Part shown: piece by piece, positions 1-64,000 of the stretch
Position numbering within the stretch: position 1 is the stretch's first letter
Layout: each line of letters starts with the position of its first letter
Source: Metabacillus flavus
GTDB lineage: Bacteria > Bacillota > Bacilli > Bacillales > Bacillaceae
Direction of reading: 5' to 3'
NCBI RefSeq assembly: GCF_018283675.1
Contig: NZ_JAGVRK010000001.1
Coordinates: 2,542,001-2,606,000, forward strand
DNA: 64,000 nt
Made by a program: the position numbers and the translations under genes
The notes under the pieces: model-generated
Told to the model about the DNA's origin: nothing
The model's input: only the letters and a program-made list of their open reading frames with translations
The model's database searches: none

Positions 1-1515
1 GTTCATTCTGATAATATGCTTTTTCCTGAGTGTTCTCTCCATCCGGTCAATCCGGTCTTCCGCCTCAAGAACGCGGTTGGCAAGTCCGATGTCTCGGTCA
101 TCCAGAGACTGAACTGCATGTTCAAGCGTTTTAACGGTTAAATCGAACATTTCCTCGAGGTCTTCTATAGCCTCGTCCGTTATTTTTACTTTGTTCGATA
201 GCTTATAGTCCACTAATTCAATGATGTTTTCGAAATGATCGCCTACCCGCTCAATGTCCCTGACAGTGTCAATTAAAACAGAGTGTTCAGCCGACTCATT
301 CTCATCCATTTCATTGCGGGATATAAGGATTAAATAGTCCGTAATTTTGCGGTCAAGATTGTTGATCACTTCTTCAATCTGGATCGCAGATTGTGCGTGC
401 TTCTGCTGATTGGTTTTTAAATAGCCATTCGCTTCTTTTAGCCCCTTTACAGAGAAGCGCCCCATTCTCAGCACTTCTTCTTTTGCCTGACCAAGTGCAA
501 TGGAGGATGATTGTTCTATAAATAAAGGATCCAAATGCTTTGAACGGTACTCAATGGACGGATCTTCACCTGGAATAATCTTTGTTGCCGCCCAGGCAAG
601 CGCCCCGATAAATGGAAGCTGAATAAGTGCATTTGTTACATTAAACGTGCCATGTGCAAAAGCAATCGTCATTGCCGGACTTAAATTGAGATTTGTCTCC
701 AGAGATTCAATAAAAATCGTGTACAATGGCAAAACAATTAAAAAGATTGAGGTCCCTGCCAGGTTGAAGATGACATGAGCCATCGCTGCCCTTCTTGCAG
801 CCAATGAAGCACCGATTGATGCGAGTACTGCCGTAATCGTTGTGCCAATATTATCTCCAAACATGACTGGAAGAGCCGCATGCAAATCGACAAGATTCTG
901 GCCGTATAACTCCTGCAGAATACCGATTGTTGCACTCGAGCTTTGAACTACACCTGTCAGCAGCGTCCCTGCTAAAACTCCAAGGAGCGGATTAGCACTT
1001 AGTCCTACAGTTAAATCCTGAAACAGAGACAGGGTACCAAGCGGCTTCATACCGTTCCCCATTAATTCCAAACCGAAAAAAAGAGCCCCAAAACCAAATA
1101 CGACTTGTCCAGCATAATGAACCTTTTTATTTTTAATGAAATACAAAAGGATGGCTCCGGCAGCTATAATCGGAAGTGAATATTCCGACACGTGGAATCC
1201 AATAATGAAGGCTGTCACAGTAGTGCCGATATTTGCCCCCATAATGACTCCAATCGCTTGCGGTAAATTCATAAACCCTGCACTGACCAGACCGACTGCA
1301 ATAACCGTCGTTCCGCTGCTTGATTGAATTAATACGGTAACCGCCATTCCAGCAAGAACCGCCATAACAGGATTGGTCGTAAACCGGTCGAGCATATCGC
1401 GCAGCCGGTTACCCGCAGAACGCTGTAATCCTTCTCCCATATATTTTATTCCAAATAAAAAGATCCCCAGTCCCCCCACAAATTCAAAAATCACTCGTTG
1501 GAGATCTAATTCCAT
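1..1515 (-). CDS. Na/Pi cotransporter family protein (3' end cut by window)
   Basis: A 505-codon open frame starts at ATG 1515 and runs off the left edge, so the C-terminus is missing. It has the two inverted Na/Pi-cotransporter halves, each with the QSSS signature: QSSSGTT at residues 64-70 and QSSSAT near 195. Many hydrophobic helices fill about residues 8-320. A long helical tail from about residue 350 resembles a PhoU-like domain. The family imports phosphate with sodium across the cytoplasmic membrane (NptA/YqeW type). It is divergent from yqgB, about 200 bp away. I am sure of the family; the substrate is inferred. Confidence 0.88.
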   Translation of the reverse strand, partial: MELDLQRVIFEFVGGLGIFLFGIKYMGEGLQRSAGNRLRDMLDRFTTNPVMAVLAGMAVTVLIQSSSGTTVIAVGLVSAGFMNLPQAIGVIMGANIGTTVTAFIIGFHVSEYSLPIIAAGAILLYFIKNKKVHYAGQVVFGFGALFFGLELMGNGMKPLGTLSLFQDLTVGLSANPLLGVLAGTLLTGVVQSSSATIGILQELYGQNLVDLHAALPVMFGDNIGTTITAVLASIGASLAARRAAMAHVIFNLAGTSIFLIVLPLYTIFIESLETNLNLSPAMTIAFAHGTFNVTNALIQLPFIGALAWAATKIIPGEDPSIEYRSKHLDPLFIEQSSSIALGQAKEEVLRMGRFSVKGLKEANGYLKTNQQKHAQSAIQIEEVINNLDRKITDYLILISRNEMDENESAEHSVLIDTVRDIERVGDHFENIIELVDYKLSNKVKITDEAIEDLEEMFDLTVKTLEHAVQSLDDRDIGLANRVLEAEDRIDRMERTLRKKHIIRMN

Positions 1516-1717
1516 CCGTATTTCCCTCCAGCTTTCTCTCTTTATTACGTTAATCAAGTCAATTATTAATGGATTGTGTATTTATTGTAAAGCTTTTTCG
1601 ATAAAAAGACTCATATTTTTACAAACATGGATATTTTCATTCAGCAGGACGAAACTTGTTTATACAGCTGCTCAAGAGTAAAATAAAATGGGATTGAATG
1701 ATAAAGGAAGTGAACGC

Positions 1718-2500
1718 GTGAACGTATTCAAACAGCTTGCAAAAAGTCTTTACTCTCCGAAGGATATCGCTTCGTTCCGATTTCAGGGAATTGGAAAAAC
1801 TATTCTTTATGTATTCATATTGAGCCTCGTGACCATCGTGCCGGCTTCTATTTTCCTTGGCCTGACAATCAGCAGCAGCATCACTGCTGCTCAGCAGACG
1901 ATTCAAAGCGATCTTCCCGGCTTCGCTATTAAAAATGGAGAACTCACAGCCGAAACGGATAAACCTCTTGAAATTAAGGATGGAGAACTTTTCATCGTGC
2001 TGGACCCGACCGGATCGTTCACTTCAAAGGAACTTGAACTAAAACAGAATGCAGTTGGAATCCTGAAAAAGGAATTTGTTCTTGTTTCCAACGGTACTGC
2101 CCAGTCCATTCCATATAATAGTGCGGGTAACTTCAGTATTACAAAGGATCAAATTGTTGATTTTGCGGATCAAACCGGACAGTTAAAGCCTGTTATTATT
2201 GGTGCTGCCATCGTTCTGCTTTATTTAATCTCCTCATTTTCCAAGTTTGTAGAAGTGACGATTCTGGCTTTATTAGGGCTCATCATCCGCAGCATGCTCA
2301 AGAAAAAAGTGAATTACAAGCAATCCTGGGTTATGTCGGCCTATTCTGTCACTCTTGCCACATTATTCCTGACGATTATGAATGCTGTTCAGGCAGCTGT
2401 ACCGAGCCAGGGCCTTGTCATATGGTTCGTTCATCTTGTCATGCTCTATCTTTCAATAAAAGAGGTTCCTTCAAAGAAAGAACCCGCTGTCATTGTTTAA
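1718..2500 (+). CDS. yqgB: DUF1189 membrane protein (YqgB-like)
   Basis: A 260-residue membrane protein. An in-frame ATG lies upstream, but the AAAGGAAG ribosome site fits the GTG at 1718 (MNVFKQLAKSLYSPKDIA). One helix at about residues 25-50 is followed by an extracytoplasmic segment of about 110 residues and three to four C-terminal helices. This is the DUF1189 layout. Function is unknown. The place next to yqfZ/ispG matches yqgB of B. subtilis. It ends at a terminator shared with the convergent chemoreceptor gene. Confidence 0.8.
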   Translation: MNVFKQLAKSLYSPKDIASFRFQGIGKTILYVFILSLVTIVPASIFLGLTISSSITAAQQTIQSDLPGFAIKNGELTAETDKPLEIKDGELFIVLDPTGSFTSKELELKQNAVGILKKEFVLVSNGTAQSIPYNSAGNFSITKDQIVDFADQTGQLKPVIIGAAIVLLYLISSFSKFVEVTILALLGLIIRSMLKKKVNYKQSWVMSAYSVTLATLFLTIMNAVQAAVPSQGLVIWFVHLVMLYLSIKEVPSKKEPAVIV

Positions 2501-2504
2501 ATGT

Positions 2505-2541
2505 AAAAACGGCCGAGCGTGCATTCGCTTTGGCCGTTTTT
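2505..2541. terminator. Bidirectional intrinsic terminator
   Basis: The arms AAAAACGGCC and GGCCGTTTTT form a strong stem, with A and T runs on both sides. It sits between the convergent ends of yqgB (plus) and the chemoreceptor gene (minus), so it can serve both. Confidence 0.85.
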
Positions 2542-2554
2542 CGAACACCTTTTT

Positions 2555-4333
2555 TTATTTTGCCAGTTTAAACTCGTTTGTCAGGCTTGACAGCTCATTG
2601 GAAAGGCTTGTCAGTTTGTTCCCAATCTCATGGGTGTGATTGATTTGAACCATCTGCTCTTCAGATGAGGCGAGCATTTGTTCCGCACTTGCTAATGTCT
2701 CCTGGGAAACCGATACGAAGTTTTCAGTTGACTGCTCCATCAAGGGCATACTTTCCTGAAGAGAGTGCATATTGCTGTTCATCTCTTTAAGCTCCGCATT
2801 CACACTTTTCATTTCTTCCATTAAATGATCAAACGAATACCTCGATTCTTCCGCAGCTGTTAAATGCGATTTCAGGCTGCTGTGGAGCTCTCCAAATTCA
2901 TTGGATGCTTTAATTGAGATATTTTCCATTTTTTGAACAGAGCCTTTTATTTCTTCCGCTGCTTTTGAGGATTGATCAGCGAGTTTTCTGACTTCATTTG
3001 CAACGACTGCGAAACCTTTACCAGATTCCCCCGCCCTTGCTGCCTCAATTGCAGCATTTAATGCCAGCAATTTTGTCTGCTCTGAAACCGATTGAATTAA
3101 GCTGACTACCTTTGAAATAGAGCTGGAATGGTTTTTTACCCCGCGAATTATTTCATTCATTTTCTCAAATTCCAGTCCGAACTCATGAATTTCGCTGATA
3201 AGACCTGAGATCTTTTTCCCTCCCTTGTCCGCTGACTCATTCATTCCTTCCGCACTTTTAAATAAGTATTCCATGCTTGTTAATGCGGTTTTAATTTCTC
3301 CTTTCATCTGATTGAACGCGGCCACGCTTGTTTCCGATGTAGCAGCTGTCTGTTCGGCACCCATTTTTACCACTTTGATGGCTTCCACAAGCTGTTCATT
3401 CTGATCCAGTACATCAGCAGAAGACGCAGTCAGTTCAGAGCCTGTTTGTGATAAGTCCAGCGTGGTTGAATTCATATTCGATATCATCGTTCTCATTTGA
3501 GCAATCATTTGATTAAAGCTTGTCACTAGCGATCTGATTTCAGGAATATTGGTCTTTATTTCTTTTCCTGAATCCAGACTTCCCTCTCTTACCTGTTTCA
3601 TTACAACTCTTAACTGGGATAGCGGCTTCGTCAGTCCTCTTACAAAAAATACAATCAAGATGGTAGCAATCAGAATGCTGATAGCTACTGTCCATGCTGT
3701 AAAGTTCGCCAAGGAATAGATAGGAGCCAGATAACTCTCTGTCTCTACAGCTATAATCATAATTCCTTTTAGCTCCTGAATTTCCTTTATGGACAGAGTG
3801 TAATCTACACCGTTTATTTTTTTGTGAACAATGGTCTGCTTTTCATTTTTCGCAAGATCCCCTAATTCTTGATACTTAAGTTCTTCCCCGGTACCTTCAA
3901 GCATTGTTACCTGCTTATCCTTTAGAAGGTAAAAATCTGCGTTCAAGCCATCCTGAATCAGCTGGCTGGATTGGTTAGGCAAAACCGTTTTATTAAATCG
4001 CTTGTTAAATCCTTCTTCGTCGCCAATATACGCGAACATCAGATTACCGGCTATTTCATTTGTTGTATTCACTTCCCGCTCAAGACGGTTTTCGATTATG
4101 GAAATGGTTGTTTCTTTCGCTTTTTGATAAGAAGTGATCCCAACTACTAATACGGAGGTAACAAGTATAAATAGAACAAGTGCGATGATCCGTGTCTGAA
4201 GGCTAAAGCCATTTTTGATTCCGCTGGAATTTTTGCCAAGGTTTGAGGCTGATTTCATGAACCGTTCAGCTGACTGTTTAAAAGCAAGAAAATATTGTCT
4301 ATCCGGAAGCCGTCTTAGCCATATTCGTTTCAT
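2555..4333 (-). CDS. Methyl-accepting chemotaxis protein
   Basis: A 592-residue transmembrane chemoreceptor. TM1 is at about residues 49-67 and TM2 at about 212-232, enclosing a roughly 140-residue extracellular sensor. A HAMP linker follows, then the signalling coiled coil. The conserved hairpin tip is visible ([19 protein letters not shown]), the part that contacts CheA/CheW. The 48-residue N-terminal tail before TM1 is long for the family, so an internal start is possible, but the AAAAGGAG site fits ATG 4333. The ligand cannot be read from sequence. It is a single gene with no chemotaxis neighbours. Confidence 0.93.
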
Positions 4334-4510
4334 AAATGGAAAATTCTCCTTTTAAAGTACATAATGTGAAATGTAATTAAATTATCCCAAAAAAATGTTA
4401 AGGAAGTGTAAATTTCACATTAATTTTTGCGGGTTTTTGTCGAAATTTAGTTCTTTTATCATGTTTTATATCCATTATTTTTCTTAAACTTAGGTATTAG
4501 GAATCCATTT

Positions 4511-4540
4511 AACATTATTTTGATTGGACAAGCATAGGAT
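4511..4540 (+). promoter_or_regulatory. Possible SigE-type promoter of yqfZ
   Basis: ACATTATTT is followed after about 13 bases by CATAGGAT, which resembles the mother-cell SigE -35/-10 pair. It lies 32 bases before yqfZ. Only the -10 is a reasonable match, so this is tentative. Confidence 0.3.
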
Positions 4541-4572
4541 GAACTAAGTCTAAAATTAAGGATGATCAGCCA

Positions 4573-4887
4573 ATGAAAAGACTCATTCTGCTGTGCTCGA
4601 TCGCACTGCTCACATATATCATTTATTATGATTTAAGCAGGGGGACCCTTCCCAGGATGGAAGAGGAGAACATAATGGCGGCCTCACAGCCTGTAAAGAA
4701 GGAGACCTTTAAAAAGCTTCATGTCCAAAAAGGGGAATCCGTTCTCATGATCATCAATAAAGTAAACGGTCATTCCATTCCGGTCCCCCTGGAAACTGCA
4801 GCAGAGGATTTCGAAAAGCTCAATCCTGGAATAAAAGCGAATAGAATTCTTACCGGACACTCCTACAAATTCCCTGTTTATGAGTAG
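4573..4887 (+). CDS. yqfZ: YqfZ-like membrane-anchored LysM-type protein
   Basis: A 104-residue protein with an N-terminal hydrophobic anchor (residues 1-18). The C-terminal segment, about residues 48-103, resembles a LysM fold (KLHVQKGESVLMIINKVNGH near its start; LNPGIKANRILTGHSYKFP at its end). LysM modules bind peptidoglycan, so it probably sits at the cell or spore envelope. Start ATG 4573 has AAGGATG eight bases upstream. It precedes ispG on the same strand with a 107-bp gap. Size and location match B. subtilis YqfZ. Biological role unknown. Confidence 0.72.
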   Translation: MKRLILLCSIALLTYIIYYDLSRGTLPRMEEENIMAASQPVKKETFKKLHVQKGESVLMIINKVNGHSIPVPLETAAEDFEKLNPGIKANRILTGHSYKFPVYE

Positions 4888-4994
4888 CCGTTTTGTCTAA
4901 TTCCTTGTCAATACTGCTAAATGACTGATACAATATGATAGGAAAAGATATCATTCCGGTTACCAAACCTATATGAATAAGGAGCGATCCACTC

Positions 4995-6107
4995 GTGGGT
5001 GAAATCACACATCGTACAAAGACTCGTCCCGTCAAAGTCGGTAATTTAACGATTGGCGGAAGCAACGAGCTGATTATACAAAGCATGACCACAACTAAGA
5101 CACACGACGTTGAAGCAACGGTTGCAGAAATTAACCGTCTCGAGGAAGCTGGCTGCCAGGTCGTTCGGGTTGCATGTCCGGATGAGCGCGCTGCAGATGC
5201 GATTGCTGAAATCAAGAAGCGGATCAACATTCCTCTTGTGGTTGATATCCATTTTGACTATAAACTGGCTCTTAAAGCCATTGAAGGCGGAGCAGATAAA
5301 ATCCGGATTAATCCTGGTAATATCGGCCGCAAAGAAAAAGTAGAAGCTGTGGTAAATGCGGCAAAAGCAAAAGGCATTCCGATCCGCATTGGAGTGAATG
5401 CTGGATCCCTTGAAAAACGGATTCTTGAAAAATACGGCTATCCGACTGCAGATGGAATGGTCGAAAGCGCGCTGCATCACATTAAAATTTTGGAAGATCT
5501 TGATTTTCACGATATTATCGTATCAATGAAAGCTTCCGACGTTAATTTAGCGATTGAAGCATATGAGAAAGCTTCAAAAGCATTTGACTACCCGCTTCAT
5601 CTCGGTATAACTGAATCAGGCACCCTGTTTGCAGGCACTGTAAAAAGTGCAGCAGGTTTAGGAGCCATCCTCCGTATGGGAATCGGGAATACCCTGCGCA
5701 TCTCGTTAAGCGCGGATCCTGTTGAAGAGGTTAAAGTAGCAAGAGAGCTCCTTAAATCATTCGGACTTGCTTCAAATGCTGCAACGCTGATTTCATGTCC
5801 AACATGCGGACGGATTGAAATCGACCTGATCAGCATTGCAAATGAAGTAGAAGAATACATTTCCACCATTAAAGCACCGATAAAAGTTGCTGTGCTTGGA
5901 TGTGCAGTAAATGGGCCTGGTGAAGCCCGGGAAGCGGATATCGGAATTGCCGGAGCACGCAAAGAGGGATTGCTGTTCATGAAAGGGCAGATTGTCCGAA
6001 AAGTCCCTGAAGAAACCATGGTCGAAGAGCTTAAAAAAGAAATCGATAAATTAGCGGAAGCTCATTACGCCAAAGAAGCGGCGGAAAAAGCAGAAGCTCA
6101 GGCATAA
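4995..6107 (+). CDS. ispG: 4-hydroxy-3-methylbut-2-enyl diphosphate synthase (flavodoxin)
   Basis: IspG/GcpE (370 residues) converts 2-C-methyl-D-erythritol 2,4-cyclodiphosphate to HMBPP in the MEP isoprenoid pathway. The N-terminal TIM barrel is intact. The 4Fe-4S ligands are visible as Cys268 and Cys271 (SCPTCGR), Cys303 and Glu310 (GCAVNGPGE). Start is GTG 4995 behind AAGGAG. The next enzyme of the pathway, IspH, is also in this window (14445). A strong terminator follows the stop. Confidence 0.97.
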
Positions 6108-6114
6108 TGACAGA

Positions 6115-6148
6115 ACGGGCACTCCCAAATGGGAATGCCCGTTTTTTT
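6115..6148 (+). terminator. Terminator of ispG
   Basis: A stem of ACGGGCA and TGCCCGT arms with inner CTCCCA/TGGGAA pairing is followed by a run of seven T. It starts 7 bp after the ispG stop. Confidence 0.9.
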
Positions 6149-6153
6149 GCTCA

Positions 6154-6552
6154 TTAAAAAAATGGTGTTACAAACAGACCCAGGACCAGGGAAACTGCTC
6201 CAATACCGATAGCCCATGCCCCAAGGGTTTTAGCACCCTTCCTTCTCGCTACAAATCCAACAATAATTCCCGCTGCTCCCAAGATTACGGGAAGGAGGAA
6301 AAGTGAGATAACAGAAAGAGCGATCGCTATATACCCGGTGGACCTGCCTTCAACAGCCCCATTACGTTCATCATCTGCCACCCGTTCCTCTTCACGGTAT
6401 GAACCAATCGGAGGTGCGATTTCTGCAGCAGATTCCTCTTTATATTCACGGTGCTTTTCAATTTCCATTAGTTCATCACGGTTATTCAGGCCATTAACCT
6501 GATCTGAGTTCGTCATGTTGCCGTGATCTTCAAAGTGTCTTTCGTCTGCCAT
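6154..6552 (-). CDS. yqfX: YqfX-like small membrane protein
   Basis: A 132-residue protein: an acidic, polar N-terminal 75 residues, then two hydrophobic helices (about residues 77-100 and 110-131) separated by the basic loop ARRKGAKT. This is the DUF4190-like two-helix arrangement. Start ATG 6552 is chosen because GAGGGGAAAGGA lies just upstream; an upstream in-frame start would add 11 residues without a site. Location matches B. subtilis yqfX. Function unknown. Confidence 0.75.
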   Translation of the reverse strand: MADERHFEDHGNMTNSDQVNGLNNRDELMEIEKHREYKEESAAEIAPPIGSYREEERVADDERNGAVEGRSTGYIAIALSVISLFLLPVILGAAGIIVGFVARRKGAKTLGAWAIGIGAVSLVLGLFVTPFF

Positions 6553-6686
6553 TCCTTTCCCCTCACTTTCAGATATAAGGAGCATTCCTTAGTATGCAGA
6601 GGAGTGTTCATAATTATGCCTCTAGCCATTCTTTTTGTGCACCGCTTTGTGATACACTTGGAAAAGATTAAAAAAGGAGTGTCGGC

Positions 6687-7265
6687 ATGCTGCGTTTAGG
6701 GATTGATATTGACGGTACCATTACACCGCCAGAAACCTTTGTTCCATATTTAAACAAATCATTTAATAAGCAAATAACCCTTGATGACATAAAGGATTAT
6801 GATTTAACGAAAGCTCTTGAAGTCAGTTACGAAGAATTGAATCAATGGATGGCGGAATTTGAACCAATTATTTATGGTGAAGCGCCTGTTTCAAAAGGAG
6901 CTAAAGAAATCCTCGGAAAATGGAAAAAGAAGCATGATTTAATATTCATCAGCGCACGCGGTCATCACCTCTATGATACGACCTTGAACTGGTTTGAGAA
7001 AAATCAGGTTTCGTACCATAATATCGATTTAGTCGGTTCACATGACAAGCTAGAGGCTGTTAAGAAGCACGGGATCGATGTGTTTTTTGAGGATAAGCAT
7101 GATAATGCCTGCATGATTGGCGAGACGTTTAACATTCCCGTTATTCTTTTCAACACTCCTTATAACCAGGATCCCGTTCCAGAGCAAGTCGTCCGGGTTA
7201 ACAGCTGGTTTGAGGCAGAAGAATGGGTCGATCGCCGGGTGCTTGAGCAAAAAGAGAATCGGTAA
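6687..7265 (+). CDS. yqfW: HAD-family 5'(3')-deoxyribonucleotidase-like protein
   Basis: A 192-residue HAD hydrolase of the NT5C type. The catalytic DxD is at residues 7-9 (GIDIDGT), followed by FISARGHHLYDTT (motif II) and FFEDKHDNA (motif III/IV). The family removes phosphate from nucleotides; the substrate here is inferred. Ribosome site GGAG lies seven bases before ATG 6687. It is a single gene on the plus strand, ending about 15 bp before a MITE-like repeat that supplies a terminator-like hairpin. Confidence 0.85.
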   Translation: MLRLGIDIDGTITPPETFVPYLNKSFNKQITLDDIKDYDLTKALEVSYEELNQWMAEFEPIIYGEAPVSKGAKEILGKWKKKHDLIFISARGHHLYDTTLNWFEKNQVSYHNIDLVGSHDKLEAVKKHGIDVFFEDKHDNACMIGETFNIPVILFNTPYNQDPVPEQVVRVNSWFEAEEWVDRRVLEQKENR

Positions 7266-7279
7266 TCGGGAAAAAAATA

Positions 7280-7576
7280 GGGGCAGTCTAAAAAGTCCTG
7301 CTGAGAGGAAATGATTGAAAGGGAAATCCCCGGAACGCTGTGTGAGCATTCCGGGGATTTTGTATTTTAAAATAAGCACTTTGAACAATTATGGGTTAGG
7401 CTGATCGACTCCTGCCTAGAGCAGCGGGACAGGCGAGACCCCGCAGGAGCTTGCACAGCGGATGCTCATCGCCCGCCCTGCTGGTCGCAAAGCATCATCT
7501 GGAGCGCGAAATCAGCCAAAAAAATCCAATTTCAAAAAGCGAAAGGAGCTTTAAAACCTAACTTACTGGACAGCTC
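7280..7576. mobile_element. MITE-like repeat, copy A
   Basis: A non-coding element of about 297 bp between yqfW and zur. It begins GGGGCAGTCTAAAAAGTCCT and ends CTGGACAGCTC, and the ends are imperfect inverted repeats. A second copy (55866-56097) shares the start (AAAAAGTCCTGCTGAGAGGA), an internal hairpin, GGCTGAT, AAATCAGCC and the end. The internal stem AAATCCCCGGAA/TTCCGGGGATTT (7324-7360) could end yqfW transcripts. The centre (about 7415-7475) contains GC-rich sequence (GACAGG, GAGACCCCGCA) also found, inverted, at 59540-59675. Confidence 0.55.
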
Positions 7577-7589
7577 TATCTTTTGTTTG

Positions 7590-8000
7590 TTAAACACAAT
7601 CAGGACAGGTCCCGTATATCTCAAATTTATGGCCGCTCACATCATAGCCTTCAAGGTCATCCTTCAGTTTATCCATTGGGCATGAATGAAGCTCTTTCGT
7701 TTTTCCGCAGTCCATACAGATAAAATGGTGATGATGATGAGCGTGATTGCAGGTGAACCTGAATTGTTTCTCCCCGGATAATTCAGTGGTCTCCAGGATG
7801 CCAAGTTCAGCGAATAAGGATAAATTCCGGTATATTGTATCAAAGCTAAGACCGGGATAGTTGGACTTCATACTTTCGAGAACATCCCGTGCAGTTTGAT
7901 ATTTATTGCAGTCAGCAAAGAAGGAAAGCATTTCCTCCCGCTTGTTTGTATATTTGTAGCCAGAATCCTTAAGCATTTGGAGCGCTTGCTCAATATTCAT
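7590..8000 (-). CDS. zur: Zinc uptake regulator Zur (Fur family)
   Basis: A 136-residue Fur-family repressor. The winged helix is at about residues 5-80 ([11 protein letters not shown] recognition helix). A His-rich zinc-sensing segment HAHHHHHF follows, then two structural CxxC pairs: Cys95/Cys98 (CMDCG) and Cys132/Cys135 (CPDC). Assignment as Zur rather than Fur or PerR rests on being the last gene of a zinc ABC transporter unit, overlapping znuB by 4 bp. With zinc bound it should repress zinc uptake, probably at the box before znuC. Confidence 0.9.
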
Positions 8001-8839
8001 TGTACATGTCCCCTTTTGAACTTGCTTGCTAAAATTGAAAGCACCAAGATGATAATATTCAATACCACAATCGTACCGCCTGGAGCTAAATCAATTTGAT
8101 AGGCAAGGATTAACCCTATAATAACAGACAATTCACCGAAAATAACAGACAAAAACATCGCTTGCTTAAACCCTTTGGCAATTCGAATGCTTGCTGCCAC
8201 CGGCAAGGTCATTAATGATGAAACAAGCAGGATCCCGACAATTCTCATGGATGCGGCTATGACTAAGGCAACGGTCAAAATAAAAATAAAATGGATCCAT
8301 TTTGCCTGAATGCCAGAAGCTGACGCGTGTTCTTCATCGAATGAAAGAACAAAAAGCTCTTTATACAGAAGACCGATAATAAGCAAAACAAAAATGGAAA
8401 TGCCAATCACGATCATCAAGTCAGACCGTGTAACCGCTAATACACTCCCAAATAAATAATTCATTAGGTCTTTATTGAATCCGTCTGCAAGGGATATAAA
8501 GATGGCTCCAATTCCGATTCCACCGGATAAGATGATTGGAATCGCCAGTTCCTGGTAGTGCTTGTAAAGGCCGCGGAGCCTTTCAATCAATAAAGAACCG
8601 GTAACAGAGAAGGCCATTCCCATATAAATCGGGTTAGCTCCTGCAAGGATGCCAAATTTCTTTTCAAGGAAAAGGCTGACCGCAATCCCTGCCAGTGTCA
8701 CGTGACTCAGGGCATCCGCAATAAGCGAAAGACGCCTGACCACAATATAGACACCGAGCAGCGGAGCGATAAGCCCTATTAGAAGGCCTGAGAAAAATGC
8801 ATTTTGCAAAAATTCAAATTCAAAGAACGGACTAATCAT
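7997..8839 (-). CDS. znuB: Zinc ABC transporter permease (ZnuB family)
   Basis: A 280-residue ABC-3 family permease with about eight hydrophobic helices spread over the whole length. The typical N-terminal segment [20 protein letters not shown] is present. It forms the membrane channel for metal brought by a binding lipoprotein. Start ATG 8839 is preferred over an upstream in-frame start (8866) because GGGG lies just before it. It overlaps znuC by 8 bp and zur by 4 bp, so the three are one translation-coupled unit. No ZnuA binding protein is encoded beside them. Confidence 0.92.
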
Positions 8840-9611
8840 GATGATGCCCCTCCCCGTGATGGTCATGGGTCAAGACATGAACAGGATGACCATAGTAATC
8901 GGAAAGCGACTGTCCGTTCAATTCATCGAATTCTTTGGGAGAGCCATGGAAGTGAAGCGTTTTATTCAAACACGCGACCCGTGTTACCTTATCTGAAATG
9001 GTGCCTACATCATGAGTTACTAAAATCAGTGTTATCCCAAGCCGGCGGTTTAAATCCTTCAGCATGCGGTAGAAGCTTTGAACAGAAGCAGAATCCACTC
9101 CCACTGTCGGTTCATCCAGGATGAGGAGCTTCGGCTCACTGACAAGAGCCCGGGCAATAAATGTCCTTTGCTGCTGGCCGCCTGAAAGCTCTCCGATGTT
9201 TCTTTTGGAGAATTCACTAAGTCCAACCGCATCTATGGCTTTTTTCACTTTCACACGATCTGCTGCTTTCATATAGCGGAACAATCCAAGCTTACTTGTA
9301 AGCCCGCTCGCTACTACCTCAAAAACAGAAGCTGGAAAGCCTGTATTAAAGCTGCTCGCCTTTTGTGAAACAAAACCGATTTCGTGCCAATTCTTAAATT
9401 TTTTCAATTCCTCTCCAAAGAGCCGAATCGATCCGCTTTGCGGTCTAAGCAGGCCAAGCAGACATTTAAGAAGAGTGGTTTTCCCGGAACCATTCGGACC
9501 GACGAGCCCGATAAATGCTCCCTCTTCCACCGTTAAATTAATATCATCAAGAACTTTTGTCCGATCGTATGAGTAGGATAAATGCTCAATTTCAATAACA
9601 GGATGAATCAT
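8832..9611 (-). CDS. znuC: Zinc ABC transporter ATP-binding protein (ZnuC family)
   Basis: A 259-residue ABC ATPase. Walker A GPNGSGKTT is at residues 38-46, followed by the Q-loop, the signature LSGGQQQR, Walker B LLILDEPTVGVD and the switch HDVG. The C-terminal tail [15 protein letters not shown] is His-rich, as often seen in metal transporters. Start ATG 9611 has AGAGGTG upstream; a GTG three codons earlier lies inside that site. It is the first gene of znuC-znuB-zur. Confidence 0.93.
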   Translation of the reverse strand: MIHPVIEIEHLSYSYDRTKVLDDINLTVEEGAFIGLVGPNGSGKTTLLKCLLGLLRPQSGSIRLFGEELKKFKNWHEIGFVSQKASSFNTGFPASVFEVVASGLTSKLGLFRYMKAADRVKVKKAIDAVGLSEFSKRNIGELSGGQQQRTFIARALVSEPKLLILDEPTVGVDSASVQSFYRMLKDLNRRLGITLILVTHDVGTISDKVTRVACLNKTLHFHGSPKEFDELNGQSLSDYYGHPVHVLTHDHHGEGHHHD

Positions 9612-9640
9612 CCTTTTCACCTCTTGCTTTGCAATAATTA

Positions 9641-9661
9641 AAGTAAGAACGATTACGATTT
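9641..9661 (-). promoter_or_regulatory. Putative Zur operator before znuC
   Basis: On the minus strand AAATCGTAAT matches the left half of the Bacillus Zur box (AAATCGTAAT-N-ATTACGATTT) in all ten positions. The right half (GTTCTTACTT) matches about five of ten. It lies 30 bp before the znuC start. Confidence 0.6.
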
Positions 9662-9755
9662 ACTTATCAAAAATAAAATGGCAGCTTTTCCGCTAACCAT
9701 TTTATATAACTATGAAAGTATACATGCCTTCCCTTCTTTTGTAAAGACAATCAAA

Positions 9756-10637
9756 TTAGTGGATGGCGGACTTAAATCGTGCACCATGTGTTTCCTGCGT
9801 GTTCATGATGGTGATAAATGCATTTTCGTCAATTTCATGAATAATAGACTTCAGCTTTGTTACTTCCAGCCTTGTGACAACTGCATAAATAACTTCTGTA
9901 TCTTCGTCTGAATATCCGCCTTTTCCCTTCAGCTTAGTTGTACCGCGGCCCAGCCTGTGCAGGATCGCATCCGAGACCTCTTCGAACTGCTCGGTCACGA
10001 TGATGACGGCCTTTGTCTCATCAAGGCCCTGTATGACTGTATCAATGGTTTTGAATGCTATGTAATAAGTCATTACCGAATACATGGCCTGCTCTGGGCC
10101 AAATACAAATGCTGCCCATCCAAAAATGAAAATATTGATGAACATAACGAATTCCCCTACAGATACCGGGAGCCGTTTTGTCATTAAAATTCCAAGGATT
10201 TCTGTTCCGTCCAGCGTCCCTCCATTCCGAATGACCAAACCAACTCCGAGCCCTAAAATAAGCCCTCCAAAAACAGTAGCGAGAATCGGCTCCGTTGTGA
10301 ATGGGTCAACATGATGAAGGGACTGCTCAATGATTGCCAAAGCGATAACCCCGAATATAGAAGAAATCATGAAGGTTTTTCCGATGTGTTTGTAGCCGGA
10401 ATACATAAAAGGAAGATTCAGCACAACTACAAGTGTACCAAAACTAATAAAAGCTAGTCCTGCGGGAGTTATGTGGTCAAGAATTAGAGATATACCAATA
10501 ATTCCGCCATCAATGATGTTGTTGGGGATTAGGAAAAGCTCAAGTGCAGCGGCTGCCAGACCCGCTCCGATAATGATCATGATAAATCGATAGATGGTTC
10601 TTCCTAATTTTTCTTTGCGATGCTGTCTTTTTTCCAT
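9756..10637 (-). CDS. yqfU: YitT-family membrane protein (DUF2179)
   Basis: A 293-residue protein: about six membrane helices in the N-terminal 200 residues (YitT fold), then a cytoplasmic DUF2179 domain, about residues 205-290, with the motif [18 protein letters not shown]. Start ATG 10637 has GGAGAGGG just upstream; an earlier in-frame start would add 11 residues. Length equals B. subtilis YqfU as I recall it. Transport substrate unknown. Confidence 0.85.
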
Positions 10638-10795
10638 AGCCCTCTCCTTTTTCTGCTTATTTTCATACATGAAATACTCTTAAGCCCATATGTATATGAT
10701 ATCCCTCTTCATATAGAGGATTGAAGCGGCAAGGCCTCATCCTTCCGCACACCTTAGGCTTTAATCCATACATTGTAGTGAGAGGAGGTTTAATT

Positions 10796-11050
10796 TTGAT
10801 TTTATTTCAAAAGATAGTCAATCAAAAGGTCAATTCCATAACAGCCGATGAACTGCTTCAGCTGGCTAAACAAAATCAGCTTTCCATCAATCCCGCTCAG
10901 GCAGTCCAAATTGTTAAAGTTATTAAAGGGAAAAATGTGAACATCTTCAATGAAAATGAGAGAAGAAAACTGCTTGCCAGTATTGCAGCGATTACGTCCA
11001 CAGCTACGGCACAACAGGTGGATTTGCTGTTCAAGCAGTTTGTAAAATAG
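10796..11050 (+). CDS. yqfT: DUF2624 protein YqfT
   Basis: An 84-residue soluble helical protein (MILFQKIVNQKVNSITADEL at its N-terminus). The start is TTG 10796, chosen because AGAGGAGG lies seven bases upstream; longer upstream readings lack a site. It fits YqfT in length and position. Function unknown. A terminator follows about 60 bp after the stop. Confidence 0.78.
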   Translation: MILFQKIVNQKVNSITADELLQLAKQNQLSINPAQAVQIVKVIKGKNVNIFNENERRKLLASIAAITSTATAQQVDLLFKQFVK

Positions 11051-11109
11051 CTTATGTAAGAGAATTCCCTGCTATTACGGCTTTTGTGCAATTATAAAAA
11101 AAATACAGA

Positions 11110-11140
11110 AAGGCTGTCTTTAGGAGACAGCCTTCTTCTT
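11110..11140 (+). terminator. Terminator of yqfT
   Basis: Arms AAGGCTGTCT and AGACAGCCTT with a 5-base loop, followed by CTTCTTCTT. Confidence 0.8.
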
Positions 11141-11195
11141 GTTTATCCCGGTTTAGCGGGCAGGAAATCTCCCGCTCATGGAAGTTTCACTTTAT
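11140..11195. repeat. Dispersed repeat, short copy
   Basis: TTTATCCCG-GTTTAGCGGGCAG...CTCATGG...TTTCACTTTAT. A longer relative lies at 19655-19862 with the same opening (TTTATCCCG, GCGGnCAG) and the same closing (TTTCACTTTAT). It contains a small CCCG/CGGG hairpin. Its end supplies the stop codon of nfo (TAA at 11192-11194). Confidence 0.5.
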
Positions 11196-12085
11196 TGACT
11201 GACGATTTTTTCTAAAACTCCATCATCAAATTCTTTAGACCGAATCATTTCAATCTCAAATTTGTATGGCGGTTTTTTATTTTTTTTATCTTCCCCTACA
11301 TAGGGGGTTTCCAATATTTTCGGCACTTCCGCCAGAGAAGGATGGTGCACGATGTTAAGAAGTGCATCAAAGCCAATATGACCGAAACCGATATTTTCAT
11401 GCCGGTCTTTTCTGGCACCAATCGGATTTTTGCTGTCATTGACATGAAGGACCTTCAAACGATCAAGTCCGATGATCCGGTCAAATTCCTCTAACACCCC
11501 ATCAAAATTATTGATAAGATCATACCCTGCGTCATGTGTATGGCATGTATCAAAGCAGACAGATAAATGTTCATTGTAATGAACACCGTCCATAATCCGT
11601 GCAAGCTCTTCGAAGTTTGAACCGATTTCTGAGCCTTTTCCCGCCATCGTCTCAAGTGCAATTTGAACCGGCTGATCCTTGAGCAGCACTTCATTAAGTC
11701 CCTCAACGATTTTCCTGATGCCCTCTTCTGTTCCAGCCCCGACATGTGCACCTGGATGGAGCACAATTTGTTTTGCGCCAAGTGCCGCTGTCCGCTCGAT
11801 TTCAGATCGCAGGAAGTTTACTCCAAGTTCAAAGGTGTCCGGATTAACGGAATTTCCAATATTGATGATGTAAGGGGCATGGACAATGATGTTGTCCATG
11901 CCGTTCTCTTTCATATGGGCCTGTCCGGCCTCGATATTCAGATCTTCAATTTTTTTGCGTCTCGTGTTTTGAGGGGCACCTGTATAAATCATAAAGGTGT
12001 TTGCTCCATAGGATGCTGCTTCCTGGCTGGCCGCCAAAAGCATATGCTTCCCGCTCATCGAGACATGGGAGCCGATTCTAAGCAT
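11192..12085 (-). CDS. nfo: Deoxyribonuclease IV (AP endonuclease, Nfo family)
   Basis: Endonuclease IV (297 residues) cuts the backbone 5' of abasic sites in base excision repair. It is a TIM barrel with three zinc ions; the ligand motifs are visible: [31 protein letters not shown] and LHVNDSK. Start ATG 12085 follows AGGAGGGGATTTGC. It is 12 bp behind cshB, and the two form a unit. Its last codons lie in a dispersed repeat. Confidence 0.95.
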
Positions 12086-12097
12086 GCAAATCCCCTC

Positions 12098-13402
12098 CTA
12101 TTTCTCTCTTCTCTTGATTCGGCGCTGCTTTTTCTTGATTTTATCCATTTCCCATTTCATGTGTCTTTTGTAGCCAGGCTTTACTTTTTTAGGCTTGCGG
12201 ATCCCGTGTTTCGCACGCTCATCGGTTTCTCTATCTGTTTTCGGACGATTTTTTCTGCGATGACGGTCATCTGCATCTTTAAATTCAGTGCCTTCTAAAT
12301 CTTTGTATGCAAATGATATGCCCATTTTTTCAAGCTTAGCCAATGCATCTTCATCGGAAGTTTCATATATGGTTACTGCCAGACCTGAATACCCGGCACG
12401 CGCTGTTCGTCCCACACGGTGAATGTAGAAGTCCAAATCCTGAGGAAGTTCATAATTGATGATATGGCTGACACCTTCAATATCAATTCCGCGCGCAGCA
12501 AGATCCGTTGCAACAACGTATTGATATTCCAGATCGTTGACCTGTTTCATTACCTTTTTGCGTTCACGCGGAGGAAGTCCACCATGGATACGGCCAACTT
12601 TTAGACCTTTTGCAGCAAGCTCATCAGCAACGGCATCGGCCATTTTCTTCGTATTGGTAAAAACAATCGCAAGATATGGATTATAAGCAAGCAGCATATC
12701 ATGGACGAGTTTCGTTTTATTGCGGTGTCTCAGCGGCAACAGCACATGCTCAATCTTCTCTGCGGCAGCCTGCTTAGGGGCAACATGAGTGAATTTTGGA
12801 TTGGCCATGTATTTTTTCAAAAACGGCTTCAGTTTTTCTGGAATTGTGGCTGAAAAAACGAGCATTTGAAGCTGTTCCGGCATTCCGCTTGCAATTCGGT
12901 CCACATCCTCAAGGAAGCCCATATCCAGGATCATGTCGGCTTCATCGACGACGAATGATTTCGTATTGTTAACATGCAGGGCGTTTACTTTCAGCAAATC
13001 ATGCAGTCTTCCAGGTGTCCCAATGACGATTTGAGGCTGCTGCTTCAGCTTATCAATAGAGCGCTGCTTGTCAGTTCCCCCAGTAAAGCATCTTGCCTGA
13101 ATGTCCTGATCATGGTGGCTGATCAGTTTAAGAACTTCCTTGTAAATCTGATTAGCCAATTCTCTTGTCGGTGAAGTAATTACTACTTGTACAGATTGGG
13201 AAGCAGGGTCCAGGTTATTTAAAAGAGGAAGCAAGTAGGCGTGGGTTTTTCCTGTCCCGGTTTGAGACTGGCCGATCACACTTTCCCCTTTTATGATCGA
13301 AGGAATAATTCTCTCCTGTATTTCAGTTGGCTTATCAAAGCCCAATTCTTTCACTGCGTCTATTAGAAACGGTTTAAGCTTTAATCGTTCAAATCTCTCC
13401 AT
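12098..13402 (-). CDS. cshB: DEAD-box ATP-dependent RNA helicase CshB
   Basis: A 434-residue helicase. Q motif is at about residues 8-32, Walker A SQTGTGKT at about 46-53, then PTRELANQ, DEAD (VVDEADMILDMG), SAT (FSATIPE) and HRVGRTARAG. A basic C-terminal tail of about 65 residues ends RIKRREK. CshB (YqfR) remodels RNA structure and is linked to cold growth and ribosome assembly in Bacillus. It is the first gene of cshB-nfo and divergent from yqfQ. Confidence 0.94.
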   Translation of the reverse strand: MERFERLKLKPFLIDAVKELGFDKPTEIQERIIPSIIKGESVIGQSQTGTGKTHAYLLPLLNNLDPASQSVQVVITSPTRELANQIYKEVLKLISHHDQDIQARCFTGGTDKQRSIDKLKQQPQIVIGTPGRLHDLLKVNALHVNNTKSFVVDEADMILDMGFLEDVDRIASGMPEQLQMLVFSATIPEKLKPFLKKYMANPKFTHVAPKQAAAEKIEHVLLPLRHRNKTKLVHDMLLAYNPYLAIVFTNTKKMADAVADELAAKGLKVGRIHGGLPPRERKKVMKQVNDLEYQYVVATDLAARGIDIEGVSHIINYELPQDLDFYIHRVGRTARAGYSGLAVTIYETSDEDALAKLEKMGISFAYKDLEGTEFKDADDRHRRKNRPKTDRETDERAKHGIRKPKKVKPGYKRHMKWEMDKIKKKQRRIKRREK

Positions 13403-13601
13403 AGTATTATAAAACTCCCTTAATAATTTGCCATCCTGTCTGTTAGACGTTCCGTATCTGGACAGGTTTAACCATTTTCACATTATATACGATAACAGCC
13501 TAAAACACCAACCTTGCAAAGTCTTTTCCAGCGAAAAGAAAAACCTTTTTTCCGCTTGCGCATATTCTATAGCAGGTAACAGGATAGAAAGGAGTAAGAC
13601 T

Positions 13602-14330
13602 ATGTTTCCACAAAGACCTATGCCGCCGGGCGGCATACAGGGTAGAGGATTCATGCCGGGGCCATTTTCAGGCGGCAGACCGATTGCTGGCAGAGGCGGA
13701 CCATCTTTTCCTGGAATTCGTCCATTTAACGGGCAGACACCAGGAGGAAGAGGCATTTTTCAAGGAGGAAATTTCGGAGGATTTGGCGGTCCTCAAGGAT
13801 TTGGCGGCGGTCAGGGCTTTGGAGGCAGCCAAGGATTTGGCGGGTTTGGAGGCTTCGGCGGACAGGTTCCCGGCGCCCAGCAGGCAGCCGGTGCAGGCAG
13901 CGGAGGAATTAGAGGATTACTATCCCGCTTTATGCCTTCAGCAGGCGGTGCAGGAAATATTGCAGGAGCAGCCCAGCAGGGAATCTCTGGTCTTGCCAAT
14001 CCGTCCAATATAACAGGGATGCTCGGAAATGTTCAAAAAGTTCTTGGTATGGCTCAGCAGGTGACACCAATGGTCCAGCAGTACGGTCCATTAGTAAGGA
14101 ATCTGCCGGCAATGATCAAGATTTTCAGTCAAATGAACAGTGATGACGGGGAAGACAGCAGCTCTTCTTCTGAAGAACAGCCAGAAAAAAAAGCTGATAT
14201 ACAAACGCCAGCCAAGAAAAAGACAGAGTCTTTATCAAGGAAAGCTGATTACAGTTCAGAGCAAGAAGATGAATTGTCTGAAAGGGCTTCTGCCAGAAAA
14301 GGAACGTCAAAACCTAGACTTTATGTATAA
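13602..14330 (+). CDS. yqfQ: YqfQ/VrrA-type glycine-rich protein
   Basis: A 242-residue protein of uneven composition. The first 95 residues are rich in Gly, Phe, Pro and Gln, with repeats of the FGGxQGFGG kind. The middle (about 95-180) is helical with GLLSRFMP and many Gln. The tail is highly charged, with a Ser/Glu run. This fits the VrrA/YqfQ family; no enzymatic motif. Start ATG 13602 has AAAGGAG. Repeats like these vary in number between strains. Function unknown; surface or spore-coat location is a guess. Confidence 0.75.
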   Translation: MFPQRPMPPGGIQGRGFMPGPFSGGRPIAGRGGPSFPGIRPFNGQTPGGRGIFQGGNFGGFGGPQGFGGGQGFGGSQGFGGFGGFGGQVPGAQQAAGAGSGGIRGLLSRFMPSAGGAGNIAGAAQQGISGLANPSNITGMLGNVQKVLGMAQQVTPMVQQYGPLVRNLPAMIKIFSQMNSDDGEDSSSSSEEQPEKKADIQTPAKKKTESLSRKADYSSEQEDELSERASARKGTSKPRLYV

Positions 14331-14335
14331 GAGTT

Positions 14336-14364
14336 TTGTATTCTTCCTCCCATTTCGCTATAAT
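14336..14364 (+). promoter_or_regulatory. SigA-type promoter of ispH
   Basis: TTGTAT, 17-base spacer, TATAAT. The -10 is perfect and the spacing ideal. It starts five bases after the yqfQ stop and lies about 80 bp before the ispH start. Confidence 0.7.
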
Positions 14365-14380
14365 AATGTCAGGTAATGAG

Positions 14381-14406
14381 AAAAAAGGCCGGTTATCGGC
14401 TTTTTT
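14381..14406 (+). terminator. Hairpin with T-run between yqfQ and ispH
   Basis: AAAAAAGGCCG, 5-base loop, CGGCTTTTTT with one bulged G. It can end yqfQ transcripts, but it also lies at about +10 to +35 of transcripts from the ispH promoter. Confidence 0.65.
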
Positions 14407-14444
14407 CATTTTCGTTCCCTGATCATCCTTTAGGAGGAAGATAC

Positions 14445-15389
14445 ATGGATGTAATTAAAATTGCTCCGCGCGGATATTGCTATGGTGTTGTAGATGCGAT
14501 GGTCATTGCGAAAAACGCGGCAATGGACAAAACCCTGCCAAGACCGATCTACATTTTAGGTATGATCGTTCATAATAAACATGTTACAGATGCTTTTGAA
14601 GAAGAAGGAATTATCACTTTAGACGGAACAAACCGTCTTGAAATCATGGAAAAAGTAGACAAAGGAACCGTCATCTTTACAGCGCATGGCGTCTCACCTG
14701 AAGTCAGACGCATCGCCGAAGAAAAAGGACTTGTGAGCATTGATGCCACATGCCCGGATGTTACGAGGACACATGATTTAATCCGGGATGTAAAAGGAAA
14801 AGGCTATGAAGTTATTTATATCGGAAAAAAAGGCCATCCTGAACCAGAGGGTGCTGTGGGAGTGGCTCCTGAAATTGTTCACTTGATTGAGACGGTAGAG
14901 GATGCCGACGCACTTGAAATCAACTCCGAAAAAATCATCGTTACGAACCAGACGACGATGAGCCAATGGGACGTATACGATATTATGGAAAAGGTAAAGG
15001 AAAAATTTCCGCATGTTGAATTCCATCAGGAAATTTGCCTTGCTACCCAGGTGCGCCAGGAGGCTGTTGCAGAGCAGGCAAAGGAAGCTGACTTGACAAT
15101 CGTCGTCGGTGATCCTAAAAGCAACAATTCAAACAGACTGGCACAGGTATCGGAACAGATTGCCGGAACACCGGCTTATCGGATCTCCAACCTTTCTGAG
15201 CTGAAACTGGAATGGCTGAAGGGCGTTAAAACAGTTGCAATCACTGCTGGCGCCTCTACTCCGACCCCTATTACAAAAGAAGTTATTGCTTTCCTTGAAA
15301 AATACGAGGATGATGAAAACAAGGTTTGGGATGTTGTCCATGCTGTACCGCTGAACAAAATCCTGCCGAAAGTACGAGCGAAAAAATGA
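14445..15389 (+). CDS. ispH: 4-hydroxy-3-methylbut-2-enyl diphosphate reductase
   Basis: IspH (314 residues) makes IPP and DMAPP from HMBPP, the last MEP-pathway step. The three iron-sulfur Cys are visible: Cys12 (PRGYCYG), about 103 (DATCPDV) and about 193 (HQEICLATQ). Substrate-binding motifs HGVSPEV, GHPEPEG and SNNSNRL are also present. Start ATG 14445 follows TAGGAGGAAG; a longer upstream reading would run through the terminator hairpin. The length is typical of Bacillus IspH. Confidence 0.97.
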
Positions 15390-15390
15390 G

Positions 15391-15429
15391 AAAAAGGTGT
15401 TCCCGCAAATTTGCCGGAACACCTTTTTT
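15391..15429. terminator. Bidirectional terminator ispH/yqfO
   Basis: Arms AAAAAGGTGTTCC and GGAACACCTTTTTT with GCAAATTTGC at the tip, between the convergent ends of ispH and yqfO. Confidence 0.9.
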
Positions 15430-15439
15430 AAATCATTTA

Positions 15440-16561
15440 TTAAACAAATTTAAATGGATCTGTATGAACGGCAGACGGAACAATACTGACCTCATATTTC
15501 TTTTCCTCACATAATGAAAGCATTATTTCTGTTACTCCCTGCTTCATTACCTTCTCTACGTTATGGCCTGGGTCCACCACATTAAGGCCCATCATTATGG
15601 CATCATGTGCCGTGTGATAATAGAGGTCTCCCGTAACATACACATCTGCTCCGCTGAATTTAGCGTCATAAAGGTACTTATTTCCGTCTCCGCCCAGTAC
15701 AGCACATTTTTTAACTTTAGCATCTAAATCTCCAACGACCCGGACCGTTTCAACATCCAGCGCTTTTTTCACTTGTTCCGTGAATTCCCTGAGTGTGATT
15801 TCTTCCTCAAGCCTGCCGATTCTTCCAAGACCCATCACTAGCCCTTTTTGATCCAGAGTGTGCATATCATAGGCGGGTTCTTCATACGGATGTGCCTTTA
15901 TCATGGCGGAAACCACTTTTTTCTCAAGGTTCTCTGGGAAAACCGTTTCCAGTCTAAATTCATCTGCCTCTTCAAGCTTCCCTGCTTCCCCAATAAAAGG
16001 GGCTGCTCCTTCTAAAGGCAAAAAGGTCCCTGTTCCTTGAGCAGCAAATGTGCAATGGCTGTATTTTCCGATAGCGCCGGCCCCAGCATCTCCAATAGCT
16101 TTCCTTACCGTTTCTATATGTGAAGAAGGTACGAAAACCGTTAATTTCTTGAGTTTTTCCTCAATCACAGGAGATAAAACTTTGGTATCCTGTAAATTTA
16201 ATGCCTGTGCCAGCAAATCATTGACACCGCCCTCTGCAACGTCCAAATTCGTATGGGCCGCATAGATGGCAATGTCGTTTTTTATGCATTTTTCAAGCAG
16301 CTGCCCCGCAGGCTGATCGGTTCTCAATGCTTTCAGCGGTCTGAAGATCGGCGGATGATGGGCAATGATTAAATCGACATTCAGGCTAATGGCTTCATCG
16401 ACTACTTCGTCCAGAACATCCAGTGCAATCATAACCTGTTTAACCGGTTTATTAAGGGTTCCCACTTGCAGACCGATCTTATCTCCTTCGACTGCATATC
16501 GTTTAGGAGAAAAGCTTTCAAACAGTTCAATGATTTCATACCCGTTCGGTATTTTGCTCAT
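15440..16561 (-). CDS. yqfO: Nif3-like dinuclear metal center protein YqfO
   Basis: A 373-residue Nif3/YqgF-like protein. The N-terminal metal site shows IIAHHPPIFRPL and HTNLDVAEGGVND. A CutA/PII-like insert occupies about residues 128-230 (FVPSSHIETVRKAI near its start, HPYEEPAYD at its end), as in B. subtilis YqfO. The second metal half holds VTGDLYYHTAHDA and DPGHN. Its start overlaps the trmK stop by 4 bp, so the two are coupled. The reaction is not settled for the family. Confidence 0.92.
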   Translation of the reverse strand: MSKIPNGYEIIELFESFSPKRYAVEGDKIGLQVGTLNKPVKQVMIALDVLDEVVDEAISLNVDLIIAHHPPIFRPLKALRTDQPAGQLLEKCIKNDIAIYAAHTNLDVAEGGVNDLLAQALNLQDTKVLSPVIEEKLKKLTVFVPSSHIETVRKAIGDAGAGAIGKYSHCTFAAQGTGTFLPLEGAAPFIGEAGKLEEADEFRLETVFPENLEKKVVSAMIKAHPYEEPAYDMHTLDQKGLVMGLGRIGRLEEEITLREFTEQVKKALDVETVRVVGDLDAKVKKCAVLGGDGNKYLYDAKFSGADVYVTGDLYYHTAHDAIMMGLNVVDPGHNVEKVMKQGVTEIMLSLCEEKKYEVSIVPSAVHTDPFKFV

Positions 16562-17268
16562 TCCAATACCTCCGATGCCATGGTTATCAAAGTCTCCATT
16601 TCTTCTCGTCTGCTCATTGATTCATCTGTATTCTTTCCCTTATCAATTTGAGCTGCGACACTTTCCCAGTGGCGTTTTTCATGCTTCCATTTTTTAATAA
16701 ATACGTCATTTTTCTCTTCCATCAAAAATGGTCCGAATAAAATCGCTGATTCCTGTTTTTTTCCTCTATACGGATTGAGCGGCTCGCCTTTTTCTGCAAC
16801 AAGCACCTCATAAATTTTCATGTCCTCTTCTAAAATTTCTTCCTTTATAAGCTCCCACCCATTTTCAATCAGCCAAGTCCGTATAAAATTCGCGTTAACA
16901 TTTGGCTGAAGAATTAGCCGTTCTGTCTTATCAAGCTTGCTCTTTCCCTCCTCGAGGATCTTAGCAATCAGACCTCCGCCCATCCCTGCAATGGTCACAC
17001 ATGTGGCCTCAGAAGGGCTCAATACAGAAAGCCCATCCCCTTTTCGCACATCAATCTGTTTCGTTAATCCGGTCCTCTCCACCTGTTTGACTGCCGACTG
17101 ATAAGGGCCTTCCACCACCTCGCCCGCGATAGCCTTTTGAACATTGCCGCTTATCACAGCGTAGCTGGGCAGATAGGCGTGATCTGATCCAATATCGGCT
17201 AAAACTGCTCCTGATGGAATGAAGTTTGCAACTGCGTGTAATCTTTTCGATAATTTCAATTCATTCAT
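16558..17268 (-). CDS. trmK: tRNA (adenine(22)-N1)-methyltransferase TrmK
   Basis: A 236-residue SAM-dependent methyltransferase that makes m1A22 in tRNA. The SAM-binding motif I is VLADIGSDHAYLPSYA at about residues 21-36, with CVTIAGMGGGLIAKIL (motif IV) and LILQPNVN. The C-terminal coiled coil, from about residue 180, is Lys/Glu-rich, as in TrmK. It overlaps yqfO by 4 bp. Confidence 0.92.
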   Translation of the reverse strand: MNELKLSKRLHAVANFIPSGAVLADIGSDHAYLPSYAVISGNVQKAIAGEVVEGPYQSAVKQVERTGLTKQIDVRKGDGLSVLSPSEATCVTIAGMGGGLIAKILEEGKSKLDKTERLILQPNVNANFIRTWLIENGWELIKEEILEEDMKIYEVLVAEKGEPLNPYRGKKQESAILFGPFLMEEKNDVFIKKWKHEKRHWESVAAQIDKGKNTDESMSRREEMETLITMASEVLE

Positions 17269-17344
17269 GTTGTCACCTTTTGTCCGTAATTTATGTATAC
17301 CTTCCCCTATTTTAGGTGAAGAGCTTCTTCATGTCCAACAGGCA

Positions 17345-17370
17345 AAACAAAAACCCCTCTACAGGGGTTA
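17345..17370 (-). terminator. Terminator of cccA
   Basis: On the minus strand AACCCCT and AGGGGTT pair over a short loop and are followed by TTTGTTTTG, just after the cccA stop. Confidence 0.75.
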
Positions 17371-17378
17371 AAGACGAA

Positions 17379-17738
17379 TTATTTTAGTTCCGAAACCCAT
17401 TTTGCCATTTCATCGAGTTTCTTTTCATCCGGAACCAGATTAGCCGGCATCCCGCCGCCCCCGTTTTTAATTTTCTCCTTAATTCCATTTACATCGAGAT
17501 CATTGCCGGCTAGTTTCGGGCCTACACCGCCCTCGTAGTTTTCGCCATGACAGGAAATGCATTTCCCTTTATAAATTTCTTCAGGAGACAACTTTGAAAT
17601 GTCTTCTGTTTTCGGCTTCTCTTTCTCACCGCCAGCCATTTCTTTTCCATCACCAATCCCTTTTACTGAAAAAAAGAGCATTAATCCTATACCGAAAAGA
17701 GCAATTAAGGCAAAAGGAATAAGCGGATTCCGTTTCAT
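17379..17738 (-). CDS. cccA: Cytochrome c-550 (membrane-anchored)
   Basis: A 119-residue cytochrome c. One N-terminal membrane anchor (residues 8-27) is followed by a polar linker and the haem domain with CISCH (Cys60, Cys63, His64). Met97 in GGGMPAN is the likely sixth ligand. It carries electrons on the outer face of the membrane. Start ATG 17738 follows GGGAGGAG. The position near sigA is as in B. subtilis, but a dehydrogenase and a membrane gene are inserted between. Confidence 0.94.
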   Translation of the reverse strand: MKRNPLIPFALIALFGIGLMLFFSVKGIGDGKEMAGGEKEKPKTEDISKLSPEEIYKGKCISCHGENYEGGVGPKLAGNDLDVNGIKEKIKNGGGGMPANLVPDEKKLDEMAKWVSELK

Positions 17739-17874
17739 TTTTTCTCCTCCCAGACTTCGTCTCTCTCTATGTAATGATAGACGTAAACTTCCTTCATTTT
17801 ACTTTATATTAGTAGGAAGGAAAAGAGAATAAGACCAATTTCATCCAAAAACCCATCTTCTACCCAAATTATGT

Positions 17875-19014
17875 TCAGCAGCCGATCTGTCTTGCAATAA
17901 CCATTCTTTGAACTTCACTCGTTCCTTCGCCGATTTCAAGCAGCTTTGCATCCCGTAAATATCTCTCAACGTGGTAATCCTTCATATAGCCATAGCCGCC
18001 ATGAATTTGAATGGCCTGATTCGTGACTTCCGAACAAATTTCAGAGGCGTAGAGCTTGCACATGGATGCTTCCTTCGTAAAAGCTTTCCCCTGATCCTTA
18101 AGCCAGGCTGCTTTATATACCATCGTTCTGGCGAGTTCGATTTTCAACGCCATATCAGCAAGCTTAAATTGAATAGCCTGAAAAGTAGACAAGCTTCTGC
18201 TAAACTGCTTTCTTTCTTTAGCGTAATTAAGCGCTTTTTCAAAGGCAGCTTGCGCAATGCCCACTCCCATTGCTCCTATTCCAATACGGCCGCCATCCAG
18301 AGTAATCAGGAATTGTTTAAACCCTCTGCCTCTCTTACCCAACAGGTTTTCCTCAGGTACCGAAACATCCTCCAGAACCAATTCTGTCGTATTTGAAGCG
18401 TTCAGACCCATTTTTTCGTAATTATCAATAACGGAAAACCCTCTCGCATCGGTCGGGACAATAATCGCACTTATTTCCTTTTGGCCGCCTTCTCTCCCTG
18501 TTATTGCGGTTAAAGCTAAAAATTTCGCATAGGATGCATTGGTGATGAAGCATTTGCTTCCATTAATTACGAAGGCCCCATTCTTTACTACCGCTTCAGT
18601 AGCTGTTCCGCCTGCATCAGACCCCGCGTTAGGCTCTGTTAAGCCAAAGGCTCCCAATGACTCTCCTGAGCAAATTTTAGAAAGGTACTCCCGCTTCTGC
18701 TCTGCTGTACCGAATAAATTGATTGGCGCTCCCCCAAGTGAAATGTGCGCAGAGTATGTAATTCCAGTCGAGGCGCAGGCTCGGCTTAATTCCTCTGTCA
18801 CGATGGCAAAGCTCACGGTATCTGCTCCAGCTCCACCGAATTCTTCAGGAAAAGGAAGGCCGAGCATTCCCATATCTCCTAGCTTTTTAAATATTTGCTT
18901 TGGAAATTCCTTTGTTTTATCTCTTTCTTCAGCTCCCGGCGCCACTTCAGCATCGGAAAATTCCCTTATTGTTCTTTGAATCATTCTCTGTTCAGCCGTT
19001 AACTCAAAATTCAT
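17875..19014 (-). CDS. Acyl-CoA dehydrogenase
   Basis: A 379-residue FAD-dependent acyl-CoA dehydrogenase that introduces the alpha-beta double bond in beta-oxidation or branched-chain catabolism. Motifs include FGLTEPNAGSDAGG (FAD/substrate signature), FQAIQFKLADM, QIHGGYGYMKDYHVERYLRD and Glu363 in GEGTSEVQR, the expected catalytic base. It resembles the short/branched-chain type (AcdA/MmgC), but chain length cannot be fixed. Start ATG 19014 has GGGGGG upstream. It is a single gene; no other fatty-acid gene is beside it. Confidence 0.92.
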   Translation of the reverse strand: MNFELTAEQRMIQRTIREFSDAEVAPGAEERDKTKEFPKQIFKKLGDMGMLGLPFPEEFGGAGADTVSFAIVTEELSRACASTGITYSAHISLGGAPINLFGTAEQKREYLSKICSGESLGAFGLTEPNAGSDAGGTATEAVVKNGAFVINGSKCFITNASYAKFLALTAITGREGGQKEISAIIVPTDARGFSVIDNYEKMGLNASNTTELVLEDVSVPEENLLGKRGRGFKQFLITLDGGRIGIGAMGVGIAQAAFEKALNYAKERKQFSRSLSTFQAIQFKLADMALKIELARTMVYKAAWLKDQGKAFTKEASMCKLYASEICSEVTNQAIQIHGGYGYMKDYHVERYLRDAKLLEIGEGTSEVQRMVIARQIGC

Positions 19015-19121
19015 CCAATCCCCCCTGAATATTGAACACGCTTACATTATTATTATAAGAGGAAAGGATTATTTTCACAACTTTTTAAAAATTTAATATT
19101 TTATGCTTGTCAGCTGCCGCA

Positions 19122-19637
19122 TTAAAAAAGGAAAGACGCAGCTGAAAGCAGAATTCCAGCGGATCCAGCAATAAAAAAGGTTCGCATTTTAAAGCGAATA
19201 GCGAAAAGGATCCAAATGAAGCTATGTATTATGATGGCGATAGCGGAGGAAGGTCCTTTGGGCAGCGGTGCAAAGCTGATTCCCGTCAGGCTAAGGAGCA
19301 GTAACAGCAGGAACAGGACACCCATATAATAAAAAAACATTCCCTGCCTTCTGCTTTTATTTAGAGCTGGAAGAACACTTAACACAAATACTGTCAAAAG
19401 GCCTATTTGCATTGGCGGATTCATTTCAGTAAAATAGATAAAAAGTGATAAAGGAAGAAGCAGCAGGATTAAATACGGCATTATTAAGGCGGATCGCTTC
19501 TTTTTCTTAACCGGTTCTTCTTGCTTCCCGCCTGTGTATAAGGCAAGCAGAAAGTCACAATATGTCTCAGGAAGCAGCTTGTTGATCTTCCAATGCTTTA
19601 TTTCATCGATGATGATTTGTTTTCGTTCAATTTTCAT
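19122..19637 (-). CDS. Hypothetical multi-pass membrane protein
   Basis: A 171-residue protein with an N-terminal helical cytoplasmic segment (ERKQIIIDEIKHWKINKLL near the start), a Lys-rich linker KKKKRS, then about five hydrophobic helices between residues 50 and 171. Start ATG 19637 is preferred because GGAG lies ten bases upstream; an ATG three codons earlier is too close to it. I do not recognise the family. The N-terminal segment resembles short oligomerising helices seen in some Bacillus membrane proteins. It has its own intergenic flanks on both sides. Confidence 0.65.
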   Translation of the reverse strand: MKIERKQIIIDEIKHWKINKLLPETYCDFLLALYTGGKQEEPVKKKKRSALIMPYLILLLLPLSLFIYFTEMNPPMQIGLLTVFVLSVLPALNKSRRQGMFFYYMGVLFLLLLLLSLTGISFAPLPKGPSSAIAIIIHSFIWILFAIRFKMRTFFIAGSAGILLSAASFLF

Positions 19638-19654
19638 TTGTGTCATTCTCCGTT

Positions 19655-19862
19655 TGTCATATTTATCCCGCTGAAGCGGACAGAAAATCCCAGCTCAAGG
19701 CTGCTATGAAGCTAAGAAAATAGCACGGGTACTGATAGCCCGGATGATCAAACTAACGGCAAGCGGTACTTTCTGCGGCAGTGTCTGAATGACCCATATC
19801 CTGCAGGCCGCAGCAACTAGCTGAAATGAAACTCCACTATGGAATTTTCACTTTATAGCTAT
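19655..19862. repeat. Dispersed repeat, long copy
   Basis: Opens TTTATCCCGCTGAAGCGGACAG and closes ATGGAATTTTCACTTTATAG; both ends match the short copy at 11140-11195. The interior of about 150 bp is GC-richer and non-coding. From 19863 to 20079 I see no gene, only AT-rich then GC-balanced sequence. Confidence 0.45.
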
Positions 19863-20079
19863 ATTTTAATAATGTTTGCTTCGCTCGTAAATACAAATAA
19901 ATAAGTAAGCGCTTTCGTTTACTATTTTGAATCAGCATCGGGCACGGCTGATGCGGCAGACCGCAAATCGCTGCCGCATCTAAACCTATCCCTCTGTTCC
20001 CGCAGAAGCCTTGCACCTTCTGTAATCAGCCTAATAGAAAAACCGCCATCTTTCAGGCTGGAGTCTTTTAAAAAAGGCA

Positions 20080-20108
20080 TAAAAAAAGAAAGACGGTGAC
20101 CCGCCTTT
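20080..20108 (-). terminator. Terminator of the dnaG-sigA unit
   Basis: On the minus strand AAAGGCGG, loop GTCA, CCGTCTTT is followed by CTTTTTTTATGCC, directly after the sigA stop. Confidence 0.75.
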
Positions 20109-20114
20109 CCTTTT

Positions 20115-21227
20115 CTATTCCAAGAAATCCTTAAGACGCTTGCTTCTGCTTGGGTGACGTAATTTTCTCAAAGCCTTTGCTTCGATTTGGCGAATACGCT
20201 CGCGTGTTACACCAAACACTTTTCCAACTTCCTCAAGCGTCCTGGTACGGCCGTCATCTAAACCGAAACGGAGGCGAAGGACATTCTCTTCTCTGTCTGT
20301 CAGCGTATCAAGAACATCCTCAAGCTGTTCTTTGAGCAATTCGTAAGCTGCATGCTCAGATGGAGAAGTTGCATCCTGATCTTCAATAAAGTCGCCGAGG
20401 TGTGAATCGTCTTCTTCACCAATCGGTGTTTCCAAAGATACAGGCTCTTGAGCAATTTTAAGGATTTCCCGCACTTTTTCCGGGGTCAAATCCATATCTT
20501 CTGCAATCTCTTCCGGTGATGGCTCACGGCCTAGGTCCTGCAGGAGCTGCCTTTGAACACGAATAAGCTTGTTAATGGTTTCGACCATATGAACAGGAAT
20601 TCTTATCGTACGTGCCTGATCGGCAATAGCTCTTGTTATAGCCTGGCGAATCCACCATGTTGCATACGTACTGAATTTGTAGCCCTTGCGATAGTCGAAT
20701 TTCTCTACCGCTTTCATCAGACCCATGTTTCCTTCCTGAATCAAATCAAGGAAGAGCATGCCGCGTCCAACGTAGCGTTTAGCGATACTTACAACCAGAC
20801 GTAGGTTTGCTTCTGCCAAACGGCGTTTAGCCTCCTCGTCTCCTTCTTCTATTCTTTTGGCCAGCTCGATTTCTTCATTAGCAGAAAGAAGATCGACACG
20901 TCCAATTTCTTTTAAGTACATCCGTACCGGGTCGTTAATTTTAACCCCAGGAGGTACACTGAGATCATTCAGGTCGAACTCTTCTTCTTTAGCTAAATCC
21001 TGTATGTTAGGGTCTTCTGCTTCACCGTTTTCACCTTGAAGCTCAACGCCCTGTTCACCAAGAAATTCATAATACTCATCCATTTGGTCTGATTCCATTT
21101 CAAAGCTTGACATACGTTCTGCAATTTCCTCATATGTCAATGAACCACGCTTTTTGCCGATCTCCGTTAGCTGATCTTTCACTTGTTCAAGCGTCAGTTC
21201 TGTATCATGGGTTTGTTTGTCAGCCAT
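20115..21227 (-). CDS. sigA: RNA polymerase housekeeping sigma factor SigA
   Basis: A 370-residue sigma-70. Region 1.1 is acidic; region 1.2 shows [10 protein letters not shown]; region 2 shows [20 protein letters not shown] and ATWWIRQAI, which melts and reads the -10; region 4 HTH is [20 protein letters not shown], which reads the -35. Start ATG 21227 has GGAGGGG; a longer start would add six residues over the site. It directly follows dnaG, the classic macromolecular synthesis operon. Confidence 0.97.
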
Positions 21228-21351
21228 TGGATCCCCTCCTTCCAAACTCTTGCAGCCTTTTCAGGCAGTTAAATTTTGCGCTGCCTTATTGTAAGACTGC
21301 TGGGTTGCTATAGATGAACTCCATTAATAATGGATGGTCATTTTCGAATAG

Positions 21352-23175
21352 TTAAGACTTAAATGAGCGTTTGAGCTGAACGATTTCCATGGCAATTCTA
21401 GCTGCCTTTACAAAATCCCTCTGCCTTTCCGCTTCATTTTTTTCAGCTTCTTTCTGCTGAAGATCCCGGGTTTTCGGATGATTTAGAATCTGTTTTATAT
21501 AGTCCTGGATCTCGAGAGGAGAAGGCTCATCACTAATTTGAATCATGGCAATGTCTGACACGGCAGACATAAGCTCTTTGCTGGGAAGCCTTTGGATAAA
21601 AGAGCTGATCTTTTCATCAGTTGCTTCTTCATAATAGGCATATAAATAAGTGGCAATTACCCGGTGTTCTTCAATATTAAATTCAAGACCGATTGTATCC
21701 AGCACCTTTTGGGCGGCATCCCTGTTCTTGAGCATATGGGCCAGAAGCATCCGCTCTGCATTATGAAAGGCGGGCAAGAGAGTCTTGCGTTTACGGGAAG
21801 CCATTGGCCTATCCGCAGCAGCTTTTTTTTGCTCCCTATTGTCTTTCGGCCTTCCAGAGGTCCTAAGCACTTCAGACAGCCGTTCCTTGAGAATGCTCAT
21901 ATCGAGTGAAAATTCCTGAGAAAGCTGCTTTAGATAAATCTCCTGTTCCAGCGGATTTTGCATACCGGCAAATTCTTTTAATATCTGCTCGATGTATTGA
22001 AGTCTTTCCGCTTCGTTTTGAAGATTTCTCCCTCTTTTGTAATAATGCATTTTAAATGCCATCACCGACACGCTCGCCCCTATTACATCCTGGCGGAACT
22101 TTTCGGCTCCAAACCGGTTAATGTAGTCATCGGGGTCAAGTCCATCCGGTATCATTGCAACCTTGACGGCTGCTCCGGCCTGGTTCAATGTTTTTGCCGA
22201 ACGCAATGTCGCTTCAAGACCGGCTTTATCCGAATCATAGCAAATTACAACCTCAGCACTGTTTCTCTTCAAAATCTTTGCCTGCTCCTCTGTCAGTGCA
22301 GTGCCCATTGCAGCTACAGACTGTTCAACTCCTGCCTTAGAAGCAGAGATTACGTCTGCAAAGCCTTCGAGAAGTACAGATTGCTGATGCTTCCTAATAT
22401 GTAGCCTTGCTTTATGAAAGTTATAAAGCACTTTTCTCTTATTAAACAGTTTGGTTTCAGGGCTGTTTAAGTATTTTGGCTGTTCATCTGTCAAAACCCG
22501 GCCAGAAAAGGCAATGGTGTTTCCGTGATGATCTAGAATCGGAAACATAATCCGGTTTCTGAAACGGTCAAGAAACTCATTTCCATCGTTTTTCTTAACC
22601 AGCAGACCTGCCTGTTCCATGAGCGGAAGGCTGAACCCTCTGCTCGAGAGGAATTTAGACACAAAATTCCAGGAAGGCAGTGCGTAGCCTATTTCGAATT
22701 GTTCAATTGATTCCTTTGTAAATCCTCTTTGCAAAAGGTAATCCAACGCGTCCTGGCCCTCTTTTGTATTTACCAGCAAATGGTGGTAAAATTTCTTCAA
22801 GAGGTCATGGGCTTTCAGCATTGCCGCTGTATCATCATCCTGCTTTTCATGGCTGGAGGGAGAGACCTGCGCGACTTCTTCGGGCAGGGCTATTCCTTCT
22901 TTTTCGGAAAGCTGCCTTACAGCCTCCACAAATTCATAGCCTTCCATTTGCATCAGGAAAGAAAATACGTTTCCTCCTGCCCCGCAGCCAAAGCAATGAA
23001 AAATCTGCTTATCCGGTGAAACAGAAAATGACGGAGTATTCTCCCCATGAAATGGACAAAGGCCAAAATAATTGCGCCCCTGCTTCTTTAACTGGACATA
23101 TTCTCCGATGATATCGGTGATGTCCACAGACTGCTGTATTTTATTGACAGCATCCTCAGGAATTCTCTGAGCCAT
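21352..23175 (-). CDS. dnaG: DNA primase
   Basis: A 607-residue primase that makes RNA primers at the replication fork. The zinc finger is Cys40-His43-Cys61-Cys64 (CPFH...CFGCG). The TOPRIM catalytic core is at about residues 255-345, with LEGFADVISASKAG and CYDSDKAG. The C-terminal helicase-binding domain covers about 450-607. It is the gene before sigA, about 125 bp away. Confidence 0.97.
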   Translation of the reverse strand: MAQRIPEDAVNKIQQSVDITDIIGEYVQLKKQGRNYFGLCPFHGENTPSFSVSPDKQIFHCFGCGAGGNVFSFLMQMEGYEFVEAVRQLSEKEGIALPEEVAQVSPSSHEKQDDDTAAMLKAHDLLKKFYHHLLVNTKEGQDALDYLLQRGFTKESIEQFEIGYALPSWNFVSKFLSSRGFSLPLMEQAGLLVKKNDGNEFLDRFRNRIMFPILDHHGNTIAFSGRVLTDEQPKYLNSPETKLFNKRKVLYNFHKARLHIRKHQQSVLLEGFADVISASKAGVEQSVAAMGTALTEEQAKILKRNSAEVVICYDSDKAGLEATLRSAKTLNQAGAAVKVAMIPDGLDPDDYINRFGAEKFRQDVIGASVSVMAFKMHYYKRGRNLQNEAERLQYIEQILKEFAGMQNPLEQEIYLKQLSQEFSLDMSILKERLSEVLRTSGRPKDNREQKKAAADRPMASRKRKTLLPAFHNAERMLLAHMLKNRDAAQKVLDTIGLEFNIEEHRVIATYLYAYYEEATDEKISSFIQRLPSKELMSAVSDIAMIQISDEPSPLEIQDYIKQILNHPKTRDLQQKEAEKNEAERQRDFVKAARIAMEIVQLKRSFKS

Positions 23176-23210
23176 TCTAACATCCCCGTGTTTGAAGTAT
23201 TCGAGACTAA

Positions 23211-23648
23211 CTAATCAATCCCTGCAATATTCGACAGGAACTTTTCCAGAGATTCTTTAAATTTTTCCCGGTCGGCATCTAAAAAAGGTTTTGGACCTTT
23301 TGAATGGACGCCCTCTCTTCTTCCCTTCGCAGACAAGTACCGATACTGCAAAGCCGTTTCTATATTATACTCTGTATAGTGTTTACCCCTTGGAGTTAAA
23401 ACCGTAACGTTCTTTTTCAGGAGTAAGCCTGCCAGCCCAATATCCTGAGTAATCACAATGTCCCCAGGATTAATATGGTTTACAATGTAAAGATCTGCCG
23501 ATTCTTTATCTGTATCAACATAAACCCACTTTTTCCCCAGCGTTTCGCTCGTCATGTGATTGTATGAAGCGACAAAAACAGTCTCCGCTTCATATTGATC
23601 AGCCAAATCAGCGATTTCTTTCTTCACTGGACATGCATCAGCATCCAC
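23211..23648 (-). CDS. YaiI/YqxD family protein (UPF0178), start region disturbed
   Basis: A 145-residue PIN-like fold protein with VDADACPVK at its N-terminus, DIVITQDIGLAGLLL and VLTPRGKHYTE. The only normal in-frame start is GTG 23648, which cuts the first beta strand. The frame upstream still reads KKLKIL but has no ATG, GTG or TTG before a stop. An ATG at 23674 would give MPKKKLKILVDADACPVK if the T7 run at 23662-23668 had eight bases. So either a CTG (23660) is used or a base is missing. Function of the family is unsettled; it sits 35 bp before dnaG. Confidence 0.8.
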   Translation of the reverse strand: MDADACPVKKEIADLADQYEAETVFVASYNHMTSETLGKKWVYVDTDKESADLYIVNHINPGDIVITQDIGLAGLLLKKNVTVLTPRGKHYTEYNIETALQYRYLSAKGRREGVHSKGPKPFLDADREKFKESLEKFLSNIAGID

Positions 23649-23674
23649 TAATATTTTCAGCTTTTTTTCGGCAT

Positions 23675-24151
23675 TTTTCTCTATTCTCCATCACTCCGTT
23701 AAAATCCTTCTTCCAAAGCAGAATCATTATAACAACTAGCCTTGACTAAAAGAGAAATTTGAATAAAACGTGATGAACCCGCTTGACGAAGCTGATAGCT
23801 AACACCATTGTCGAATAATTTTCGCGTTTTGTTCTTGACAGATACTAGTAAATAGTTTATTCTACCGCCTTAAAGTCTAAACCTAAAAAGTGTAATTTTA
23901 TCACAATTTTTTATTATAATACAAAGTCTCCAATTTTTCTATGCTTTTTACTTAAATTTGAAAAAGGAATTTATGTACTTCCTGAACTCACGCCAAATGA
24001 AAGCCCGGCTGAAAAATTCAGCTGGGCCCGCGCCCGCAGGATGCGGGACTATTCTGCACATTACAGCTCCGCTGCTAAATAAAAATCAGACTATGTTTTG
24101 CAGCGCTTCACTGGTTCTGTCAAAATAAAAATTGTCCTCTTGCTATCATGC
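23675..24151. other. Intergenic region with one hairpin
   Basis: No gene seen. An AT-rich part (23820-23990) is followed by a stem GCCCGGCTGAA/TTCAGCTGGGC (24003-24027). On the minus strand this is followed by TTTCATTT and may end the ccpN-yqfL transcript, about 125 bp after the yqfL stop. No clear promoter for yaiI-dnaG could be fixed. Confidence 0.45.
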
Positions 24152-24958
24152 TCATTTATTCATAATGGTTTGAATAATATTAGCCGTTTCCTCTACAGCT
24201 TTGTTTGAAACGTCGATCACGTTGCAGCCAATGCGTTCCACAACTTTGTCAAAGTATTGGATTTCTTCATTGATCCGGTTGATGTTGGCATAGATCGCCT
24301 GGTCATTTAATCCGAGCGATTTGAGGCGCTCGCGTCTGATGTTATTAAGCTTTTCTGCACTAATTCTTAGGCCGATGCACTTTTTAGCCGGAATCTTGAA
24401 AAGCTCTTCCGGCGGTTCCACTTCCGGGACAATTGGAACATTGGCTACTTTAAAACGTTTGTGTGCAAGATATTGGGATAATGGTGTTTTGGATGTTCTT
24501 GAAACTCCGATAAGAATAATATCGGCTTTCAGCAGACCTCTTGGATCTCTGCCATCATCATATTTAACGGCAAATTCAATTGCCTCAACCTTTTTGAAAT
24601 AGTCTTCATCAAGCTTGCGTACTCTGCCCGGCTCATATTTTGCTTGAATCCCATAAGATGTTTCCATTTTATCAATCAGCGGACCGATAATATCATGAAA
24701 CGGCACTTTTCTGACAGATGCCAGCTGAATCAGGTAGTTCCTCAGCTCTGGAACCACAAGTGTAAAGCAGATAATGGCTCCGTCCATTTGCGCATATGAC
24801 ACGACTTCTTCAAGAGTTGTTTTGTCTTCCACGTATGGAATTCGCTTGATCATCGTATTTGCTGCGGTTCCATTGAACTGGCTGATTGCTGCTTTAACGA
24901 CCAGTTCTGCCGTCTCCCCTACTGAATCTGATACTACATAAACGACTCGGTTATTCAT
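24152..24958 (-). CDS. yqfL: Pyruvate, phosphate dikinase regulatory protein-like (YqfL)
   Basis: A 268-residue DUF299 kinase/phosphorylase. The P-loop is GVSRTSKT at residues 151-158, with [12 protein letters not shown] at the N-terminus. Members act on PPDK or PEP synthase by ADP-dependent phosphorylation and Pi-dependent removal. In B. subtilis YqfL modulates CcpN activity, and here it also directly follows ccpN (21 bp gap), so the same partnership is likely. No PPDK gene is in the window. Confidence 0.93.
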
Positions 24959-24979
24959 CCCGTTCCCCCGCTTCCTATG

Positions 24980-25618
24980 CTAAATTATATCGTTATCTGC
25001 AAGTCTCATCAGAATCTTGGTCATATTGGTTTTCGTAATTCTCCCAATGACCTCAAATCCTTTTTCAGTATCCCGGATAATCGGAAGCGCATCGATCTGC
25101 TTCTCAATCAGCGATTTTGCCACATCCATAATAAAATCATCATTTCTGCAAACTGTGATGTTCGGCATTCTGGTCATAATAATATTAACCGGGATTGAAG
25201 CTAATTCTTGTTTGCCGATGCTAGCCCGCAGCAAATCTTTTCTGGAGAGCACGCCCACGAGCAGGGAATCCCTATCCACTACAAATAAAGTGCCTACGTC
25301 CTCAAGGAACATCGTAACGATTGCATCATAGACTGACACATTCTCGCTAACGACCACTGGAATGGATTGAAAATCCTTAACCTGAAGTTTTTTAAGCTTG
25401 TCACTTAATAGCTGATTGCCCGTCTTTCCAGTATAAAAATAGCCAACCCTCGGTCTTGCTTCCAAATATCCCGACATCGTTAAAATTGCGAGATCCGGCC
25501 TTAAAGTAGCTCTGGTCAAATTTAATTGATCTGCTATATGTTCTCCTGTTATAGGCCCATTTTCCTTCACGATCTGAAGGATTATTTCCTGCCGCTTGTT
25601 CAGTTCGATTATACTCAC
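24980..25618 (-). CDS. ccpN: Transcriptional repressor CcpN
   Basis: A 212-residue repressor of gluconeogenic genes. The winged helix covers about residues 3-60 (NGPITGEHIADQLNLTRATL) and two CBS domains about 80-205 (VVDRDSLLVGVLSRKDLL; DALPIIRDTEKGFEVIGRIT), which bind nucleotides. Start: GTG 25618 gives MSIIELNKRQE, the family N-terminus and length; the site before it is weak. A longer reading starts at 25654 but lacks a good site. It forms a unit with yqfL. Confidence 0.92.
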   Translation of the reverse strand: MSIIELNKRQEIILQIVKENGPITGEHIADQLNLTRATLRPDLAILTMSGYLEARPRVGYFYTGKTGNQLLSDKLKKLQVKDFQSIPVVVSENVSVYDAIVTMFLEDVGTLFVVDRDSLLVGVLSRKDLLRASIGKQELASIPVNIIMTRMPNITVCRNDDFIMDVAKSLIEKQIDALPIIRDTEKGFEVIGRITKTNMTKILMRLADNDII

Positions 25619-25811
25619 CACCAGTTCCGGCATTCTGCGGCTGTTCGTTTTCACTTCCGCAAAGGATTATGTAAATGCATGACGCTTGTTCTATCCTCAT
25701 TATATATGAAACAGTCCAGAAAAAAAGTCATGATATTAAAGCATTTTTCTAAGTGAAACTCCCATGAGAGAAGGCTTCCTTTCATTCAGGGGCCGTATCC
25801 TTGGAATAAAG

Positions 25812-25840
25812 CTTTGGATCCTGAAAAACAGGATCCAAAG
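25812..25840 (-). terminator. Terminator of glyQ-glyS
   Basis: A perfect 12-bp stem CTTTGGATCCTG/CAGGATCCAAAG with a five-base loop, followed on the minus strand by CTTTATT, just after the glyS stop. Confidence 0.8.
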
Positions 25841-25845
25841 AAAGT

Positions 25846-27915
25846 TTATTTAACGATAATAGAGTTGGTTTCAGCGAAAGAACGAATGACATCAGCCAGC
25901 TGCTTCATTTGAGCGAGGCGGTTCATTTTCACTTTCTCATCCTCAGCCATAATCATCGTGTGATCAAAGTATGACGTAATTTCCGGCGTCATCGTTTTCA
26001 GCTCATCAAACGCACGAACGAAGTCCGAGGATGCTGCAGCCATATAATAACCGGAAATGGCTTTTTCCGCTTTGGCATGGAGAGCCTTTTCGTGTTCATT
26101 TTCAAACAATGCCGGATCAACAGCTGTATCATCTTTTGCCTTTCCAGCTATATTAAGTACGCGGGAGAAGGCTTCAATGGTTTCTTTGAATGATTCGGTA
26201 CCGGACTCGGAAGCCAGTACATCCGCCCGTTTAATCATGGATGTTACCTCTGCTTCAGAAGATTGCAGAATTGCTTCAATTAAATCGTAGCGAATATTCC
26301 TTTCTTCCATAACATACTTCGCTCTCATCTTGAAAAATCCTGTTAAATCCTCTATTAGTTTTTCCGGTTCCGCCGCTTCAAGAGTAGCCAGGGAAAGCTG
26401 GAATAGCTCCTGAAGAGGAATCTTCCAATTATATCCAATAAGAATTTGAACGATTCCGCTTGCCTGCCTTCTGAGTGCGTAAGGATCCTGTGATCCGGTT
26501 GGGAGCATTCCAATAGAGAAAAAAGCCGTAATTGTGTCCAGTTTGTCAGCAATCGCAACGACCGCACCAGCCTCGGACGCAGGAATCGGATCTTCAGAGT
26601 GCCTTGGACTGTAGTGTTCATTGATTGCTGCCGCAACCGTTTCCTTTTCCCCTAAAAGCCGGGCATATTTTTCCCCCATTACACCCTGTAATTCAGGAAA
26701 TTCATATACCATATGGGAAACGAGGTCAAATTTACTGATTTGAGCGGCACGTTTTGCATCTTCATGGACTTCTTCATTCAACTCAAGACGGTTTGACAAG
26801 GCGTCTGACAGGGCGGTTACTCTTCTTACTTTATCCCCCAATGAACCGAGCTCTTCGTGGAAAACAATCTTTTCAAGCTTTTCTGCCGCCACGCCAATTT
26901 GCAGTTTATGATCCTCATTATAAAAGAAGGCGGCGTCGGAAAGACGTGCTCTTAATACCTTCTCGTTTCCGCGGGCAACTTGTTCAAGATGTACATCGTT
27001 TCCGTTTCGTACCGTTACAAAGTAAGGAAGAAGGACACCTTTTTCATCCTTAACCGGGAAGTAGCGCTGATGTTCCTTCATCGTCGTTACAAGAACTTCT
27101 TCAGGCAAGGTTAAATAATCTGCTTCAAATTTTCCATATAGGGCCGTCGGGTATTCCACCAGATTGCTTACTTCCTCGAGTAAATCTTCATCAACTGGAA
27201 TAACCCAGTGATTTTTCTTTGCCATTTCATCAAGCTGTTGTCTGATCATCTGCTTACGTACAGCCGTATTTGCAACAACATATTGTGCATTCAATTCGTT
27301 TTCATAGCTGGCTGGATCTGTTATGGATACAGAAGCCTCCCCCAAGAAACGGTGCCCGCTTGTTTCAGTACCCGTGCGAATGCCCGCCAGCGCAAACGGT
27401 ATAACCTCAGAGCCGAATAATGCAATGATGGATTTAATAGGGCGGGCATAGCGCATGTCCTGGCTGCCCCATTTCATGTTTTTAGGAAATGTAAGACTTG
27501 AGAGCACTTTATCCATGTTTTTAAGAAGGTCGATTGTGAATTGGCCCTTTACATGCTTTTGAACATGAACATACTCTACACCGTTGATTTCTTTAAAATA
27601 AATATCCTCCACTGAAGCACCCTGGCCTCTGCAGAACCCCATTGCAGCCTTGCTCCAATTGCCTTCTCCATCGAGAGCGATTTTTTTCGCAGGACCTTTC
27701 GCCTCTTCTGTTACATCTTCCTGTTTCTCTGCTAAACCGGAAACGAAAACAGCAAGACGGCGGGGTGTTGAATACAGTTTCATAGCTCCAAAGGGAACAG
27801 AATGGTCATTGAGCCATTTCTGCACTTTTTCTCCAAGCTGATTCATTGAATCTGTAACAAACCTTGCCGGAAGCTCTTCTAGTCTGATTTCAATCAGCAG
27901 GTCACGTTTATTCAT
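25846..27915 (-). CDS. glyS: Glycyl-tRNA synthetase beta subunit
   Basis: A 689-residue beta chain of the bacterial two-subunit GlyRS. N-terminus [15 protein letters not shown] is typical; the HD-like domain follows (about 340-500), and the C-terminal anticodon-binding part contains [20 protein letters not shown]. It binds tRNA-Gly; the alpha chain does the amino acid activation. It overlaps glyQ by 8 bp and shares the T-box leader. Confidence 0.97.
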
Positions 27916-28798
27916 GATTTTCCGCCTCCTGTTCCTTTACCATTGGAAAGCCCAACTTTTCTCTTTCATCATAGAACGTTTTGGCCACTTTTCTTGCAAG
28001 ATTCCTTACTCGGCCAATATAACCTGTTCTTTCGGTTACAGAAATGGCTCCTCTCGCATCAAGCAGGTTGAAGGTATGGGAGCACTTCAGCACATAATCG
28101 TAAGCTGGATGTACAAGACCCTGATCCATTTGACGATGTGCTTCTTTTTCGTAAACCGTAAACAGGTGGAAAAGCATCTCTGCATCCGATGTCTCAAACG
28201 TGTATTTGGAGTGTTCATATTCCGGCATGCCGAAAATATCCCGGACGGTAAATCCATCCGTCCATTCCAAGTCAAATACGTTTTCTTTATCTTGAATATA
28301 GGAAGCAAGACGTTCAATACCATATGTAATTTCAACTGAAACAGGCTTGCACTCTAAGCCGCCTACCTGCTGAAAATACGTAAATTGGGTAATTTCCATT
28401 CCATCAAGCCATACTTCCCATCCAAGTCCTGCACAGCCCAGTGAAGGATTTTCCCAATTATCCTCTACAAAACGAATATCATGCTCCAGCGGATTAATTC
28501 CCAATGCTTTTAGGGAGTCAAGATACAGCTCCTGAATGTTATCAGGGGATGGTTTCATGATTACTTGAAATTGATGATGCTGATATAGACGGTTCGGGTT
28601 TTCCCCATAGCGGCCATCAGCAGGACGGCGGGATGGTTCTACGTAAGCCACATTCCAGGGCTCCGGTCCAATCGCTCTTAAAAATGTATAAGGACTCATC
28701 GTCCCTGCGCCTTTTTCGGTGTCGTATGCCTGCATTAAAATACAGCCCTGCTCTGACCAATGCTTTTGCAGTGTTAAGATCATGTTTTGAATATTCAT
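27908..28798 (-). CDS. glyQ: Glycyl-tRNA synthetase alpha subunit
   Basis: A 296-residue catalytic alpha chain (class II fold). Motifs include [54 protein letters not shown] (split across conserved blocks) and [12 protein letters not shown]. Start ATG 28798 has GGAGGG; readings that start further upstream pass through the T-box and are not real. Expression should rise when tRNA-Gly is uncharged. Confidence 0.97.
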
Positions 28799-28842
28799 AT
28801 AGATCCCTCCAAAAGGATAATAATTTCGGCAAGGAAACGAAA

Positions 28843-29080
28843 AAACTCCCGTCTCTATGCCATTATTGAATGACATAGGGACGAGAGTTACCCGCGGTTC
28901 CACCCTACTTGGGACTTCAGAAGACATCAGCTTCTTCGTTCCCCTCTTTTCATAAAACATGCTCCGGAATGCCTTTCTCAGCTGCTTTGCATCCGGCTCT
29001 CACCACCCCGGACTCGCTATGACGAAAGCTTAAGCTGATACTTCTTTCCTTCTTCACATGATCAAAATTCGATTAAATTA
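28843..29080 (-). ncRNA. Glycine T-box riboswitch (glyQS leader)
   Basis: On the minus strand the T-box core AGGGTGGAACCGCG (28893-28906) is perfect. It is followed by the terminator stem CTCGTCCCTATG/CATAGAGACGGGAG and TTTTTT (about 28848-28888). Upstream, TATCAGCTT (about 29040) pairs with AAGCTGAT (about 28930) as the base of stem I. A GGC triplet before ATTCCGGAGC is the likely glycine specifier. Uncharged tRNA-Gly binding favours the antiterminator and lets glyQ-glyS be transcribed. Confidence 0.92.
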
Positions 29081-29087
29081 TATACGA

Positions 29088-29116
29088 ATCATAAAGAAAT
29101 TTGAGTTGGATGTCAA
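29088..29116 (-). promoter_or_regulatory. SigA promoter of the glyQS leader
   Basis: TTGACA, 17-base spacer, TATGAT on the minus strand, ten bases after the recO stop. Start of transcription is expected near 29080, giving a leader of about 280 bases. Confidence 0.75.
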
Positions 29117-29125
29117 CCTGTTCAG

Positions 29126-29878
29126 CTACAGCTGATCCCGTAAACTTTCTATTTGGTCCAAAAATCGTTTTGATTTTAAGTACAGGCCCGAGTATTCCTG
29201 ATAATAACTGTTCAATACGAGCTTCAGTTCATTTTTCGTTTCGGTTTTAACTGAAATCTGGCCAAGCCTGCTTAAATCGAAGAAATACAAGAGACGCAGA
29301 AGTCTAACCGCTCCCTGTGAAATAACGAGTCTGAATGGATCTTTTTCAAAACAGCGGTGGCATAAAAACCCCGCTTCTCTGATTGAAAAGTGAAAGGTTC
29401 CATCTGTGCTGCCGCAATTGACACAGTCATTCAGATGCGGAGTAATTCCCAGAACCGGAAGCATCTTCAGTTCAAACATTCTTAGCAGAATATCAGGATC
29501 CTGCCCCTTGTCGAGATGCTGGAAGATTTGCAGAAAGAGCTCAAAAAGAAAAGGGTTTCTTTCCAGGTTGTCAGTCCCCTTGTCCAGCAGCTCTGCCATA
29601 TAGGAGGCGTAAGCAGTCATAAATAAATCTTCTCTGATCGACCGCATTGAAACAAGTGTTTCGGCCTGCTGCAAACTGCCCAGCCCCGATGATTTTTGAA
29701 ATAAAAAGGTTCCATAAGTAAAAAGCTGAGTCATAGCTGCAAGGCGGCTATTTGGTTTTTTTGCTCCCCTAGCCATCACTCCAACTTTGCCCAGCTCTCT
29801 TGTATAAATTGTAACTATTTTATTGTTCTCTCCATAATTAGATGAACGTATGATGATTCCTTCGCATTTTTGGAGCAC
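29126..29878 (-). CDS. recO: DNA repair protein RecO
   Basis: RecO (250 residues) loads RecA with RecR in recombinational repair. N-terminal OB fold ([20 protein letters not shown]), helical middle, and zinc finger CVNC...CHRC. Start GTG 29878 (MLQKCEG) fits the family and has GGAGAGG six bases upstream; a start five codons earlier would lie in that site. It ends the long yqfC-recO gene run. Confidence 0.95.
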
Positions 29879-29909
29879 CTTTTTCCTCTCCATCCGAAAG
29901 GGCCAGAAA

Positions 29910-30053
29910 TCAAATCAGCGGAAAATCTGGACTGATTAGCTCATCCTCTTGTGATTCGGGTCCATCAGCATGCTCCTTTTCCATTTCCTTAAAAAGAAGA
30001 TACGTGTCAATATTACCTGTCTGATAAAATACTTTCCAGGTAAAATCCTTCAT
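29910..30053 (-). CDS. yqzL: YqzL-like small protein
   Basis: A 47-residue ORF, starting [20 protein letters not shown], acidic to the end (PDFPLI). ATG 30053 has GGGGG about eight bases upstream. Small proteins with this N-terminus and length (YqzL) lie between era and recO in Bacillus, as here. Function unknown. Confidence 0.8.
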
Positions 30054-30182
30054 GTTACCCCCACCTTTCGTCAATAAGACCAGAAAAGCTTAATCCAATT
30101 TTCTTACTGATAGGATGACCCTGGCTCCCTTTAATCATGTTAAACAAAATTTGCTAAATTGTGCTATCTAATTTTTTACTGC

Positions 30183-31518
<1,336 letters not shown>

Positions 31519-31598
31519 CTATTTCTATTTTACCCGAAAACACCCTCTATTTCACGTATCCTCATAAAATAAAGAATAAATAATTAGAATATTCTCAA

Positions 31599-31985
31599 TT
31601 ATAAGAATTCGATAAGCTTTGGAGTAAAGATGAGCATTCCAATAATAAATGCTGCAATGGCAGCCACGAAGACAGAGCCTGCAGCAGCATCTTTTGCAGC
31701 TTTCGCCAGCGGGCGCATTTCCTCCGTAACTAAATCCACTGTCCGCTCAATTGCCGTATTCATAAGTTCTAATGACAGCACTGCGGCAATTGCCCCTATA
31801 ACCATATACCATTCCACTAAACTGATTTTCAGAAGAAACCCCGCAGCGATGGCCAGCACCATTAGTATACAATGGATCTGAAAATTCCTTTCATGCCGAT
31901 ACACATGCATGAGTCCTGACCAGGCAAATGCGAAGCTTTTCAACAGTCGTTTAAATTCAGATGCTTTCTGATCTTGTAAGCCCAT
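31599..31985 (-). CDS. dgkA: Undecaprenol kinase / diacylglycerol kinase
   Basis: A 128-residue DgkA-family protein with three membrane helices (about residues 35-52, 56-78, 98-122) and the signature [14 protein letters not shown]. In Gram-positives it phosphorylates undecaprenol to recycle the cell-wall lipid carrier. Its start overlaps the end of ybeY by 29 bp, so the two are translated in tandem. Confidence 0.94.
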
Positions 31986-32445
31986 AGGAATCTAAAATCC
32001 CCTTCTGCTTAGTAAACATTTCCTTTTCGTCTTCCTCCGTCAAATGATCATAGCCGAGCAAATGCAAAAATCCGTGAACAGCTAAAAACCCAAGTTCTCT
32101 TTTAAAACTGTGTCCATAGTCAGCAGCCTGTTCCCTGGTTCTTTCAACAGAGATGATAATATCGCCCAATACCGGAGGCATGTCCGCTCCAATAATCTCG
32201 ATCTCATCTTCTCCCTGCTCTTCCATTGCAAAGGAAATCACATCTGTCGGCTGATCCTTATCCCTGTATTCCCGGTTGATTTCCTGAATTCTGCGATTAT
32301 CCGTAAACGAGACCGATACCTCAGCCCCGTCTGTTGTCTGCTCTGCTTCTGCAGCAAATTGCAAAAGCTCCTCTACAATATTTATCTCCTCTGAAGACAG
32401 CTCCTGTGTTTCATCAGAAAAATCAATAATAAGTCTTTTACTCAT
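31957..32445 (-). CDS. ybeY: Endoribonuclease YbeY
   Basis: A 162-residue metal-dependent RNase for 16S rRNA 3' maturation and ribosome quality control. The zinc motif [11 protein letters not shown] is present, with DVISFAMEE. It overlaps pgpH by 4 bp (ATGA) and dgkA by 29 bp. Confidence 0.96.
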
Positions 32446-34625
32446 GCCTGCTTCACCTTCTGTTTCGTTACTTCCGGATACTCAATGCGGGAGTGAAAAA
32501 TTCCTTTTAGGGATTCACAAAAAGACTTCGCCACAATATCCAGTTCTTTTAATGTTAAATCACATTCATTAAGCTGTCCATCCTGGAGACGGTCAGCAAT
32601 GATTCCTCTAACCAGCTTTTGGATACGCTCAGGTGTTGGGCTGGACATGGAGCGTACTGCTGCCTCAACACTATCGGCAATCGATATTACAGCGATTTCT
32701 TTGGTCTGCGGCTTAGGTCCCGGATAACGGAACTCTTCCTCCAGAATTTCATCCCCGCGTTCCTTCGCTTTGTAGTAAAAATATTTCAAAAGGCTCGTTC
32801 CATGATGCTGTTCGGCGATATCGACAAACTCTTTCGGCATCTTATGCTTCCTCAGCATATCCGCACCATCTGCAGCATGGGCAATGATCACATTTTTACT
32901 CAGCTGAGGTGAAAGCTTGTCATGGGGATTATCCATCTTCATTTGATTCTCAATAAAGTATTGGGGACGTTTTGTTTTCCCTATGTCGTGATAATATGCT
33001 CCCACCCTCGCAAGCAAGCCGTTTGCTCCGATCGCTTCACAAGCAGACTCAGACAGGTTGGCTACCATTACGCTATGATGGTACGTACCCGGTGTTTCTG
33101 TGAGAATTTTTCTGAGGAGCGGGTGATTAGGGTTTGAAAGCTCAATAAGCCGCATAGTCGAAAGCAACCCGAAGCCTGTTTCAAAAAACGGCTGAAATCC
33201 CATCGCCAGTACAGATGCTGCAATACCTGAAACCGCCGACATAATGAAATAGCTTCCAATTTCGAAATTCGAATAGTTTCCATTTTGTATCATAGTAAGC
33301 GCTGTAATCATCAAAATATTGACCAGCGCCACAAACAAGCCGGCCTGCAAAATTCTTGAACGTAAATTATGCTTATTAAGGAACAGCACACCTGCCAGGC
33401 ATCCGGCCAGGTAATAGATCCCCATATTAAAATTAAATGTTCCTGTAATTCCTTCGTTAAAGATTATGCTTCCGCAAACTGAGAGAATGATGCTCGAAAG
33501 AATTGCCTGCCTCTCGCTGATAAGCAATTTAACCAGCATTGGCCCCATTGCAGCCGGAACAATAAGTCCTATGTACGTAATATCAAGCTGCTGGAATAGA
33601 CTTATCGCCTTCATAAACGTTAGCGATATAAAAAATACGAGAAAGAAAAGAAGCAGGGAAAGATTCTTTTTTTCTGCTGTTTTCCGCTGGTTTTCAAAAT
33701 AATAAATCAAGATTGAAACTGTGAGAAGAACAAAAATCAATAAGCCCAAAAACGGTTTAAAGGATTGCTTATTATTAATAAGACCTGCTATATCCAGCTT
33801 ATGATAAATTTCAGGGGTAATCGTCTGCCCGTCTGAAACAATAATCTGACCTTGTTTAATGACACTTTCCTTCACTTTGTCTGCAGCCTGCTGACGCTTT
33901 TCCTTTGTAGCGGCATCGTCATAAATATAATTCGGAATGACTGCATATTGGCCGATTTCGATGGAGGATTGAAGCATTTCAGATGTTAGCGGAGTATATT
34001 GGAGCTCCTTCTCTACCTGCTGTTTCTTTTCCTCAAGTTTATCTGTCGAAATTTCCTCGCGCATCACTTTATTAACAGTGGTCACAACCGATTCTTTAGC
34101 CACCGTCAGTTCCTCTGTCGAAGCTCCGATAAGAGGCAGAAGTGTATTTTTTGAAATTTTTTGCTTAAGCCCGTCTGCCAGCTTTTTTTCAAGAAGAGCA
34201 TACTTTTCTTCTGGAGAAAGCGGTTTCAATTGTTTCTCCTTTGCCGTTTCATCAGTTTGGGCTGCATCGCTTTTCACTTCGTTTAACGCCTCTTTATTCA
34301 CTTCTATAGCAGAATTGTATATAAAATTAACAAGCTGGACCCTGCTGTCCGAATACTCTTCAACAAGCCTGTACTGATCCTCTGTCTGCTGATACGCCTC
34401 GTTCTTTTTTCTCTCCGTTTCCTCTCTGTCTACTACATTGATCGGGGAGTATAGTGTTTGTTTTGATATATCGAGCAGTTTGATATCGAGGTTTTGAGGT
34501 TTGACGTTCCCGTAAAGGGTGGCGAATAAAATAATTCCAAAAAGCACATACAGAATATAGTGAAGGAATCGGTTTTGATTAATGAGGTCAATTTGTTTTT
34601 TTAAGCCTGTCCGTTTTTTCTTCAT
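32442..34625 (-). CDS. pgpH: Cyclic-di-AMP phosphodiesterase PgpH (7TMR-HD)
   Basis: A 727-residue protein: an N-terminal helix (about 25-45), a large extracellular 7TMR-HDED region to about 275, seven helices (about 290-480), then a cytoplasmic HD domain with [11 protein letters not shown] and [14 protein letters not shown]. The family degrades c-di-AMP. Start ATG 34625 has GGGAGGTG six bases upstream; the longer reading lacks a site. It is coupled to ybeY by a 4-bp overlap. Confidence 0.95.
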
Positions 34626-34707
34626 GTAAAGCACCTCCCGCTGCAGTGAAGTAAGCTCAAATGGGTGATGATACATAGACAGATGACCCGGTGCGGGTCA
34701 TCTGCCA

Positions 34708-35670
34708 TCAGTTCTCATTTTTTTGATAGGCTTCAATGATTTTTCCAACAAGAGGATGTCTGACAACATCTGCCTGCTCCAATTCAACAAAGGAGATTCC
34801 CGGCACATTTTGAAGCATGCTGCGGGTAATGGCAAGACCGGATTTAACTCCTTTTGGCAGATCAACTTGTGTGATATCGCCTGTAACCACCATTTTTGAG
34901 CCGAATCCCAATCTGGTTAAGAACATTTTCATTTGAGCATGAGTGGTATTCTGCGATTCATCTAAAATAACAAATGCGTCATCCAGCGTCCTGCCCCTCA
35001 TGTAGGCTAGAGGAGCAACTTCAATGGTTCCGCGTTCCATTAGACGCTCTGTGTGCTCTATGCCAAGGACATCATGCAGAGCGTCATAGAGAGGCCTTAA
35101 ATAGGGATCTACTTTTTCTTTTAGGTCCCCGGGTAAAAATCCGAGGCTCTCTCCTGCTTCAACAGCGGGCCTTGTCAGCACGATTCTTTTAACTGACCCG
35201 CTTTTTAGTGCATTGACCGCCATAACGACAGCCAAATAGGTTTTTCCTGTGCCCGCCGGACCGATCCCGAACACAAGGTCTGATTGCCTTATGGCAGATA
35301 TATAATGCCTCTGACCCAATGTTTTAATGCGAATGGGTTTTCCTTTTGCATTTTTCGTAATTTCTTCGTTAAATAAAGACTGGAATTCATCGAGTTTTTG
35401 TTTCTTCGCCATGCTTACCGCATAGATTACGTCCCTTTCGGATATGACAATCCCTTTGCGGATAACGCCTAGCAAAGCCTGCAATATATCATCAGTCAGC
35501 TGGACATTAATGGAGTCTCCAGAAACATATACTGCTTCACCGCGGGTCACGATGGTGACATGAAGCTCTTCTTCGAGCCTTTTGAGGTGAATATCCTGAT
35601 TACCGAAGAGCATCATAGCTTCATTCGGATTTCCTAACTTCTGATTCATTGACACTAAGTCTTCTGGCAT
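34708..35670 (-). CDS. phoH: PhoH family ATPase (PhoL)
   Basis: A 320-residue protein with an N-terminal KH-like part and a P-loop GPAGTGKTYLAV at about residues 137-148, Walker B VILDESQN and a conserved ARTRP-like LTRPAVEAGE. Members are ATPases linked to RNA metabolism, consistent with ybeY close by. It starts only 3 bp after the yqfD stop. Confidence 0.94.
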   Translation of the reverse strand: MPEDLVSMNQKLGNPNEAMMLFGNQDIHLKRLEEELHVTIVTRGEAVYVSGDSINVQLTDDILQALLGVIRKGIVISERDVIYAVSMAKKQKLDEFQSLFNEEITKNAKGKPIRIKTLGQRHYISAIRQSDLVFGIGPAGTGKTYLAVVMAVNALKSGSVKRIVLTRPAVEAGESLGFLPGDLKEKVDPYLRPLYDALHDVLGIEHTERLMERGTIEVAPLAYMRGRTLDDAFVILDESQNTTHAQMKMFLTRLGFGSKMVVTGDITQVDLPKGVKSGLAITRSMLQNVPGISFVELEQADVVRHPLVGKIIEAYQKNEN

Positions 35671-35673
35671 TCT

Positions 35674-36849
35674 TTAGTCTCCCTGAACTATTGGTGTGGT
35701 TTTCACGATATCTTCAATTACCTGGTAAAGTATTTTCAATTTTACTTTACCATTCTCATTCCTTTGGTGCAAAACTTTTTCGCCCGAGATCCGGCCGTTT
35801 TCTCCAATTTTTTGCATTAAGTCCTCTTTACCCATTTCCACTCCGGCTTTAACGGCTTCCTTTACTGTGTAACTCCTGGTTACTACTTCCTTTTCCCTCT
35901 TTATTTCTTTTATATACGCAAACGGGGTCTTCCACCCCAAAAATTGCAAATCTCTTTTGTCCTGTTCCTTAACAAAAACGGACGGATCTTCTTGTCTGTA
36001 ACCCCAAATCTGCAGATTCCATCCGTTAATTGAGACAAATTGTTTTTCTGTTAAATTACCGTTGAAAACGCTGAAATCCGTCTTAAGAGGTACTTCGACT
36101 TCTGTTTCATACCATGTTTCGCCAAAAATCTTTGCCTTTGCCGGGATAGCTTTTTCGCCCACCATCCCCGAAACAAGAAGCTGGCCCTGCTGCACATGAT
36201 CATGAACCATAGCCAGCGGCTTCCCCTGCTCTACATAGATCCTTGTTATAACTGCTTTTTTCTTTGCGACGATATTGCGGGGGCTTGCGTATTCCTCCTG
36301 ATCCGGCATATTTTTTTCTACCACTTTCAAATGATAGGATGTCCCTTTTAATTCCACCCCGACCCAGGTTAAAGCCGGAATACGATTAGTTAAGATTTTC
36401 TGAATGTCATCTGAATCATAGGTCAAGAACTGAACAGCTCCTGCTTTTACTCCCATCCGGTCCAATTCCTTTACTATTAAATGCTCGGTTTCCGGCTTAG
36501 CTCCATGGACTTCAATTGACCAGATCATATTGGACAGCAAGAACAGCACGCCCAAAAACAAAAGCATTCCCAGGACAAATCCGCTGTTCTTGTATGATCT
36601 TTTCACAACAAAGGGGAAGCCGTTTTTCTTTGAAAAGCTGCATTTGCAATCCTGCTTTCTCCTTACAGCCCGGAAAGCATGTACATCTTTCAGCGGAATA
36701 AAAAAGGAAATCGATTGATCCCCTTCACGCTTCACTCTCCAGACCGATATACCGCTGCGGAGACATTCATTTATCATCCGCTCAAGGCCGGTACCCTCTG
36801 CTTTAATTTGAACATAGCCAATCCAAAAGTTTGTCCAGCTGTTTTTCAC
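35674..36849 (-). CDS. yqfD: Sporulation protein YqfD
   Basis: A 391-residue protein. A basic N-terminal cytoplasmic part of about 80 residues is followed by one membrane helix (about 86-106), then a long outside domain with POTRA-like features. YqfD is SigE-dependent in B. subtilis. Start GTG 36849 is chosen for GGAG seven bases upstream; an ATG at 36873 would add eight residues. It follows yqfC by about 30 bp. Confidence 0.88.
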   Translation of the reverse strand: MKNSWTNFWIGYVQIKAEGTGLERMINECLRSGISVWRVKREGDQSISFFIPLKDVHAFRAVRRKQDCKCSFSKKNGFPFVVKRSYKNSGFVLGMLLFLGVLFLLSNMIWSIEVHGAKPETEHLIVKELDRMGVKAGAVQFLTYDSDDIQKILTNRIPALTWVGVELKGTSYHLKVVEKNMPDQEEYASPRNIVAKKKAVITRIYVEQGKPLAMVHDHVQQGQLLVSGMVGEKAIPAKAKIFGETWYETEVEVPLKTDFSVFNGNLTEKQFVSINGWNLQIWGYRQEDPSVFVKEQDKRDLQFLGWKTPFAYIKEIKREKEVVTRSYTVKEAVKAGVEMGKEDLMQKIGENGRISGEKVLHQRNENGKVKLKILYQVIEDIVKTTPIVQGD

Positions 36850-36878
36850 ACCGTTTCTCCTCCATTCCCCCATTGCGG

Positions 36879-37163
36879 TTACTGTTCAAGGTAATGAACC
36901 TGCTCTATTTTTCCTTCAAGCATAATTTCCTCCGGCAATATCGTTCGGATCACAAAGCTCTTTCCTTTTATTAAAAGCTGTCCCTGTTTAAGGAGAAGCC
37001 TAATTTCCTGATCGGAGAACTTCAGGAGCCCCCGGTGGTTTTCAATATATATATGAATCTGGCCCACCATCGTAATTCTCGGCAAATCCATCATGACATC
37101 AGGCGGGAGTTCAATGGTTTTCGTTATCCATTCTGCAATACGGCTGTTCCATTTTTTAGCCAT
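36879..37163 (-). CDS. yqfC: Sporulation protein YqfC
   Basis: A 94-residue YabP/YqfC-family protein: ELPPDVMMDLPRITMVGQ and IYIENHRGLLKFSDQEIRL, a small beta-rich domain. The family is made in the mother cell during sporulation. GGGGGG lies before ATG 37163. It starts the long minus-strand gene run that ends with recO. Its upstream side is the accessory island, unlike B. subtilis where yqfB follows directly. Confidence 0.9.
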   Translation of the reverse strand: MAKKWNSRIAEWITKTIELPPDVMMDLPRITMVGQIHIYIENHRGLLKFSDQEIRLLLKQGQLLIKGKSFVIRTILPEEIMLEGKIEQVHYLEQ

Positions 37164-37187
37164 AAAAAAGAACCCCCCTTTATCTCA

Positions 37188-37214
37188 TATGTATGAAATT
37201 ATTTATAAATATAT
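37188..37214 (-). promoter_or_regulatory. Probable SigE promoter of yqfC
   Basis: On the minus strand ATATT is followed after 12 bases by CATACATA, a good match to the SigE -10 (CATACANT). It lies 25 bp before the yqfC start. Confidence 0.5.
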
Positions 37215-37272
37215 GTATAAACCCTTGATATGATTGTCCCTGTGAGATTATATTCGGGAGGAAAAACAACTA

Positions 37273-37543
37273 TGCCAGTAGCAGCTATGATAAAAAACGT
37301 TGGAGTATAGCAGTTACAATACGTGGAATCGAAACATTTCATTTTTTTGTACCTTAGGGTTATTGAATAATGTACAAACTGATAATCGAATGACAAAGCT
37401 TATAGCAACAAGAGAAACAAAGCATTGAATATGGTTTTAAAAAAGTAAAACAGAACAAAAAGTCATTAATAAGCCGAGAATTTGATAGGAGTCTCTCTGA
37501 AATCAAGGAAAAGTACACTTTAGAGTACAAAAAGGCTAATTGA
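37273..37543 (+). other. Possible decayed ORF in the island
   Basis: Two adjoining frames read like one broken protein. The first, from about 37303, gives YSSYNTWNRNISFFCTLGLL and NNVQTDNRMTKLIATRE. The second, from about 37413, gives QEKQSIEYGFKKVKQNKKSL and ISREFDRSLSEIKEKYTLEY, ending at a stop at 37541. They join by one frameshift near 37410. An isolated ribosome site (GGGAGG) and 12-codon ORF (MPVAAMIKNVGV) overlap the start. I do not recognise the family. From 37544 to 37851 I see only AT-rich sequence. Confidence 0.3.
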
Positions 37544-37851
37544 AAGAAAAATTCAGATTGGATTCAAGTAAAACCACCATTTATAAAAAGTAAAACATCC
37601 ATTCGGATGAAACCCCGCCTTTTTTATAAAACTGGGATTTTATGAAGACCATCAAATCTTTTCACCTCCCCGCTATTTTAATACTAAGGTGAATTTAAAA
37701 AGACAATAGTTCTTGCAAGAAGATAAGACATGATTCTAGAGCGTGGCTTATCCTATTGAGGATATCCAGTTCTGAGGCAATTTGAACTTAAGTACATTCA
37801 CCCAACATAGTGCATAGCATATTTTTATAACCTGGGAAAGGATTGAGAAAA

Positions 37852-38688
37852 ATGCACTATGCTCCTTATATGTATCCATACCAGTATCCATATCAATACC
37901 CATATTATGTGAATGGGCCAATGAATTATTATGGAAGACAATCTGTTTACTGGACGTATCCTAATGAGATCATGCATGCAAACAGCTTTGATTCTTTTCG
38001 CTCTTCTGGCGGAGCCGGAAATATTTTATTAACAGATTACGGACCAAATCCATTTACCATAAATATCAATGAAGCAACGAAGCAAAACAATACTTATCGT
38101 ACTGCTTTATGGACAGGAACACATTTACAAGTGACTTTAATGAGTATTAATCCTGGTGAAGATATCGGTCTGGAAATTCATCCTGATGTTGATCAATTCT
38201 TGCGGATTGAACAAGGCCAGGGGATCGTACAAATGGGTAAAAGTAAAAATGACTTAAACTTTAAACGAAATGTTTATGATGATGATGCGATATTTATACC
38301 TGCGGGAACATGGCATAATGTAACAAATACAGGTAATGTTCCGCTGAAACTTTACTCAATCTATGCTCCTCCTAACCATCCATTTGGCACTGTTCATGTC
38401 ACCAAAGCAGATGCAGAGGCTGCGGAAGAAGGAAGCGGTCATAACACTGGAATTACAGGTGTTTTTGGCAGGACTCCAGATGAATGGGTACAGTACACGG
38501 AATTTTTGGTAAATGAAGGGTTAGAGGACGTTAAAAGAGGAATAAATGCTACACACATTCTTCAAGAATTTATTCTAATGGGCGTTCTTGTAGGGAAAGG
38601 GTATTTTCCCAAAAAAGCATATGAAACAGTAGAAGAATGGGAACGAACAGGAGAATCAAAACTTCTTCAGCAAAGCAAAAATATGTAG
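37852..38688 (+). CDS. Cupin-domain protein with Tyr/Pro-rich N-terminus
   Basis: A 278-residue protein. Residues 1-30 are Tyr/Pro/Gln-rich with YPYQYPYQYPYY, typical of spore-coat or surface proteins. A cupin fold follows (about 95-190): GLEIHPDVDQFLRIEQGQG (motif 1, His and Glu ligands) and FIPAGTWHNVTNTG (motif 2). The C-terminal 70 residues are helical. Start ATG 37852 has AAGGA nine bases upstream; a TTG three codons earlier is too close. It is AT-richer than its neighbours and opposite to them in strand. Spore-coat role is inferred. Confidence 0.82.
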   Translation: MHYAPYMYPYQYPYQYPYYVNGPMNYYGRQSVYWTYPNEIMHANSFDSFRSSGGAGNILLTDYGPNPFTININEATKQNNTYRTALWTGTHLQVTLMSINPGEDIGLEIHPDVDQFLRIEQGQGIVQMGKSKNDLNFKRNVYDDDAIFIPAGTWHNVTNTGNVPLKLYSIYAPPNHPFGTVHVTKADAEAAEEGSGHNTGITGVFGRTPDEWVQYTEFLVNEGLEDVKRGINATHILQEFILMGVLVGKGYFPKKAYETVEEWERTGESKLLQQSKNM

Positions 38689-38792
38689 AATTAGAGTAAA
38701 AGCATATAGTTAAGAGAAAAAAATCCTTTTGATAAAAGATTCACTTAACCTTTGCTAACTTTAGAATCTAATAGTTAACATTACTAAGGAGT

Positions 38793-39030
38793 ATGATTCC
38801 ATACGCTGAGGAAGAAAGGACTAAGATTAAGACTCGTCAAGCTGAAGGCATAGCCGTCAGCAAAAGCAAAAGGCAAACACCTAGGAAGTAACACAACTAT
38901 TACATCTGAATTTGAGCATGTTTATAAGCAATGGAAAGCTGGAGAAATCACTGCAGTTGAAGCAATGAAGAAATCAAATATGACAAAGGCTGCACTCTAT
39001 CGTAGAGTTAAGGAATATGAAGCAAGCTAA
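38793..39030 (+). pseudogene. Serine recombinase (resolvase/invertase) remnant
   Basis: Only the C-terminal part remains. Frame one reads AEEERTKIKTRQAEGIAVSK, the end of the catalytic domain. After a one-base shift near 38865-38875 it reads KGKHLGSNTTITSEFEHVYK and then the HTH (ITAVEAMKKSNMTKAALYRR VKEYEAS) to the stop at 39028. The N-terminal catalytic serine region is absent. ATG 38793 has AAGGAGT by chance or as a relic. It marks past transposon or phage-type recombination here. Confidence 0.75.
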
Positions 39031-39075
39031 GGGCTTCTCAAGCGGTCTCGATTCTTTTGCAATTAAAATGGAAAA

Positions 39076-39100
39076 GGTGAGGTTTACACTAAACCTCACC
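39076..39100 (-). terminator. Perfect 11-bp hairpin, possible terminator of nfeD-floA-yqfB
   Basis: GGTGAGGTTTA and TAAACCTCACC with a 3-base loop; on the minus strand it is followed by TTTTCCATTTTAATT. It lies about 240 bp after the yqfB stop. Confidence 0.5.
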
Positions 39101-39137
39101 TAGACCACTTTCATTCAATTGTAATCATGCCATCCCC

Positions 39138-39230
39138 CTATATTTCCACATTTTCATGGGGGCTATCTACAGACCATGCCTTCAATTGGTTCACCCATAC
39201 ATCATTACAATCGAAGCAACACTCAAACGG
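39138..39230 (-). other. Possible small-protein remnant in the island
   Basis: An open frame of about 30 codons without a start reads PFECCFDCNDVWVNQLKAWS and then VDSPHENVEI before a stop. The CxxC spacing and normal amino-acid mix suggest the tail of a real gene. No family recognised. From 39231 to 39340 only AT-rich sequence with an inverted pair TCTCATACAT/ATGTATGAGA is seen. Confidence 0.25.
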
Positions 39231-39340
39231 TTATCCTTTGCTCTTATGACTTTCCCTTCATCTCATACATAACGTAACCCCCTATAAAAAAATTCAAATG
39301 TATGAGAGAAGCGGGGGTCTGATTGATAAATCTTGCGGTC

Positions 39341-39751
39341 TTATTTTCTCTGTCTTGTATAATGAGGATTTACAGAACGCGGCTTTCCAGTGATTTCTGC
39401 CCAGATGATTCCCTGGACGGCAGGGCTTTGAACAGCTGATTTTTTCCGATGCTTTGCTGCCCTGCTAAGCTTTACCACACTCAGTTCGTTCTCAGAACCC
39501 CGGTGATCCGGCTTCTTATCCGTTTTATGCTCTCTTTGAACCCTCTCATAAACCGTTTGCACAGTCTCCTGAAGCTGCTTTTCCGGTTCCTGGTAAGCGA
39601 CCGGCCGGGAATTTTGCTTTTTCTGTTGTTCAGGGTTTTTTTCTCCACTCTTGAACACTCTGGAAAAGAAGGCACCAATCAGCCATAAAAGAACGGCTGA
39701 TACAATCGGGTTTTCTGCAATCGCACGAATTAGCGATTCAATGGCATCCAT
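39341..39751 (-). CDS. yqfB: YqfB-like membrane-anchored protein
   Basis: A 136-residue protein with one N-terminal helix (about residues 14-30) followed by a basic, polar, low-complexity tail rich in Lys, Gln and Glu. No enzyme motif. It is third behind nfeD and floA, 17 bp after floA, as yqfB is in B. subtilis, where the unit is SigW-controlled. Only the N-terminal anchor is likely conserved. Confidence 0.7.
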   Translation of the reverse strand: MDAIESLIRAIAENPIVSAVLLWLIGAFFSRVFKSGEKNPEQQKKQNSRPVAYQEPEKQLQETVQTVYERVQREHKTDKKPDHRGSENELSVVKLSRAAKHRKKSAVQSPAVQGIIWAEITGKPRSVNPHYTRQRK

Positions 39752-39768
39752 TAAATCCCCCTCCTATT

Positions 39769-40755
39769 CTACTTAGAATCATCCTCCGGCCCATTCATCT
39801 TTCCGATTGAACCTCTCATATCGGTATCGGCAGACAGGTTTTGAATGTTTAAGTAATCCATTACCCCCATATTGCCGCTTTTGAGAGCATCTGCCATTGC
39901 AAGAGGAACAGCAGCTTCTGCTTCTACCACCTTGGCGCGCATTTCTTCCACCTTCGCTCTCATTTCCTGTTCAGATGCAACAGCCATTGCTCTGCGCTCC
40001 TCAGCTTTAGCCTGTGCAATTTTCTTGTCTGCTTCAGCCTGGTCAGTTTGAAGAATGGCTCCGATGTTTTTACCTATATCCACATCTGCAATATCGATCG
40101 AGAGAATTTCAAACGCTGTACCGGAATCCAGCCCTTTATTTAATACGGTCTGTGAGATCATATCCGGGTTTTCAAGGACTTTCTTATGGTTATTTGAGCT
40201 TCCGATTGTACTGACAATCCCTTCTCCTACCCTGGCAATTATGGTTTCTTCACCAGCTCCGCCTACTAAACGCTCAATATTCGCTCTGACTGTGATCCTT
40301 GCTTTCGCCTTCATCTCAATTCCATCCATCGCAACCCCTGCAATAAAAGGAGTCTCGATGACTTTAGGGTTTACGCTCATTTGTACAGCTTCTAAAACGT
40401 CCCGCCCGGCAAGATCAATGGCCGCGCATCTTTCAAACGTCAATTCAATATTCGCCCTTTCAGCAGCGATCAGCGCGTTAACAACACGGTCGACATTACC
40501 TCCCGCAAGGTAATGACTTTCCAGCTGATTAGTGGTTACACCGATGCCGGCTTTATGTGCTTTAATCAGCGGGTTAATCACCCTGCTCGGCGTTACTCGG
40601 CGCAGTCTCATCCCGATTAATGTAAAAATACTTACTCCGACCCCTGCAGCAAGTGCAGAAATCCAGAGCATGACTGGTACAAACGTAAAAAATATTCCTA
40701 ATAAAATAACAGCTGCAGCAACTAATCCTATGGTTAATAATGTAGATGGATCCAT
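39769..40755 (-). CDS. floA: Flotillin-like protein FloA
   Basis: A 328-residue flotillin. An N-terminal membrane hairpin (about residues 7-48) is followed by the SPFH domain and a coiled coil rich in Ala and Glu ([20 protein letters not shown]). FloA scaffolds functional membrane microdomains. ATG 40755 is six bases after AGGAGG; the ATG two codons before touches the site. It follows nfeD by 13 bp. Confidence 0.95.
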
Positions 40756-40768
40756 ATTCATCCTCCTG

Positions 40769-42097
40769 TCAAGATAAAGACTCTAATTCTCTTACGACCA
40801 CACGGATTCCTTCAGTTTTAACAACCTTCACCTGTTTTCCCTTTTCGGTAAATGTCCCTTCTGATACGGCATCGACGCGCTCTCCATCAATTTCTACAGT
40901 GCCTGCAGGACGGAGTGCCGTTAAACAAATACCGGTTTTCCCTATCAGCTCCACCCTGGAGCGATTGGAAATATAGCCGCTTTTCGTATCCACAGCATCA
41001 TTTAAAATAAACTTCTTAAAAAATTTCATTTTTTTACCAAACACCTTTGTAAGTAGGATGGAAGCAATAATGCAAACTGCAGCTGCAATTCCGATGGAAA
41101 TACCCATCCAGACAGGATTATCAGCTGAAATAATCATACTGTATCCGATAGCAGCCACCCCTGCAAGACCGATGATTCCGCCTGGGAGGAAGAGTTCTGC
41201 AATCAGCAGGATCATCCCTGTAATAAAGAATAGTACAGCACCCAGTCCGGCCAGGCCTGCAGCCAAGTGACCAAAGAAAAATAAAAAGAGAGCAGATAAT
41301 CCAAGGAAACCAAAAATACCAAATCCAGGGGTATACAACTCAAGAAGCAGCCCTAAAAAGGCAATGGTCAAAAGCAAGGGAATGATGACCGGGTTTGTCA
41401 AAAATCGAGCTGCCTGTTCTGCAAAGCTCATATTAGCTGTCTCCGCATTTGCTTTTGAAAAATTCAGTGCAGCGAGAACTTCATTCATCGAATCTGCTTC
41501 CCCTTCTGCATAATTGACTTCCAGTGCTTGTTTCCCGGTCAGAGTAAGCAGTTTGCCCTTTCCTGCATTGTATTTGGGAAGATCAATGGAAGCATCCGCC
41601 ATAGCAAGGGCATATACCGGATCCCGTCCGCTGCTCTCTGCTGTTTCTTTCAGCTCTGCAAGCCAAAAGGACTGGGTCTTTTTATCAGCATCGTCACCAT
41701 TCCCTTTTATAACAGCTGCAGCACCTATTTTTGATTGTTCGGTAATGTATATGGAGTCTGTACTTAATGCAATGTAGGCACCCGCTGAAAGAGCTCTTGT
41801 ATTAATATAGGATGCAGTGGGGATTTTTGTTTTTCGAAGCTGTTCTGAAATATCCAAAGCAGCTTGAAGTGATCCCCCAGGTGTGTTGATATCAAGTACA
41901 ATCTGCCTCACATGTTCTTTTTCTGCACGTTTAATATTCCTTTCAATAAACACGGCCAGTACTGAGTCCACTTCGGTCTTCACCGGGATGATCAGCACTT
42001 TTTCATTTTCAGAGCTTTCTGCTGAATTATTGGGTCCTGACACCATGCAAATCGCCATCAGTATGATAAAAACGCTCGCAAATTTTATCAGTTTAAT
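40769..42097 (-). CDS. nfeD: NfeD family membrane-bound serine protease (start uncertain)
   Basis: A long NfeD (NfeD1b/YqeZ type): ClpP-like protease domain ([17 protein letters not shown] with the Ser, followed by the Lys region), four to five membrane helices, and a C-terminal OB fold ([20 protein letters not shown]). Gene callers would start at ATG 42058 (429 residues), but that cuts the signal peptide. The frame upstream reads [20 protein letters not shown], from ATT 42097, behind GGAAGGGGGG and downstream of an ECF promoter. With it, length is 442, near the family norm. Either ATT initiates or a base near ATG 42103 is wrong. Confidence 0.85.
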
Positions 42098-42134
42098 CGG
42101 TCATTCCCCCCTTCCAGTTTCCCCATAATGGATA

Positions 42135-42160
42135 TACGTATTAAAATTGGAAAAGATTCA
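42135..42160 (-). promoter_or_regulatory. ECF sigma (SigW-type) promoter of nfeD-floA-yqfB
   Basis: TGAATC, 16-base spacer, CGTA on the minus strand. Five of six -35 bases match TGAAAC and the -10 CGTA is exact. The same operon is SigW-dependent in B. subtilis. Start of transcription would be near 42127. Confidence 0.65.
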
Positions 42161-42208
42161 ATTTTTGGACAGAAAATACAAATAGAAGACAGAGATTTCC
42201 ACATAACT

Positions 42209-42240
42209 AAAAACACCTTGCCTAATGGCAAGGTGTTTTG
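42209..42240 (-). terminator. Terminator of rpsU-yqeY
   Basis: AAACACCTTGCC and GGCAAGGTGTTT arms, followed by TT on the minus strand, just after the yqeY stop. Confidence 0.88.
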
Positions 42241-42247
42241 CTAATTA

Positions 42248-42694
42248 TTATGATAGCTGCTGCTGTACGAGCTTATTGACAAGGGAACCGTCTGCTTTGC
42301 CTTTTACTTTAGGCATGATCGCAGCCATTACCTTGCCCATATCAGCTTTGGAAGATGCGCCAGTCTCTTCAATCGCATGATTGATGATGGCAAGCAATTC
42401 TTCATTTGAAAGCTGTTCAGGCATGTACTCATTGACGATCACAATTTCAGCTTGAAGTTTATCTACCAAATCAGAACGATCAGCGTTTTTGAATTCCTGG
42501 AGGGAGTCCTTACGTTGTTTAAGTTCGCGAGAGAGGATTGTTAATTCCTCATCTTCAGACAACTCGGATTTGTTAAGCTTGATCGCTTCATTTTGCATGG
42601 AAGCTTTGACCATTCGTATAACAGTGAGTCTGTCTTTGTCTTTATTTCTCATCGCTTGCTTCATATCCTGATTTAAACGATCAAGAAGACTCAT
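42248..42694 (-). CDS. yqeY: GatB/YqeY domain protein
   Basis: A 148-residue helical protein of the YqeY family, related to the tail of GatB that binds tRNA in amidotransferases. Start ATG 42694 ([12 protein letters not shown]) has AGAGGG upstream; a start three codons earlier lacks a site. It follows rpsU by 15 bp. Precise role of the stand-alone form is unknown. Confidence 0.92.
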
Positions 42695-42709
42695 GCAATA
42701 CACCCTCTT

Positions 42710-42883
42710 TTAGAATTTGCGCTTTCTAGCCGCCTCTGATTTCTTTTTGCGTTTTACGCTAGGTTTTTCATAAAATTCACGCTTTCTTGCTTCTTGCAAC
42801 GTGCCTGTTTTTGAAACGGAACGTTTAAAGCGGCGAAGAGCATCTTCAAGCGATTCATTTTTCTTAACTACTGTTTTAGACAT
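42710..42883 (-). CDS. rpsU: 30S ribosomal protein S21
   Basis: A 57-residue protein: [20 protein letters not shown] and a basic tail with [13 protein letters not shown], fully typical S21. ATG 42883 follows GGAGGGAGGG. A longer frame starts upstream at 42961 but covers the promoter, so it is not used. Confidence 0.97.
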
Positions 42884-42960
42884 GCTATTTCCCTCCCTCC
42901 GAATACACCAATCGACGAATGCTTCAAAGTTGTCATGCTTATTTAAACATGTACTTTGCA

Positions 42961-42989
42961 ATTATAATATAATAGGAGGAAATGGTCAA
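42961..42989 (-). promoter_or_regulatory. SigA promoter of rpsU-yqeY
   Basis: TTGACC, 17-base spacer, TATAAT on the minus strand, 78 bp before the rpsU start. Confidence 0.75.
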
Positions 42990-43027
42990 CCAAAACTCGC
43001 TGTAACCCTTGAATTACCGCATTTTAT

Positions 43028-43699
43028 TCAATAATCGGACTTTGAGCTTCCTCCACTGACAATGCTGATCCCTGCGCTTGCTCCAATTCTTGTTGCTCCC
43101 GCTTCAATCATAAGGTCTGCTCCGGCACGGTCACGCACTCCGCCAGAAGCTTTAACTCCCAGATCAGGACCTACCGTTTTTCTCATTAAACGGATGTCTT
43201 CAACCGTTGCTCCTCCTGTGGAGAAACCTGTAGACGTTTTAACAAAGTAGGCACCCGCTTTAACGGAAAGCTCACAAGCAAGTGTTTTTTCTTCATCTGT
43301 CAAAAGGCAAGTTTCAATAATTACTTTTGTCAGCGCTTTGCCTTTTGCAGCTTCCGTTACAGCACGGATATCCTTTTCAACAAGCTCTTCATTTCCATCT
43401 TTAAGAGCGCCGATGTTGATAACCATATCTACTTCTGCTGCTCCCTTTTCAATCGCATCCTTCGTTTCAAATGCTTTTGTTTCAGGTGTAGATGCTCCTA
43501 GCGGAAAACCGATAACGGTACATACTTTGACATCTGTACCTTCCAAAAGACGGGCGCATGTTTCAACCCATGTTGGATTTACACAAACAGAAGCGAATTG
43601 ATATTCTTTTGCTTCCTCACAAAGTTTTTCAATCTGAGCCTTGGTCGTGTCAGGTTTTAGTGCTGTGTGATCTATCATTTTTGCCATTTTTTCAGTCAT
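43028..43699 (-). CDS. deoC: Deoxyribose-phosphate aldolase
   Basis: DeoC (223 residues) splits deoxyribose 5-phosphate to acetaldehyde and glyceraldehyde 3-phosphate. The Schiff-base Lys is in FVKTSTGFS; the second Lys in [20 protein letters not shown] is present. Start ATG 43699 ([12 protein letters not shown]) has GAGAGGGG; an earlier frame start adds six residues over the site. It stands alone here; nupC and pdp are not beside it. Confidence 0.96.
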
Positions 43700-43919
43700 G
43701 TTTGTAACCCCTCTCAACTAGTTGTCGGACTTCTTACCTCTTCTATTATACATAGACAAGACGTTCAAGTCATTACCTCAAAATCGAAGCACTTTCCAGC
43801 GGCTCTGGCAACTGGGTCCGACGACTATACGCATTAGGAATTTAGTGAAATAAAATCGCATGAACCTTAATTCGATTTGAAAATACCCTATTGAATTTGC
43901 CGTTAATTTCCGATTCAGA

Positions 43920-44012
43920 CACTCCCCTTAAGCGGGCGGAAGAGTATCATTGGTTCTTTGCGATCTCCCCTGACTCGCTTCTCGCGCCTTACGCTCCAAT
44001 CAACATTCTGCT
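43920..44012. repeat. GC-rich dispersed repeat, partial
   Basis: This part of the deoC-mtaB gap ends TCTCGCGCCTTACGCTCCAA-TCAAC, matching the end of the repeat at 59540-59675 (TCTCACGCCTTCCGCTCCAA-TCAAC). The rest of the 357-bp gap (43700-43919) shows nothing clear. Confidence 0.45.
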
Positions 44013-44028
44013 TTTCAAAACCAAAAAA

Positions 44029-44054
44029 AAGAAATCCGAAAACCGGATTTCCTT
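44029..44054 (-). terminator. Terminator of mtaB
   Basis: GAAATCCG and CGGATTTC arms around AAAAC, with an eight-T run on the minus strand, 3 bp after the mtaB stop. Confidence 0.85.
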
Positions 44055-44056
44055 TT

Positions 44057-45409
44057 TTAAGAGCTTAGTGGGATAGCATCCTTGGGCTCTTCTAAGACTC
44101 TCACGAATTGGCCTTCACTATAAGGATAACCGGCCTTTTCAATTTTTACCCGGACAATTTGCCCAACCATTTCCTCTGATGCCTGAAAAACAACTTTTAA
44201 ATAGTTATCTGTATAGCCGACATATAAGCCGCTTCCAGGAGCCTCTTTGTATTCTTCTTCAGGAATAACTTCCAAAACGTCACCTTCATAGGAGGACGCA
44301 TATTCCTTCGCAAGCTGATCGGATAGCTCAATTAAGCGATGAACACGCTCATTTTTCACTTCTTCATCCACTTGATCTTCCATTCTTGCTGCAGGGGTGC
44401 CTGTCCGCTTTGAATAGGGGAATACATGCAGTTCAGAGAACTTATGCTCTTTAATGAAATTGTAGGTTTCCATGAACTCCTCTTCTGTTTCACCAGGGAA
44501 TCCAACGATTACATCCGAAGTTACCGCTAATCCTGGGAGGGCTTTTTTGAGGCGCACAAGTCTTTCCGCAAAAAATTCCATTGTATATTTTCTTCTCATT
44601 CTTTTTAGAACGGTATTTGAAGCAGATTGAATAGGAATATGCAGGTGGCGGACAATTTTATCGGATTGATCCAGAACCTCAATAACCTCATCCGTGATTT
44701 GGCTTGCTTCAATGGAGGAAATCCGGATTCGTTTCAAACCCTCTACCCGTTCATCCAATGCACGCAGCAGGGCAGCAAAATTATAATCCTTCATATCTTC
44801 CCCGTAACCGCCAGTATGAATTCCAGTCAGAACAATTTCTTTATAGCCTGAGTCTACAAGCTGCTGAGCTTGTTTAATTACTTCTTCCGGGTCTCTGGAG
44901 CGCATCAGTCCCCGAGCCCATGGAATGATGCAGAACGTACAGAAGTTGTTGCAGCCTTCCTGGATTTTTAATGAAGCTCTTGTACGATCGGTAAAGGCCG
45001 GTACATCAAGCTCTTCATAAGTTCTTGCTTTCATAATATTGCTAACACCGTTAATCGGCTGTCTTTCTTCGCGATACTGGGCAATGTAATCAAGCATTTT
45101 CACCCGATCCTGTGTACCGACAACTATATCCACACCCGGGATGGCCATAATTTCTGCCGGTGATGTCTGGGCATAGCAGCCGGTAACACAAATAACCCCG
45201 TCAGGATTTTTTCGAATTGCCCGGCGGATGACCTGGCGGCTCTTTTTATCCCCTGTATTTGTAACCGTACATGTATTGATGACATAAACGTCAGCTGAAC
45301 TTTCAAAATCTTTCCTCTCATAGCCAGCTTCTTTAAAAAGCTGCCAAATGGCTTCGGTTTCATAATGGTTTACTTTACAGCCTAATGTATGAAACGCAAC
45401 GGATGCCAT
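44057..45409 (-). CDS. mtaB: tRNA (t6A37) methylthiotransferase MtaB
   Basis: A 450-residue radical-SAM methylthiotransferase that makes ms2t6A37. N-terminal UPF0004 Cys (TLGCKVNHYE, NTCTVTN, TGCYAQ); radical SAM CNNFCTFCIIPWARG at about 145; C-terminal TRAM domain (GLYVGYTDNYLKV). It follows rsmE by 6 bp in the extended dnaK unit. Confidence 0.95.
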   Translation of the reverse strand: MASVAFHTLGCKVNHYETEAIWQLFKEAGYERKDFESSADVYVINTCTVTNTGDKKSRQVIRRAIRKNPDGVICVTGCYAQTSPAEIMAIPGVDIVVGTQDRVKMLDYIAQYREERQPINGVSNIMKARTYEELDVPAFTDRTRASLKIQEGCNNFCTFCIIPWARGLMRSRDPEEVIKQAQQLVDSGYKEIVLTGIHTGGYGEDMKDYNFAALLRALDERVEGLKRIRISSIEASQITDEVIEVLDQSDKIVRHLHIPIQSASNTVLKRMRRKYTMEFFAERLVRLKKALPGLAVTSDVIVGFPGETEEEFMETYNFIKEHKFSELHVFPYSKRTGTPAARMEDQVDEEVKNERVHRLIELSDQLAKEYASSYEGDVLEVIPEEEYKEAPGSGLYVGYTDNYLKVVFQASEEMVGQIVRVKIEKAGYPYSEGQFVRVLEEPKDAIPLSS

Positions 45410-45415
45410 ATATCT

Positions 45416-46171
45416 TCACCTCATTAATTCAAAATGGTAGGAAACCGCTGAAAGTGCATACAGCGGAGCGGTTTCAGTCCTTAAAATCCTGGGTCCAAAT
45501 CCTGCAGTTACGAAGCCATGCTCCTGAAGAAAATCAATTTCCTCAAGCGTAAAACCGCCTTCAGGTCCTGTAGCAACAAGCAGTGACTCCCCAGTGGACA
45601 GCTGTTCAAGAGCTTTTGAGAAACTGCTCTTTTCACCTTTTTTTGCTGATTCTTCATAAGCTGCAATTTTCACACCGTACTCTTTGGAAATCTGGACGAG
45701 CTCTTTTAAAGAAACCGGGTCATTCACTAATGGAATGCGGTTGCGGTATGATTGCTCGGCTGCTTCCTTCGCTATCTTTTGCCAGCGTTCGGTTTTCTTC
45801 TTGGATTTTTTATCATCCAATTTTACTACAGAACGAGCCGCATTAAAAGGGATAAACTTAAGAGCACCGAGCTCTGTCCCTTTTTGGATAATCAAATCCA
45901 GTTTATCCCCTTTAGGCAGCCCGCATGCAATCGTAACACGTACCGGCAGTTCTTTATTTTCAGTCACCCATTCTGCGACATTGCATTCTGCCTCATTTTG
46001 CCCCGGTTCGGCCAGAGTGCATAATGCTTCCTCTCCATCTGAAGTTACCCAAATGATTGAATCTCCCTCTCTCATCCGCATAACCTTTATCATATGATGA
46101 AAATCGTCGCCTGCTGCTTTAATAGAGGATCCAATTTCACTTTTTGGTGTATTGATAAAATAACGCTGCAT
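45416..46171 (-). CDS. rsmE: 16S rRNA (uracil(1498)-N3)-methyltransferase RsmE
   Basis: A 251-residue SPOUT methyltransferase. N-terminal PUA-like part, then the trefoil-knot SAM site: LLVATGPEGGFTLEEIDF and GFGPRILRTETAPLYAL. ATG 46171 is six bases after GGAGGG; the ATG before it is only three away. It lies between prmA and mtaB. Confidence 0.95.
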   Translation of the reverse strand: MQRYFINTPKSEIGSSIKAAGDDFHHMIKVMRMREGDSIIWVTSDGEEALCTLAEPGQNEAECNVAEWVTENKELPVRVTIACGLPKGDKLDLIIQKGTELGALKFIPFNAARSVVKLDDKKSKKKTERWQKIAKEAAEQSYRNRIPLVNDPVSLKELVQISKEYGVKIAAYEESAKKGEKSSFSKALEQLSTGESLLVATGPEGGFTLEEIDFLQEHGFVTAGFGPRILRTETAPLYALSAVSYHFELMR

Positions 46172-46246
46172 CATAATCCCTCCAAACGCCGGTCCTGAAA
46201 TTTTAAAGGGGCGACTGAAAGAGCCGGCCCCAGTTAAATGTGCGCA

Positions 46247-47200
46247 TCAGATGGCACGATGTTCGTTTTTCCTTGCTGTAAAAGCAACCCAGTCTTCCAT
46301 AACAACCGTTTCCGAGATCTCAAACCCCGCATTAATAAGCGCATCTCTCACATCGTTTTTCTTATTGAGAATGATGCCGGATGTGATAAACCATCCTCCG
46401 TCTTTTACAAGGCTATATGCTTCATCTGTAAACTTTAAAATAACCTCGGCCAATATATTCGCGACGATGACATCTGCTTGTTCGGAAATTCCGGATAGCA
46501 GGTCGTTTTGAAAAACTTCGACCTGTTCATTCACTTTGTTGAGAACTGTATTTTGCCTGGCGCTTTCCACTGCCACTGGATCTAAATCCATCGCGCTGAC
46601 ACTTTCAGCACCCAATAAAGCAGAAGCGATGCTGAGTACACCTGATCCTGTTCCAATATCAATGACCCGGTCCCCTTTATTTACAGTACGCTCTAATGCC
46701 TGTATACATAAAACCGTTGTAGGGTGCGTACCCGTTCCAAACGCCATACCAGGATCAAGTTCGATAATGAGTTCATCCGAATGAACCGGCTCATATTCTT
46801 CCCAGGTAGGAACGATGGTGAATTTTTCTGATATTTTCACAGGATGGTAATATTTTTTCCAGGCTGTAGCCCAGTCCTCTTCATCCACTTCGCTCGTCGT
46901 AAGCTGTTTAGAGCCTAAATTAATCCCATACTGAGATAACCCCTCAATAGAGTCCGTGATTCCTTCAACCGTTTCGGCTAAAAAACTGTTCATTGGCAGG
47001 TAGGCCTTAATAATGACTCCCTCAGCAGGATAGTCAAGAGGATCGAGGTGGTAGATTTCTCCATAAACACTTTCTCTGTCCTTTAGCAGGTCCATTTGGT
47101 CTTCGATTACGACACCGCTCGCTCCAGCTTCGTGTAGTATGTTAGAGATTGGTTCTACTGCTTCCTGTGTTGTATGGATACTGATTTCTGACCATTTCAT
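46247..47200 (-). CDS. prmA: Ribosomal protein L11 methyltransferase
   Basis: PrmA (317 residues) trimethylates L11. SAM motif I is [32 protein letters not shown] is the catalytic region; [12 protein letters not shown] precedes it. It is 21 bp after dnaJ in the same orientation. Confidence 0.95.
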
Positions 47201-47221
47201 CCTCTGCCAACTCCTTAATAT

Positions 47222-48355
47222 TTAATCGCCTTTAATTGCTCTTTTTACTTTGTCGAAGAAGCTTTCTTCATTCTCATCAGGCAGGTTGCCAGTTGTTTCA
47301 GCAAATTCTCTGATCAGTTCTTTTTGCTTTTCTGTGAGGTTTGTAGGAGTGACCACACGTACGACAATATGCTGGTCTCCTTGTCCATATCCTCTAACAT
47401 TCGGAATACCTTTTCCTTTCAGGCGGAATTTAGTGCCAGCCTGTGTTCCAGCAGGAACTTTAAGCTTCACCTTCCCCTGAAGAGTAGGAACTTCAATTTC
47501 ATCCCCTAATGCTGCTTGTGCAAACGTTAGAGGCATTTCACAATATACATCGTCTCCGTCACGCTCAAAGAAATCATGCGGCTGGATTTGGAAAACAACA
47601 TATAAATCGCCTGCCGGTCCGCCATTGATTCCTGGCTCACCCTGCCCGGATACACGAAGCTGCTGTCCATCATCCACGCCTGCCGGAATGTTCACTTTGA
47701 TTTTTCTGCGCTTCTTCACTGTTCCATCGCCGCCGCATGTGGAGCACTTATGTTTAATCATTTTTCCAGTTCCGCTGCAATAATGACAGACTCTGCGATT
47801 TACGATACGGCCAAATGGTGTGTTCTGCTCAACATTCAGCTGACCCGAACCTCCGCAGTGTGAGCAGGTTTCCGGTGATGTACCAGGCTTAGCTCCTGAA
47901 CCGTGACATGTATCGCATGTTTCATCTCTTGGAATTTCAATTTCCTTTTCCAGTCCAAATGCCGCTTCTTCAAACTTCAATGACATCGTGTACTGTAGAT
48001 CGGCTCCCTGGCGAGGGGCATTCGGATCTCTTCTCCGGCCTCCGCCTCCGCCAAAAATAGAACTAAAAATATCATCAAAGCCAAATCCGCCGCCAAAGTC
48101 GCCGCCCTGTCCGCCGAATCCGCCAAATCCCTGATTCGGATCCGTATGACCGAATTGATCATAGTGACCGCGCTTCTGATCATCGCTAAGCACTTCATAA
48201 GCTTCTTTGATCTCTTTAAATTTCTGATCGGCATCTGCCTCTTTATTAATATCCGGATGGTACTGTTTCGAAAGCTTGCGGTAGGCGCGCTTGACCTCCT
48301 CTTTCGAAGCATCCTTGCCGACGCCAAGTACATCATAGTAGTCTCGCTTACTCAT
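47222..48355 (-). CDS. dnaJ: Chaperone DnaJ
   Basis: A 377-residue Hsp40. J domain residues 1-70 with HPD at about 33-35, Gly/Phe linker ([12 protein letters not shown]), zinc domain with four CxxCxGxG repeats (CDTCHGSG first), and C-terminal substrate domains. Start ATG 48355 ([11 protein letters not shown]); the longer reading is not supported. It is cut off from dnaK by 665 bp holding a terminator and a repeat array. Confidence 0.97.
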
Positions 48356-48419
48356 AATCCTCTCAACTCCCGAATTCTCACATAAAGTAAATTGTATCAT
48401 TTTTTAATGAATAGTAGCA

Positions 48420-48900
48420 ACACAGAAAAGCGGAGGGCGCTTGAACGTGCCGACTGGGGCATTGGAGCTTTCGACCGAGAGGCGCTCTTTGCCTCGACCG
48501 AGGAAGCGAAATGACCCTGCGGCACAGCGCCCGCAGCTAGACAACACAGAAAAGCGGAGGCGGCTCGTTCAGGCCCGACAGACGGTGGAGCTGGAACTGA
48601 CAAAGTCGCCTTTTGACTTTGACAGGGCCAGCGAAGCGTCCGAGGGACTAGCCGCCGCAGCTGGACAACACAGAAAAGCGAAGGGCGCTCAAATAAGGTT
48701 GTTCTGCTAAGACCGCGACGTCCTGTCGCAACGCAGAACTGACCTGCATCGTTCAGGCCCGAGCTGGAACTGACAAAAGTCGCCTTTTGACTTTGACAAG
48801 GCCAGCGAAGCGTCCGAGGGACTAGGCCAGTCAATACATAAAAGCGGAGGGGGCCTGTTATAAATAAGCACCAAACCGGCCTTCCTCCTTGCCGCTCATG
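48420..48900. repeat. Array of about 124-bp repeats between dnaK and dnaJ
   Basis: Four units begin ACACAGAAAAGCG or similar at 48420, 48544, 48668 and 48836 (spacing 124, 124, 168). Unit 1 opens GGGCGCT (48435) and closes AGCGCCC (48526). Unit 2 opens GGCGGCT (48559) and closes AGCCGCC (48650), so the stems covary. Units 2 and 3 share GCCAGCGAAGCGTCCGAGGG. The minus-strand ORF across it is a product of GC-rich repeats, not a gene. Confidence 0.7.
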
Positions 48901-48962
48901 CTGCATGAAGCGTTCCCATGCATTTTATTGCTATAAGCTTCCGCCTGTTCTCAGCTAATCGT

Positions 48963-49003
48963 AAAAAAAGTCAAAGTCAAGGCAAGCCTGACTTTGACTT
49001 TTC
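48963..49003 (-). terminator. Terminator after dnaK
   Basis: On the minus strand AAAGTCAAAGTCA and TGACTTTGACTTT arms are followed by TTTTTAC, 18 bp after the dnaK stop. Confidence 0.85.
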
Positions 49004-49020
49004 TAAGGAAAGTGCTTCGT

Positions 49021-50859
<1,839 letters not shown>

Positions 50860-50875
50860 TCAAGTTATGTATAGA

Positions 50876-51463
50876 TTATTGACTTACTTTTACCATAGAA
50901 GGGCGAATAACCCGGTCTTTTAGTTTGTAGCCTTTTTGGAACTCTTCAATGACTGTATTGGGTTCAAATCCTTCTTCTTCACCCTGCATGACAGCCTGAT
51001 GCAAATGAGGATCGAACGTTTTCCCTACAGTCTCGATTTCTTCTACACCCTCGCTTTTAAGAGCTTGAACGAGCTGGCGGTGAACCATTTCCATCCCTTG
51101 CAGAAGAGATTTAGTCTGTTCATCGGAAGCTTCAACCTTAAGAGCTCTTTCGAAGTTATCCAATGCAGGAAGAATTTCAGAAATCAAATTTTGTGCGCGG
51201 TACTTTTGGACGGATTCAGCGTCCATTCTTGCTCTGCGCTTAAAGTTTTCAAAGTCTGCCTGAACGCGGAGCAGCTTGCTTTCAGATTCGTCCACTTTTG
51301 ATTCAAGGGAAGCAATTTTCTCTCTCGCTTCGCTAAGCTCGTCCGTTTCAGTCTCCGCTTCTGCGGTTTCTTCCTGAGAAAGAGTCTCCTCATCTGAAAG
51401 AGGGGATTTTTCTTCTGCTTCTTCTGCTAAATCACGTTCGTTTAAATCTTTTTCATTTTCCAC
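50876..51463 (-). CDS. grpE: Nucleotide exchange factor GrpE
   Basis: A 195-residue protein: acidic N-terminus (about 1-45), coiled coil, then the GrpE core with ADFENFKRR and [14 protein letters not shown]. It releases ADP from DnaK. Start is GTG 51463 behind GGGAGGTG. It lies between hrcA and dnaK. Confidence 0.97.
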
Positions 51464-51590
51464 AATCTTTCACCTCCCTTAAATGCATGAGAAAGGGGAT
51501 GGGTTTTGCCGCTCCCCATCCTTCTTTTGTTAAGGCTGTTCTGCTGGCTTTGCGCTTATAGAACAACACTTTTCAGAAGCAATTTCATCT

Positions 51591-52622
51591 TCAGCTGTAA
51601 TACTGATCAGACATCGCTTTTGAAAGCCCCCCTGCAACCTTTTGGAGCAAGCTTACCACTCTTGAGTACTCCATCCGGGTGGGACCGAGTATGGCAATTG
51701 TCCCGATTTTCTTATCGTCAATTGAGTAATCTGCTGTAATCAGACTGCAGTATTCCATAGCAGTGATCTGATTCTCTTTCCCAATTGAAATGGAAAGCCC
51801 GGTATCTTTGCTGCTTAGTAATTTATAAAACAGCCGTTCCTCATCAATCATCCTCAGAAGGGTTTTTACCTTTTCAAGATCACTGAATTCCGGCTGATTC
51901 AGCATATTGGTTTTTCCGCCGAAGAACAGCTTTTCCTGATGATCTCTCGGCAGCAGACTGTCCTCAAAGGATTTAAGGAACATTCCGTAATTCTCAATAT
52001 GCATTTTCAAAAGACTGGCTACTTCCTTGTACATTTTATCCTTAAGTTCAGAAAGTGAAACCCCTGAAAGACGTTCATTAAGGATATTGACGACTTTTTC
52101 TAAATCGCCTGGACGTACACCTTCCGGAAGGGAAATCGGTCTGCTTTCAACATGTCCCGTATTTGTCACCATAATGGCAACTGCAGCATTTTCGCTGATT
52201 GGGATAATTTGCAGGTGTTTAAGCTGATTTTCATTCACTTTTGGCCCTAGCACAATGGTCGTGTAGCTGGTCATATCCGAAAGGATCTGAGCAGACTTCT
52301 GAACCATTTTCTCCAGTTCAAAGATCTTTTCCTCAAAAAGAGATTTGATCAATCGAACCTCATTGCTTGCCAGTCTTTTAGGAGACAGCAGATGATCGAC
52401 GTAATACCTGTAGCCTTTCTCTGAAGGTACACGTCCTGAAGAAGTGTGCGGTTTTTCAATAAAGCCCAATTCTTCGAGATCTGCCATTTCATTCCGAATG
52501 GTAGCTGAGCTAAAAGATATCTCTTCTTTTTTGGACAGGGTTCTGGAACCGACAGGCTGAGCTGACTGGATGAAGTCATCAACAATTACCTGCAAAATCA
52601 GCAATTGACGATTAGTTAGCAT
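51591..52622 (-). CDS. hrcA: Heat-inducible transcription repressor HrcA
   Basis: A 343-residue repressor of class I heat-shock genes. N-terminal winged helix ([43 protein letters not shown]) and C-terminal GAF-like dimer domain. It should bind the CIRCE box 15 bp upstream of its own start and so control its operon. Confidence 0.97.
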
Positions 52623-52637
52623 CTGTCATCACCTCTG

Positions 52638-52664
52638 TTAGCACTCGTAGTAGCTGAGTGCTAA
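52638..52664. promoter_or_regulatory. CIRCE operator
   Basis: TTAGCACTC, nine bases, GAGTGCTAA: a perfect match to the HrcA operator. It lies between the hrcA promoter and the hrcA start. Confidence 0.98.
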
Positions 52665-52674
52665 TACTATTAAC

Positions 52675-52703
52675 AAATTATCAAAACAGAAAAGAAAAGT
52701 CAA
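52675..52703 (-). promoter_or_regulatory. SigA promoter of the hrcA operon
   Basis: TTGACT, 17-base spacer, TAATTT on the minus strand. The CIRCE box lies directly downstream, over the expected transcription start. Confidence 0.7.
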
Positions 52704-52727
52704 TTCAAAAGTCTTCTTTTTTTAAGG

Positions 52728-53870
52728 TTAAGAAAGCCCGATAAACGACTGAAAAACCTCATTACCGAGAAGCCTCCCCTGAACTGAAAGAAAGATGCTC
52801 GATTCATCCTCTTCAAGCAGTCCTTTCTGTTTTTGAACCTTTATCGGCTCGCAGAAAACATCCGTCAGTTCTTTACCGAATTTATTTTTAAATACTTGCT
52901 TGCTGACTCCGGCACTTTTTCGAAGTCCGAGGAATAGCTCTTCTTCCATTTGTTCGTCTTCAGTTACTTTATGCCGGGTTGTGATCGGGGAACCAGACTC
53001 ATCAATTAACGCCATGTATTTTTTCAAAGGACCGGCGTTCACTTCCCTCATCCCATCTACATACCCATGAGCCCCCGCGCCAAAACCAAAATATTCTTCA
53101 TTATCCCAGTAGGTGAGGTTGTGCCGGCTTTCCATTCCAGGGGAGGAAAAGTTGCTGATTTCATACTGATGAAATCCTGCTTGCTCCATTCTCGACATTA
53201 AGAGTTCATACATACGTGCCTCCTCCTCCTGAGGGGGAAGCGGCAGTTTTCCTTTTTGAACAAGATTGTAGAAAACTGTTTTCGGTTCAATGATCAGGGA
53301 ATACGCAGAAAAATGCTGCACGTCAAGACTTAGTGCCAAATCCAGCGTTCTTTCAAAGTCTTCTGCAGTCTGTCCGGGCAGACCGAACATTAAATCAATA
53401 CTCAAGTTGTCAAAGCCTGCTTTTTTTGCATCTTCAACTGTTCTAAGCACGTCCTGCTTCCGATGCACTCTGCCTATTTTCTCCAAGAGCCTGTCTTCAA
53501 AACTCTGGACCCCAATACTGAATCGATTGACTCCAAAACTTTTAAGAAGCCTCATTTTCTCGTAGGAGAGGTCCCCAGGGTTTGCTTCGACCGTAAATTC
53601 AATCTGCTTATCTGAAGGAAGAAGATGGCGGCTAATTGAGGTCATCAGCTGTGTAAGCTGTGACTCATCGAGCGCTGTCGGAGTCCCTCCGCCGATAAAA
53701 ATGGTATCAAGCTTCTGTTTATCATGTTTTTGCATCACTTGGGCAATTTCTGTATTTAAATAGTCTAGATACAATTCAACCGGCTGGTTTTGGATAAAAA
53801 TCTTATTAAAATCGCAATAATGGCAGATGTATTCGCAGAATGGGATATGGACATAGGCTGCTTTCACCAT
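52728..53870 (-). CDS. hemW: Radical SAM haem chaperone HemW
   Basis: A 380-residue HemN/HemW-like protein. Radical-SAM CEYICHYC near residue 12, GGGTPT at about 73, and a C-terminal HemN domain. HemW transfers haem to target proteins; the 'CxxxCxxC' plus one C spacing (CHYCDF) fits HemW rather than true coproporphyrinogen dehydrogenase. Start ATG 53870 has GGAG eight bases upstream; a GTG three codons earlier abuts the site. It follows lepA. Confidence 0.93.
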   Translation of the reverse strand: MVKAAYVHIPFCEYICHYCDFNKIFIQNQPVELYLDYLNTEIAQVMQKHDKQKLDTIFIGGGTPTALDESQLTQLMTSISRHLLPSDKQIEFTVEANPGDLSYEKMRLLKSFGVNRFSIGVQSFEDRLLEKIGRVHRKQDVLRTVEDAKKAGFDNLSIDLMFGLPGQTAEDFERTLDLALSLDVQHFSAYSLIIEPKTVFYNLVQKGKLPLPPQEEEARMYELLMSRMEQAGFHQYEISNFSSPGMESRHNLTYWDNEEYFGFGAGAHGYVDGMREVNAGPLKKYMALIDESGSPITTRHKVTEDEQMEEELFLGLRKSAGVSKQVFKNKFGKELTDVFCEPIKVQKQKGLLEEDESSIFLSVQGRLLGNEVFQSFIGLS

Positions 53871-53894
53871 GATGGGCACTCCTTTTTAAAGGAA

Positions 53895-53919
53895 GATGCC
53901 GCAGAAACTCTGCGGCATC
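53895..53919 (-). terminator. Hairpin between lepA and hemW
   Basis: GATGCCGCAGA and TCTGCGGCATC with a 3-base loop; followed on the minus strand by TTCCTTTTTAAA. The T-run is weak, so it may only reduce read-through. Confidence 0.55.
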
Positions 53920-53930
53920 CCTTATCATTT

Positions 53931-55760
53931 TTAGTTATCATCCATTTTAAGAACGGCCATAAACGCTTCCTGCGGTACCTCAACTGAACCTACCATTTTC
54001 ATGCGCTTTTTACCTTCTTTTTGCTTTTCAAGAAGCTTTCTTTTACGGGAAATGTCTCCGCCGTAACATTTAGCCAGCACGTTCTTTCTCATAGCTTTAA
54101 TCGTAGAACGAGCCACAATTTTCTGGCCGATTGCTGCTTGAATAGGCACCTCGAACTGCTGGCGCGGGATGAGATCTTTCAGTTTTTCAACAATCACTTT
54201 ACCTCTGTCATATGCACTGTCGCGGTGAACGATAAAGGATAAAGCGTCAATTGTTTCATTGTTAAGCAGGATATCCATTTTGACTAGCTTGGATTCCTTG
54301 TAGCCGATTAGTTCATAATCAAATGAAGCATAGCCTTTTGTACTGGACTTCAGCTGATCGAAGAAATCGTACACAATTTCTGACAGCGGGATTTCATATA
54401 CAATGCTCACTCTGATTTCATCCAGGTATTGCATGTCGATAAAAATACCCCGCTTGCCCTGGCAAAGCTCCATAACGGCACCAACGTAATCGTTCGGAAC
54501 CATAACCGTGGCTTTAACATAAGGCTCTTCTACGCGGGCAATTTTTTGAGGATCCGGCATATTGGATGGATTATCAATTTTAAGCTCTTCTCCATCTGTC
54601 AAAAACACTGTGTAAATAACACTTGGTGCGGTTGTAATTAAATCGATATTAAATTCACGTTCGATACGCTCCTGGATGATTTCCATATGCAGAAGTCCAA
54701 GGAATCCGCAGCGGAAACCAAATCCCAGTGCCTGAGACGTTTCCGGCTCATATTGAAGTGCAGAATCGTTCAGCTCCAGTTTCTCAAGCGCTTCCCGCAA
54801 ATCATTGTATTTGGCCGTGTCAATCGGATAAAGTCCGCAATAAACCATTGGATTTAGTCTGCGGTAGCCAGGAAGCGGCTCGGCAGCACCGTTTTTCGCA
54901 CTTGTAATGGTATCACCAACACGGGTATCACCGACATTTTTAATGGCTGCGGTAAGGAAACCAACATCCCCTACCGTCAGTTCGTCCTTCATGACAGCTT
55001 TCGGTGTGAATACCCCGAGTTCAAGAACTTCAAATTCTTTGCCTGTAGCCATCATTCTGATTTTCTGTCCGACTTTCACGGTACCTTCCATGATTCGAAT
55101 GTAGGCTACAACGCCGCGATATGAATCATATAAAGAATCAAAAATCATTGCTTGAAGAGGGCCTTCCGGATCTCCTGTTGGAGCGGGAACTTTTTCTACA
55201 ACCTGCTCTAAAATCTCTTCAATTCCAATCCCCGCTTTAGCTGAAGCGAGAACCGCCTCTGAAGCATCAAGACCAATAACATCCTCGATTTCCTTGCGGA
55301 CACGTTCCGGCTCTGCGCTTGGAAGATCAATTTTGTTGATGACTGGGAGAATTTCAAGGTTGTTATCCAATGCCAAATATACATTGGCAAGCGTCTGGGC
55401 TTCAATTCCCTGTGCGGCATCGACAACTAGCACAGCACCTTCGCAGGCTGCCAGGCTTCGTGAAACCTCATAAGTGAAATCGACGTGTCCAGGTGTATCA
55501 ATCAAATGAAAAATATATTCTTCGCCATCTTTCGCTTTGTATGTAAGCTGAACGGCATTCAATTTAATCGTTATTCCGCGTTCCCGTTCAAGATCCATCG
55601 AATCCAGGAGCTGAGCTTTCATTTCCCGTTGAGTAATGGCCGAAGTCTTCTCAAGGATTCTGTCTGCTAAGGTGGATTTACCGTGATCAATATGAGCAAT
55701 TATCGAGAAATTACGAATTTTAGACTGTCTTTTAAATTTATCCTGATTATTCATGATCAT
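53931..55760 (-). CDS. lepA: Elongation factor 4 (LepA)
   Basis: A 609-residue GTPase that acts on the ribosome. G1 [10 protein letters not shown]3 DTPGHVDF, G4 NKID; EF-G-like domains II, III and V; and the LepA-specific C-terminal domain ([18 protein letters not shown]). ATG 55760 is six bases after AGGAG; a second ATG two codons later is also possible. Confidence 0.97.
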
Positions 55761-55865
55761 CTATCACTCCTACAAAACTGCGCATTACGCTAGCATTGAT
55801 TATATCAATTGGAAATTCAACATTCAACTAATGTTTTGAAAGGAGCAGATTTCTTGCATACAAAA

Positions 55866-56097
55866 GGGGGCGGTATAAAAAGTCCTGCTGAGAGGATATG
55901 CTTGAAATTGAAACCCCCGGGACGCTGTAGGCGCATTCCGGAGGTTGTGTTTATATAGGAATGTTGGACAACTATGGTGAGGCTGATTGGAACGGAAGAT
56001 GCGCGACTTTTGCTAAGAGCAGCGGAAATCAGCCGGATCCAAAATACTTTTAATCAGAGGAAGCAAATTTTGAAAACCGCTTTCTGGACAGTCCCCC
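55866..56097. mobile_element. MITE-like repeat, copy B
   Basis: About 232 bp, starting GGGGGCGGTATAAAAAGTCC and ending CTGGACAGTCCCC; the two ends are imperfect inverted repeats. It matches copy A (7280-7576) at both ends and in blocks inside. A stem CCCCCGGGACGC-like/GCATTCCGGAGG lies in the middle. It ends 6 bp before the yqxA stop, in the yqxA-lepA gap. Confidence 0.55.
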
Positions 56098-56102
56098 GGT
56101 TG

Positions 56103-56447
56103 CTATTTATCTTTTTCCCCCTTCACGGCAGAAATCAGTTTGCCAAAAAGGTTTTCAATACCAGAGGAAATTCCTTTAGCAGCCTCCGACAAAGGATTGA
56201 ATGCTTCCATGCTTTCGAGCTGCTTTCTTTTCGTTTCCAAATCATGGCTAGTAATCGATTGGCCGAGAACAGAGGCCTCAATCTCCTGATCCTGTCTGCT
56301 GTTTTTTATTATGAATGCACTTTTCATATCTGGATTATCATATCCCTGGAGATTTTTCATTCCGTTCCCGGCAATCTGCATTCCCATTAGGACACCTAAG
56401 AAAAGAAGTGCTGCAAAAAGGGTGGTTTTCAGCATGAATTTTCCCAT
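56103..56447 (-). CDS. yqxA: YqxA-like membrane-anchored protein
   Basis: A 114-residue protein with one N-terminal membrane helix (about 6-24, KTTLFAALLFLGVLMGMQIA) and a polar tail with NMKNLQGYDNPDM-like text (GMKNLQGYDNPDMKSAF). Start ATG 56447 has GAGGG; the longer reading overlaps spoIIP. It lies between spoIIP and lepA as in B. subtilis. Function unknown, probably sporulation-linked through spoIIP. Confidence 0.8.
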   Translation of the reverse strand: MGKFMLKTTLFAALLFLGVLMGMQIAGNGMKNLQGYDNPDMKSAFIIKNSRQDQEIEASVLGQSITSHDLETKRKQLESMEAFNPLSEAAKGISSGIENLFGKLISAVKGEKDK

Positions 56448-56466
56448 TCGAATCCCTCGCGTCTTT

Positions 56467-57662
56467 TTATTTCTTCTCTGTCTTGACGTCAGCCTGAACT
56501 TTTTCAGCCTGCCAGTAAAATTCGCTGAATACATCAGCAACAGCCTTTGTCGTATTTCTCAATTCTTCCATATTATTATCCACTCCCCCAAATTCCATAA
56601 GGAGGGAATTTCCAGATAAATCCTGATTAAACAGTCCGTTCGAATTTTTTATTTTCAATGTGACCCCTTTACTAAGACCGGGATATTTTTCAGACAGTTT
56701 AGCATGAAGTGTTTTAGCGAGTTCAATGTTTTTTTCGCGATTCGTATTCTTCCCCCCTACCACAAATACAAGCTGAGCATAGGCTTTCCCCTTTATCGAT
56801 ACAGTTGTATCAGCATGAGGTCGGGAATCACGGTGGATATCGATTAGATAAGCAAGATCCTTGCCGGAAGTCATCGCTTCTTGTACGACTGGTCTTGCAG
56901 CAGAGTAGGACTGGCTATATTTCATTTTCTTGTCCTTTAATAATTTCTGAATATCTTTTTGCTCAACACGGGTCCCGACTCCTTGAGCCTCCAATTCATC
57001 GGCCAGCATTTTTCCTACAAGAGTGACGTTCGCACTTTTGTGAAAGGCATCGTCCGGATTCTTGGATGGATCTTTAAACAGCGGCAAATATGATTCTGTA
57101 TTGTGCGTGTTGTAAATATACACCACTTTTTTATCACCTGTATTTTGGACCGGAGGCTTAACCGTCCCCTCCGTCTTAGCTGAAGCCTTTCGCAGCTCCT
57201 CAATTGATGCCTCCCGTTCCTGAAGCTGCACTTCTTCAGGAGGTGCAGATTCAAAAGGAATAATTGTGCTGTAATTGCCCCCTCACCCGCAACAATGATT
57301 TCGCTGTCATATAAGGAAAACCCCGGAAGCTCCCTTCCAAGCAAGCTCCTCGGATCATTCAGGTTAATACTTGCGGCGAGCTTCAAGAACATAGAGGACC
57401 AATCAGCTGGCTTGCTTTCCACCGGCAGCGCCTGCGTGAAGTAATGATTTTCAGTTCCCATTAAATGAACGAACGCTTCTCCTGCAATCCCGTCTGCGAG
57501 ACTGTGAATGGAAGTTGAAGCTGGACGGTATTGAGGCTTTAAAGAGGTAAGGACCCCTGACAAAACAAAAATAAATACAAGGCCCATAAAGGCCGAAATG
57601 AGCAGTTTTTTAATGCTTGTCCCGCTGATCGCCATTATGGGGGCTGTGCTTGTCCGTTTCAT
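56467..57662 (-). pseudogene. spoIIP: Stage II sporulation protein P, frameshifted
   Basis: SpoIIP is a peptidoglycan amidase/endopeptidase of the SpoIIDMP engulfment complex. Frame one (start ATG 57662) reads the membrane anchor (LLISAFMGLVFIFVLSGVL) to LYDSEIIVAGEG. The rest, from NYSTIIPFESAPPEEVQLQE to the stop, lies in another frame and holds the zinc ligands (YIYNTHNTESY, DIHRDS, LLMEFGG). The shift falls at a C5 run (57278-57282). One extra base would restore a 398-residue protein. Either a true mutation or a homopolymer error. Confidence 0.88.
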
Positions 57663-57673
57663 GCAAATCCGTC

Positions 57674-57717
57674 CTCTCGCAGAATGTCTTATACATTCTA
57701 TGGACAATCTGCGAGAG
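57674..57717 (-). other. Inverted repeat over the spoIIP ribosome site
   Basis: CTCTCGCAGA (57674) pairs with TCTGCGAGAG (57708), with inner GTC/GAC pairing. There is no T-run. The spoIIP ribosome site (GAGAGG) lies in one arm. Confidence 0.6.
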
Positions 57718-57731
57718 TTAGAACCAAAATG

Positions 57732-58862
57732 CTAGTGTGTGTAAGTGCCTCTATTATCGTGGCCAATATGTCCGTGAAGGGCTGAATTCAGCCCGCTTGC
57801 AATGACATTGGCCATGTCACTGATGAATACATCCACTTCCTTCGGTGTGACCATTAGGTTATGCCCAAGCGGATTTAACACTTCATGAATCAGCGCGCGC
57901 TTTTCTTCCTCTGGCAGCGTCCCGATAATACCCAAATAAGTTTGCCGATGTTCCTCGCCGGGAAGATCTTCATCGCTTAATTTTTTGCGCTCTCCAAAAG
58001 ACATTCCTGCCGGGACAAGCGACCTGGATGGGCGGTCTCCCTGTGCCATTTCCCTGCCAAAATGCTTCAGGATATAATCAATCGTGTCGCTTGCGATGGT
58101 GACGGCGTCCACTACGGTTGGTATACCGATGGCAATCACCGGGATTCCCAGTGTTTCCAGGCTTAATTCTTTTCGTTTGTTGCCTACACCGGATCCTGGA
58201 TGGATCCCTGTATCAGATATTTGAATTGTCGCATTGACCCGCTCAACCGATCTCGCTGCAAGGGCATCGATTGCAATTATAAAATCAGGTTTGATCCGGT
58301 TGACAACTCCTAAAATAATGTCGCTCGTTTCAATTCCCGTGAGCCCCATTACTCCAGGCGAGATGACACTGACTGGACGGTAGCCTTCTTGAACATTTTC
58401 CGGCTGCAGCTCGAATAAATGCCTTGTCACAAGAAGATTTTCCGCTGCAATCGGTCCAAGTGCGTCGGGCGTAACATTCCAGTTCCCCAGGCCTGCTATC
58501 AGGCATGAGGCCTCTTTATTAATTCCAAGGTTTTCGATGAATTTGCTGAATTCCCTTGCAAATACACCGATTACCTCCTGCTGCAGATCCGTATCCTTTT
58601 GTCTGATACCGTCTGCTTGAATGGTCAGATAATTGCCGGCTTTTTTACCCGTAGCCTCCTCGCCCTCTTTTTTGATTTCTACAGAGGTGAGTTTTATTTC
58701 CCCTTCGGTCCGTTCTTTGACGATTATTCCCTTCACTTCTCCATTATCTGAAGGATTAGGCTGAGATTGACTTTTTTCCTGCTGTTCCAGCGCAAGGTCT
58801 CTTGCTTCAATAGCAAGATCAGTACGAACGGTATAATTTCCTAAATCAAGCGAGTCACTCAT
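57732..58862 (-). CDS. gpr: Germination protease GPR
   Basis: A 376-residue aspartic-type protease that degrades small acid-soluble spore proteins at germination. It has a short N-terminal propeptide (cut in B. subtilis around residue 16), the conserved [34 protein letters not shown] and [23 protein letters not shown] lies before ATG 58862. It is the first gene of gpr-spoIIP-yqxA. Confidence 0.96.
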
Positions 58863-58961
58863 TATTTTCCCTCCTGTTAATCATCCTGGTTTTATTTTTT
58901 CCAATTAGAAGGTGAGCCATTCTTAAAGTAAGCTATCAACGAAAATTCCTTGTCAGAGGTA

Positions 58962-58990
58962 TTGCATAACCGTGCGGGGTCTGATAAAAT
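58962..58990 (+). promoter_or_regulatory. SigA promoter of rpsT
   Basis: TTGCAT, 17-base spacer, TAAAAT. It lies about 75 bp before the rpsT start. Confidence 0.7.
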
Positions 58991-59018
58991 ATCTCTTGTT
59001 CTCTATGTTGGAAATAAT

Positions 59019-59050
59019 ATCGAGTTAAATAGATCTCGATTGCTTTTTTT
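59019..59050 (+). promoter_or_regulatory. rpsT leader hairpin with T-run
   Basis: ATCGAG, ten-base loop, CTCGAT, then TGCTTTTTTT, ending at the AGGAGG of rpsT. It could act as an attenuator or translation control. Confidence 0.45.
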
Positions 59051-59064
59051 AGGAGGTGAATCGG

Positions 59065-59331
59065 ATGCCAAATATTAAATCTGCTATTAAACGTGTAAAA
59101 ACAAATGATCAGCGCCGCGCTCATAACGCAACACTTAAATCTTCTATGCGTACTGCAATCAAAAGAGTTGAGTCACTAGTTGTTAACAACGATGCTGACA
59201 ATGCAAAAACTGCTCTTCAAGAGGCTGCTAAAAGAATTGATAAAGCTGCTCAAAGCGGAATCATCCACAAAAACACTGCTTCCCGCTACAAATCCCGTTT
59301 GACTAAACAAGTTAACGGTTTGTCCGCGTAA
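59065..59331 (+). CDS. rpsT: 30S ribosomal protein S20
   Basis: An 88-residue basic helical protein ([40 protein letters not shown]), which binds 16S rRNA early in assembly. ATG 59065 follows AGGAGG; a GTG three codons earlier touches the site. It is a single gene with its own promoter and terminator. Confidence 0.97.
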
Positions 59332-59341
59332 GCAATGAACA

Positions 59342-59377
59342 AAGAGGGCCGGCATATTGCCGGCCCTCTTTTCTTTG
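59342..59377 (+). terminator. Terminator of rpsT
   Basis: AAGAGGGCCGGCA and TGCCGGCCCTCTT arms, then TTCTTTG, 10 bp after the stop. Confidence 0.9.
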
Positions 59378-59539
59378 TGCTTTTTACAGCCTCCCCTGCA
59401 ATTAAACATGGCTGTTTTACAGGAACGGGAGCAGAACTTCACCCCGCAGCAAATCGCTTGCAGTAGACCAACTACCCCTAAGCAGCAATCATTCTTCTCA
59501 AAATTAGCCTTTTTAAAAAAACCCTGTTTAACTTGGCTT

Positions 59540-59675
59540 TTGATTTTCGCTTCAGGCGTTCGCTTTCCGCGGGGCGGGCGGTGAGCCTCCTCTGCGCTTT
59601 GCGCTTGCGGGGTCTCACCTGTTCCGCTGCTCCCGAGGGAGTCTCACGCCTTCCGCTCCAATCAACAGGTGATAA
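59540..59675. repeat. GC-rich dispersed repeat
   Basis: This runs CTTTCCGCGGGGCGGGCGG, GGGGTCTCACCTG, GCTGCTCCCGAGGGAGTCTC, CGCCTTCCGCTCCAATCAAC. Pieces recur at 43920-44012 and, inverted, within the MITE-like copy A (7415-7475, GAGACCCCGCA). Between rpsT and holA nothing else is seen. Confidence 0.55.
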
Positions 59676-59723
59676 AAATCAACTTCATGCTTTTACATAG
59701 CCTTTAAAAAAGTATGATTCTTT

Positions 59724-60755
59724 TTATTTCAACGCTTTCCCCGGTCTTGCAAGCTGCATTAAGAACAGCTCCAAGATTAATACCTTATTCATTCCTCCTA
59801 TTTTCATACCGTAATCTGCATCGGCAAGACGCTTCATCAGCTGCTTCAGTTCTTCTTCATGAAAAGATGATGCCTGCTGGGCTGCGAGCTTTATTCTAAA
59901 AGGGTGAACTTTTAAAGTACCGGCTATTTGCGGCTGTCCATAACCTCCTGCACTCAGCTGCTTAACTTGAAGGATCAGACGGAATTGCGAGGAAATAAGA
60001 GACAGGATTTTTATTGGCTCCTCATTTGCCTTCAATAAATCATGGAGGACATGAAGAGCGAGATCGGCTTTCCTGGCCGTCACATGATTAATCAATTCGA
60101 AAATATTTTGTTCAAGCGTTCTCGCTGTCAGTTCGTCCACCAGCGATTTGGCAATGACTCCTCCAGGCCCGGTATAAGCCGAAAGCTTGTGAATCTCCTG
60201 GTCCATCATCATCAAACTTCCGTTGGTTAAAGCTACAAGATGCTCTGCTGCATCAGACTCCATTTCGGTTTCCTGTGCTGCAGCCAGGGTATGCGTCCAC
60301 TGAATAAGCTCCTGTTCTGACAAAGATTTCGCCTCGCCAATCACAGCATTCTTCTTTATGGCCTTTGAAATCTTTTTGCGCTCGTCTAATTTTTCATATG
60401 GAGCTTGTACGATTAAAACAGTATAAGGTGCGGGTTCCTTAAGATATTGTTCAAGTCTCTCTGTATTGTGCTCTATTTTCTCTTTTTTCTTTTCTCCAGT
60501 CAGAAATGAAGGATTCTTAAGGAGAACCACTCTTTTTTCTCCCATAAAAGGAAGGGTTTCTGCATCTTCAATAGCCGTTTCGACTGCTGTCTCTTCCATA
60601 TCATAAATAGAGAGGTTAAAATCCTTTTCTTCTTCTTGAAGGGCGGCGGCAATCAATTTCTTCACCGATTGTTCCAATAGATACGTTTCTGTTCCGATCA
60701 GCAAATAGACCGGAGACAGATTTTTAGTGTTTATCTGCTTCCAAAACTGCAGCAC
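59724..60755 (-). CDS. holA: DNA polymerase III delta subunit
   Basis: HolA (YqeN, 343 residues) is part of the clamp loader. N-terminal YLLIGTETYLLEQSVKKL, then the AAA+-like fold without catalytic residues, and the C-terminal helical collar with TLEQNIFELINHV. Start GTG 60755 (MLQFWKQINTKNL) has AGGAG ten bases upstream; the longer reading to 60872 passes through the terminator hairpin. Confidence 0.94.
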   Translation of the reverse strand: MLQFWKQINTKNLSPVYLLIGTETYLLEQSVKKLIAAALQEEEKDFNLSIYDMEETAVETAIEDAETLPFMGEKRVVLLKNPSFLTGEKKKEKIEHNTERLEQYLKEPAPYTVLIVQAPYEKLDERKKISKAIKKNAVIGEAKSLSEQELIQWTHTLAAAQETEMESDAAEHLVALTNGSLMMMDQEIHKLSAYTGPGGVIAKSLVDELTARTLEQNIFELINHVTARKADLALHVLHDLLKANEEPIKILSLISSQFRLILQVKQLSAGGYGQPQIAGTLKVHPFRIKLAAQQASSFHEEELKQLMKRLADADYGMKIGGMNKVLILELFLMQLARPGKALK

Positions 60756-60773
60756 ATTGATCCAGCTCCTATG

Positions 60774-60805
60774 TAAAAAAACTCTACACTCATCGTAAAG
60801 AGTTT
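60774..60805 (-). terminator. Hairpin with T-run before holA (possible comE terminator)
   Basis: On the minus strand AAACTCTTTAC, 5-base loop, GTGTAGAGTTT, then TTTT. It lies about 430 bp after the comEC stop and 20 bp before holA. Confidence 0.6.
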
Positions 60806-61061
60806 CCTTCTGTTTGGCAAGGTGAAGCCCGCCAAATCTTTTATGAAACGGAGGAGGGAGAATCCCCTCCATCCATATATGATAAACGTCCTTTTGCAGG
60901 TCCCGGGTTCATTCTGCAAAAAAACGATGCCGCAGCTTCTTCTTTATTTTGTGTGTAAAGCAGCATAGTATCGCTGTTAAGATCTTCTATTCTTATACAA
61001 GCGCAGGATGGATTTTTTTTCTAGTTTCCCTTATACTAATGAGGAAACAGGAGGGGTAAAT

Positions 61062-61196
61062 GTGAATGAATTTGAGAAAAATGTGCAGAGTAAACGTAAT
61101 GACGCTGTAGATTCAGGAGTTGGTTTTGCTGTTTCCTTCGGATTTTTTGCAACCCTTTTCATTATTGCAACGGTCATCAAACTCGTTGCATCCTGA
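61062..61196 (+). CDS. yqzM: YqzM-like small membrane protein
   Basis: A 44-residue protein: polar N-terminus (MNEFEKNVQSKRNDAVDSGV) and one membrane helix (about 22-42). Start GTG 61062 follows AGGAGGGG; the longer reading to 61008 has no site. Its size and position match B. subtilis yqzM. Function unknown. Confidence 0.85.
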   Translation: MNEFEKNVQSKRNDAVDSGVGFAVSFGFFATLFIIATVIKLVAS

Positions 61197-61224
61197 CGTT
61201 ATATGCGGAAGTAATTCTGATGGG

Positions 61225-61260
61225 AGAGACTGGCGTTCAGTCTCTATTTTTTTTATTTTT
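61225..61260 (+). terminator. Terminator of yqzM overlapping the comEC end
   Basis: AGAGACTG and CAGTCTCT arms, then TATTTTTTTTATTTTT. It overlaps the last codons of the convergent comEC. Confidence 0.88.
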
Positions 61261-63576
61261 GCTGCCCGGGTTTACTACATCGTATGGCGGATGGGTTCTA
61301 AAGGTTCCTGTTTCCCCGTTAAAAAGGAATTGAATGGTCCCTTCTGTATCCGTTCTGAGCGTCTCCACTCCTTTCTCCTTCAGCCTTGTTAGTATTTCCT
61401 GATGGGGGTGGCCATATCTGTTTTTCCTTCCCGCTGATATAATCGCAGCGGATGGCTGAACCCTTTCCATCATATCAGCAGATGTAGAAAATTTACTGCC
61501 ATGGTGGCCTGCCTTTAAAACATCTGCTTTCAAATACTGATGCGTATTAACCAATGCGGCCTCTCCTTCCTTTTCCAAATCCCCTGTTAGAAGCCACCAT
61601 TTCCCACCCAAATTAAATCGCAGGACGAGCGAATCTTCATTTTTGCTATCACTCCACTTTAAAGGCCAAAGGACCTGAAATTGGATTCCGTTTTTTCTAA
61701 TGATCTGCTGCCCTCTGGCCGTTTTTACTGCAGCTCCTCTTTGGATGGTTTCTGCAATAAGTTTTCGATCGGTTTGATCACGGACAAATCCTTCCGGTAC
61801 GATGAGTTCCGCTATACTGATTTTATTCAGAATATGTAAATATTCGCCCGTATGATCCTGATCTGCATGGCTAAGAAACACTGCATCAAAGTGTGATATT
61901 CCTTTTGATGACAAATAAGGAAGAAGCGTGTAATCTGAAAGCGGTTTTTTCTCTCTCTGCTGCTTCCATTCTGCATTCTCTTCGTGAAATACGAATTTCC
62001 CTCCGGTATCGATTAAGTACGTTCCCTTTTTATACGGCAGTTCAATGACAATGCAATCGCCTTGTCCTACATCCAGAAACGTTATAGAACCATTAGGATC
62101 TGTGAAGGGAAGAATGAGATCAATAATGAGCAGCCCCGCTATAATTGAAATAGCACCTATCGTTTTTTTTATCCCTTTTTCCATCGACCAAAAACAATAG
62201 ATGACTCCTGCCGTATAACAAAGGAGGAGTAGACTTGGGGGTTTTCCAAGTTTAAGAAGAAAGGGATCCGCAGCAGAAATGAATTCGGTCATTCTGTTGG
62301 TCCAATCTATCATCCAATTGGCAATCCGGATTCCGCCTTCCCAAAACGGGATTTGCATGGAGGCCATAAGAAAAGAAATCAAGGACAAAGGCATAAGAAT
62401 GAATGAATACAATGGAACATAGCAAGTATTGACGAGCAAACTGAGGAGGGAAATTTCCCAAAAAGAAGATAAAATGAGAGGCATTGTGGAAAGCACCGAA
62501 AGAAAGGTGAGAATCAGATTCTGTAGATGAATTCTTCCGCGGTGCTTATTAAATACTGCAGCAGACATTAAGAGACAAAAACTTATAATGAACGTGAGCT
62601 GAAATCCGGCTTGAAATAAGTGCATGGGGCTTGACGCGAGCCAAATAATAAATAGGAGCGATAACAGCTTTAGCGGATGAACCGGCCATTTCATAAGAAG
62701 AAATAGCAAATATAGCTCTGCTGCCAAAACCGCTCTTATCACTGAGGGAGAGCCCCCTGCTATGATCAAATAGGAAGGCAGAAGAAAGAATAGCAAGAGG
62801 GCAGAAGTTTCTCTGCTCAACCCTATTCTCATCATCAGAAACCTCCCTGCTGCGGCAATCAAAGCAACCTGCATTCCCGAGATAGCCAGGAGATGAATGA
62901 GGCCGATTCTTTGATACGCCTTTTCTGTATCCTGGTCAATCCATTCCCGCTCTCCAAATATAAGAGCCTGTACAATTCCTGCTGATTCAGGCGGGAAAGA
63001 CCTCAGGATGAATAACAGCCCTTCAGATCTCCATTTAAGCAGCGCAGCTTCAGGCGTGGAACCAATTAGGCAATCACTTACGCTTGATGCCGTTAAAATC
63101 CAGTGAATGGATTGCGCTTCCAAGTATTCTTTATAATTGAAGCCATTTGGAATAGTTGGATTGAGAGGATATTCGAGTGTTCCTTTCACCTTGCAGCTCA
63201 TCCCTCCCTTTATTGTCTGCAGTTTTTGTTTCACTGCTTCATTAGGAATAAACAATCGGATTGCGATTGTTTCATGGCTATCGAGCCTAAGCCTGGCGCT
63301 GAAACGATCTCCATCCGTAACGGGATGCATGGTAAGCATTCCTCTTCCCGTAAAGGCTCCTTCATTGAGTCTGCTTTGGCTATGATGGGTGTGAAATGAG
63401 GACAAGAATAAAAAGATAAAAAAAGCGGCAGCTGCCAAGACACTTGCTCTCGCCCTATTTTTCGAAGCATGAAGCAGGCATCCTCCCAAAACGAGGAGGA
63501 TGCCTGCCCATTCTAACGAGTATTGGACCGAGATGACAGCAATGACAGAGGCAGCTGCACTTAATACGTAATTCAC
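61237..63576 (-). CDS. comEC: DNA internalization competence protein ComEC/Rec2
   Basis: A 779-residue membrane channel for single-stranded DNA uptake. N-terminal soluble OB-like part between helices, central competence domain (LIHLLAISGMQVALIAAAGR) with about ten helices, and C-terminal metallo-beta-lactamase domain (FLDVGQGDCIVIELP; SHADQDHTGEYL; AGHHGSKFSTS), which may degrade the non-transported strand. Start GTG 63576 follows AGGAGG. It is 23 bp after comEB. Confidence 0.96.
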   Translation of the reverse strand: MNYVLSAAASVIAVISVQYSLEWAGILLVLGGCLLHASKNRARASVLAAAAFFIFLFLSSFHTHHSQSRLNEGAFTGRGMLTMHPVTDGDRFSARLRLDSHETIAIRLFIPNEAVKQKLQTIKGGMSCKVKGTLEYPLNPTIPNGFNYKEYLEAQSIHWILTASSVSDCLIGSTPEAALLKWRSEGLLFILRSFPPESAGIVQALIFGEREWIDQDTEKAYQRIGLIHLLAISGMQVALIAAAGRFLMMRIGLSRETSALLLFFLLPSYLIIAGGSPSVIRAVLAAELYLLFLLMKWPVHPLKLLSLLFIIWLASSPMHLFQAGFQLTFIISFCLLMSAAVFNKHRGRIHLQNLILTFLSVLSTMPLILSSFWEISLLSLLVNTCYVPLYSFILMPLSLISFLMASMQIPFWEGGIRIANWMIDWTNRMTEFISAADPFLLKLGKPPSLLLLCYTAGVIYCFWSMEKGIKKTIGAISIIAGLLIIDLILPFTDPNGSITFLDVGQGDCIVIELPYKKGTYLIDTGGKFVFHEENAEWKQQREKKPLSDYTLLPYLSSKGISHFDAVFLSHADQDHTGEYLHILNKISIAELIVPEGFVRDQTDRKLIAETIQRGAAVKTARGQQIIRKNGIQFQVLWPLKWSDSKNEDSLVLRFNLGGKWWLLTGDLEKEGEAALVNTHQYLKADVLKAGHHGSKFSTSADMMERVQPSAAIISAGRKNRYGHPHQEILTRLKEKGVETLRTDTEGTIQFLFNGETGTFRTHPPYDVVNPGSKNKKNRD

Positions 63577-63599
63577 ACAGGCGCCTCCTAATAATATGA

Positions 63600-64000
63600 T
63601 CAGGACCCCGACATAACCCGGTCAGCCCTTCTTCTCAATTCATCCATTACAGAATCATCATCAACCAGCTCTTTTAACCGGCTGAGCAAATCTGCCAGCA
63701 GCTCGTCCTTTTCCCCGTTTTGAATACTTTCCTGCTGCCTATGCTCTACCTGCTTTACTTTTACACCAGCCTGCTGAAAAAGCTCGATGGCATACGGATG
63801 ATTCTTGTAATCTGCAGAGTAGAAAACCGATTGTATCCCCGCCTGGATAATCGCTTTGCAGCACTGCAGGCATGGAAAATGAGTCACATAAATTTCTGCA
63901 TCCTTTGTCGGCACGCCAAATTTTGCACATTGTAAAATGGCGTTCATCTCGGCATGAATGGTCCGGACACAATGGCCTTCAATGACATAGCATCCTGAAT
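63600..64000 (-). CDS. comEB: ComE operon protein 2, dCMP deaminase family (5' end cut)
   Basis: The 5' part lies beyond the right edge; 133 codons are visible. Zinc site: CVRTIHAEMNAIL (His and catalytic Glu) and FPCLQCCK (PCxxC). ComEB belongs to the dCMP deaminase family; its role in competence is indirect. It precedes comEC. Confidence 0.94.
   Translation of the reverse strand, partial: SGCYVIEGHCVRTIHAEMNAILQCAKFGVPTKDAEIYVTHFPCLQCCKAIIQAGIQSVFYSADYKNHPYAIELFQQAGVKVKQVEHRQQESIQNGEKDELLADLLSRLKELVDDDSVMDELRRRADRVMSGS

Follow-up and report, generated by a model that had tools for sequence, protein, structure and literature searches.

The question raised by this locus is whether Metabacillus flavus has lost SpoIIP or whether a base is missing only from its deposited sequence. 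The gene lies in a stretch of 64,000 nucleotides (here called the window) that corresponds to positions 2,542,001 to 2,606,000 of a 4.03-Mb contig, in a genome assembled in two contigs, the second of them small, with a listed completeness of 99.99%. According to PMC9600426, SpoIIP supplies the amidase and endopeptidase activities of the SpoIID-SpoIIM-SpoIIP complex. In the window, spoIIP is located on the minus strand (57662 to 56467) and is split over two reading frames.

Layout of the spoIIP locus

The N-terminal half of the protein, which carries the membrane anchor, reads in frame from an ATG at 57662 to the break (57283 to 57662, minus strand). The frame changes at a run of five C residues (57278 to 57282; G5 on the coding strand), which is one base short compared to four sister copies. 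From there, the C-terminal amidase half occupies the other frame, which is open (56467 to 57282, minus strand) and includes an internal GTG at 57231. The N-terminal frame itself remains open past the run and terminates at a stop at 57015, giving an out-of-frame tail (57015 to 57282, minus strand), so that no stop separates the two overlapping frames. The first-pass annotation had placed the two halves of SpoIIP in different frames with the switch at this C5 run, and the frames, the Pfam match, and the sister alignment all bear this out.

The amidase half matched the Pfam SpoIIP family (PF07454) with an E value of 4.7e-72 and 243.2 bits (cut-off, 24.4), covering profile positions 29 to 269 of 269. 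This was the only SpoIIP match in the whole genome, in an open frame of 271 aa from stop to stop, and a second spoIIP copy elsewhere in the genome was thus ruled out. Among plasmid records, no near match to positions 56400 to 57800 of the window was found. Identities of the amidase half to the proteins of three sisters were 94, 88, and 83%. Named relatives in a protein scan were Bacillus sp. SJS (94% over this half) and Metabacillus mangrovi KCTC 33872 (83%). Residues H53, E56, H143, R144, D145, and E223 of this half fell in columns that are invariant among six aligned proteins. The N-terminal reading frame (215 aa, out-of-frame tail included) matched none of the Pfam families, but its N-terminal half was 95% identical to the protein of sister genome G004 over residues 1 to 128.

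Directly upstream of spoIIP lies an intact gpr, encoding the germination protease (57732 to 58862, minus strand; Pfam Peptidase_A25, 1.2e-183, profile positions 1 to 353 of 353), and downstream lies a frame with a complete DUF3679 domain (56103 to 56540, minus strand; Pfam DUF3679, 1.5e-17, profile positions 1 to 56 of 56). The gene therefore resembles other members of PF07454 in the profile match of its C-terminal half, the likeness of its N-terminal half to the G004 protein, its position beside gpr, and its single copy. It differs in that anchor and amidase, instead of forming one continuous frame, are deposited in two, the N-terminal half alone being without a Pfam match. Taken literally, these frames would leave an anchor without an enzyme, and we infer that an internal codon, for example the GTG at 57231, would be the sole possible start of the enzyme, yielding an anchorless product. 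Elsewhere in the window, an internally repeated reading frame was observed between dnaJ-like and dnaK-like genes (48397 to 48906), with an Rfam match to the Bacillaceae-1 RNA at 48691 to 48757.

spoIIP in related genomes

A comparison of spoIIP with sister genomes, proposed in the first-pass annotation, showed that the best SpoIIP copy forms one open frame of 392 to 427 aa in all five other genomes searched for the genus. In a search of 80 genomes of the family, the present one included, the best copy was an open frame of at least 392 aa in 79 of the 79 others. Natural variation within the family was thus rejected as the cause of the split, even if some secondary copies were short or split. 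In this survey, G001 carried two SpoIIP copies, the one less similar to that of the window scoring higher against Pfam, and G059 carried an extra copy, apparently in two pieces (C1:1078423-1079252), beside other copies in that genome.

When positions 56900 to 57700 of the window were aligned with the four sister copies, the sole internal gap was one base in the copy of the window, at the run, and an alignment of the whole gene with that of G004 showed the same single internal gap and no other. The lost base cannot be assigned to a place within the run, the aligner putting the gap at 57283. The break corresponds to codon 126 of a sister gene of 398 aa, in agreement with the length of 398 residues that had been predicted for the intact gene. 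In one detail the picture departs from the first-pass annotation: the four aligned sister copies have no five-base homopolymer at this site, so that a longer ancestral C run is no more than a possibility.

Mismatches to G004 were concentrated at third codon positions on both sides of the break, with 6, 3, and 32 mismatches at the first, second, and third positions on the left (379 aligned nt) and 12, 4, and 81 on the right. If the break is real, both halves would thus have been under purifying selection until very recently.

Frame breaks elsewhere in the assembly

A second gene of the same assembly, adk, displays a similar break. It is interrupted at codon 142 of 217 by a one-base loss at a C run (contig 1, about 157,858), and the encoded protein is 99 and 97% identical to that of a sister on the two sides of the break. 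The genome has a single place for the ADK family, occupied by two pieces in two frames, the second of which alone scores below the family cut-off, while the adk frame was open in all five sister genomes (217 to 221 aa). The stretch is not simple at the DNA level, since a few codons past the break the alignment contains two more one-base gaps that compensate each other. The gene is presumably essential in Bacillus, although our literature search retrieved no paper on adk essentiality in this genus. For Escherichia coli, adenylate kinase is given as an essential gene product in PMC3503863. As the strain grew well enough to be sequenced and should need a working adk, this break most likely belongs to the sequence rather than to the cell: a living cell should not be able to dispense with adk.

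Frame breaks were audited over 1.2 Mb each of the present genome (4.03 Mb in total) and of G004, and over 0.4 Mb of a second sister, G005. Under a strict filter, a frame had to be intact in one genome and frame-shifted in the other, and the alignment on both sides of the break had to span 60 nt or more and show a third-position bias. Over 1.2 Mb, 15 of 957 frames were broken in the present genome compared to 3 of 947 in G004 (Fisher P = 0.007). Removal of doubtful rows left 11 and 1, respectively (P = 0.006). The four rows dropped from the 15 comprised two breaks within the first 25 codons (frames of 388 and 395 aa) and two with weak bias (498 and 181 aa), and the three rows of G004, namely, one at codon 26, one with weak bias, and one 53-nt deletion, were reduced to one by the same trimming. 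Compared with G005 over 0.4 Mb, 3 of 252 frames were broken here, all of them among the 15 sites and spoIIP included, versus 1 of 253 in G005, and no break was found between the two sisters themselves (0/262 and 0/263).

Looser audits gave a different picture. Over 0.4 Mb (best match below 93%), 8 of 281 frames were affected here and 10 of 283 in G004, and over 0.8 Mb, splits numbered 10 of 622 and 9 of 618, respectively. Against G005, the 0.8-Mb audit returned 4 of 271 here and 2 of 273 in G004 (own frames, 3/270; G004 frames, 1/270). Extended to 1.2 Mb, the looser audit returned 38 of 1,046 here, and a further looser audit listed 35 rows here (957 frames) and 20 in G004 (947 frames). Judged by eye, many of the looser rows represented upstream start-codon extensions, spurious frames without third-position bias, or breaks of the other genome seen in reverse. 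With the 0.4- and 0.8-Mb audits almost equal between the genomes, the excess of breaks depends on the strict filter.

Fourteen of the 15 strict breaks touched a run of four or more identical bases; 13 were one-base losses and two were one-base gains. In nine of the 15, a single base was lost from a G/C run of four to six, and G/C runs of at least four hold 1.3 to 1.6% (about 1.4%) of the bases. Besides spoIIP, these nine affected genes that we take to be adk, carB, ligD, galM, comGB, and genes for a pfkB-type kinase, a 5'-nucleotidase, and a phosphoribosyltransferase-like protein, the assignment of adk being confirmed by its family match. Apart from adk, the broken genes mostly look dispensable for growth, as far as their presumed names tell. 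In the strict list, six genes besides adk showed a one-base G-run loss relative to G004 (contig 1 at 1216216, 1375043, 1580730, 2417732, 2511902, and 2660783). Outside the strict list, a presumably dxs-like gene near 2,428,600 of contig 1 departed from both sisters by a shift of its last codons at an A run. An asparagine-synthase-like gene, for which G005 served as the sole comparison, aligned poorly (68.5% identity) and with many gaps.

It had also been claimed that the other spore genes of the strain are intact. This holds for the few that we looked at, namely, gpr, two SpoIID-family frames (349 and 511 aa), and SpoIIM (224 aa). The LigD-like gene, presumably that of a spore repair enzyme in Bacillus subtilis, is broken in the assembly in the same manner as spoIIP.

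Two broader causes found no support. Over 0.8 Mb, the run-length spectrum showed no gross homopolymer collapse in the assembly, G/C runs of six amounting to 80 and 88 per Mb here and 78 and 118 in G004, and those of seven to 10 and 5 here and 12 and 2 in G004. A repair-deficient mutator strain was likewise not supported, since the frames of MutS (865 aa) and MutL (612 aa) are open; this concerns the frames as read and not the activity of the proteins.

Sequence error, recent mutation, or slippage

PMC8011154 and PMC12007338 name frame-shifting homopolymer indels as the main systematic error of long-read assemblies. The former describes them for nanopore assemblies, and the latter reports for one long-read assembly that most deletions followed runs of four to five bases. 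The present case resembles these errors in that one-base run losses fragment genes, in excess over relatives under the strict filter, and affect a housekeeping gene. It differs in extent: the 15 breaks in 1.2 Mb scale to about 50 per genome, compared to 151 to 5,298 pseudogenes given for one polishing pipeline in PMC8011154, and the technology behind the present assembly may be another one. Because the run-length spectrum is not collapsed and about 50 breaks lie in the range given for finished genomes, an artefact, if there is one, would be sporadic.

We consider it most probable that the spoIIP break is such an error of the assembled sequence and that spoIIP is ordinary and functional in the strain itself. 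A single base would have been lost from a G/C run during base calling or polishing, through a homopolymer error that occurs sporadically in the assembly and is common to spoIIP and adk. As spoIIP bears the signature of adk in the same assembly, a shared cause is the simplest account, and we infer that the two genes have it in common. Several observations speak against an artefact. Most of the broken genes other than adk seem not to be needed for growth, as would be expected of real mutations, the looser audits showed little or no excess, the spectrum of run lengths is free of gross collapse, and the adk stretch is not simple. Real slippage mutations favor homopolymers too, so that the context alone is not decisive, and the approximately 50 scaled breaks fall inside the range of pseudogenes in finished genomes, given as 12 to 136 in PMC8011154. 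Together with the near-zero excess in the looser audits, the latter point led us to lower our confidence in a sequence error, which still remains high, and to raise that in a true mutation, which remains low.

The main rival is that slippage truly deleted one base of spoIIP very recently, for instance during laboratory passage, so that the amidase would be lost and sporulation blocked at engulfment while vegetative growth would go on unaffected. We regard this as unlikely, yet it is the only alternative of some weight. The gap in the alignment is unambiguous, slippage occurs naturally at G/C runs, neither half of spoIIP has decayed further, as expected of a recent mutation, no second copy is present, and the load of breaks does not exceed that of the finished genomes in PMC8011154. 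The consequence would also conform to known biology, since engulfment is stated not to begin in cells from which SpoIID and SpoIIP are both missing (PMC9600426). However, one artefact would explain both spoIIP and the like break in the single adk, the best spoIIP copy is whole in every other family genome searched, and the frames of its partners, spoIID-like and spoIIM, are open. Hence, of the earlier proposal that a true mutation blocks sporulation in this strain, the split stands as a property of the deposited sequence, whereas the block is not established, the adk break and the strict-filter excess favoring a sequence error.

A programmed or tolerated frameshift, in which the ribosome or the RNA polymerase slips at the run and some full-length SpoIIP is made, appears highly improbable. 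It would be compatible with the overlap of the two frames without a stop as far as 57015, and the same logic could keep adk alive. Yet the four aligned sisters are in one frame and lack the run, so that the slip site is not conserved, and RNA structure around and downstream of the run was no stronger than in shuffled sequences (z = -0.14; 79 of 200 shuffles folded at least as well). In addition, with five bases the G/C run is short for a site of polymerase slippage. We give equally little credence to a broader version, according to which the G/C-run deletions are real, transcription or replication slippage restores enough product, adenylate kinase included, and slippage at the runs of spoIIP and other genes serves as a switch that turns sporulation on or off in a fraction of the cells.

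An apparent absence of spoIIP has a precedent. A table footnote in a survey of sporulation genes (PMC3533761) attributes missing spoIIP in one or two genomes to a frameshift or a possible sequencing error. As here, a core sporulation gene seems to be absent and the authors allow for a sequencing error, although other genomes are concerned, A. acidocaldarius being the one named for spoIIP in the text. Since such an absence has already been marked there, the pattern itself is not new.

If the break is an artefact, as we favor, SpoIIP itself would serve the SpoIID-SpoIIM-SpoIIP engulfment complex in the way it does in B. subtilis, namely, as an amidase and endopeptidase anchored in the membrane. 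Gene-loss calls made from the present assembly, lost sporulation included, would then not be trustworthy without the reads, despite its two contigs and its listed completeness. If the mutation is instead real, the strain would be an ordinary spore former apart from a simple spoIIP null of natural origin, which would be useful but not surprising.
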